A DNA stretch of 38,824 bases from Desulfobulbaceae bacterium (GTDB lineage Bacteria; Desulfobacterota; Desulfobulbia; Desulfobulbales; Desulfobulbaceae): the NCBI GenBank assembly GCA_015484845.1, contig WFUT01000022.1, positions 1 through 38,824 on the forward strand, read 5' to 3'. Below are positions 1-38,824 of this stretch, piece after piece; positions within the stretch are counted from its first letter, which is position 1; each line of letters opens with the position of its first letter. Below the pieces are notes generated by a model. The model worked only from the letters and a program-made list of their open reading frames with translations, was not told the origin of the DNA and did not search any database. A program made the translations under genes and the position numbers.

Positions 1-36
1 AACACGAACAACTGGAAGCCGACGCTGCCCAGGTAG
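1..36 (+). CDS. 3' end of an upstream gene, product unknown (partial)
   Basis: Frame 1 reads 11 sense codons (NTNNWKPTLPR) and a TAG stop. All 11 codons end in G or C, as in the confirmed genes of this window, so this is probably the tail of a real gene cut by the window edge. The fragment is too short to identify. A gene for aryl-pyruvate metabolism (for example an indolepyruvate oxidoreductase subunit) would fit the paaK neighbour, but that is inference only. Confidence 0.4.
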   Translation, partial: NTNNWKPTLPR

Positions 37-144
37 TGTCGGCAGGTCCGGGGACAGGGAAGGCATCCTGCCTCGCGGCGGGATCGGGCCGGCCTCTGTT
101 CCCTGGCTTCCGTCTTCTGATTTCTGACAAGCGAGGTCCCCAAG

Positions 145-1446
145 ATGATGCGGGTAGAAGAGATCGAAACCCTGCCGCGGGCCGGCCTGGAGGCCATCCA
201 GCTCCGGCGGCTCAAGGCATTGGTCCACAGGGTGTACGACAAGGTGGCCCCCTACCGGGCCAAGATGGACGAGGCCGGGGTGGGGCCCGACGATATCCGG
301 TCGCTTGCCGACCTGCGCAGGCTGCCGTTCACCACCAAGGACGACCTGCGCGACAACTACCCCTTCGGCCTCTTCACCGTGCCCATGGATGACGTGGTCC
401 GGGTGCATGCCTCCTCCGGCACCACGGGCAAGCCCACGGTGGTGGGGTACACGGCCGGCGATATCTCCATGTGGGCCGATGTCATGGCCCGGGCCCTGGC
501 CATGGCCGGGGTGACCAGGGGCGACATGGTGCACAATGCCTACGGCTACGGCCTGTTCACCGGCGGCCTGGGCGCCCACTACGGCATCGAGCGGCTGGGC
601 GCCACCGTGATCCCGGTCTCGGGCGGCAACACCAAGCGGCAGATCACCATCATGCGCGACTTCGGCTCCACGGTCCTGCTGGCCACCCCTTCCTATGCCC
701 TGAACCTGGCCGATGCCATGGCCGATGTCGGGGTCCTGCCCGAGGAGCTCAAGCTGCGGGTCGGCATCCACGGCGCCGAGCCCTGGAGCGAGAACATGCG
801 CGAGGAGGTGGAGCGCAAGCTGGGCATCCGGGCTGTCGATATTTACGGCCTGTCCGAGGTGATCGGCCCGGGCGTGGCCATGGAGTGCCTGCAGACCGAC
901 CGTGGCATGCACATCCTGGAGGATCACTTCCTGCCCGAGATCGTGGACCCGGAGACCTTTGAACCGCTGCCCTACGGCGAGCCCGGCGAGCTGGTCTTCA
1001 CGACGCTGACCAAGGAGGCCTTCCCGCTGATCCGCTACCGGACCAAGGATCTCTCCCGGCTCATCGCCGAGCCGTGTCCCTGCGGCAGGACCCTGGTCCG
1101 GATGGAAAAGGTCACCGGCCGCACCGACGACATGCTGATCATCCGCGGGGTCAATGTCTTCCCCTCCCAGGTGGAGCACGTGCTCATGGGCATCGAGGGC
1201 GTGGAGCCCCATTACCAGATCGAGGTCAACCGCGAGGGCAACCTGGACACCATGTCGGTCCTGGTCGAGGTCAGCGAGCGGATCTTCTCCGACGAGATCC
1301 GGCAGCTCGAGGCCCTGACCAGGAGGATCCAGGCCGAGATCAAGGACCTGCTCGGCGTGACCTGCGCGGTCAAGCTGGTGGAGCCGCGGACCATCAAGCG
1401 TTCCGAGGGCAAGGCGCAGCGGGTCATCGACAACCGCAGGATCTGA
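145..1446 (+). CDS. paaK: Phenylacetate-CoA ligase (first copy)
   Basis: An ANL-superfamily adenylate-forming enzyme that activates phenylacetate or a related aryl acid to its CoA thioester using ATP, in the cytoplasm. The 433-residue length matches PaaK. Visible motifs are the ATP P-loop SSGTTGKPT at residues 90-98, the YGLSEV adenylate-binding segment near 235, the PCPCGRT segment near 312, [20 protein letters not shown] in the mobile C-terminal domain, and the closing [12 protein letters not shown] segment. ATG codons at 145 and 148 both fit the GAGG at 133-136. It is followed by a tandem ACT protein and a liv-type importer, and a second paaK lies at 6913. The set suggests use of aromatic amino acids through aryl-acetyl-CoA intermediates. 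The exact aryl substrate cannot be read from sequence. Confidence 0.93.
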
Positions 1447-1532
1447 GGAGAACACGGTTTTTCAACAGCCGGGGGCACGAGGGATTGCTCTTCTGCCGGC
1501 CGGATAACGACTTCTGATACGGGGGAGTGGTC

Positions 1533-1964
1533 ATGCGCGTGGAACAGATCGCTGTTTTTCTGGAGAACAAATCGGGCCGCCTGGCCGAGATCACCCGGCT
1601 CCTGGCCGAGAACAACATCAATATCCGGGCCCTGTCCGTGGCCGATACAGCGGACTTCGGCATCCTGCGGCTCATTGTCGACAAGGTGGACGAGGCCAAG
1701 CGGGTGCTCAAGGCGGGCGGCTTTACCGTGGGCAAGACCAATGTCATCGCCGTGGAGGTGCCGGACAGGGTCGGCGGCCTGGCCGGCGTCCTCAAGACCG
1801 CCGAGGAGGCCGGGCTCAACGTGGAGTACATGTACGCCTTTGTTAACAAGTCCGGCGAGAACGCGGTCCTGATCTTCCGTTTCGACGACATGGACAGGGC
1901 CATCGACGCCCTGCTCGATGCCGGGTTCACCATCCTGAGCGGGGCCCAGGTCTGCGCCCTGTGA
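1533..1964 (+). CDS. Tandem ACT-domain protein
   Basis: A small cytoplasmic protein of 143 residues made of two ACT domains (about 1-68 and 70-143) and nothing else. The first opens with the typical ACT strand-loop-helix [19 protein letters not shown]. The second opens with [20 protein letters not shown] pairs usually bind amino acids and act as regulatory subunits or sensors. Stand-alone pairs like this often sit beside paaK and indolepyruvate oxidoreductase genes in anaerobes. I chose ATG 1533 over GTG 1527 because the GGGGGAG at 1521-1527 is then correctly spaced. It lies 86 nt after paaK and 64 nt before livK, so co-transcription is likely. A role as an aromatic amino acid sensor for this locus is inference. 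Confidence 0.88.
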
Positions 1965-1974
1965 TATCGGTGCC

Positions 1975-1996
1975 CCCGGCCGCTGAAGCGGCCGGG
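1975..1996. other. Intercistronic stem-loop before livK
   Basis: A perfect 9-bp GC stem (CCCGGCCGC/GCGGCCGGG) with the tetraloop TGAA lies between the ACT gene and livK. No T-tract follows, so it is not a standard intrinsic terminator. It could protect or separate the livK message, since the next intergenic gap does carry a true terminator. Confidence 0.5.
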
Positions 1997-2028
1997 CAAG
2001 ATCAACTCTTTGCAAAGGGGGATACGGA

Positions 2029-3180
2029 GTGAAAAAGCAACTGAACAACATTTTCCTGGCAGTGGCGGCCCTCTGCCTGCTCGCTGCCCCGGCCGTGCAG
2101 GCCGGTACGATCAAGGTGGGCGCGATCTTTGCCGTCACCGGGCCTGCGTCCTTCCTCGGCGGGCCGGAGGCGAGAACCGCCCGCATGGTGGTTGACGAGA
2201 TCAACAAGAAGGGGGGCATCAACGGCGACAAGATCGAGCTGATCGTCAAGGACTCCGGCGGCAGCCCGGAGAAGGCCATCTCCTTTGCCAAGCAACTCAT
2301 CGAGGAGGACAAGGTGCTGGCCATCATCGGGCCCTCCACCTCGGGCGAGTCCATGAAGATCAAGAAGATCGCCGAGCAGGGCCGTACCCCGCTGATCAGC
2401 TGCGGCGCCGCCGAGGTGATCGTCAATCCCGTGGCCCGCTACGTCTTCAAGACGCCGCAGAAGGACTCCTTTGCCGTGCGCAAGATCTACGGCGAGATGC
2501 AGAAGATGGGGATCAGGAAGATCGCCGTGGTGGCCGGCAACACCGGGTTCGGCAAGGCCGGCAAGGGCCAGTTGATCAAGATCGCGCCCGAGTACGGCAT
2601 CGAGATCGTGGCCGCCGAGACCTATGACAAGAAGGCCACCGACCTCAGCGCCCTGGTGGCCAAGCTGATGGCCAACAAGGACATCCAGGCCGTGGTTAAC
2701 TGGTCCATCGTGCCGGCCCAGGCCATCATTGCCAAGAACATGCGCCAGGCCGGCTGGAAGGTGCCGCTCTTCCAGAGCCATGGTTTCGGCAACATCAAGT
2801 ACGTGCAGGCCGCGGGTGCCGCGGCCGAGGGCATCATCTTCCCGGCCGGCCGGTTGCTGGTGGCCGAGTCCCTGCCCGACACTGATCCGCAGAAGAAGCT
2901 GCTCCTGAAGTACAAGAAGGACTACGAGTCCCACTACCACGAGGCAGCCTCCACCTTTGGCGGCCATGCCTACGATGCCATGACCATCCTGGCCGCGGCC
3001 ATCGAGAAGGGCGGCAATGACCGGGACAAGGTCCGGGATGCCATCGAGAACCTGAAAAACTTTCCCGGCACCGGCGGCGTGTTTTCCTTCTCGCCCGAGG
3101 ACCACAACGGGCTTGACATCAGCTCCTTTGTCATGCTCACGGTCAAGAACGGCAAGTTCGCCCTCTACCAGGGCAAGTGA
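2029..3180 (+). CDS. livK: Branched-chain/aromatic amino acid ABC transporter, periplasmic binding protein
   Basis: The periplasmic substrate-binding component of a HAAT-family ABC importer. The product has 383 residues. Residues 1-26 form a Sec signal peptide with a hydrophobic core and an AVQAG cleavage region, and no lipobox cysteine, so a soluble periplasmic protein is expected. The mature part is a type-1 periplasmic binding fold: it starts TIKVGAIFAVTGPASFLGG and carries the IGPSTSGESM ligand-side loop near residue 100. The start is GTG at 2029 with AAAGGGGG at 2014-2021. It is the first transporter gene, and an intrinsic terminator separates it from the permeases. That gives the usual excess of binding protein over membrane subunits. 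The ligand may be a branched-chain or aromatic amino acid, or an aryl acid; the flanking paaK genes favour an aromatic one. Confidence 0.92.
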   Translation: MKKQLNNIFLAVAALCLLAAPAVQAGTIKVGAIFAVTGPASFLGGPEARTARMVVDEINKKGGINGDKIELIVKDSGGSPEKAISFAKQLIEEDKVLAIIGPSTSGESMKIKKIAEQGRTPLISCGAAEVIVNPVARYVFKTPQKDSFAVRKIYGEMQKMGIRKIAVVAGNTGFGKAGKGQLIKIAPEYGIEIVAAETYDKKATDLSALVAKLMANKDIQAVVNWSIVPAQAIIAKNMRQAGWKVPLFQSHGFGNIKYVQAAGAAAEGIIFPAGRLLVAESLPDTDPQKKLLLKYKKDYESHYHEAASTFGGHAYDAMTILAAAIEKGGNDRDKVRDAIENLKNFPGTGGVFSFSPEDHNGLDISSFVMLTVKNGKFALYQGK

Positions 3181-3198
3181 CAACGGCTGACGCACCGG

Positions 3199-3230
3199 AA
3201 CGGGCAGGCGGCCAGCCTGCCCGTTTTTTT
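3199..3230 (+). terminator. Intrinsic terminator between livK and livH
   Basis: The 9-bp stem CGGGCAGGC/GCCTGCCCG (3201-3209 with 3215-3223) has the loop GGCCA and is followed at once by seven T (3224-3230). It lies 20 nt after livK and 30 nt before livH, so it probably lets only part of transcription through to livHMGF. Confidence 0.88.
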
Positions 3231-3259
3231 GCGCCCCTCTCCAGGTCTCTTTTCCGACG

Positions 3260-4150
3260 ATGACTGCGGATCTCTTCTTTCAATACCTCTTTGCCGGCAT
3301 CACCTATGGCATCATGTATGCCATCGTGGCCATTGGCTTCAATATCATCTACAACACCACCGGCATCATCAACTTTGCCCAGGGCGAGTTCGTCATGCTG
3401 GGCGGCATGATCGCCATCTCCCTGCTCCATGTCATGCCCCTGCCGCTGGCCATTACCGGTGCCGTGGTGCTCACCATGCTCGTGGGCGCCCTGATCGAGA
3501 TCCTCTTTATCCGCTGGCTGGACAACCCCTCGGTCCTGCGGATGATCATCATCACCATCGGGCTCTCCATCCTGATCCGCGAGGCGGCCCTGCACATCTG
3601 GGGCGAGTCCATCCGCTCGCTGCCCTACTTCAACGGCAACGAGATCACCACCGTCACCCTGGGGCCGGTGCGGGTCTCGCCGCAGGTCTTCTGGGTGATC
3701 GGGGTCTGCGGCGTCATCGTGCTGCTGCTCTCGCTCTTCTTCAGGATGACGCCCCTGGGCCGGGAGATGCGGGCCTGCGCCGCCAACCGGCGGGCCGCCG
3801 TGCTCTGCGGCATCAATGCCCGCAACATGGTGACCTTCTCGTTCATGCTCTCGGCCGGCATCGGCGCCCTGGCCGGCTGCGTGATGTCGCCCATCACCTA
3901 TACCCAGTACGACTCGGGCACGCCCCTGGCCATCAAGGGCTTCACCGTGGCCATCCTCGGCGGCCTCGGTAACTCCATGGGCGCGGTGGCGGCCGGCATC
4001 CTGCTGGGCATCATCGAGGCATACTCCATCTCCTTTGTGCCCCTGGCCTTCCAGGACGCCATCTCCATCACCATCCTGCTGGTCATCCTCTTTGTCCGGC
4101 CGCACGGCCTGTTCGGTTCCGGCGAGACAGCGAGGTTGAAGGAGTTCTGA
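3260..4150 (+). CDS. livH: Branched-chain amino acid ABC transporter permease LivH
   Basis: An inner-membrane permease of the HAAT family. The 296-residue product is almost entirely hydrophobic helices (about eight). Typical LivH segments are visible: YGIMYAIVAIGFNIIYNTTG near the N-terminus, INFAQGEFVMLGG near residue 36, and the cytoplasmic coupling region RACAANRRAAVLCGI near residue 176, followed by GGLGNSMGA. It forms the translocation pore with LivM. The ATG at 3260 has only a weak Shine-Dalgarno sequence, so translation may be modest. The stop overlaps the livM start as TGATG. Confidence 0.93.
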   Translation: MTADLFFQYLFAGITYGIMYAIVAIGFNIIYNTTGIINFAQGEFVMLGGMIAISLLHVMPLPLAITGAVVLTMLVGALIEILFIRWLDNPSVLRMIIITIGLSILIREAALHIWGESIRSLPYFNGNEITTVTLGPVRVSPQVFWVIGVCGVIVLLLSLFFRMTPLGREMRACAANRRAAVLCGINARNMVTFSFMLSAGIGALAGCVMSPITYTQYDSGTPLAIKGFTVAILGGLGNSMGAVAAGILLGIIEAYSISFVPLAFQDAISITILLVILFVRPHGLFGSGETARLKEF

Positions 4151-5220
4151 TGCAGTTCACCAGGAGTCGCGCCATCCTCTGTCTCATCCTGCTGGTCATC
4201 GCGGTCCAGGTCCTGACCCGGGTCACCGGGACCCAGTTCTACCTGACCCAGCTCACCATGGCGGCCTACTATGCCCTGGTGGTGATCGGCCTGACCGTGC
4301 TCATGGGCTATGCCGGCCAGATCTCCCTGGGCCATGCCGGGTTCTTTGCCATCGGCGGCTACCTGTCGGCGGCGCTCACCACCCATAACCTTGTCCCGTA
4401 TGCCCACAGTCCGCTGGTCCACTTCCTGGGCCGGATCGGTGTCCTGGTCCAGGGCCGGGACATCTACGGCGAACAACTGCTCACGGTCACGCCCTGGGCC
4501 GCCTGTGTCCTGGCCGTGGTCGCGGCGGCGGTCATTGCCCTGCTCCTCGGCATCCCGGTGCTCAAGCTCAAGGGGCACTACCTGGCCATGGCCACCCTGG
4601 GGTTTGGCATCATCATCTACCGTATCGCCCTGGCCACCGACTACTTTGGCGAGGCGGACGGCATCTCCGATGTGCCGGGTTTCACGCTCCTGCCCGGCAT
4701 CGGTCCGGTGGGGCCGTTGGTGGTCAACGGCGATTTCGGCAACCGGGTGCAGAACTACTACATTGCCTGGGGGTTGCTCATCGTCGGCATGGTCCTGCTC
4801 CTGAACCTGATCGATTCCCGGGTCGGCCGGGCCCTGCGCTCCATCCACGGCTCCGAGGAGGCGGCCGAGGCCGCGGGCGTGGACACGGCCCGCTGCAAGC
4901 TGCAGGTCTTCGTGCTCAGCGCGGTCTACGCCGCCCTGGCCGGTGTCCTGCTCACCCACTACAACGGCGGCCTGGGGCCGTCCGAGGCCTCGGTGATGAA
5001 GTCGGTGCGCTACGTGGCCCTGGTGGCGGTGGGCGGCATGGCCAACCTGTGGGGCGCCCTGGTCATGGGCGTGAGCCTGACCTTTCTTTCCCTGCGCGGC
5101 GTGTTCGGCTCCTATGACGACGCGGTGTTCGGGGCCATCCTCATCCTGGTCATGCTCTTTGCGCCGGACGGCATCCTGGGCGTGCGGCCCGGTACGCTCC
5201 TGGCCCGCCTGAAGCGATGA
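4150..5220 (+). CDS. livM: Branched-chain amino acid ABC transporter permease LivM
   Basis: The second inner-membrane permease of the importer, 356 residues with about ten hydrophobic segments. Family landmarks are GYAGQISLGHAGFFAIGGY near residue 54, the LKLKGHYLAMATLGFG segment near 140, and the cytoplasmic coupling helix RALRSIHGSEEAAEAAGVD near 230. The ATG overlaps the livH stop by one base and has AAGGAG at 4139-4144, so the two genes are translationally coupled. The length is typical for short LivM proteins. Confidence 0.93.
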   Translation: MQFTRSRAILCLILLVIAVQVLTRVTGTQFYLTQLTMAAYYALVVIGLTVLMGYAGQISLGHAGFFAIGGYLSAALTTHNLVPYAHSPLVHFLGRIGVLVQGRDIYGEQLLTVTPWAACVLAVVAAAVIALLLGIPVLKLKGHYLAMATLGFGIIIYRIALATDYFGEADGISDVPGFTLLPGIGPVGPLVVNGDFGNRVQNYYIAWGLLIVGMVLLLNLIDSRVGRALRSIHGSEEAAEAAGVDTARCKLQVFVLSAVYAALAGVLLTHYNGGLGPSEASVMKSVRYVALVAVGGMANLWGALVMGVSLTFLSLRGVFGSYDDAVFGAILILVMLFAPDGILGVRPGTLLARLKR

Positions 5221-5236
5221 GGTCAATGTTGAGATC

Positions 5237-6001
5237 ATGCTGGAACTGAAAAGGATCAACAAGTACTTCGGCGGCCTGCACGCGGTGAACGATGTCAGTT
5301 TCCGGGTGGACCGGGGGATGATTAAGGCAGTGATCGGCCCCAACGGCGCCGGCAAGACCACCCTGTTCAACCTGATTGCCGGCAACCTGGCGCCCAGCTC
5401 CGGGGAGATCCGGTTTCGCGGCCGCGCGATCCAGGGAATGAAGCCGCACCGGATCGCGGCCCTGGGCATGGCGCGTACCTTCCAGAACATCAAGCTCTTC
5501 CAGGGCATGACCGCGCTGGAGTCGGTGATGGTGGGCCGGCACGTACGCAGCCGGGCCGGGTTCCTGGCCGGCATGTTCCACCTGCCCTGGACCTGGGCCG
5601 AGGAACGGGCGATCCGGGAGAGGGCCATGGAACTGCTCGAGCTGCTCGGCATTGCGGAGTTTGCCGATGTCGAGGCCACGAGCCTGGCCTTTGGCCAGCA
5701 GCGGAGCGTGGAGATGGCGCGGGCCCTGGCCATGGAGCCGCACCTGCTCCTGCTCGACGAGCCGGCTGCCGGTCTCAACATCTACGAGACCGCCGAGGTG
5801 GCGCGGCTGATCAGCCGCATCCGGGACATGGGCATCACCGTCCTGCTGGTGGAGCACGACATGTCCCTGGTCATGGATATCTCGGATGAGATCGTGGTGC
5901 TCAGCTTTGGCGAGAAGATCGCCGAGGATATTCCCTCGGCCATCCAGCAGAATCCCGAGGTGATCCGGATCTACCTGGGGGAAGACGAGGAGATTGCATA
6001 G
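5237..6001 (+). CDS. livG: Branched-chain amino acid ABC transporter ATP-binding protein LivG
   Basis: A cytoplasmic ATPase subunit that drives import, working as a pair with LivF. It has 254 residues. The Walker A motif GPNGAGKTT is at about 34-42. The ABC signature is in the LivG-typical form LAFGQQRSVEMARAL near 152. Walker B LLLLDEPAAGLN is near 170, followed by the switch histidine in LLVEHDMSLV near 205. It ends with the short C-terminal extension of LivG proteins (IAEDIPSAIQQNPEVIRIYL). It starts 16 nt after livM and ends 3 nt before livF. Confidence 0.95.
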   Translation: MLELKRINKYFGGLHAVNDVSFRVDRGMIKAVIGPNGAGKTTLFNLIAGNLAPSSGEIRFRGRAIQGMKPHRIAALGMARTFQNIKLFQGMTALESVMVGRHVRSRAGFLAGMFHLPWTWAEERAIRERAMELLELLGIAEFADVEATSLAFGQQRSVEMARALAMEPHLLLLDEPAAGLNIYETAEVARLISRIRDMGITVLLVEHDMSLVMDISDEIVVLSFGEKIAEDIPSAIQQNPEVIRIYLGEDEEIA

Positions 6002-6004
6002 GCC

Positions 6005-6778
6005 ATGCTCAGGATCCGGAACCTGGATGCCGGCTACGGCAACCTGCGGGTATTGAAAAACATCTCCCTGCACGTGGACAGTGGCGAGATCGTGACCATG
6101 ATCGGCGCCAACGGCGCCGGCAAGACCACCCTGCTCCATACCATCATCGGCCTGGTGCGGCCGACGGCGGGCGAGATCCGCTTCCGGGACATGGACTGCC
6201 GACGGCTTGACACCCGCCGCCTGGTCACTGCCGGCTGCGCCCTGGTGCCCGAGGGACGGCAGGTCTTCGCCACCATGGGCGTGGAGGAGAACCTGGTCCT
6301 CGGCGGGCATGTGCTGCAGAAGCGGGAGGGCAGGGCGGCGGTGCTGCGCGAGCTGGGCCACCAGTACGAGCTCTTTCCCGTGCTCCGGGAACGGCGCCAC
6401 CAGCTTGCCGGCACGCTTTCCGGCGGCGAGCAGCAGATGCTGGCCATGGCGCGGGCCCTCATGTCCAGGCCGCGCCTGGTGATGATGGACGAGCCCTCCA
6501 CCGGCCTTGCGCCCCTGGTGGTGCGCGATATCTTCCGGGTCATAGTCCGGCTGCGGCAGGAGGGCAACACCGTGCTCCTGGTGGAACAGAACGCCCGCGC
6601 CGCCCTGGCCATCGCTGACCGCGGCTACGTGCTCGAGACCGGCAAGGTGATCCTGCAGGGCCCGGCCGGGGACCTGCTCGCCAACCGCGACGTGCAGCGC
6701 GCCTACCTGGGCCGGGAACAGGTGGACCGGGATGACGGCCGGACCGGCGATGAAAAGGGGGTGAGCGCCTCGACGTGA
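6005..6778 (+). CDS. livF: Branched-chain amino acid ABC transporter ATP-binding protein LivF
   Basis: The second ATPase of the importer, 257 residues. Walker A GANGAGKTT is near 36-44, the signature LSGGEQQMLAMARAL is near 138, Walker B LVMMDEPSTGLAP is near 158, and the switch region is in LLVEQNARAAL. The NVLLVEQN/REGxQVF style of LivF is recognisable in GRQVFATMGVEENLVLGG. GAGGAG at 5988-5993, inside the end of livG, supplies the ribosome binding site. The C-terminal tail of about 20 charged residues (REQVDRDDGRTGDEKG) is longer than in most LivF proteins and looks disordered. Confidence 0.95.
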   Translation: MLRIRNLDAGYGNLRVLKNISLHVDSGEIVTMIGANGAGKTTLLHTIIGLVRPTAGEIRFRDMDCRRLDTRRLVTAGCALVPEGRQVFATMGVEENLVLGGHVLQKREGRAAVLRELGHQYELFPVLRERRHQLAGTLSGGEQQMLAMARALMSRPRLVMMDEPSTGLAPLVVRDIFRVIVRLRQEGNTVLLVEQNARAALAIADRGYVLETGKVILQGPAGDLLANRDVQRAYLGREQVDRDDGRTGDEKGVSAST

Positions 6779-6912
6779 CACCGGAGGGAGAAAAATTTTT
6801 TTCACCTGCCGGGGCGGCATTTAGGTTGGACAAGCGCGGGTCAGGGGCGGTACAGTGGAACCGTGCCAGGGCCTGGCGCTCTCTGTTATTTCTGAAAGGC
6901 GGGGAATGACAC

Positions 6913-8211
6913 ATGTACTGGGAACCGGAACGGGAATGCATGGCCAGGCAGGACCTGGAGCAGCTGCAACTGGAGCGTCTGCAGTCCACGCTCTACCGGG
7001 TGGGGACAAGGGTGCCCTTCTACCGGAAGAAATTCGAGGAGCTCAGGCTCGATTACGACAGTATCCGCTCGCTTGACGACCTGCGCCGGCTGCCATTCAC
7101 CGTCAAGCAGGATCTGCGCGACAACTATCCCTACGGCCTGTTCGCCGTGCCCCTGCGCGAGGTGGTCCGGGTCCATTCCTCCTCCGGGACCACGGGGTTG
7201 GCCACGGTGGTGGGCTACAGCCGCAACGATATCAAGAACTGGGCAAATCTCACCGCCCGGGTACTGACCGCGGCCGGGGTGACCCGGGACGACGTCATCC
7301 AGATCGCCTTCGGCTACGGCCTGTTCACCGGCGGCTTTGGCATCCACTACGGGGCCGAGCGGCTCGGCGCCTCGGTCATTCCCATCTCGGCCGGCAACAC
7401 CAAGCGCCAGATCCAGATCATGCAGGATTTCAAGACCACGGCCCTGGTCTGCACGCCCAGCTACGCCCTGATCATCGCCGACACCATGATGGAGATGGGC
7501 GTCAACCCGGCAGGGCTCTCCCTGCGCTACGGCCTCTTCGGGGCCGAACCCTGGTCCGAGGCCATGCGGCAGGAGATCCGCGACAAGCTGGGCGTCATCG
7601 CCACGGACAACTACGGCCTGTCCGAGGTCATGGGGCCGGGCGTGGCCGGCGAGTGCCAGGAGTGCAACGGCCTGCACATCAACGAGGACCACTTCCTGCT
7701 CGAGGTCATCGACCCCGAGACCCTGGAGCCGGTGGCGCCGGGCGAGGTGGGGGAGCTGGTGATCACCACCCTCACCAAGGAGGCCTTTCCCATGATCCGC
7801 TACCGGACCCGGGACCTGACCCGGCTCATCCCCGAACCCTGTCCCTGCGGCCGGACCCTGGTGCGCATGCAGCGGGTCATGGGGCGGACCGACGACATGC
7901 TGATCATCAAGGGGGTCAACGTCTTCCCGGTCCAGATCGAAAAGGTCCTGTTCGAGATCGAGGGGACCGAGCCCCACTACCAGATCATCGTGGAGCGGGA
8001 AAACCACTCCGACAAGGTGACCGTGCTGGTGGAGGTGGTGGAATCGATCTTCTTTGACGAGATGAAGAAACAGCGCGGCATGGTGGACCATATCAGGGCC
8101 CGCCTGGCCTCGGAACTCGGCATCGGCGTCGATGTCAGGCTGGTGGAGGAAAAGACCCTGGAACGCTCCGAGGGCAAATCGAAGCGGGTCATTGACAAAC
8201 GCAAACTGTAG
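6913..8211 (+). CDS. paaK: Phenylacetate-CoA ligase paralogue with altered P-loop
   Basis: A second PaaK-family ligase, 432 residues, colinear with the copy at 145 over its whole length. It keeps [43 protein letters not shown] and the closing [15 protein letters not shown]. The ATP P-loop at 90-98 reads SSGTTGLAT instead of SSGTTGKPT, so Lys96 and Pro97 are replaced by Leu and Ala. ATG 6913 follows GGCGGGG at 6899-6904; ATG 6940 is an internal alternative. The 134-nt spacer from livF holds no obvious terminator, so it probably belongs to the same transcription unit. A different aryl substrate from the first copy (for example hydroxyphenylacetate or indoleacetate) is likely but unproven. Confidence 0.9.
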
Positions 8212-8223
8212 GAGGTGGTTTCC

Positions 8224-8715
8224 ATGGCACGGAAAAGAAAGTCTGCCCGATCACTGCTGTTCCCGTTCACCTGTCTGCTGCTCGCCCTGGCCGCGTCCGT
8301 TGTCCTTGCCGCGCCCAGGGACATGGGCGGCTGGGGAAAGGACGGGGCCTACAACCGGCTCTACCATGCCTCGGAACTGGACAAGCTCAAGGGGACCATC
8401 CTCAGGATCACCGAGGTGGTGCCCATGAAGGGCATGTCCCCGGGCGTGGCCATCATCATCAAGGACAGGGACGGCGAAAGGGTCATGGTCCACGTGGGGC
8501 CCAAGTGGTTCCTGGGCGACTCCATCGGCCTCAGCCGTGGCGACCGGGTCAAGGTCAAGGGGGCCTGGGCCGAGATCGACGGCAAGGATGTCTTCATGGC
8601 CTCCAAGATCAAGAAAGGCGATTACTTTGAACTCAAGGTCCGCCTGACCAAGGACGGCACACCCTTCTGGACCATGAGCCCGGAGCAGTTGGCCCGGGAG
8701 CGGGCCAGCCGCTGA
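8224..8715 (+). CDS. Secreted OB-fold-like protein, unknown function
   Basis: A 163-residue protein with a clear Sec signal peptide: basic MARKRKSAR, a hydrophobic core, and an AAP cleavage area near residue 30. The mature part has a five-strand pattern that looks like an OB fold: LKGTILRITEVVP, VAIIIKDRDGERVMVHVGP, RGDRVKVKGAW, GKDVFMASKIKKGD and ELKVRLTKDGTPFW. Proteins of this style are common, unnamed periplasmic proteins in sulfate- and metal-reducing bacteria. I chose ATG 8224 over GTG 8215 because GGAGG at 8211-8215 then has normal spacing. It begins 12 nt after paaK2, so it is co-transcribed, but no functional link to the ligase is evident. Confidence 0.75.
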   Translation: MARKRKSARSLLFPFTCLLLALAASVVLAAPRDMGGWGKDGAYNRLYHASELDKLKGTILRITEVVPMKGMSPGVAIIIKDRDGERVMVHVGPKWFLGDSIGLSRGDRVKVKGAWAEIDGKDVFMASKIKKGDYFELKVRLTKDGTPFWTMSPEQLARERASR

Positions 8716-9004
8716 AGAAGCGGCACGTCTGGCCGGGGCAGCTGTTACAGTCCCGGCTACCCTGTGGTATGGTGGGGTGGCCGCGGCACCGCTGGCGGCC
8801 GGCAACTGTTACGAATGAGGATTATTCCCCGTGGTCGCCTTTATGGGTGGGCATTTTTGTGAAAAATGGGGTAGACTTATCTCTGGAACGAGTCGAATGT
8901 GACAACCTTCCGATACAGTGCCGCAACCGCGGCGAGAACGAAGATACCGGCCTGCCGCCAGCGGCAGGAGGTGTGTGCCACCACTTTTATTCAAGGAGCA
9001 TTTC

Positions 9005-9727
9005 ATGAAACAGGTAGTATTGGCCCTGCTCGTCCTTCTGCTCGTTGCCGGCCCGGCAGCGGCGGCCAAGAAGGCATCGGCCCTCGATAACGAAGACAAG
9101 AAGCTGAGTTATGCCATGGGCTACGATCTTGGCACCTACTTCAAGAGCCTGGGGGAAAACTTTGATCTTTCCGTGCTCCAGCAGGGTCTTGACGATGCCT
9201 ACAACGGCAGGAAGGCCCTGATGACCCCCGAGGAGGTCTCGGCGGTGCAGCAGCGGTTTGCCAGTCGGCAGCAGCAGAAACAGATCAGGAAGACCGTGGC
9301 CATGGTCCAGAAAAACCACAAGGCCGAAGAGGAGTTCCTGAAGGCGAACAAGAAGAAGAAAGGGGTTATCGAGACCAAGAGCGGCCTGCAGTACAAGGTG
9401 ATCAAGCAGGGCAAGGGGCCGAAGCCGGGCAGGAACGATACGGTCAAGGTCCAGTACAAGGGAACGCTGCTCAATGGTAAGGAATTCGACAGTTCCTACA
9501 AGCGCAATCAGCCTGCCGTCTTCAAGGTGGGGCAGGTGATACCCGGCTGGCAGGAGGCACTGCAGCTCATGCCCGCAGGCAGCACCTATGAACTTTATAT
9601 CCCTGCCAAGCTGGCCTATGGGGACCGCGGGGCGCCGCCGGTGATCGAGCCCGGCTCCATGCTGATCTTCCAGGTGGAGCTGCTCGACGTGATCAAGGAC
9701 GGCGGCAGTAAGGAAAAGAAAAAGTAA
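9005..9727 (+). CDS. FKBP-type peptidyl-prolyl cis-trans isomerase, Mip/FkpA-like
   Basis: A periplasmic or surface prolyl isomerase and chaperone of 240 residues. Residues 1-20 form a signal peptide (MKQVVLALLVLLLVAG). Residues about 28-120 are the helical FKBP N-terminal dimerisation domain (KLSYAMGYDLGTYFKS). Residues about 130-235 are the catalytic FKBP domain, with VKVQYKGTLLNGKEFDSSY, VIPGWQEALQLMPAG, the AYGDRGAPPVIEPGS loop and the final LIFQVELLDV strand. The domain order and length match Mip and FkpA. ATG 9005 follows AAGGAG at 8993-8998. The upstream in-frame extension lacks a signal-peptide-like start. The tail ends KEKKK, foreshadowing the Lys-rich gene 52 nt downstream. Confidence 0.93.
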   Translation: MKQVVLALLVLLLVAGPAAAAKKASALDNEDKKLSYAMGYDLGTYFKSLGENFDLSVLQQGLDDAYNGRKALMTPEEVSAVQQRFASRQQQKQIRKTVAMVQKNHKAEEEFLKANKKKKGVIETKSGLQYKVIKQGKGPKPGRNDTVKVQYKGTLLNGKEFDSSYKRNQPAVFKVGQVIPGWQEALQLMPAGSTYELYIPAKLAYGDRGAPPVIEPGSMLIFQVELLDVIKDGGSKEKKK

Positions 9728-9779
9728 GGACCGTCACGCGACGGACCGGCGTTGGATCTCAGAAAGGTACGGGGTTGCC

Positions 9780-9959
9780 ATGGGAAAGAAGAAGAAAAAG
9801 CCCAAGAAGTCCTGTTGCGGCAAGTACCTGAAAAAGGGCAGGCACTGTAGCAGGTGTCCTGTCCTGATCAAGGCCAAGTGCCGGGAGCTGACCCGGGAAC
9901 AGGAAAAGGGCAAGGCTGCCAGGAAAAAGAAGAAAAAGAAGAAGAAAGACAAGAAGTAG
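9780..9959 (+). CDS. 59-residue Cys/Lys-rich small protein, possible metal-binding knuckle
   Basis: An ATG at 9780 opens 59 codons ending in TAG. The product is very basic. An N-terminal Lys run is followed by a compact cysteine set in SCCGKYLKKGRHCSRCPVL (Cys12, Cys13, His22, Cys23, Cys26) and a further Cys34, then a Lys-rich tail (residues 48-59). The C-x(n)-HC-x2-C spacing suggests metal binding, and the tails suggest binding to nucleic acid or ribosomes. It lies 52 nt after the FKBP gene and just before a strong terminator, so it is the last gene of that unit. Frame support comes from the organised cysteine pattern, since Lys-rich codons give no strong third-position signal. I do not know a name for it. 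Confidence 0.7.
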   Translation: MGKKKKKPKKSCCGKYLKKGRHCSRCPVLIKAKCRELTREQEKGKAARKKKKKKKKDKK

Positions 9960-9981
9960 CTCGTCTTGCCGGATGTATGGC

Positions 9982-10019
9982 AAAACCGGCCGGAGCACCA
10001 GGCTCCGGCCGGTTTTTTT
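9982..10019 (+). terminator. Strong intrinsic terminator after the FKBP unit
   Basis: The perfect 11-bp stem CCGGCCGGAGC/GCTCCGGCCGG (9986-9996 with 10002-10012) has the loop ACCAG and is followed by seven T (10013-10019). Four A at 9982-9985 extend the stem and give a partial T-tract on the minus strand, so it may also stop the convergent beta-helix gene that ends at 10055. Confidence 0.9.
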
Positions 10020-10054
10020 GTGTCGTGCAGAGGGGCGCCGTCCCGGGCGGATAT

Positions 10055-11344
10055 TCAGGGCGCCGGGCGGAGCAGGAGGAACAGGAAGGGGAGGGATCTG
10101 GTCCTGCGCCCGGGCGATGGTGGTGGCGGTGCTGCCGGCGAGTACTCGTCGGCGCCGATATCGATCCCTGCCCCGCGCGGCCTCGGCTCGCCGTCAAAGT
10201 CGTCTGTCAGCCCCGCGACCTGGATACCGCTGTCCGTGACCCCTGCTCTCGGCGAGGCCAGGTGCAGGTCGCCGGCAGAGGGGGCCACGAACCATTCGGC
10301 CCGGGCCGTGGTGACGTTGTGGTGCAGAACGGCGCTGGCGCCGTTGCGGGAGACGATGGCCCTGTTGGTCAGGTTGTTGCTGATCATGACGCCGGTGGTG
10401 GCGGCGAACCGGTACTCGATGGCGTTGGGATAGGGGTGGTCGAAGAAGATGGTGTTGTTGTACACCTGGGCGCCGGGGGCCGATTCCAGGCCGATTCCCA
10501 CGTCGCTGTGGCCATGATCGCGGGGGTGATAGATCATGTTGTTGCGGATAATGCCGCCATGGTGGCCGCTGTCACCCAGGCCGAAACCGATGCCGCGGTC
10601 GCAGTCGATGACCAGGTTGCGCTGGACCAGGGTATCGCGGGAATCGGACCAGAAGTGGATACCGTGTTCGGCAAGGCCGCCGCTGCACCAGAAACCCCGG
10701 ATCTCGTTGTCCTCGATGGTCCAGCCCGTGGCCCGGTGGGCGTCGATGCCGCCGGTGTAACAGGAGCCGTTCCGGTTCCAGACAAAGGCGCGACCACTGT
10801 CGGTCAGTTCGATCAGCGATCCCCGGACCGTGCCGTGATCCACGGTGTGGGCGCCACTGGCATCGGGGTTGATCTTGATCGCCTGCTGGCCGGGGTCGAT
10901 GATGTGGACATTGTCGATGCGTGTGCCGGTGACGTTGTGGCCATCCGTGGCCATGACGTGGATCGGGTGATCATAGGCCCGTTCCAGGGTCAGGTCGGCG
11001 ATGGTGACGTTGGAGGCCACGACCTGGAAGATCTCCGTGGTCTGGTAGTTCCCGTCCAGGGTGACATCCTCCCTGTTGCCGCTGGCCGAACGGACCGTGA
11101 CCCCGTTCCTGGTGATGCGGAGATAGACGCCGTTCAGGTGATAGACGCCGTTCTGCACCAGGATGTCCGGGTCGCCGCCCGCGTTGGCCTGGTCCACCGC
11201 CTGCCGGAGCCCGGCAACGGTGCTCACCGTGACAGCGGCCGGGCCGGGCTGCGGCCGGAGTGCCAGCGGCAGGAGCAGGAAGAAAAGCCATGTTGACCGG
11301 GAGCGGCCACGGCTGATGTTGCCTATCCGGGACAGTGCTCGCAT
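10055..11344 (-). CDS. Secreted right-handed parallel beta-helix protein
   Basis: A 429-residue exported protein. A basic N-terminus (RIGNISRGRSRST) is followed by a hydrophobic signal segment (WLFFLLLPLAL). The body is a right-handed parallel beta-helix with repeated N-x-x-[IV] turns: NVTIADLTLERA, NVTGTRIDNVHI, WTIEDNEIRGF, TLVQRNLVIDC and GIIRNNMIYHP. This is the NosD/pectate-lyase style fold, usually for polysaccharide binding or cleavage. It closes with DFDGEPRPRGAGIDIGADEY, a typical end of such proteins. A short extra tail follows, PPPPSP then GRRTRSLPFLFLLLRPAP, matching its two upstream neighbours. ATG 11344 lies 2 nt after the stop of the FG-GAP gene and AGGTGA overlaps that stop, so translation is coupled. 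GTG 11350 is an alternative start. No catalytic residues can be assigned. Confidence 0.82.
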   Translation of the reverse strand: MRALSRIGNISRGRSRSTWLFFLLLPLALRPQPGPAAVTVSTVAGLRQAVDQANAGGDPDILVQNGVYHLNGVYLRITRNGVTVRSASGNREDVTLDGNYQTTEIFQVVASNVTIADLTLERAYDHPIHVMATDGHNVTGTRIDNVHIIDPGQQAIKINPDASGAHTVDHGTVRGSLIELTDSGRAFVWNRNGSCYTGGIDAHRATGWTIEDNEIRGFWCSGGLAEHGIHFWSDSRDTLVQRNLVIDCDRGIGFGLGDSGHHGGIIRNNMIYHPRDHGHSDVGIGLESAPGAQVYNNTIFFDHPYPNAIEYRFAATTGVMISNNLTNRAIVSRNGASAVLHHNVTTARAEWFVAPSAGDLHLASPRAGVTDSGIQVAGLTDDFDGEPRPRGAGIDIGADEYSPAAPPPPSPGRRTRSLPFLFLLLRPAP

Positions 11345-11346
11345 GT

Positions 11347-13101
11347 TCACCTGTGCAGGAGAAGGAGGTTGGTGGCAGGAATGGAGCCCCGGCGGCCGCC
11401 GGAGGGACCGCCGCCACCGCCGCCACCGGCCAGGGTGGCCAGGGCGCGGCCGTCGCGCAGGAAGTTGCCCCGGGCCGTGGGCCAGAGGAGCAGGTTTTCC
11501 GCCGATCCGGGCACGGTATAGATGAAGAGACCGGCGCCAAAGGTCTGGACAAGGATCTCCAGGGTGCCGTCGCCGTCGGTATCCATGACCGTGGGCGCGG
11601 CCGGCGCACCCTTGCCGTTGCCGTTGGTCCCCTGCTGCGGCAGCTGCAGGTCGTAGAGAACATTGCCGTTGCGGTCCAGGATCATCAGGTAACCGTGCGC
11701 GACCCCGGGCTTTATGTTGTCCGGGTCACCGTAGGTGGTCAGGATCAGCTCGGGGATATTGTCCTGGTTCAGGTCGGCCACCGTGATCTCGGAGGCGTAC
11801 ATCAGGGCCCTGCCGTGCCGGATGTCACGGCGCCAGAGACGGCTGCCCGTTGGCGAGATGCAGTAGATGTAGCCGTCGTGGCCGGCAAAGAGGATCTCGG
11901 GCCGGTCATCGCCCACCAGGTTGACGATGGTGGGGGCCGGGGGGCTGGTTGGAGGATACCAGCTGTGGCCGGCCCGGCTCAGGGGGTAGCCGGTGGATGG
12001 CAGGTTCTCCCAGCCCGCCAGGCGCCGGGCCGAGCGGTCGCCGTTGCCGTAGGATCCCTCGAGCACCATGACCGAGTGGTGCTTGGTGTCGTAGGGATCG
12101 CCCTTTTCCACGTTGGCCACCGCCACCACCTCGTTCCTGCCGTCGCCGTTGATGTCGGCCACCGACGGCGGTGACTCGGTCCACTGCAGCCATTTCTCGT
12201 TCTTGGGATTGGGCCAGGCCCCGGTGTGCAGGTGGTAGTGGTCCCGTTCCACGTTGGGATCGAACCAGCGGATGAACTGGCCCCAGTTGAGCCGGTTGCC
12301 GAGATATTGCGACGAGGGGTTGGTGAACCAGGGCGAGGCCAGCATGCTGACCCCGGTGTGCTGGAAGACATTGATCTGGTGGTTGTCAAAGGTGACCACG
12401 ATCTCCAGTTGGGGATCGTCGTCCAGGTTGCCGATGCCCACGTTGAGGCCGTAGCAGCCATAGCCGTGGTTGCCCGGCCCGTTGGCGTCGGCATCGTTGC
12501 CCGGCCCGTTGGCGGTGTTGTAGCGGGGCCAGGCCCGGAAGGAGAGGCCCGGCGGCTGGTAGAGGGTGCCGTCGGGATTGAAGACAAAGACCTGGGCACC
12601 ATTGGAGTTGGTCTGGGTGGTGGTGGCCACGATCTCGATGGTGCCGTTGCCGTCCAGGTCGCCGGCGGCCAGGCCCCGCACCTCGGGACACTGGCCGGCC
12701 GAGCAGGTGGAGGCGGGCCAGCCGGCCTTGGGGTGGAGAGCGCCGTTTTTCCATTCGTAGGCCACCACGTTGCTGCCGCTGCCGGCAACGATCTCGTAGA
12801 CCCCGTCACCGTCCAGGTCGGCGCAGACCGCGGGTGCGTAGATCCGGTCCTGCAGGTGGACCCGGTCCAGTTCGTTGCCGGCCGCGTCCCAGACGAAGAT
12901 ATCATAGAAGGTGCCGATGATCTTGCGCTGGTTGGTCCCCAGGTCGTGGACGATGGTGGAGGCGAACCAGGAGGTGCCGGTCCACTTGATCTGTTTCCTG
13001 AACACCGGTCGCTGGACCGGCGCGGACAGGGCAAGCTGCGGCAGGAAGAGGGCGGCCAGCAGCAGGGCGAGCCGGGGCAGGGGGAGGTATTTCATGGGCA
13101 T
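11347..13101 (-). CDS. Secreted FG-GAP/VCBS beta-propeller protein
   Basis: A 584-residue exported protein, with a signal peptide in residues 1-25 (KYLPLPRLALLLAALFLP). Seven calcium-loop repeats of the integrin FG-GAP kind are visible: DLDGDGVYEIVAGSG, DLDGNGTIEIVATT, NLDDDPQLEIVVTF, DINGDGRNEVVAVAN, NLVGDDRPEILFAG, DLNQDNIPELILTTYG and DTDGDGTLEILVQTFG. Seven repeats fit a seven-bladed propeller. Such proteins mediate adhesion or polymer binding, or serve as lids for hydrolases. The C-terminus is a Gly7 linker and the tail GRRGSIPATNLLLLHR. ATG 13101 or 13095 is the start; the long upstream in-frame extension lacks any signal peptide and overlaps the preceding gene. Genes on both sides carry a similar tail. 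Confidence 0.85.
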   Translation of the reverse strand: MPMKYLPLPRLALLLAALFLPQLALSAPVQRPVFRKQIKWTGTSWFASTIVHDLGTNQRKIIGTFYDIFVWDAAGNELDRVHLQDRIYAPAVCADLDGDGVYEIVAGSGSNVVAYEWKNGALHPKAGWPASTCSAGQCPEVRGLAAGDLDGNGTIEIVATTTQTNSNGAQVFVFNPDGTLYQPPGLSFRAWPRYNTANGPGNDADANGPGNHGYGCYGLNVGIGNLDDDPQLEIVVTFDNHQINVFQHTGVSMLASPWFTNPSSQYLGNRLNWGQFIRWFDPNVERDHYHLHTGAWPNPKNEKWLQWTESPPSVADINGDGRNEVVAVANVEKGDPYDTKHHSVMVLEGSYGNGDRSARRLAGWENLPSTGYPLSRAGHSWYPPTSPPAPTIVNLVGDDRPEILFAGHDGYIYCISPTGSRLWRRDIRHGRALMYASEITVADLNQDNIPELILTTYGDPDNIKPGVAHGYLMILDRNGNVLYDLQLPQQGTNGNGKGAPAAPTVMDTDGDGTLEILVQTFGAGLFIYTVPGSAENLLLWPTARGNFLRDGRALATLAGGGGGGGPSGGRRGSIPATNLLLLHR

Positions 13102-13128
13102 GGTGATCCGGTTGAGGATTCGCGCTGT

Positions 13129-13153
13129 CCGGCCCGCGGCAACCGCGGGCCGG
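13129..13153. other. Intercistronic GC hairpin between SGNH-like and FG-GAP genes
   Basis: A perfect 11-bp stem (CCGGCCCGCGG/CCGCGGGCCGG) with loop CAA lies between the stop of the gene at 13161 and the start at 13101, without a T-tract on either strand. It may stabilise or separate the two parts of the minus-strand message. Confidence 0.5.
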
Positions 13154-13160
13154 TGAATGA

Positions 13161-14198
13161 TCAGTTGTGCAGGAGGAGCGGCGCCCAGGCCAGGGTGTGT
13201 CGGCCGCCGCCCGGGCGGGAGGACGCACCGTCGGCACTGTCGCCGGGGTGGTCTTTGTCCGGATTCCAGCCGGCGATGCGGGCCAGGATCCACCACATGG
13301 CATAGGCCTTGCGGTTGGCGGTGATGTGCTGGGTGTTGTGGGCGCCGAAGGTGATGGGGCCGCCGGGTATTTTCCGGTTCGGGTACCAGTCCACGCCTTC
13401 GAGGTGGCTGTTCTGCCAGTCGACGTAGAAGTTGCCGCCATAGGCGTCGGAATCGCCGTTGTCACCGGCGTCCTGCCAGTAGTGGCCGGCCATGTCGTGG
13501 GTATCGATATCGTAATAGTCCAGGCAGAAATACCCGTGCTCCCGGCAGTAGTCGGTGATCAGCCTGGCCTGGTCGCGGGGGTGGCCGCTGCCCAGGTTGT
13601 TGTTCTTTTCGGCGTGGCCGGTCATGAAGATAAAGGTCACGGGCGTGGCCCGCTGGCCCGGGCCGTTGCCGATCCTGGTGCCGCCGGGCCCGTATTCGTC
13701 GATGAGGGTCTGCATGCCGGGCAGGTAGTTGCCGCGCACGTTGTGGCCGCTGATACTGCACCAGGACCACATGACCACGTTGATGGCCGCGTTGGCCGGG
13801 TCGTCCAGGTAGTTGCGGGTGGCCTGGATGAAGGCGGTCTCGTTGCGGCTCAGGTCCGAGGCGTCTTGGCCGGGCGCGTGATAGGCGGCCAGGGCGTAAT
13901 CATAAAAGTCGAGCCTGCCGGGTACGGCCGGCCCGCCGTCGGTGATGGCGAACAGGACGTCGTCGCCGCTTCGGAACTGCGGCAGCCCGAACAGGCCGTA
14001 GCTGACATGGGTGCCGTGCGAGGTGTGCTGGTAGGCGATGTGCAGGGTGTTGCGGGCCCGGTCGATGTACCGGCGGGGGATGGAACGGAGTACGGCCTGG
14101 GTGGCCACGGTATGGTCGGCGATGTACTGGTCCGCCCTGCCCCGGGTCGGCAGAAGCAGACAGAACAGGGTGCAGAAGAGTGGTATGGCGCAGCGCAT
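13161..14198 (-). CDS. Secreted SGNH-hydrolase-like protein, unknown substrate
   Basis: A 345-residue exported protein with a signal peptide (MRCAIPLFCTLFCLLLP). The pattern of short conserved blocks resembles a family of secreted proteins distantly related to SGNH hydrolases. The blocks are the early IAYQHTSHGTHVSYG block, INVVMWSWCSISGHN in the middle, FIFMTGHAEKNN, and a late DYYDIDTHDMAGHYW block followed by WQNSHLEGVDWY. No canonical GDSL motif is present, and the serine and histidine roles are guesses. The C-terminus is GASSRPGGGRHTLAWAPLLLHN in two pieces: a Gly linker, then the tail GRHTLAWAPLLLHN shared with the next two genes. ATG 14198 follows AAAGGAGG at 14209-14216, a strong ribosome binding site that rules out the longer reading to 14225. 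Confidence 0.78.
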   Translation of the reverse strand: MRCAIPLFCTLFCLLLPTRGRADQYIADHTVATQAVLRSIPRRYIDRARNTLHIAYQHTSHGTHVSYGLFGLPQFRSGDDVLFAITDGGPAVPGRLDFYDYALAAYHAPGQDASDLSRNETAFIQATRNYLDDPANAAINVVMWSWCSISGHNVRGNYLPGMQTLIDEYGPGGTRIGNGPGQRATPVTFIFMTGHAEKNNNLGSGHPRDQARLITDYCREHGYFCLDYYDIDTHDMAGHYWQDAGDNGDSDAYGGNFYVDWQNSHLEGVDWYPNRKIPGGPITFGAHNTQHITANRKAYAMWWILARIAGWNPDKDHPGDSADGASSRPGGGRHTLAWAPLLLHN

Positions 14199-14228
14199 GA
14201 TTCTTCTTCCTCCTTTCGATCCCACTGG

Positions 14229-14303
14229 TCAGGCAATATCTCGTGCCCGCGGTGCGGACACGGCTGCCATCACGGCCCGAAGACGGGAGAGCGGTTTTTC
14301 CAT
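14229..14303 (-). other. Possible 24-codon leader ORF upstream of the SGNH-like gene
   Basis: The 207-nt spacer between the two minus-strand genes at 14198 and 14406 contains an ATG at 14303 followed by 24 codons (MEKPLSRLRAVMAAVSAPRA, then RDIA) and a TGA at 14229. That stop lies 12 nt before the strong AAAGGAGG of the next gene. A GGCGGCGGGA stretch precedes it. It could be a leader peptide or chance; only its position supports it. Confidence 0.2.
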
Positions 14304-14405
14304 GTCCCGCCGCCGGCGGAGACGGCCCCGCCTTCCTGTCCCCAGGCTGTTATTTTCCGTGCGCCGGTTGCACCGGCGAGCCGTTGCCGTCGCGTTGGAA
14401 GGATC

Positions 14406-15059
14406 TCATGCAATAATCTTGCCCACCTCCTTTGGTGTCAGGTTGTAATGGGCGGCGATCTGGGACCAGCTCATCTTTTGCTGCCGGTACATGGCCGCGA
14501 TCACCCCGGGTTTGGTGGCGGCATGCCGGGCCAGGGCGCAGATGACCGCGATCTGGCGGCCGTTGAATCCCTGCCGCCGCAGTTTGCTGATCTCCTTGCC
14601 GTCAATAGCGAAGAAGCGGCTGAGCATCCAGTCGGTGACCAGGGCCGCCGCCTCCCTGCTGTCGGCGCCCCGGGCCAGGGCCCTGAGCACGGGCGTGTCG
14701 CTCTTTTTCAGGCCCAGGGAGCCGAGGATCTGCTGCCAGGAGCCGCCGTTTTCCCGGACAGAGAGGAGCAGGTCCAGGCCGCGGCCGCTCTCCCGCGCCA
14801 GGTAGAGGGCGACCAGCAGGTCGTCGGGATCCGTGCCGCCCTGCATCTTCATCATCACGATTCGGCCCTTGCTGATATGGAAACTTTTCGCTATCAGTGA
14901 GTTGAAGGTGGTCGCCACCAGGTAGTCGTCGGCGGCAAACCGGTCTGCCGGGTCATAGCTGCGATGGCGGAAGCAGTGGCAGGAGGCGGTGGAGAAGGCG
15001 GCCGCGCCGGCCGTGGGCAGGAGAAGCGCTGTGAGCAGGAGGATCAGTAGCTGTTTCAT
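14406..15059 (-). CDS. Secreted protein of unknown function with SCHCF motif
   Basis: A 217-residue protein with a signal peptide in residues 1-20 (MKQLLILLLTALLLPTAGA). Next comes a cysteine pair in SCHCFRHRSYDPADRFAADD, then LVATTFNSLIAK. The rest is helical with recurring W-x-Q-I units: GGSWQQILGSLGLKK and MSWSQIAAHYNLTPKEVG, which end the protein. Similar proteins beginning CHCF occur, to my recollection, in other sulfate and metal reducers without a known role. The CxC pair could bind a metal or form a disulfide. It is the first gene of the minus-strand block and does not share the C-terminal tail of the following three. The ribosome binding site is weak. Confidence 0.72.
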   Translation of the reverse strand: MKQLLILLLTALLLPTAGAAAFSTASCHCFRHRSYDPADRFAADDYLVATTFNSLIAKSFHISKGRIVMMKMQGGTDPDDLLVALYLARESGRGLDLLLSVRENGGSWQQILGSLGLKKSDTPVLRALARGADSREAAALVTDWMLSRFFAIDGKEISKLRRQGFNGRQIAVICALARHAATKPGVIAAMYRQQKMSWSQIAAHYNLTPKEVGKIIA

Positions 15060-15118
15060 GGCGGTCCAGGGGGGTGTGGGGCCGCGGGGAGCGGCACCGG
15101 GGAATGATCATCTTTCTT

Positions 15119-15147
15119 TATGTACCCCATCTGATTGCGGTTGACAA
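15119..15147 (-). promoter_or_regulatory. Putative sigma70 promoter for the SCHCF gene
   Basis: On the minus strand, TTGTCA (15147-15142), a 17-bp spacer and TACATA (15124-15119). The -35 overlaps the -35 of the divergent hisD promoter. Confidence 0.4.
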
Positions 15148-15170
15148 CGATGGAGCGGGCATGCTATGGA
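15141..15170 (+). promoter_or_regulatory. Putative sigma70 promoter for hisD
   Basis: A perfect -35 TTGACA (15141-15146), an 18-bp spacer ending in the extended -10 TGC, and TATGGA (15165-15170). Transcription would start near 15177, about 58 nt before the hisD ATG. Confidence 0.55.
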
Positions 15171-15234
15171 GCAGTGGCCCGGAAGACGGGCAAAATAGCA
15201 TGAAATCAACGTGTTCTGGAGAGATGGAGAGACG

Positions 15235-16548
15235 ATGAATATTCGGATTGAAAGTACGGCCACCGACAGCGGCCGACAGCTGGTCGCCGGCCTGCTCGAC
15301 CGGTTCACGACCCCGGATACGGAATGCCGCCGCAGTGTGAGCGAGATCATCGACCGCGTCCGCAGGGAAGGGGACCGGGCGGTCATCGACTATACCCGTC
15401 GCTTTGATGCGCCGGAGCTGGAGATCGGCGGCCTCAAGGTGAGCGAGGGGGAGTTTGAACGGGCCGCCGGCCAGGTCAGCGCGGAATTCCTGGATACCCT
15501 GCGTTTCGCCGCCGACCGCATCCGCGCCTTCCACGAGCGGGAGATGGAGGATTCCTGGTTTCTTACCCGCGACGACGGCACCATCACCGGCCGCATGGTC
15601 CGGCCCGTGGACTCGGCCGGGCTCTACGTGCCCGGCGGCCAGGGCGGTTCCACGCCCCTGGTCTCCTCGGTGCTGATGAACGGTATCCCGGCGGCCATTG
15701 CCGGGGTCGGTCGCCGGGTCATGATGACACCGCCCGACCGGGAGGGGCATGTCAATCCGGCCCTGCTGATGGCGGCCAGGGAGGTGGGAATCGACGAGGT
15801 CTTCAAGGCCGGATCGGCCTGGGCCATCGCCGCCCTTGCCTGGGGAACCGAACAGGTTCCGGCCGTGGACGTGATCGTCGGGCCCGGCAACCGGTTTGTC
15901 ACCGAGGCCAAGCGGCAGGTCATGGGCCGGGTCCGGATCGACATGATCGCCGGTCCCAGCGAGGTCCTGATCCTGGCCGACGAGACCGCCGAACCAGCCT
16001 TCATCGCCGCCGACATGCTGGCCCAGGCCGAGCACGACCCCCAGGCCCTGGCCCTGCTCATCACCACCAGCAGCGAGATCGCCGAGGCGACCGTGCACCG
16101 TCTGCGGGAACAGCTCGACGGGCTCGGCCGCCGCGATATCGCCCTCGCCTCCCTGGAGCAGCGGGGCGCCATCCTCCTGGTCCGGGACCTGGCCGAGGCC
16201 GTGGAGCTGGCCAACCGCATCGCCATCGAGCACCTGGAACTGCAGGTCGCGGATCCCTGGCAGTGGCTGCCGGCCATCCGTCATGCCGGCGCCATCTTCC
16301 TGGGGCCGCACACGCCCGAGGCGGCCGGCGACTACGTGGCCGGGCCCAACCATGTCCTCCCCACCATGGGCACGGCCCGCATCTCCTCGGCCCTTGGCGT
16401 GGAGACCTTTCTCAAGAAGAGCTCGGTGATCTCCTACTCCAGGGCCGCCCTCCTGGCCGACGCCGATCACATCCAGCGCCTGGCCGGGCTGGAGGGCCTC
16501 GGCGCCCATGCACGCTCGGTGGCGATACGGGTCGGCCGTGGCGGCTGA
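15235..16548 (+). CDS. hisD: Histidinol dehydrogenase
   Basis: Catalyses the last two steps of histidine synthesis, L-histidinol to L-histidine with two NAD. The 437-residue length matches the family (434 in E. coli). Recognisable blocks are [20 protein letters not shown] near 120, the central [19 protein letters not shown] near 210, [16 protein letters not shown] near 235, the metal-site [10 protein letters not shown] region near 270 and the C-terminal [21 protein letters not shown] chose ATG 15235 over GTG 15211 because GGAGAGAC at 15226-15233 fits it. No other his gene is in the window. Its end overlaps rsmG. Confidence 0.96.
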
Positions 16549-17179
16549 CGCCCTGCTCGACCAGGGCGCCCGCCGCCTGGGCATCAGCCTGGACCGCGAT
16601 GTCGTCTCCCGATTGTCGCTTTATTGCGACGAGCTGGAGCGGTGGAACCGGCGCATCAACCTGGTGGCCAGGAAGACCGGCCGCCGGGAGATGCTGGAAA
16701 AGCATTTCCTCGACTCCCTGACCCTGCTGCCGCTCGTGGACGAAAAAGGCGCCACCCTGCTGGACGTGGGCAGCGGCGCCGGTTTTCCCGGCCTGGTCCT
16801 TGCCGCGGCCCGGCCGGACCTGGAGGTGACCCTGGTGGAGCCCCGCCAGAAGCGTGTCGCCTTTCTCCGTCACGTGGTTCGCACCCTGGGGCTTGCCAAC
16901 GTCCACATCGTGGCGCGGCGGCTCGAAGAGGCCGGGGAGATCCGCGGGCGCGGTTTTTCCTTTGTCACCGGCCGGGCCGTGGCCGAGCCGCCCCTTTTCC
17001 TGTCCCTGGTCGAGCCGGTCCTTGCCCGGCAGACCCGGGTCATCCTGATGCTGGCCGGCACGGCCCGCGAGCCGTGGCCCGAGGGCGGCATGCCGGGATT
17101 CCGCATCCTGGCGCAGCGGCGCCTTGTCCTGCCCTTTTCCGGCTCCGACCGCCACCTGGTCGTCGTGGCACCGGCATAG
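16508..17179 (+). CDS. rsmG: 16S rRNA (guanine527-N7)-methyltransferase
   Basis: An SAM-dependent methyltransferase (RsmG/GidB) that modifies G527 of 16S rRNA. It has 223 residues if the ATG at 16508 is used, or 213 from GTG 16538; both suit the family (about 207-240). The SAM-binding glycine motif LLDVGSGAGFPGLVLA is near residue 80. It is preceded by the RsmG-typical NRRINLVARKT and EKHFLDSLTLLPL, and followed by LVEPRQKRVAFLRHV. ATG 16508 is favoured by GGAGGG at 16492-16497 and makes the gene overlap hisD by 41 nt. The coupling to hisD seems a matter of local arrangement rather than pathway. Confidence 0.93.
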   Translation: MHARWRYGSAVAADALLDQGARRLGISLDRDVVSRLSLYCDELERWNRRINLVARKTGRREMLEKHFLDSLTLLPLVDEKGATLLDVGSGAGFPGLVLAAARPDLEVTLVEPRQKRVAFLRHVVRTLGLANVHIVARRLEEAGEIRGRGFSFVTGRAVAEPPLFLSLVEPVLARQTRVILMLAGTAREPWPEGGMPGFRILAQRRLVLPFSGSDRHLVVVAPA

Positions 17180-17215
17180 TTGGCCGCGCCTTCCTGCTGG
17201 TATTTTTTGTCCTGA

Positions 17216-18433
<1,218 letters not shown>

Positions 18434-18454
18434 GGCCGGGGAAACGGTGATGCA

Positions 18455-19381
18455 ATGACCAGGCGCGAAAATCTCATCCTGCTCTCCAATGCTCCTGCCG
18501 CGCCCCTGGCGGACAGGGTGGCTGGCGAACTGGGCCTGGAGCGGGTCCGGATGGTGACAAAACAGTTCGCTGACGGCGAGCTCTACCACGCCTTTCCCTG
18601 CGACGTCTCGGGCCGGGACCTGGTCATCGTCGCCACCACCGAGGATGACCAGGCCCACCAGGAACTGATCGATCTCATCGCCGGCGGCCGCTACTGGAAC
18701 GCGCTTTCCGTGAACGTGGTCATCCCCTACCTGGGCTATTCGACCATGGAACGGGCCAAGCCCGAATCGGGCGAGATCCCCAAGGGCATTACCCGGACCC
18801 GGCAGATCTTCCGGACCCGGCCCAACTATGTCGCCTTTGTCGATCTCCACTCCGAGGCCGTGCTCCATGCCCACAGCGGCGAGATCAGGACCCGCCATGT
18901 CTGGACCGAGAGCGCGGCCGCGGACAAGATCCGATCCCTGGGGCTTGCCAACTATGTCCTGGTCTCCCCCGACTACGGCTTCAGCAAGCGGGTGGCCAGG
19001 CTGGCCGGTATCCTCGACTGCCCCCATACCGCGGCCAACAAGGACCGCTACGACGTGGACAGGACCATTGTCGGCCAGCTCTCCGGCGCTGTGCGTGGCC
19101 GGGTGGCCATCATCTGCGACGACATGATCCGCACCGGCGGCTCCATGCTCCAGACCGTGGACCGCTGCTACGAGGCCGGTGCCGTGGACGTCCTGGTCAT
19201 GGCCACCCACCTGGTCCTGGCCGGGGACGCCCGGCGGCGGTTCAGGGAGAGGGGGATCACCCGCATCATCATCGGCGCCGATACCTATCCCGGCCGCGAG
19301 AGTGATGATCTTCTTGACGTCTACTCGGTGGCGCCGCTGATCGCGCGGGAGCTGGAACACTACCTGCGCCTGACGGACTAG
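18455..19381 (+). CDS. Divergent ribose-phosphate pyrophosphokinase (PRPP synthetase-like)
   Basis: A 308-residue member of the PRPP synthetase family, which makes PRPP from ribose 5-phosphate and ATP. The two phosphoribosyltransferase-like domains are present. Key loops differ from the common bacterial class I enzyme. The catalytic flexible loop reads [18 protein letters not shown] rather than GYARQDRK. The ribose-phosphate region is [13 protein letters not shown]. The PRPP loop at 222-229 is DDMIRTGG with Arg where class I has Asp. The [15 protein letters not shown] block is kept. The changes suggest a variant PRPP synthetase, perhaps a second copy with altered regulation. It lies 21 nt after leuB and 43 nt before asd. 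Loss of activity cannot be excluded. Confidence 0.8.
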
Positions 19382-19424
19382 CAAGCCGGCAGGCCAAGAT
19401 CAACATGCAACAGGAAGAACAAGG

Positions 19425-20543
19425 ATGAAGAAGGTAGGAATAATCGGCTGGCGTGGCATGGTCGGTTCGGTGCTCATGGAGCGGATGCGGCAGGAGGATG
19501 ATTTCCAGGGCTTCGAGGTCCTGTTCTTTTCCACCTCCCAGGCCGGCCAGGCCGGGCCCGAGGTGAACGGCACGGTTTACGAGCTCCTGGACGCCCACGA
19601 CGTCTCCCTGCTCCGGGACCTGGACGTGATCCTCTCCTGCCAGGGCGGCGGCTATACCTCCCGGGTCTATCCGGAACTGCGCAGCAGCGGCTGGCAGGGC
19701 TACTGGATCGATGCCGCCTCGACCCTGCGCCTGGAAAAGGACGCCATCATCGTCCTGGACCCGGTCAACCGCGCTGTCATTAAGGAGGGCCTGGCCAGCG
19801 GCATCAGGAACTACATCGGCGGTAACTGCACGGTATCGCTCATGCTCATGGGGCTGGCCGGCCTGTTCGAGCAGGGCTGGGTGGAGTGGGTCACCTCGCA
19901 GACCTACCAGGCCGCCTCGGGCGCCGGGGCAAAGAACATGCGCGAGCTGGTGGGACAGATGCGGATCATCGGCGAGAATGCGGCCATGCTCCTGGACGAC
20001 CCGGCCAGCGCCATCCTGGAGATCGACCGCAACGTCATCGAGACCCTGCGCAGCAGGTTCTTTCCCACGGACAACTTCGGCGCGCCCCTGGCGGCGAGCC
20101 TGATCCCCTGGATCGACCGGGCCATGGACAACGGCCAGACCAGGGAGGAGTGGAAGGGCATCACCGAGACCAACAAGATCCTGGGCCGCGAGGACAATCC
20201 CATCCCCATCGACGGCTGCTGCGTGCGCATCGGCGCCATGCGCTGCCACAGCCAGGCCTTTACCATCAAGCTGAACCGGGACGTGCCCCTGGCCGATATT
20301 GAGGCCGCCATTGCCGGGCAGAACGAGTGGGTCTACCTGGTGGAGAACAGCAGGGAGGCCACCCTGCGCGAGCTGACCCCGGCCCGGGTGACCGGCACCC
20401 TGGACATCCCGGTGGGCAGGCTGCGCAAGATGAACCTGGGGCCGGAGTATCTGAGCGCCTTCAGTGTCGGCGACCAGTTGCTCTGGGGTGCTGCCGAGCC
20501 GGTGCGGCGAATGCTGGGGATCGTGCTCGACTACCTGGATTGA
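19425..20543 (+). CDS. asd: Aspartate-semialdehyde dehydrogenase
   Basis: Converts aspartyl phosphate to aspartate semialdehyde with NADPH, at the branch to lysine/diaminopimelate, threonine and methionine. It has 372 residues, like the E. coli enzyme (367). The NADP-binding start is [18 protein letters not shown]. The catalytic cysteine is Cys135 in [13 protein letters not shown]. The substrate-binding region includes [20 protein letters not shown], and later [22 protein letters not shown] 19425 follows GGAAGAACAAGGATG. It is the last gene of the leuB unit and converges with the minus-strand gene ending at 20611. Confidence 0.96.
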
Positions 20544-20546
20544 AAA

Positions 20547-20625
20547 GACCGGCCCGGGAGAGGGTGGAGAACGGGGGCGCCGGTGTCGTTGTTCGTGCGT
20601 AGCGCTGCCTTCATCCGGGCCGGTC
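20547..20625. repeat. Inverted repeat spanning a convergent gene junction
   Basis: The 11-bp arms GACCGGCCCGG (20547-20557) and CCGGGCCGGTC (20615-20625) are perfect complements separated by 57 nt, between asd and the convergent gene. The right arm lies in the last codons of that gene. It could fold in both transcripts and aid 3' end formation, but no T-tract is present. Confidence 0.4.
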
Positions 20626-21042
20626 GCTGCTGTTGTTGTTGCCTGCAGGCGGGGGAGTCGCCGCTGGTTCCTCTTCGTCGGGCAGCAGGTCGATATGGTA
20701 GTGGTGCGCCAGGGCAAACAGGCCGGGCAGGGTGACAAAGGAGAAGGGGAGGATGCCAATCACCACCAGGCCCAGCTCTTTCAGTATCCGTTTCAGCGCC
20801 CGGTTGGCCTGCTTCTTCTCCTCCTCGCTGGCCCGGTGTTCGAGTATCCGGCGGTAGACGGCGACGACGAAACGGGCATCGGCGCTATCCCGGGCAAGTG
20901 CCTTCTTGATCGCCAGCAGCAGTGTCTCCAGGCGCTGCCGCAGTTCCTCGGGCCGGTAGCGGTGGTGCCAGTGCTCTTCCAGCCGCTGCTGGAGCAGGGC
21001 GGCATCTTCCCGCCATTCCGGATGGATATGCGTGTCCGTCAC
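20611..21042 (-). CDS. LETM1-like membrane-associated protein
   Basis: A 143-residue protein. The first 90 residues are highly charged helix (EWREDAALLQQRLEEHWHHR). A hydrophobic hairpin then follows, in LKELGLVVIGILPFSFV and TLPGLFALAHHYHIDLLP. The acidic/proline/asparagine tail looks disordered. The lysine-rich helix running into a lPfs-f-lP-x(n)-LLP hairpin resembles the LETM1-like family, linked in mitochondria to K+/H+ balance and ribosome binding; the bacterial role is unknown. The start is GTG at 21042 with GGAGGAAC just upstream. It begins 21 nt after lolD, so it is the last gene of the lysS-lolC-lolD run. Confidence 0.6.
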   Translation of the reverse strand: MTDTHIHPEWREDAALLQQRLEEHWHHRYRPEELRQRLETLLLAIKKALARDSADARFVVAVYRRILEHRASEEEKKQANRALKRILKELGLVVIGILPFSFVTLPGLFALAHHYHIDLLPDEEEPAATPPPAGNNNSSDRPG

Positions 21043-21063
21043 TGGTTCCTCCGGTGCCCTGGT

Positions 21064-21768
21064 TCAGGGTTCGGGAAAAAGGGGCCGGGACCGGGCAAGC
21101 AGGCCGTCGGAGAGGGTAAGCACCCGGTCCATGGCCGAGGCCAGCTCCATGTTGTGGGTCACCATGACCACGGCCAGGGAGCGGGTGCGGCTCAGCTCGC
21201 GCAGGAGGTCAAAGACCCGCCCGCCGCTGGCCGAGTCCAGGTTGCCGGTGGGCTCGTCGGCGAGCAGCAGGGCCGGCTCCATGATCAGGGCGCGGGCCAG
21301 GGCCACCCGTTGCTGTTCGCCGCCCGACAGCTCTCCGCTGCGGTGTTCGCTCCTGTGGGACAGTTCGACCTGGGCAAGCAGGTCCAGGGCCCTGCTCCGC
21401 ATCTCCTTCCTGCTCCGGCCGGCGATGAGACCGGGCATCATAACGTTTTCCAGGGCCGTGAATTCCGGCAGCAGGTGGTGAAACTGGAAGATAAAGCCGA
21501 TATTGGCATTGCGGTGGTCGGCAAGCTCTGACTCGGCGAGCCCGGTCAGCCTGCGGCCGGCAAAGAACAGCTCGCCCCTGTCCGGCGCGTCCAGGGTCCC
21601 CAGGACCTGCAGGAGCGTGGTCTTGCCCGAGCCCGAGGCGCCGACCACGGCCGTCATCTCGCCGCGCCCCACCTCCAGGTTCACGCCGCGCAGCACCCGG
21701 ATCGGCCCGGCCGGGCTGGCAAAGGCCTTGTGGAGGTCCCGGGCCGCAAGGATTGCCGGCTCACTCAT
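21064..21768 (-). CDS. lolD: Lipoprotein-releasing ABC transporter ATP-binding protein LolD
   Basis: The cytoplasmic ATPase of the LolCDE complex, which extracts lipoproteins from the inner membrane for outer-membrane sorting. It has 234 residues. Walker A GASGSGKTT is near 42-50, followed by the LolD-typical NIGFIFQFHHLLPEFTALENV. The signature LSGGEQQRVALARAL is near 142, Walker B LLLADEPTGNLDS near 162, and the switch region is VTHNMELA. Its ATG overlaps the end of the lolC/E gene by 8 nt, indicating translational coupling. Confidence 0.95.
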   Translation of the reverse strand: MSEPAILAARDLHKAFASPAGPIRVLRGVNLEVGRGEMTAVVGASGSGKTTLLQVLGTLDAPDRGELFFAGRRLTGLAESELADHRNANIGFIFQFHHLLPEFTALENVMMPGLIAGRSRKEMRSRALDLLAQVELSHRSEHRSGELSGGEQQRVALARALIMEPALLLADEPTGNLDSASGGRVFDLLRELSRTRSLAVVMVTHNMELASAMDRVLTLSDGLLARSRPLFPEP

Positions 21769-22984
21769 AGGTCAGCGCCTCCGCCGGCCGCACCCTGGAG
21801 GCCTTCCAGGAGGGATAGAGGGTGGCGGCCAGGGTGATGAGTATGGCCGAGACCGCGATCACGGTGACATCCGTGGCCACCACCTTGATGGGCAGGGTGG
21901 ACATGGGATAGACATTCCTGGGCAGCTCGATGAACTTGTATTTCTTGAGCACGCCGCAGAGGGTGAGGCCGCCGCTGACGCCGAGAACGGTCCCGGCCAC
22001 GCCGATCACCGCGCCCTGGTAGAAGAAGATGCGCATGATGGAGCGGGTGGTGGCGCCCATGGACTTCAGGATGGCGATGTCCCGTTTCTTCTCCATCACC
22101 ACCATGACCAGGGCGCTGATGATATTGAGCGCCGCCACCAGGATGATCAGGTCCAGGGCGATGAAGATGCCGATCTTCTCCAGCTTGAGCGCCGCGAACA
22201 GGTTGCGGTTGATCTGCATCCAGTCGCGTACCGAGTAGCCCGGTCCGAGCCGCCTGCGGATGGCGGCCGCGATCCGGTCGGCCCGGTCCAGGTCGGTGAC
22301 CTTGACCTCGATACCGTGTACCCCCCGCTCCATGCCGGTCAGGTGACGGGCCGTCTCCAGGTTGACGAAGCCCATGGTGGAGTCGTATTCGAACATGCCG
22401 GTCTCGAAGATGCCGACCACCCGGCAGGTCCGGACCGCCGGCAGGACGCCCATGGGGGAGAGCGGCCCGTTGGGCGAGATGAGGCGGATCTTGTCACCCC
22501 TCCTGACCCTGAGCTGCCGGGCCAGGTCAATGCCCAGGACAATGCCCGGCAGGGTGTTGTCTTCTCCCAGGGCGTCGAGGCTGCCCGCCTTCATCTCCCG
22601 ATCGATACGGATGACCCTGGCCGCGGAAGCGGGATCAATGCCCCGCAGGACGATGCCGCCGGAGGCCCGGCCCGAAGTGATCAGGGCCTGGGCATAGATG
22701 TAGGGCGCCGCGGCCGCCACCCCGTCCACCGACTCGACGGCCTCCATGACCGTGTCGGTGTCGGTGATGGGCCCGCTGAAGCGCTGCACCAGGATGTGCG
22801 CGTTGATGCCGATGATCTGGTCGCGCAGTCCCTCGGTGAAGCCGGTGTAGACCGACAGGACCACGATCAGGGCCAGCACGCCCACGGCCACGCCCAGCAC
22901 CGAGATCACGGAGATGAGCGAGATGAACTTCTGCTTGCGCTTGGCCCGCAGGTAGCGCAGGCTGATGAACCATTCAAACGACAT
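21761..22984 (-). CDS. lolC: Lipoprotein-releasing ABC transporter permease LolC/LolE
   Basis: The inner-membrane permease of the Lol system, 407 residues. It opens with FEWFISLRYLRAKRKQKFIS, the typical LolC/E N-terminus, then the first membrane helix. A large periplasmic MacB-like domain follows (about 50-260) and then three C-terminal helices around ALNIISALVMVVMEKKRDIA, FFYQGAVIGVAGTVLGVSGG and VTVIAVSAILITLAATLYPS. The stretch ILKSMGATTRSIMRIFFYQG is the family cytoplasmic loop. Only one permease gene is present, so it may act as a homodimer, as in many Desulfobacterota. It follows lysS by 68 nt, a common arrangement in that phylum. Confidence 0.93.
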   Translation of the reverse strand: MSFEWFISLRYLRAKRKQKFISLISVISVLGVAVGVLALIVVLSVYTGFTEGLRDQIIGINAHILVQRFSGPITDTDTVMEAVESVDGVAAAAPYIYAQALITSGRASGGIVLRGIDPASAARVIRIDREMKAGSLDALGEDNTLPGIVLGIDLARQLRVRRGDKIRLISPNGPLSPMGVLPAVRTCRVVGIFETGMFEYDSTMGFVNLETARHLTGMERGVHGIEVKVTDLDRADRIAAAIRRRLGPGYSVRDWMQINRNLFAALKLEKIGIFIALDLIILVAALNIISALVMVVMEKKRDIAILKSMGATTRSIMRIFFYQGAVIGVAGTVLGVSGGLTLCGVLKKYKFIELPRNVYPMSTLPIKVVATDVTVIAVSAILITLAATLYPSWKASRVRPAEALTYE

Positions 22985-23052
22985 GGCAGGGCGTCCTGGT
23001 CTGGCCTGATGGGCCTGGTGGCGGCGGCATCACGGCCTGGTTGTGTCGCCGG

Positions 23053-24546
23053 TTACCTGTCACGGGATTCCGGCTTCAGGTGCGGGAAGAGGATGACGTC
23101 GCGGATGGACGGCGAGTCGGTGAGCAGCATGACCAGCCGGTCGATGCCGATTCCCTCGCCGGCGGCCGACGGCATGCCGTATTCCAGGGCCCGCACGTAG
23201 TCCTGGTCCAGGATGGGGTGGATCTCCACGTCGTCGCCACGTTCGGCGATCTGTTTTTCAAACCGCTGCAGCTGGTCGATGGGATCGTTGAGCTCGCTGA
23301 AGGCGTTGGCGATCTCGCGGCCGGTGATGAACAGCTCGAACCGGTCGGTCACCGAGGGGTCTTCCTCGTTCCTGCGCGCCAGTGGCGAGACCTCGGTGGG
23401 ATAGGAGGTGATGAAGGTCGGATCGATGAGCTTTTCCTCCACCAGCAGCTCGAACAGCTCGGTCTTGGCCTTGCCGGGTCCGGCCTCGGGTTGCAGCTCG
23501 ATGCCCTTGTCTCGGGCCAGGGCCATGACCGCGGCATCGTCTTGCAGCAGGTCCGCGTCCAGGCCGCCGATCTGCACCAGGGCCTCCTCCATGGTGAGGC
23601 GCCGCCACGGCGGCGCCAGGTTGACGCGCACGCCCTGGTAGGTGATCTCCATGCTCCCGCAGACCTCGGCCGCCAGCCAGGAGATCATCTCCTCGGTGAG
23701 ATCCATCAGGTCATGGTAGGTGGCATAGGCCTGGTAGAACTCGAGCATGGTGAACTCGGGATTGTGGCGGGTGGAGAGTCCCTCGTTGCGGAAGTTGCGA
23801 TTGATCTCGAAGACCTTTTCAAATCCGCCCACCAGCAGCCGCTTGAGGTAGAGCTCCGGCGCGATGCGGAGATAGAGCTCCATGCCCAGGGCATTGTGGT
23901 AGGTCTTGAAGGGCCGGGCCGTGGCGCCGCCGGGGATCGCCTGCATCATGGGCGTCTCCACCTCCATGAAGCCGCGGTTGGTGAGAAACTCGCGGATGAG
24001 GCGGATGATCTCCACCCGCCGGCGAAAGGTGTCCCGGACCTCGGGGTTGACGATCAGGTCGACATAGCGCTGCCGGTAGCGCGTCTCGACGTCGGTGAGG
24101 CCATGGAATTTTTCCGGCAGCGGCCGCAGGGACTTGGTGATCATCTGCAGCCGGGTCGCCTCGATGGACAGCTCGCCGGTCTTGGTCCTGAACAGCTTGC
24201 CCTCCACGCCGACGATATCGCCCACGTCCCATTTCTTGAAGATCCTGTATTCCTCGTCGCCCACCAGGTCCCGCCGCACGTAGATCTGGATGCGTCCGGA
24301 CTCGTCCTGGATATGGAAGAAGGCGGCCTTGCCGAACTTGCGCATCGACATGATGCGGCCGGCCACCCGGTAGGATCCGCCGTCCTTTTCATGGGATTCG
24401 GCGGCCAGGGCTTCGCCGCGCGGCAGGATCTCCCGGATCGGCTGCGGCGCCTTGAAGTCGTTGCTGAAGAGTTTGACGCCGGCCTCGGCAAGGGTCTTTG
24501 CCTTGTCGCGGCGCGCCTTGAGAATATTGCTCTGTTGCTTGTCCAT
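23053..24546 (-). CDS. lysS: Lysyl-tRNA synthetase, class II
   Basis: Charges tRNA-Lys with lysine. It has 497 residues (505 in E. coli). The N-terminal OB-fold anticodon-binding domain (about 60-150) includes [20 protein letters not shown]. The class II catalytic core has motif 1 near [20 protein letters not shown], motif 2 in [20 protein letters not shown], and motif 3 in the C-terminal [21 protein letters not shown] chose ATG 24546 (MDKQQSN) over the longer in-frame reading to 24639, which overlaps the preceding gene and has low similarity to LysS N-termini. No clear Shine-Dalgarno is visible. Confidence 0.96.
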
Positions 24547-24619
24547 GATGCTGTTGTCGATTGAAAAAGATATGGGTTGCCGGTCCGGCCGGCGGCCGGT
24601 GCCAGCGGTCGGCGGGCTG

Positions 24620-25726
24620 TCAGGGGCCGAGCAGTTCATTCCGCAGCGCCATGGAGACGGAGCGGGTCAGGGACAGCACGCGATGGGCCAGCTCCGGGCT
24701 CAGTGAACCGGTGCCGCAGCTGGGGGTGATCAGGGTCTGCCGGAGCAGGGCGGCCTCGTCCCGTTCCGGGCCGGTGAGGGCCCCGGCCTGTTGCCTCCAC
24801 AGGCCGGCCAGGGAACCGGTGTCCTCTTTTTCGATGTCTTCGGCCCGGGAGGTGGGGATGCCGCCCCAGGCGATGATGGCGCCCCGGTCGAGATACGCGT
24901 TCAGCTCGTCCCGCAGCGGCGCGAGCCGGTCAAAGAAGCCATAGGCGTCAAAGCTGAGGATGTCGATCTGCGAGGAAAGGAGCAGTCCCCAGTCCGTGTT
25001 GGCGCAGACATGGATGCCTGCCAGGCCGCCGGCCTGGTGGATGGCATCCGCCACCTCGTTGATCATCGCCCGGATCTCGTCCGCGGAGACGCTGATGAAG
25101 GCCGAGGAGCCCAGTCCGGCCAGGGCCGGTTCGTCGATGAACAGCAGCACGGGGCATCCGCCTGCCCGGGCCAGGAAACGCGCCTGCCAGGCCGCCTTCA
25201 TGGCGATCCCCTTGATGACCATGTCGCGGATGGTATCGTCGAAGTAGCCGGCCCTGCCCTGGCGGTCCTTGATGCCGGTGAGCATGGTGAAGGGGCCGGT
25301 CACCTGGCCCTTGACCGCGACCAGTCCCGTGCGGCCGGGCAGGGTCTCGGCCAGGAGGTAGAGGCCGGCGGCGCGCTCGCGGCTGCTGCGGAACCTGGAG
25401 TCAGGGGGCAGCTCCGGGTCCTCGGTGGCGGCCAGGTACTCCTCGTAGAAGGCCAGCATCTCTTCCTCGAATCCGGGCCGGCCGATATCGTAGACGATCC
25501 GGCCTTCGGGCCGGGTGGGGTTCTCCTCGGTGATGCAGGGCAGTCCCTCGGAAAACTGCGGCATCATCCGCTCCAGCGGGTTGCTGGGCAGTTGGGGCCA
25601 GAGGGGTATCTCGGGCGTGGCTTCGAGTATCCAGTCAAGGGCTTCCCGGTGGCTGGTCAGGGGTACGGAACCGATCAGGACCGGCAGACCGTCAGCGGTG
25701 AAGCGACCTGTTGTCGCGGTGGACAT
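24620..25726 (-). CDS. MetE/UroD-fold zinc methyltransferase, candidate core methionine synthase
   Basis: A 368-residue single TIM-barrel protein of the MetE C-terminal/UroD superfamily. The zinc-type ligand set is visible as His239-x-Cys241 in GIHVCANTDW and Cys337 in TPSCGTGSL. The fourth MetE ligand position appears as Asp260 in LSFDAYGF instead of Glu. Other family blocks are VTGPFTML and LLFIDEPALAGLGSS. It lacks the folate-binding N-terminal half of MetE, so it should take methyl groups from a corrinoid protein, as in the folate-independent core methionine synthases or MtaA-like corrinoid methyltransferases. GAGG at 25735-25738 supports ATG 25726. It precedes lysS by 73 nt. The product formed (methionine or other) cannot be told from sequence. 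Confidence 0.72.
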   Translation of the reverse strand: MSTATTGRFTADGLPVLIGSVPLTSHREALDWILEATPEIPLWPQLPSNPLERMMPQFSEGLPCITEENPTRPEGRIVYDIGRPGFEEEMLAFYEEYLAATEDPELPPDSRFRSSRERAAGLYLLAETLPGRTGLVAVKGQVTGPFTMLTGIKDRQGRAGYFDDTIRDMVIKGIAMKAAWQARFLARAGGCPVLLFIDEPALAGLGSSAFISVSADEIRAMINEVADAIHQAGGLAGIHVCANTDWGLLLSSQIDILSFDAYGFFDRLAPLRDELNAYLDRGAIIAWGGIPTSRAEDIEKEDTGSLAGLWRQQAGALTGPERDEAALLRQTLITPSCGTGSLSPELAHRVLSLTRSVSMALRNELLGP

Positions 25727-25797
25727 CCGTGTAACCTCGGGTTTGATGGCAACGGTTCAGGGCATCAGGGGCAGAAGACGTATAAACTGTAAATGAG

Positions 25798-25860
25798 CCG
25801 CAGCTCCTGCGTGACACCGCAGAGCAGTGTCACGGGGTTGAGCCGTTCCTTGTGCTGCGG
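25798..25860 (-). promoter_or_regulatory. Structured 5' leader element of the MetE-like gene
   Basis: On the minus strand an outer 7-bp stem CCGCAGC/GCTGCGG (25860-25854 with 25804-25798) encloses an inner 7-bp stem GTGACAC/GTGTCAC (25833-25827 with 25817-25811). The inner loop is 9 nt and an 20-nt single-stranded stretch lies on the left side. It ends about 70 nt before the MetE-like start. I could not match it to a known riboswitch. Confidence 0.4.
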
Positions 25861-25958
25861 CAGCCGCGCTGCGGTCCCCGGCCGCTTGGCGCGGATATCC
25901 GGTTGGACGCCGCCGCCGGCCCTTGAACATTTCTTTGCGCGCAAAATAAAAGGTATAT

Positions 25959-25986
25959 AGTTAGTGCGATCAGGTGATGATGTCAA
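25959..25986 (-). promoter_or_regulatory. Possible promoter for the MetE-like gene
   Basis: A perfect TTGACA on the minus strand (25986-25981) overlaps the TGA stop of the rlmD-like gene. A TAACTATATA stretch starts 17 nt further on. No -10 hexamer is clean at ideal spacing, so only the -35 is convincing. Confidence 0.35.
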
Positions 25987-27278
25987 TTTTTTTCAAGCAG
26001 GGCCACGGATTCAATGTGGTGGGTCTGGGGAAACATGTCAATGGCCGTCACCCGGCTCAGGCGGAAGTTGTCGCGGTGCAGCCGGGCCAGGTCACGGGCC
26101 AGGGTGGCCGGGTCGCAGGAGACATAGACGATCCGTTCCGGCGCCAGGTCCGCCAGTAACGAGATCTCCCGGCCCAGGCCCTGCCGCGGCGGGTCCAGGA
26201 CAATGCAGGCAAAGCGTTCTCCTGCGCGCTGCAGCCGCGCAAGGGCGTCCCTGGCGGATGCCCTGATAAGGCGGTGGCCCGGCAGACCGGCGGCGGAACC
26301 GTTTTCGGCGGCACAGCGGATCGAGCGGTCGTTCTGCTCCACGCCCGTCACCCGGGCGCCCCGCAACCCCAGGGGAATGGAGAAATTGCCCATGCCGCAG
26401 TGCAGTTCCAGCAACCGCTGTCCCTGTACCGCGCCGGCCATGGCGCAGACCTCGTCCACCAGCAGGTGGTTCTGGTGCGCATTGGCCTGGAAGAAACAAC
26501 CGCTGTCCCACCGGAGACTGTACCTCCTGTCCGCGCCGAACTCCTGCGCCAGGAGCAGGGGCGGCCGTGCCGGGTCCAGGGGGCGGAGGCTGCGGCCACG
26601 CCTGGTCACGATCCCCGTGCCTGTCTGCCCGGCAAGCTCACCGAGCATCCGCACCGCCTTTCCGGGCAACCCCGTCCCGGAGCGCAGGCGGAGGACCATG
26701 GTCAGGTGGGCCCGGGCCGGTGACTGCAAAAGCTCGATTTCGCCGCAGCATGGCGCAAGGGCCCGGCGCAGGGCGGTCCGCTCCTGCAGGGCCCGGATGA
26801 GCCGGTTGATACCGTCGGTGGCGACCGGGCAGGCGGCGATGGCCACCACCTGGTTGCTGCGCAGCCGGTGAAACCCCAGGCCGGCGTCAGCGGCCAGGTG
26901 CAGTCGTACCCGGTGCCGGTAAGCCAGCGGCCTGCTGCATTGCAGCAGGGTAACGGGCCCGGCCGGGCTGATCCCGGCACGCTGCAGGGCCTCCAGGAGC
27001 AGGTCCTTCTTGATCTCCGCCTGGCGCTTCTCGGCCGCATGCTGCAGGTCACAGCCGCCGCAGGTGCCATGCAGCGGGCAGGGCGGCGGCCGCCGGTCCG
27101 GAGACGGCTCCAGGATCGCCGTGGCCTCTGCCTCCAGGTGGCCGCGAAACCGCCTGACAATCCTGGCCTCCACCAGTTCGCCCGGCAGGACAAGGGGCAC
27201 CATGACCACCATGCCGTCCGCCATCCGGCCCAGGCCCCTGCCGCCGGTGATGAGCTTTTCGATTCTGATCCTGGGCAT
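25983..27278 (-). CDS. rlmD: 23S rRNA (uracil-C5)-methyltransferase, RlmD/TrmA family
   Basis: An SAM-dependent enzyme that makes 5-methyluridine in 23S rRNA. It has 431 residues. The N-terminal TRAM domain (about 1-58) is visible as IEKLITGGRGLGRMADG. The iron-sulfur cysteines are Cys67, Cys73 and Cys76 in CPLHGTCGGC plus a fourth in AIAACPVA. The SAM motif is LLELHCGMGNFSIPLG. The catalytic nucleophile is Cys388 in VYVSCDPATLARDL, and the family end is FPQTHHIESVALL. RlmD (U1939) is the best guess, though RlmC, RlmCD or a TrmA-like tRNA target are possible. The ribosome binding site is weak and the gene is divergent from the acyltransferase at 27587. Confidence 0.88.
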   Translation of the reverse strand: MPRIRIEKLITGGRGLGRMADGMVVMVPLVLPGELVEARIVRRFRGHLEAEATAILEPSPDRRPPPCPLHGTCGGCDLQHAAEKRQAEIKKDLLLEALQRAGISPAGPVTLLQCSRPLAYRHRVRLHLAADAGLGFHRLRSNQVVAIAACPVATDGINRLIRALQERTALRRALAPCCGEIELLQSPARAHLTMVLRLRSGTGLPGKAVRMLGELAGQTGTGIVTRRGRSLRPLDPARPPLLLAQEFGADRRYSLRWDSGCFFQANAHQNHLLVDEVCAMAGAVQGQRLLELHCGMGNFSIPLGLRGARVTGVEQNDRSIRCAAENGSAAGLPGHRLIRASARDALARLQRAGERFACIVLDPPRQGLGREISLLADLAPERIVYVSCDPATLARDLARLHRDNFRLSRVTAIDMFPQTHHIESVALLEKN

Positions 27279-27586
27279 GAAGATTGCTTAGCTTGCTGGC
27301 AACGGCCGGGCCGGGTGCGGGGAACGGGGTGTTCCGGCGCACCGCGGCAGGAGGATGCAGGGTTATGCAGAATCTCCTGCAATAATCCGGGGCCTGTTGC
27401 CCTCTATCGTGTATCGCCTGCAGGAGTGTGTCCCGGCCCGGGACCAGGCCCGAACCTGGCCGTGCAGGGGCCGGCTTCCATGGTTGCCGGCTGTAATCGT
27501 GGTGTGCCGGGCCCGCCGCCGGGCCCGGCGCCTGCGTGCCGGTGACGGGCCGCAGCACCCTGTTCAACCGTTTCCAGTGAGACGTC
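27279..27586. other. 308-nt divergent intergenic region with two inverted repeats
   Basis: This spacer separates the rlmD-like gene from the acyltransferase. It holds GCAGGAG/CTCCTGC arms (27347-27353 with 27374-27380) around a direct ATGCAG repeat. It also holds a 9-bp GC hairpin GCCGGGCCC/GGGCCCGGC with a 6-nt loop (27506-27514 with 27521-27529), which lies about 60 nt before the acyltransferase ATG. I see no gene or convincing promoter hexamers in it. Confidence 0.45.
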
Positions 27587-28600
27587 ATGCTCAAAGGACT
27601 TCATGCCCTCCGCGGGATCGCGGCGCTCGCCGTGGTCCTCTATCATGCCTCGGTCTGGTCGGATGTCTACTATGCCCGGGTGTTTGACGGCTTTTTCGAT
27701 TTCGGCTACATCGGGGTGGACGCCTTTTTTGTCCTCAGCGGCTTTATCATCTTTTATGTCCACTGGCATGATACCCCGGGTGTCGCGGCATGGAAACAGT
27801 TTTTCGTCAAGCGGCTGATCCGCATCTATCCTCCCTTCCTCCCTGTCTCCTGCGTCCTGCTGCTCGCCTATCACTTCCTGCCCTCGTTTGTCAATGGCGC
27901 CCGGGAGGTCGGTATTGTCAGCAGTCTCTTCCTGGTGCCCACCCCGGCCCGCCCGGCCCTGGAGGTCTCGTGGACACTGATGCACGAGATGCTCTTCTAT
28001 CTCCTTTTTTCCCTCATCTACCTGGGGCGGAGTCTCTTCCTGTGGGCAGTCGCTGCCTGGGGACTGCTGCTGGTCGTCACGATCAACAGGAGCGACGGCA
28101 TGTTCCTGAGCCGTTTTTTCTTCAATGTCCACAATATCCATTTCCTGCTCGGCATGGCGGTCGCTTTTGTCGCCGCCCGGAGTAACCGCCTGCACAGAAC
28201 GGCACTCCTTGCCGGCCTCGCCATGCTCGCTCTCTACATCCTTTCGGTCTATGCCCGGCTGAACCAGGACCTGTTTGTCTCCCACAAGCTGGAGCATCTC
28301 CTGCTCGGGATCCTGTTTGCAGCCGTCATCTACGGCCTGGCCGGCCTGGACCGGGAAGGGACCATACGCTGCCCGCGGCCCTGCATGCTGCTGGGAAGCG
28401 CCTCCTATTCCATCTACCTGGTCCACTATCCCCTGGTCTCCCTGTTGAACAGGATCGCCGCCTGGTACTATGACGGCTCTGTTGCCATGGCCTACCTGTC
28501 GTTTGTACTCATCGTCCTGTCCTGTCTTGCCGCCGGCATCCTTTACTACCGGTTCTACGAGAAACGGGCGCTGCGGTACCTGCGGCAGCGGCTGCTTTGA
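27587..28600 (+). CDS. Membrane acyltransferase, acyltransferase-3 (OafA) family
   Basis: An integral inner-membrane O-acyltransferase of 337 residues with about ten hydrophobic helices. The family N-terminus is LKGLHALRGIAALAVVLYHAS, which carries the RG and the catalytic His (here read as LHALRGIAALAVVLYHA). It is followed by YIGVDAFFVLSGFIIFY and the late SYSIYLVHYPLVSLLNRI helix. Such enzymes move acetyl or other acyl groups onto O-antigen, exopolysaccharide or similar periplasmic glycans. The target is unknown; no polysaccharide gene cluster is adjacent. The ribosome binding site is poor (GTGAGAC). The base composition is slightly less GC-rich than its neighbours. Confidence 0.88.
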   Translation: MLKGLHALRGIAALAVVLYHASVWSDVYYARVFDGFFDFGYIGVDAFFVLSGFIIFYVHWHDTPGVAAWKQFFVKRLIRIYPPFLPVSCVLLLAYHFLPSFVNGAREVGIVSSLFLVPTPARPALEVSWTLMHEMLFYLLFSLIYLGRSLFLWAVAAWGLLLVVTINRSDGMFLSRFFFNVHNIHFLLGMAVAFVAARSNRLHRTALLAGLAMLALYILSVYARLNQDLFVSHKLEHLLLGILFAAVIYGLAGLDREGTIRCPRPCMLLGSASYSIYLVHYPLVSLLNRIAAWYYDGSVAMAYLSFVLIVLSCLAAGILYYRFYEKRALRYLRQRLL

Positions 28601-28606
28601 TTCCCC

Positions 28607-28635
28607 GCCGCGAGCCATGCAGGGGCGGCTTTTTT
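28607..28635 (+). terminator. Weak terminator after the acyltransferase gene
   Basis: The 5-bp stem GCCGC/GCGGC (28607-28611 with 28625-28629) is followed by six T. The loop is long (13 nt), so strength is doubtful. Confidence 0.35.
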
Positions 28636-28759
28636 CCGGCAGGTCGAGTTCTGTTTGCAGAGCAGGCCGGTTTAATGCTACCATGACCGGATCACACGGG
28701 ATAACCGGCATGGCCGGCCGTACCGGGCCGGCCCAATCTCTTTTCCTGTCTTTATACGC

Positions 28760-30109
28760 GTGACCGTTAAGAAAGCAAAGATACTGGTTGTTGACGACGA
28801 GCAGGTACACCGTTTCATGCTCTCTTCCCTGCTGGCGAAGTGGGGCTGGGAGAGCGACGAGGCCGATGACGGGACCACTGCCGTGGCCAGGGTGGAGGAG
28901 GGGCCCTACGACGCCATCCTCATGGACGTGCGGATGACCACCATGGACGGCATGGAGGCCCTGAAGCGGATCCACGCCATCAACCCGGCCATCCCGGTGG
29001 TGATCATGACCGCCTACTCGTCGGTGGACTCCGCGGTCGAGGCCATCAAGAAGGGGGCGCACGATTACCTGACCAAGCCCCTGGATTTCGACCGGCTCCG
29101 CCACACCCTGGAGGTGGCCATGGGCCATCGCCGGAAAGAGGAGCGGCGGCCCCTGTCCGGGCAGCCCTTTGGCGATGACAACCGCATCGTCGGCACCTCG
29201 CTGCCCATGCAGGAACTGTGGGACATGATCGTGCACGTGGCGCCCACCGAGGCCACGGTCCTGATCACCGGCGAGTCCGGGACCGGCAAGGAGCTGGTTG
29301 CCTCTGCCCTGCACCACAAGAGCAACCGGGCCTCGGGGCCGTTCGTCAAGGTCAACTGCGCGGCCCTGGCCGAGAACCTGCTCGAGTCCGAGCTGTTTGG
29401 CCACGAGAAGGGCGCCTTCACCGGTGCCGACCGCAGGCGCGAGGGCCGCTTTGTCCAGGCCCAGGGCGGCACACTCTTTCTCGACGAGATCGGCGAGACC
29501 TCGCCGGCCATGCAGGCCAAGCTGCTCCGGGTCCTGCAGGAGCATGAACTGCAGCGGGTGGGCGGCCAGGAGACCATCCATGTCGATGTCCGCATCGTGG
29601 CCGCCACCAACCGCAACCTGGAGGAGGAGGTGGCGGCGGGCAGGTTCCGCGAGGATCTCTACTACCGCCTCAACGTCGTGGTCCTGGAGGTGCCGCCCCT
29701 GCGCGAGCGGCAGGGCGACATTCCCCTGCTGGCCGAGTATTTCTTCCGTAACTTTGCCAGGCGCAACAACCGCCAGGTGGCCGGCATCACGCCCGAGTGC
29801 ATGGATGTCCTCAATCGTTATCCCTGGCCCGGCAACGTGCGGGAGCTGGAAAACTCCATCGAGCGGGGCGTCATCCTCATGCGCGGCGAGTACCTGGACG
29901 TCAGCAGCCTCCCCCTGACCATCCAGCGCTGGGCGGGCAGGAATGCGCCCGAGCCGGTGGAGGAACCGGCCACCCTCAAGGAGGCGGAACGGGCCCTGAT
30001 CCTGAAGACGCTGAAAGAGACGGCCGGCAACCGGAGCGAGGCGGCGCGGCGGCTGCAGATCACCCGCAAGACACTGCTCAACAAGTTGAAGAGTTATGAG
30101 ATTACCTAA
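28760..30109 (+). CDS. NtrC-family sigma54-dependent response regulator (no adjacent kinase)
   Basis: A 449-residue transcription activator. The receiver domain (1-120) has the acidic pair Asp12-Asp13, phosphoacceptor Asp56 in ILMDVRM and Lys in YLTKPLDF. The AAA+ sigma54-activation domain (about 145-380) has Walker A GESGTGKE at 171-178, the intact GAFTGA loop at 218-223, and Walker B GGTLFLDEIGE. A Fis-type HTH ends the protein (NRSEAARRLQITRKTLLNKL). It should open sigma54 promoters when phosphorylated. The start is GTG 28760. A possible upstream promoter is TTGCAG, 18 bp, extended TGC and TACCAT (28655-28684). No histidine kinase is adjacent. The cyclic-di-GMP gene follows directly, so the two are likely one unit. 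Confidence 0.93.
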   Translation: MTVKKAKILVVDDEQVHRFMLSSLLAKWGWESDEADDGTTAVARVEEGPYDAILMDVRMTTMDGMEALKRIHAINPAIPVVIMTAYSSVDSAVEAIKKGAHDYLTKPLDFDRLRHTLEVAMGHRRKEERRPLSGQPFGDDNRIVGTSLPMQELWDMIVHVAPTEATVLITGESGTGKELVASALHHKSNRASGPFVKVNCAALAENLLESELFGHEKGAFTGADRRREGRFVQAQGGTLFLDEIGETSPAMQAKLLRVLQEHELQRVGGQETIHVDVRIVAATNRNLEEEVAAGRFREDLYYRLNVVVLEVPPLRERQGDIPLLAEYFFRNFARRNNRQVAGITPECMDVLNRYPWPGNVRELENSIERGVILMRGEYLDVSSLPLTIQRWAGRNAPEPVEEPATLKEAERALILKTLKETAGNRSEAARRLQITRKTLLNKLKSYEIT

Positions 30110-30151
30110 TTGGCATCGCGGGCCCTTTTCCGTGCCGCAGCGGGGGCGGTC

Positions 30152-32815
30152 ATGCTGACCAGGGAGCTGGAGCTGCTGCGGGCATCGCTGGCCGTCTGCC
30201 GTTTCCTGCTGGTGGAACGCGACCTGGCCAACCTGCTGCAGGGTATCTGCGACCGTCTCGTTGCTGGCGGGGCCAACCGCAGTGCCTGGATCGTTCTCCT
30301 GGACGAGGAGATGGGCGGGGTGATCACGGCCGAGGCAGGGCTGGGCGAACGTTTTGCCCTGGTCCGGGAGCAGCTGCAGAAGAGGGTCCTGCCCCGTTGC
30401 GGCGAGCTGGCCCTTGCCAGCCGGGACGGCGCCGTCCTCTGCCGGGATGCGACCGGCACCGGGCAGGGGATCCCCGAACAAGAGGAGGGCCGCGGCCTGG
30501 TGCTGGCCGCGGCCGTGCGCTGCCGGCCGGGCCTGCACGGCTTTGTCGTTGTCGAGCCCGGTTACGAGCTGGAGCCCGGCGCCCTGGAGCCCGATCTGCT
30601 GGCGGACCTGGCCGAGAGCATCGCCCATGCCCTGCGGCAGCTGTTCCAGGCCGAGGAGGCCAGGCACCGCGAGGATGAGCTCAGGCGGGTCGAGGAGCGG
30701 TTCGAGTTGGCGCTGCACGCCTCCCAGGCCGGGCTCTGGGACTGGAACATCAGGACCGGCGAGATGTACACCAGCCCGGACCGCCGGGAGTTCCTGGACT
30801 ATCGCAGCGGCAACGGCACCGGCGAGATCGGCGGCCTGGCCCGCAAGATCCATCCCGAGGACCGGCCGCGGGTGCTGCAGGTCCTCAACGACCACCTGGC
30901 CGGCAGGACCGAGGAGTACCGCATCGAGTACCGGATCCGGGAGGAGGACGGCTCCTGGTCCTGGTACCTGGACCGGGGCCGGGTGGTGGAGCGGGACGAG
31001 CGCAACATGCCGGTGCGCATGACCGGCACCCACCAGAACATCACCCGGCAGAAGCAGCAGGCCGAGGCCCTGGAGGCGGTCCGGCGGCAGCTGCACGAGG
31101 CCGTGGACCACGAGCGGACCTTCCTGCAGACCGTGATCGACGGCGCCACCGACCCGATCATGGCCATTGATCTCGACTACCGCATCCTGTTGATGAACGC
31201 CACCGCCTGCCGCCTCATGGAGGTGGATCCCGGCCTCGACACGGTCCAGGGCAGCACCTGCTACCGGCTCTTCCACGGCCGTGACACCCCCTGCGACGAC
31301 CCGCGCTACCCCTGCCCGGTCCAGCAGGTTGCGGAAAGCGGCGAGCGGGTCTCCCTGGTGCACAATCCCTACCACGGCAACCGGATCAACAACACCTTCG
31401 AGATCGAGGTGTCACCACTGAAGGACAGGGACGGCGAGCTCTACGGGATCATCGAGGTGGCACGGGATATCACCGACCGGCTGCGCATCGAGCAGGAGCT
31501 GCGCGAGAGCCAGTCGCGTCTCTACCGCCTGGCCCACCATGATCCGCTCACCGGCCTGCCCAACCGGCTGCTCTTCCGCGACCGCCTGGAGCGCGCCATT
31601 GCCAAGGCCCGACGGACCGGCACCCGCCTGGCGATCCTTTTCCTCGACCTGGACCGTTTCAAGACCGTCAACGATACCCTGGGGCATGACGTGGGCGACC
31701 AACTGCTCATCGAGGTCTCCCGGCGGCTGCAGGAGCAGTGCCGCCAGTCGGACACGGTGGCGCGGCTGGGCGGCGACGAGTTCGTCTTTATCCTCGACGA
31801 TATCAGCGGCCCGCCCGGGGCCGCCGTGGTGGCCCGCAAGATCATGCATTCCCTGACCCGGCCCATGCGGATCAGGGGGCACGAGATCACGGTGTCCACC
31901 AGTATCGGGATCGCGATATTTCCCGATGACAGCGATGATATCGACGGCGTGATCAAGTGTGCCGATACCGCCCTCTACCAGGCCAAGGACACGGGGCGCA
32001 ACAAGTACCGCTTTTACAGCAGTGACATGGAGCACAGGGGCAACCGCCTCGGCCTGCAGGAGGAACAGCTGCGCACGGCCCTGGAGCAGCGCCAGTTCGT
32101 GGTCCGCTACCAGCCGCAGTACGAGGCCGCCACTGACCGCCTGGTCGGCCTGGAGGCCCTGCTGCGCTGGAACCATCCCGACCAGGGGTTGCTCGGTCCT
32201 GACCGGTTCCTTCCCATGGCCGAGGAGAGCGGCATGATCGTCCATATCGGCCGCTGGGTCCTGGAGGAGGTCTGCCGGCAGCTGGTGCAGTGGCGGCAAC
32301 AGGACCTGGCCGTGGTGCCGGTGGCGGTCAACATCTCGGCCCAGCAGCTCGCTGACAGGGATTTTGTCGCGGATGTCTCGGGCTGCATCGGCCAAAGCGG
32401 CCTGCCGCCTGAACTGCTGGAGATCGAGCTCAGCGAGGCCACGGTGATGGACGAGGCCAACGGCAACCTGGCCGAACTGGAACGGATCACCCGCCTGGGC
32501 ATCCGGCTGAGTGTCGACGACTTCGGCACCGGCCGCTTCTCCCTGGCCGTCCTGCAGAAGATGCCGCTGGCACGTCTCAAGATCGATACCTCGTTCACCA
32601 CCCGCATCATCTCGGACAGGAACATGGCCATGCTGGTGGAGGCGATCATTGTCCTGGCCCACAGCCTGGGCCTGACCGTGCTGGCCGAAGGGGTGGAGAG
32701 CCGGGAGCAGCTGGAGTTCCTGCGGCGGCACCAGTGTGACCAGGTGCAGGGCTATTTCCTTTCCCGGCCCCTGCCGCCGGACGAGGTCGCTGCCCTGGTG
32801 CGCTCCCTAAAATAG
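30152..32815 (+). CDS. GAF-PAS-PAS-GGDEF-EAL cyclic-di-GMP signalling protein
   Basis: An 887-residue soluble sensor that may both make and degrade cyclic di-GMP. Domains in order are GAF-like (about 10-165), PAS (about 185-300, WDWNIRTGEMYTSPDRREF), a second PAS (about 320-440) with the cysteine set CYRLFHGRDTPCDDPRYPCP, GGDEF (about 455-615, intact GGDEF at 540-544) and EAL (about 635-880, EAL at 668-670). The EAL metal and catalytic residues look complete: NIS, LEIELSEATV, DDFGTG, KIDTSF and AEGVES. No membrane segment is seen. I chose ATG 30152, preceded by GGGGGCGG, over TTG 30110, which abuts the previous stop. Whether both catalytic domains are active cannot be judged. It lies 42 nt after the regulator gene. 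Confidence 0.92.
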   Translation: MLTRELELLRASLAVCRFLLVERDLANLLQGICDRLVAGGANRSAWIVLLDEEMGGVITAEAGLGERFALVREQLQKRVLPRCGELALASRDGAVLCRDATGTGQGIPEQEEGRGLVLAAAVRCRPGLHGFVVVEPGYELEPGALEPDLLADLAESIAHALRQLFQAEEARHREDELRRVEERFELALHASQAGLWDWNIRTGEMYTSPDRREFLDYRSGNGTGEIGGLARKIHPEDRPRVLQVLNDHLAGRTEEYRIEYRIREEDGSWSWYLDRGRVVERDERNMPVRMTGTHQNITRQKQQAEALEAVRRQLHEAVDHERTFLQTVIDGATDPIMAIDLDYRILLMNATACRLMEVDPGLDTVQGSTCYRLFHGRDTPCDDPRYPCPVQQVAESGERVSLVHNPYHGNRINNTFEIEVSPLKDRDGELYGIIEVARDITDRLRIEQELRESQSRLYRLAHHDPLTGLPNRLLFRDRLERAIAKARRTGTRLAILFLDLDRFKTVNDTLGHDVGDQLLIEVSRRLQEQCRQSDTVARLGGDEFVFILDDISGPPGAAVVARKIMHSLTRPMRIRGHEITVSTSIGIAIFPDDSDDIDGVIKCADTALYQAKDTGRNKYRFYSSDMEHRGNRLGLQEEQLRTALEQRQFVVRYQPQYEAATDRLVGLEALLRWNHPDQGLLGPDRFLPMAEESGMIVHIGRWVLEEVCRQLVQWRQQDLAVVPVAVNISAQQLADRDFVADVSGCIGQSGLPPELLEIELSEATVMDEANGNLAELERITRLGIRLSVDDFGTGRFSLAVLQKMPLARLKIDTSFTTRIISDRNMAMLVEAIIVLAHSLGLTVLAEGVESREQLEFLRRHQCDQVQGYFLSRPLPPDEVAALVRSLK

Positions 32816-32825
32816 GGAGGCCCTG

Positions 32826-32854
32826 TTGACGTCATCCGGTCTCTGTGGTAAGAG
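32826..32854 (+). promoter_or_regulatory. Putative sigma70 promoter for the aminotransferase
   Basis: TTGACG (32826-32831), a 17-bp spacer ending in the extended -10 TGG, and TAAGAG (32849-32854). It lies 150 nt upstream of the ATG at 33005. Confidence 0.42.
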
Positions 32855-33004
32855 CCCTACTTTGACCGCCTGAACCTGCACGGGAACAGTCCCGCGGCTT
32901 CACCGCCCCGGCTGCCCGGGTCCGGACCGTCACAGCGACAGGTTGTGGTTCGGAGCTCTCCTCTGAATCTCTGACTTCTGATTCCGCGAAACGGAGATCC
33001 TCTC

Positions 33005-34315
33005 ATGCGTACCAATATTCTCCATATCGGCGCCGGCGAACTGACCTACGAGATCCGCAATATCGTCAATGTCGGCAGCAAGCTCCAGAAACTCGGCGTC
33101 CAGGTGAACTGGGAGAACATCGGCGACCCGGTGGCCAAGGGGGAGCAGATTCCCGGCTGGATGAAGGAGATCGTTGCCGAGGCGGTCCACGATGACGCGA
33201 CCTACGGTTACAGCCCCACCAAGGGCGTCCTGGAGACACGGGAGTTCATTGCCGCCGAGACCAACGCCCTGGGCGGCGTCCGGATCGACGCCGAGGATAT
33301 CATCTTCTTCAACGGCCTTGGCGACGCCATCTCCAAGGTGTTCGGTTTCCTCCGCCGCACGGCGCGGATCATCGTGCCCACGCCGAGCTACACCACCCAC
33401 TCCTCGGCCGAGGCAGCCCATGCCGGCGACAATCCGGTCACCTATATCCTGGATCCCAACAACTGCTGGTACCCGGACCTGGAGGATATCGAAAACCATA
33501 TCAAGTACAATCCGGCCGTGGCCGGCATCCTGGTGATCAATCCCGATAATCCCACCGGCGCCGTCTACCCGGCCGAGATCCTGCGGGCCATTGTCGAGCT
33601 CTGCGAGAAGAACGATCTCTTCATCATCTGCGACGAGGTCTACCAGAACATGACCTACAACGGCACGGTGGCCGCCCCCCTGTGCACCCTGATCGGTGAC
33701 AGGGTGCCGGCCATCTGCATGCGCGGCATCTCCAAGGAGATGCCCTGGCCCGGCGGCCGCTGCGGCTGGATCGAGGTCTACAACGGCCACGCTGACCCGA
33801 TGTTCGAGACCTACATAACCTCCATCCTCAACGCCAAGATGGTGGAGGTCTGCTCCACCACGCTGCCGCAGGTGGTCCTGCCCCGGATCAAGAGTCATCC
33901 CCAGTACCCGGTCTACCTGCAGGAGCGGATCAGGCGCTACGAGAAGTACTCCAATATCGCCTATGATATCCTGAAGGAGGTGGACGGCCTGCTGGTCAAC
34001 CGCACCAACGGGGCCTTCTACATGAGCGCCGCCTTCACCGACGGCCTGCTCAACCACAGGCAGACGCTCCCCATCGAGAACGACGAGGTGCGGCGCAACG
34101 TGGAGGAGCTGGTTTCGGGGCCGGATGTCTCCCTGGACAAGCGTTTCGTCTACTATCTCCTGGCCTCCACCGGGGTCTGCGTGGTTCCGCTTTCCTCCTT
34201 TGCCACCGACCTGCAGGGCTTCAGGATCACGCTCCTCGAGCGCGACGAACGCGAGTTCACCAGGATCTTCCAGACCATTGCCAGGGCCATTGGCGAGTAT
34301 CTCGCATCGGCCTGA
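33005..34315 (+). CDS. PLP-dependent class I/II aminotransferase
   Basis: A 436-residue fold-type I aminotransferase. The N-terminal arm is INVGDPVAKG-like (ENIGDPVAKGEQIPGW), followed by TYGYSPTKGVLETREFIA and the cofactor-side NPDNPTGAVYP near 180. DEVYQNMTYNG near 212 contains the Asp that binds the pyridine nitrogen. The Schiff-base Lys is Lys244 in GISKEMPWPGGRCGW, and a C-terminal Arg for the carboxylate lies in GFRITLLE. The amino acid substrate is unclear; the family includes alanine/aspartate and aromatic aminotransferases. GGAG at 32993-32996 supports ATG 33005. It precedes grpE-dnaK but has its own upstream promoter signal, and a separate promoter follows it. Confidence 0.88.
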   Translation: MRTNILHIGAGELTYEIRNIVNVGSKLQKLGVQVNWENIGDPVAKGEQIPGWMKEIVAEAVHDDATYGYSPTKGVLETREFIAAETNALGGVRIDAEDIIFFNGLGDAISKVFGFLRRTARIIVPTPSYTTHSSAEAAHAGDNPVTYILDPNNCWYPDLEDIENHIKYNPAVAGILVINPDNPTGAVYPAEILRAIVELCEKNDLFIICDEVYQNMTYNGTVAAPLCTLIGDRVPAICMRGISKEMPWPGGRCGWIEVYNGHADPMFETYITSILNAKMVEVCSTTLPQVVLPRIKSHPQYPVYLQERIRRYEKYSNIAYDILKEVDGLLVNRTNGAFYMSAAFTDGLLNHRQTLPIENDEVRRNVEELVSGPDVSLDKRFVYYLLASTGVCVVPLSSFATDLQGFRITLLERDEREFTRIFQTIARAIGEYLASA

Positions 34316-34402
34316 ACCGTTCCCCGTCCCTCTCCCTGCCGGCGGGACCGCGCCTGGTGCCGCCGGCCCCTGTTTTTCCCCCTGCCATGGCCACCGGCGC
34401 CC

Positions 34403-34431
34403 TTGACACCGGTATGGCCCATACTTATTGT
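34403..34431 (+). promoter_or_regulatory. Putative promoter for grpE
   Basis: TTGACA (34403-34408), exactly 17 bp, then TATTGT (34426-34431). A leader hairpin CCCCGGA/TCCGGGG (34450-34456 with 34460-34466) follows. No CIRCE operator is visible, and the CCCTTGA...CCCAT elements are too close together for a sigma32 promoter. Confidence 0.6.
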
Positions 34432-34587
34432 TCCGACCAGATCTGATTGCCCCGGAAAATCCGGGGGGTACGTCCGATTGCCAGGACCTGCACCGCCGGG
34501 TTGAACACCGTTGCAGCGGGGAGTGACGTGCCTGGCACTGCAGGAGAGATGACAAGAAGCGAGATGATTACAACGAGGAGAGAATAG

Positions 34588-35178
34588 GTGGTGGATAACA
34601 CGAAAAAGAACGATATCGCCCGCGACCGGGAAGACGCGGGGATCAAGGAAGATCCCGGCAATGTGGAGGGGGTCGGCGCGGCGGAGCAGGAAGAGAGCCT
34701 GGAACAGGACTACGATGCCCTGCAGCAGGAGCTCGAAGAGACCCGCGATCGCCTGCTGCGGGTGGCCGCTGATGCCGAGAATTTCAAGAAGCGGATCGAG
34801 CGGGAAAAGGAGAAGATGCTCAAGTACGCGGGCGAGGATATCCTGCGCGAGCTGCTGACCACGGTGGACAATCTCGACCGGGCCCTGGAACAGGGCCGGG
34901 CCGAGAGTAAGGACCCGGCGCAGCAGCTCCAGGCCCTGCTCGAGGGCGTGGAGCTGACCCGCAACGGTCTGCTGGCGACACTGCAGAAGTTCGGTGTCGA
35001 GCCGCTGGATGCCGTGGGCAAGCCGTTCAATCCCGACGAACAGGACGCGCTCAGCATGGAGGCGAGCGACGAGGTGCCGGCCAACCATGTCCTGCGCGAG
35101 TTTGCCAAGGGCTACCGCTTCAAGGACCGGATGCTGCGGCATGGTAAGGTGGTCGTCTCCAGCGGATCCGGCTCGTGA
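34588..35178 (+). CDS. grpE: Nucleotide exchange factor GrpE
   Basis: A DnaK co-chaperone that exchanges ADP, 196 residues as usual for GrpE. The N-terminal 40 residues are charged and disordered. A long coiled coil follows (about 45-100, including LRVAADAENFKKRIEREKEK), then LTTVDNLDRALEQ. The beta-rich DnaK-binding wing is FGVEPLDAVGKPFNPDEQDA, and the protein ends in VLREFAKGYRFKDRMLRHGKV. GTG 34588 or 34591 are possible starts; GAGGAG at 34575-34580 favours 34588. It is preceded by its own promoter and lies 246 nt before dnaK. No hrcA or dnaJ is in the window. Confidence 0.95.
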   Translation: MVDNTKKNDIARDREDAGIKEDPGNVEGVGAAEQEESLEQDYDALQQELEETRDRLLRVAADAENFKKRIEREKEKMLKYAGEDILRELLTTVDNLDRALEQGRAESKDPAQQLQALLEGVELTRNGLLATLQKFGVEPLDAVGKPFNPDEQDALSMEASDEVPANHVLREFAKGYRFKDRMLRHGKVVVSSGSGS

Positions 35179-35221
35179 TGGCCACGGGAGAAAATTTACC
35201 GGGATACAGGCCGCTGTTGCC

Positions 35222-35252
35222 TTGACAAACGCATGTTCGTGCGCATTGTAAA
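35222..35252 (+). promoter_or_regulatory. Possible promoter for dnaK
   Basis: TTGACA (35222-35227), 19 bp, then TGTAAA (35247-35252). The spacing is long. A GC-rich GCGGCCGC-containing hairpin region (about 35314-35340) follows in the leader. Confidence 0.35.
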
Positions 35253-35424
35253 TATGGCGGCAGGCGGGAGGATGCGGCTTGACCGGATGACCGCTGCCGC
35301 CAGTGAAGCAGATGGCCGCGGCCGCCGGGGCGCGGCCGCAAAAGACAGCAGATTCAATCCCGAACGGAAGATATCTTCTCAATATTCGGGCTGATTTTCA
35401 TAAAAAGGAGACAGGAGATAGATC

Positions 35425-37383
<1,959 letters not shown>

Positions 37384-37394
37384 GCGGCCGGCCA

Positions 37395-37414
37395 CGGCCG
37401 GACCGGTCCGGCCG
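37395..37414. repeat. Perfect 20-bp palindrome after dnaK
   Basis: A GC-rich self-complementary palindrome (CGGCCGGACC joined to GGTCCGGCCG) lies 12 nt after the dnaK stop and 20 nt before its terminator. It has no loop, so it acts as a palindrome in DNA or a cruciform rather than a regular RNA hairpin. Confidence 0.45.
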
Positions 37415-37434
37415 GAAAGACAACGACCCGAACA

Positions 37435-37467
37435 GGGAGTGCGGAGAAATCCGCACTCCCTTTTTTT
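37435..37467 (+). terminator. Intrinsic terminator after dnaK
   Basis: A perfect 11-bp stem GGGAGTGCGGA/TCCGCACTCCC (37435-37445 with 37450-37460) with the stable tetraloop GAAA is followed by seven T (37461-37467). Confidence 0.93.
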
Positions 37468-37693
37468 GTTCGCTTGGGGTATAGTGGCCGCGCCCCTTTT
37501 CCGGGCCACAGGGTACAGACCCTTTGCAGAGGTACGCAACACCGTGCGGTTACGTGCAACCTAAATCCTGCACTTCAAAAATGAAGGAAAAAAAATTTCT
37601 TTTGCCGTATCAGGGGATTATACGAACGTAATCGTTTTTTTCGACTCACTGACCGTGTGAAGGATTTTTTTCTTCACGACAACGAACCAGATC
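37468..37693 (+). promoter_or_regulatory. AT-rich leader upstream of trpS with hairpins and two T-tracts
   Basis: The 226 nt before trpS contain TATAGT at 37480-37485 (possible -10). Hairpins are AGGGT/ACCCT (37508-37521) and CTTCA/TGAAG (near 37573-37586). AACG/CGTT sits directly before seven T (about 37635-37641), and a second T7 tract lies at 37665-37671 inside a GTGAAG/CTTCAC hairpin. The composition is less GC-rich than the genes. Attenuation of trpS is possible, but no T-box sequence or Trp-rich leader peptide is seen. Confidence 0.35.
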
Positions 37694-38662
37694 ATGAAAC
37701 GGATACTTTCAGGCATTCAGCCTTCGGGACAACTGCACATCGGCAACTACTTCGGCATGATGAAGACCATGATCTCCAACATGGAGAACGCGGATCTCTA
37801 CGTGTTCATCGTTGATCTCCACGCCCTGACCACGGTCCACGACCGGGACCGGCTGCGGCAGGGGACCCTGGAGGCGGCGGCGGATTTCCTGGCCCTGGGC
37901 CTGGACCCCGACCAATGCACCTTCTGGGTCCAGTCGGACGTGCCCGAGGTGTGCGAGCTGATGTGGATCCTCTCCACCCTGACCCCCATGGGGCTGCTGG
38001 AGCGGTGCCATTCCTACAAGGACAAGATCGCCAAGGGGATCGCGCCCAGCCACGGCCTGTTCGCCTATCCCGTGCTCATGGCCGCGGACATCCTGCTCTT
38101 CCAGTCCGAGGTGGTGCCCGTGGGCAAGGACCAGAAGCAGCATCTCGAGGTGGCCCGCGACATTGCCGCCAAGTTCAACAACACCTATGGCGAGACCTTC
38201 GTGATCCCGGAGCCGGCCATCAACGAGTCCACGGCCATTGTCCCGGGCCTGGACGGCCAGAAGATGTCCAAGTCCTACGGCAACACCATTCCCATCTTCA
38301 TGGACGACAAGCAGCTGCGCAAGCGGGTCATGTCCATCCAGACCGATGCCACGCCGGTGGAGGCGCCCAAGGACCCGGACAGGTGCAACCTGTTCGCCCT
38401 GCTCAAGTTGTTCGCACCGCCGGAGAAACTGGCCGAGGTGCATGATCTCTATATCAACGGTGGCGCGGCCTACGGCTATATCAAGCAGGACCTGTTCGAG
38501 CTGATCCGGGACTATTTTGCCGAGGCCCGGGCCAGGAAAAAGGAACTGCTCGACAACCCGGACTACCTGCGCCAGGTCCTGGCCAGGGGCGCGGAAAAGG
38601 CCCGGGCCAGGGCGGCGGAGACCATGGACCTGGTGCGGGACCGGGTGGGCCTCACCTACTGA
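37694..38662 (+). CDS. trpS: Tryptophanyl-tRNA synthetase
   Basis: Charges tRNA-Trp with tryptophan. It has 322 residues (334 in E. coli). The class I signatures are HIGN at residues 15-18 in GIQPSGQLHIGNYFGM and KMSKS at 190-194 in GQKMSKSYGNTIPIF. The tryptophan-binding region includes YPVLMAADILLFQSEVVPVG and KDQKQHLEVARDIAAKFN. No upstream Shine-Dalgarno sequence is obvious, so the start is set by the match to the family N-terminus (MKRILSGIQPSG). It is the last gene in the window. Confidence 0.97.
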   Translation: MKRILSGIQPSGQLHIGNYFGMMKTMISNMENADLYVFIVDLHALTTVHDRDRLRQGTLEAAADFLALGLDPDQCTFWVQSDVPEVCELMWILSTLTPMGLLERCHSYKDKIAKGIAPSHGLFAYPVLMAADILLFQSEVVPVGKDQKQHLEVARDIAAKFNNTYGETFVIPEPAINESTAIVPGLDGQKMSKSYGNTIPIFMDDKQLRKRVMSIQTDATPVEAPKDPDRCNLFALLKLFAPPEKLAEVHDLYINGGAAYGYIKQDLFELIRDYFAEARARKKELLDNPDYLRQVLARGAEKARARAAETMDLVRDRVGLTY

Positions 38663-38686
38663 TACCCCCGGCCGGGTCGTAACTGA

Positions 38687-38822
38687 TCGGGGCAAACAAC
38701 GTGTTGTTTTTACAACCACCTCATTGTAACTCGGCTCAGGTGCCCCGAATTTGTGCAGGCGCGCCAGTTCGCTATAGATCGCCTATGCGAACTGGCGCGA
38801 CCGTGCAAAGGCGGGGTGCCTG
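38687..38822. other. Highly structured non-coding region at the window edge
   Basis: Several nested pairings are visible after trpS. TCGGGGCA/TGCCCCGA (38687-38694 with 38741-38748) encloses AAACAA/TTGTTT (38694-38699 with 38704-38709, followed by Ts) and TTACAA/TTGTAA (38710-38715 with 38724-38729). Next comes a pair of 36-nt arms (38737-38772 and 38787-38822) with a 13-bp perfect core and a 14-nt centre. The small AT hairpin with T5 may end the trpS message. I see no ORF and no match to a known RNA or insertion sequence. Confidence 0.5.
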
Positions 38823-38824
38823 TG

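Follow-up and report, generated by a model that had tools for sequence, protein, structure and literature searches.

Known C-terminal sorting tags have a tripartite build that includes a membrane helix and a basic end (PMC11980579, PMC3237569). The PEP-CTERM tag, which follows a linker on unrelated exported folds and has a proline near its start, contains a transmembrane helix and a basic end and needs an EpsH-type exosortase (Haft 2006, PMC1569441). In the GlyGly-CTERM/rhombosortase system (PMC3237569, PMC6219818) a Gly-rich linker precedes a hydrophobic end with a full transmembrane helix and an Arg/Lys cluster, and the lineage-specific MYXO-CTERM/myxosortase tag, present on several surface-protein cargos per genome, combines a membrane helix with an invariant Cys (PMC11980579). 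The C-terminal domains of type IX secretion in Bacteroidota provide a non-helix signal on folded exported cargo and are themselves folded.

The stretch of DNA analysed here (the window, 38,824 nucleotides from a Desulfobulbaceae bacterium) contains three consecutive minus-strand genes, each with a signal-peptide-like start, which encode an SGNH-like, an FG-GAP and a beta-helix protein (Table 1). Re-reading of the sequence confirmed the three open reading frames, their ends and the Gly- or Pro-rich linkers as given in the initial annotation, and all three tails matched the pattern GR[RH]-x(0,2)-[ST]-[LI]-x(3,5)-LLL-[HR] that it had proposed. The DNA string CT[CT]CTCCTGCACA, which it had reported as common to the first two genes, was found in the SGNH-like and FG-GAP genes; it corresponds to the LLLH codons, and a mobile or recombined segment was therefore rejected as its origin.

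Table 1. Tailed genes of the window and the parts of their products
Feature	Position	Strand	Basis
SGNH/acylhydrolase-like exported protein, 345 aa (tentative fold name)	13161..14198	-	ORF; N-terminal signal peptide + tail
SGNH-like protein, C-terminal tail GRHTLAWAPLLLHN	13164..13205	-	sequence; model residues 320-345
SGNH-like protein, flexible linker NPDKDHPGDSADGASSRPGG	13206..13265	-	sequence; low pLDDT
FG-GAP beta-propeller exported protein, 582 aa	11347..13095	-	PF13517, PF01839; signal peptide + tail
FG-GAP protein, C-terminal tail GRRGSIPATNLLLLHR	11350..11397	-	tail-profile match; orthologue ends
FG-GAP protein, Gly-rich linker GGGGGGGPSG	11398..11427	-	sequence
Right-handed beta-helix exported protein, 429 aa	10055..11344	-	PF05048, PF13229; signal peptide + tail
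Beta-helix protein, choice-of-anchor Q-like C-terminal domain	10142..10249	-	NF041518; adjoins linker + tail
Beta-helix protein, C-terminal tail GRRTRSLPFLFLLLRPAP	10058..10111	-	profile A1 match, E 0.44
Beta-helix protein, Pro-rich linker SPAAPPPPSP	10112..10141	-	sequence

Like PEP-CTERM, the window tails follow a linker on unrelated exported folds and the motif has a proline near its start, but they have no transmembrane helix and the exosortase was not found in the window's genome. The Gly-rich linkers of the FG-GAP and SGNH-like proteins recall GlyGly-CTERM, from which the tail differs in lacking a full transmembrane helix and an Arg/Lys cluster and in that a Gly linker is not general. 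When tag features were compared, the tail shared with MYXO-CTERM its restriction to a lineage and the occurrence of several cargos per genome that resemble surface proteins, but neither the Cys nor the membrane helix, and the type IX domains are much longer than the 8-14 residues found here. We conclude that the tail appears to be a real and so far undescribed C-terminal localisation tag, and not a PEP-CTERM or GlyGly-CTERM signal; no description of such a tag was found in the open-access literature searched.

The SGNH-like protein gave no match in a Pfam search. AlphaFold2 predicted a high-confidence domain for residues 23-312 and an unstructured tail with pLDDT under 50, and Foldseek returned weak matches for this model, the top ones including SGNH acylhydrolases, which is why the fold name is tentative. 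The FG-GAP protein matched PF13517 (E 4e-22) and PF01839 (E 1e-11), while its structure model, built from 3 sequences, reached a pLDDT of 46, too low for its tail to be assessed. The choice-of-anchor Q match of the beta-helix protein (NF041518) was near-threshold, with 24.1 bits against a curated cut-off of 25. The three genes are preceded by one for an exported protein of 217 aa (14406-15059) to which Pfam gave no match. This protein is also encoded next to the FG-GAP gene in further genera (L028, L322, L324, L331), and in two of these loci (L322, L324) sensor-kinase-like genes adjoin the tailed FG-GAP gene.

The closest relatives of the SGNH-like protein were found in Desulfobulbus sp. HyVt-437 (L027) and in another Desulfobulbaceae bacterium (L028), where the orthologues end in ...AMAWTTLLLNN-like and ...GTISLLLGQ sequences. 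Persistence of the tail in sister genomes, which the initial annotation had made a test of its proposal, was observed for the LLL end, kept in the copies of all three genes in both species, but not for the exact pattern: GR[RH]...LLL[HR], put forward as the conserved element, matched 0/6 orthologues in the two species. In a comparison of the three species, which covers few codons, the FG-GAP tail was well kept, whereas the SGNH and beta-helix tails changed with the LLL retained. FG-GAP orthologues from at least ten genomes of several genera kept the tail while their linkers were wholly different, with ends such as ...SLPPIYLLLK, ...PTPIYLLLL, ...SLAPIYLLLRHP, ...TMAPINMLLL and ...TVAPINMLLL, and the FG-GAP protein of yet another genus ends in ...RLPFLFLLLDD. 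Because these tails persist on differing linkers, neither the basic pair nor the Gly linker belongs to the conserved part, which is instead a [P/A]-x-x-x-L-L-L string close to the stop that recurs in many genera and on many folds. The initial proposal that exported proteins bear a new C-terminal tag for sorting or secretion was supported as an idea by the sharing of the tail among unrelated folds, its place at the extreme C-terminus behind flexible linkers and its specificity to one bacterial family, but its GR[RH] element and basic end were not.

Outside the genus, the nearest relatives of the SGNH-like protein are from Bacteroidales, with 60-70% identity. Most of these homologues stop two residues past the domain or carry a longer or different C-terminal extension, and the tail thus appears to be a lineage-specific addition. 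Horizontal transfer of the SGNH-like gene is suggested, with the tail either added afterwards or lost on the way.

The conserved motif reads [FLSM]-x-[P/A]-[IAV]-[YIT]-x-L-L-L and is separated from the stop by 0-6 residues. Across 53 tails, position 0 was P (40 tails) or A (9), position +1 was I, A or V, position +2 was Y, I, T or V, positions +4, +5 and +6 were Leu in nearly all, and the residues that followed were mixed. The tail is hydrophobic and about ten residues long, and the longest hydrophobic run had a median of 8 residues. Since the 19-residue hydropathy within the last 40 residues of the window proteins reached at most 0.04-0.17, there is no membrane helix; the tail is too short for one and has no fixed basic end. 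The likeness to PEP-CTERM and GlyGly-CTERM drawn in the initial annotation did not hold, as the membrane-spanning stretch and the required basic end are lacking and the known enzymes do not track the tail (see below). Cys is absent from the window tails and from the consensus, and linkers across the cargos were Gly-rich in part only, others being rich in Pro or Ser or missing.

For an unbiased sample, proteins were selected by the NF041518 domain alone, which precedes various C-terminal anchors. In most genomes of the family the proteins so picked ended in the tail 15-25 residues past the domain (for example FSLAPCIMPLLLH, NMAPIYNLLLK, TFLSAIYLLLLQD, FFPAVYLLLLGS, AFLPAIYSLLL and FLSAVYLLLL), and two further choice-of-anchor Q proteins in the window's genome end in SMAPCLAPLLLH and LLQPVYMLLLR. 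A profile built from 33 tails gave four matches at E<=10 in the window's genome, all of them known tails. With a cleaner profile (27 tails, 17 columns, cut-off E<=0.1) we obtained 67 matches in 71 genomes of the GTDB family. Of these, 62 fell in frames of 200 aa or longer and, by our count, about 41 of the 67 were outside the training set; the FG-GAP tail was the top match in the window's genome (E 0.0075). The SGNH tails of the window and its sister species, which fit the motif core loosely, were missed by the profiles. Among the long-frame family matches whose locus was read, 23 of 24 lay at the extreme C-terminus. When about 290 genomes sampled from the whole phylum were scanned with the same profile, 16 matches resulted and all of them were in frames shorter than 200 aa; a reversed-tail decoy gave 12 matches in 116 relatives, scattered over families and with none in genus g14. 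In the scan proposed in the initial annotation, with a profile from the tails and their homologues, the matches were thus largely restricted to the family and exceeded both the phylum control and the decoy. Outside the family the tail was found in one genus (f12/g33, two genomes) and on single proteins, such as one ending in VAPVHLLLLGN (L313). Tails were few per genome: the window's genome has five that are known, and closed g14 genomes gave no more than 12 matches each (E<=1). Genome G100 of genus g33 was tail-rich too, whereas most genomes of g7, g2 and g11, genera of the window's family, were tail-free.

Within the family, whose members are sulfur-metabolising bacteria, Sec-exported proteins of about ten unrelated kinds bore the motif, with host domains including SBBP, FG-GAP_2, NHL, Sortilin/BNR propellers, DUF7948, GH8, TSP_3, CARDB/DUF5648 and beta-helix, besides SGNH-like and FG-GAP_3 proteins. 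Nearly all complete tailed reading frames had a signal-peptide-like N-terminus, as judged by a hydropathy heuristic rather than SignalP. The domain types suggest that the cargo is located at the surface. Occurrence at the C-termini of unrelated exported folds in a restricted lineage is what the sequences of a C-terminal localisation tag would be expected to show.

The initial annotation had suggested that a processing enzyme is encoded elsewhere, with a protease or sortase-like gene co-occurring with the tail; among the relatives examined, neither exosortase, sortase nor rhombosortase tracked it. Exosortase (PF09721) was not found in three genomes of the window's genus or in many other tail-bearers and was present in many genomes with no detectable tails, and sortase (PF04203), which occurred in 12 of 116 genomes, was not among the genes found in that of the window. 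For rhombosortase (TIGR03902), the best match in the window's genome scored 37.7 bits against a cut-off of 84, and only 11 of the 116 genomes exceeded the cut-off; the lower-scoring matches are ordinary rhomboids, because all 14 control genomes give them too. All three enzymes were rejected as the partner, since their presence does not track the tails. The type II secretin GspD passed its cut-off here and in almost every relative, including family members with no detectable tails, and was uninformative as a specific partner. Ten tails searched against NCBIfam gave no match at E<=10, although the HMMER filters drop most matches above about 0.1, and TIGR03501 (GlyGly-CTERM) did not match the tails. 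In the neighbourhoods of tailed genes, only generic genes recurred beside unrelated cargos: the neighbourhoods shared the synteny of the FG-GAP locus, generic sensor and response-regulator domains, and the cargos themselves. The searches made here detected no receptor, protease or other partner of the tail.

Several other explanations of the tail were weighed. That it arose by chance from Leu codons in a GC-rich genome is hardly credible: a loosely similar Leu run ([LIMVF]L[LI]x(0,5)) did end 37 of 1405 roughly predicted genes (2.6%) in one relative, but at this rate the chance of three neighbours sharing such an end is about 2e-5, and conservation across genera and across GC contents of 43 to 65%, together with the low counts in the phylum control and the decoy, refutes it. 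The initial annotation had named profile hits to random GC-rich C-termini at background rate as a refuting outcome; GC content does not account for the tails, which are found in loci with 43-54% GC besides the window with 65%. It is also very improbable that the tails derive by erosion from a tripartite signal such as PEP-CTERM or GlyGly-CTERM. A Gly/Pro linker followed by a Leu run gives them a superficial likeness and some relatives do have an exosortase or rhombosortase, but in the window's genome, as in many tail-bearers, exosortase and sortase were not found and the rhomboids scored far below the cut-off; moreover, the tail length is kept across genera, and neither the low hydropathy nor the failure of ten tails to match NCBIfam fits such an origin. 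We give equally little credence to the view that the tail is a strand which completes each fold or serves self-association, although the motif could form a short beta strand, given that different folds precede the tail, that the linkers are of low complexity and variable length, that the SGNH tail is predicted to be unstructured and that most SGNH orthologues in other phyla lack it.

Short hydrophobic C-termini are the classic substrates of proteases of the Prc/DegS type, and the tail could accordingly mark proteins for such a protease, acting in quality control or processing in the periplasm. Here, however, 0-6 variable and often charged residues follow the LLL, hence the free carboxyl end is not fixed, the upstream conservation of P, I/A and Y/I/T exceeds what these proteases need, and the tail is confined to particular kinds of exported protein in one family, which makes this reading improbable. 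The main rival, still unlikely in our judgement but the strongest of those considered, is that the tail acts mainly as an outer-membrane secretion signal which recruits cargo to a channel for release. It is compatible with the same sequence evidence, with the near-ubiquity of the type II secretin and with the presence of GH8 and SGNH-like hydrolases, which could act when free; yet the secretin is as frequent in family members with no detectable tails, hence not specific, and many of the cargos resemble surface adhesion modules.

The explanation we consider reasonably probable is that of a genuine localisation tag, borne on a linker and bound by a dedicated envelope factor that retains the cargo or passes it outward. 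Cargo would be exported via Sec and would then cross the outer membrane, probably by the type II system present in these genomes, whereupon the envelope factor would bind the tag and the adhesins, propellers, beta-helices and glycosidases would be kept at the cell surface or passed outward. We prefer a model in which a dedicated factor that binds or processes the tag retains the cargo at the surface over release through a channel. Recognition of an internal motif seems likelier than that of a free carboxyl end, because neither the number nor the kind of residues past LLL is constant, and retention at the inner membrane, as for PEP-CTERM and GlyGly-CTERM, is unlikely for a tail of insufficient length to cross it. 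Points against this explanation are that no partner was detected and no specific gene recurs beside unrelated tailed genes, that the SGNH tails match the core loosely, and that each genome has few tails. Whether the tail (FLPAIYLLL/APIYLLL) also defines a new class of short C-terminal sorting tags that do not span the membrane, for which this family and a few relatives would have a dedicated receptor or processing enzyme in their envelope, appears to us evenly balanced. If functional, the tag would represent a sorting route outside the tripartite design of the exosortase, rhombosortase, myxosortase and sortase systems compared, and the family's surface proteome could be listed directly from sequence. 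Since tail matches range from none to a dozen per genome, phylogenetic profiling could then be used to look for the partner.

Genus g14 (eight genomes, several of them closed and near 5 Mb) was the tail-richest, most members having 3-12 matches each. In another genome (G045) the string FLPAI was present just past the signal peptide of one protein (L334:3172-3825, minus strand; AYPWFMFLPAIVNG) and at the C-terminus of another (L214; FWPMFLPAITNNSEP), and on the basis of this double occurrence a similar hydrophobic docking motif may exist near the N-terminus too.
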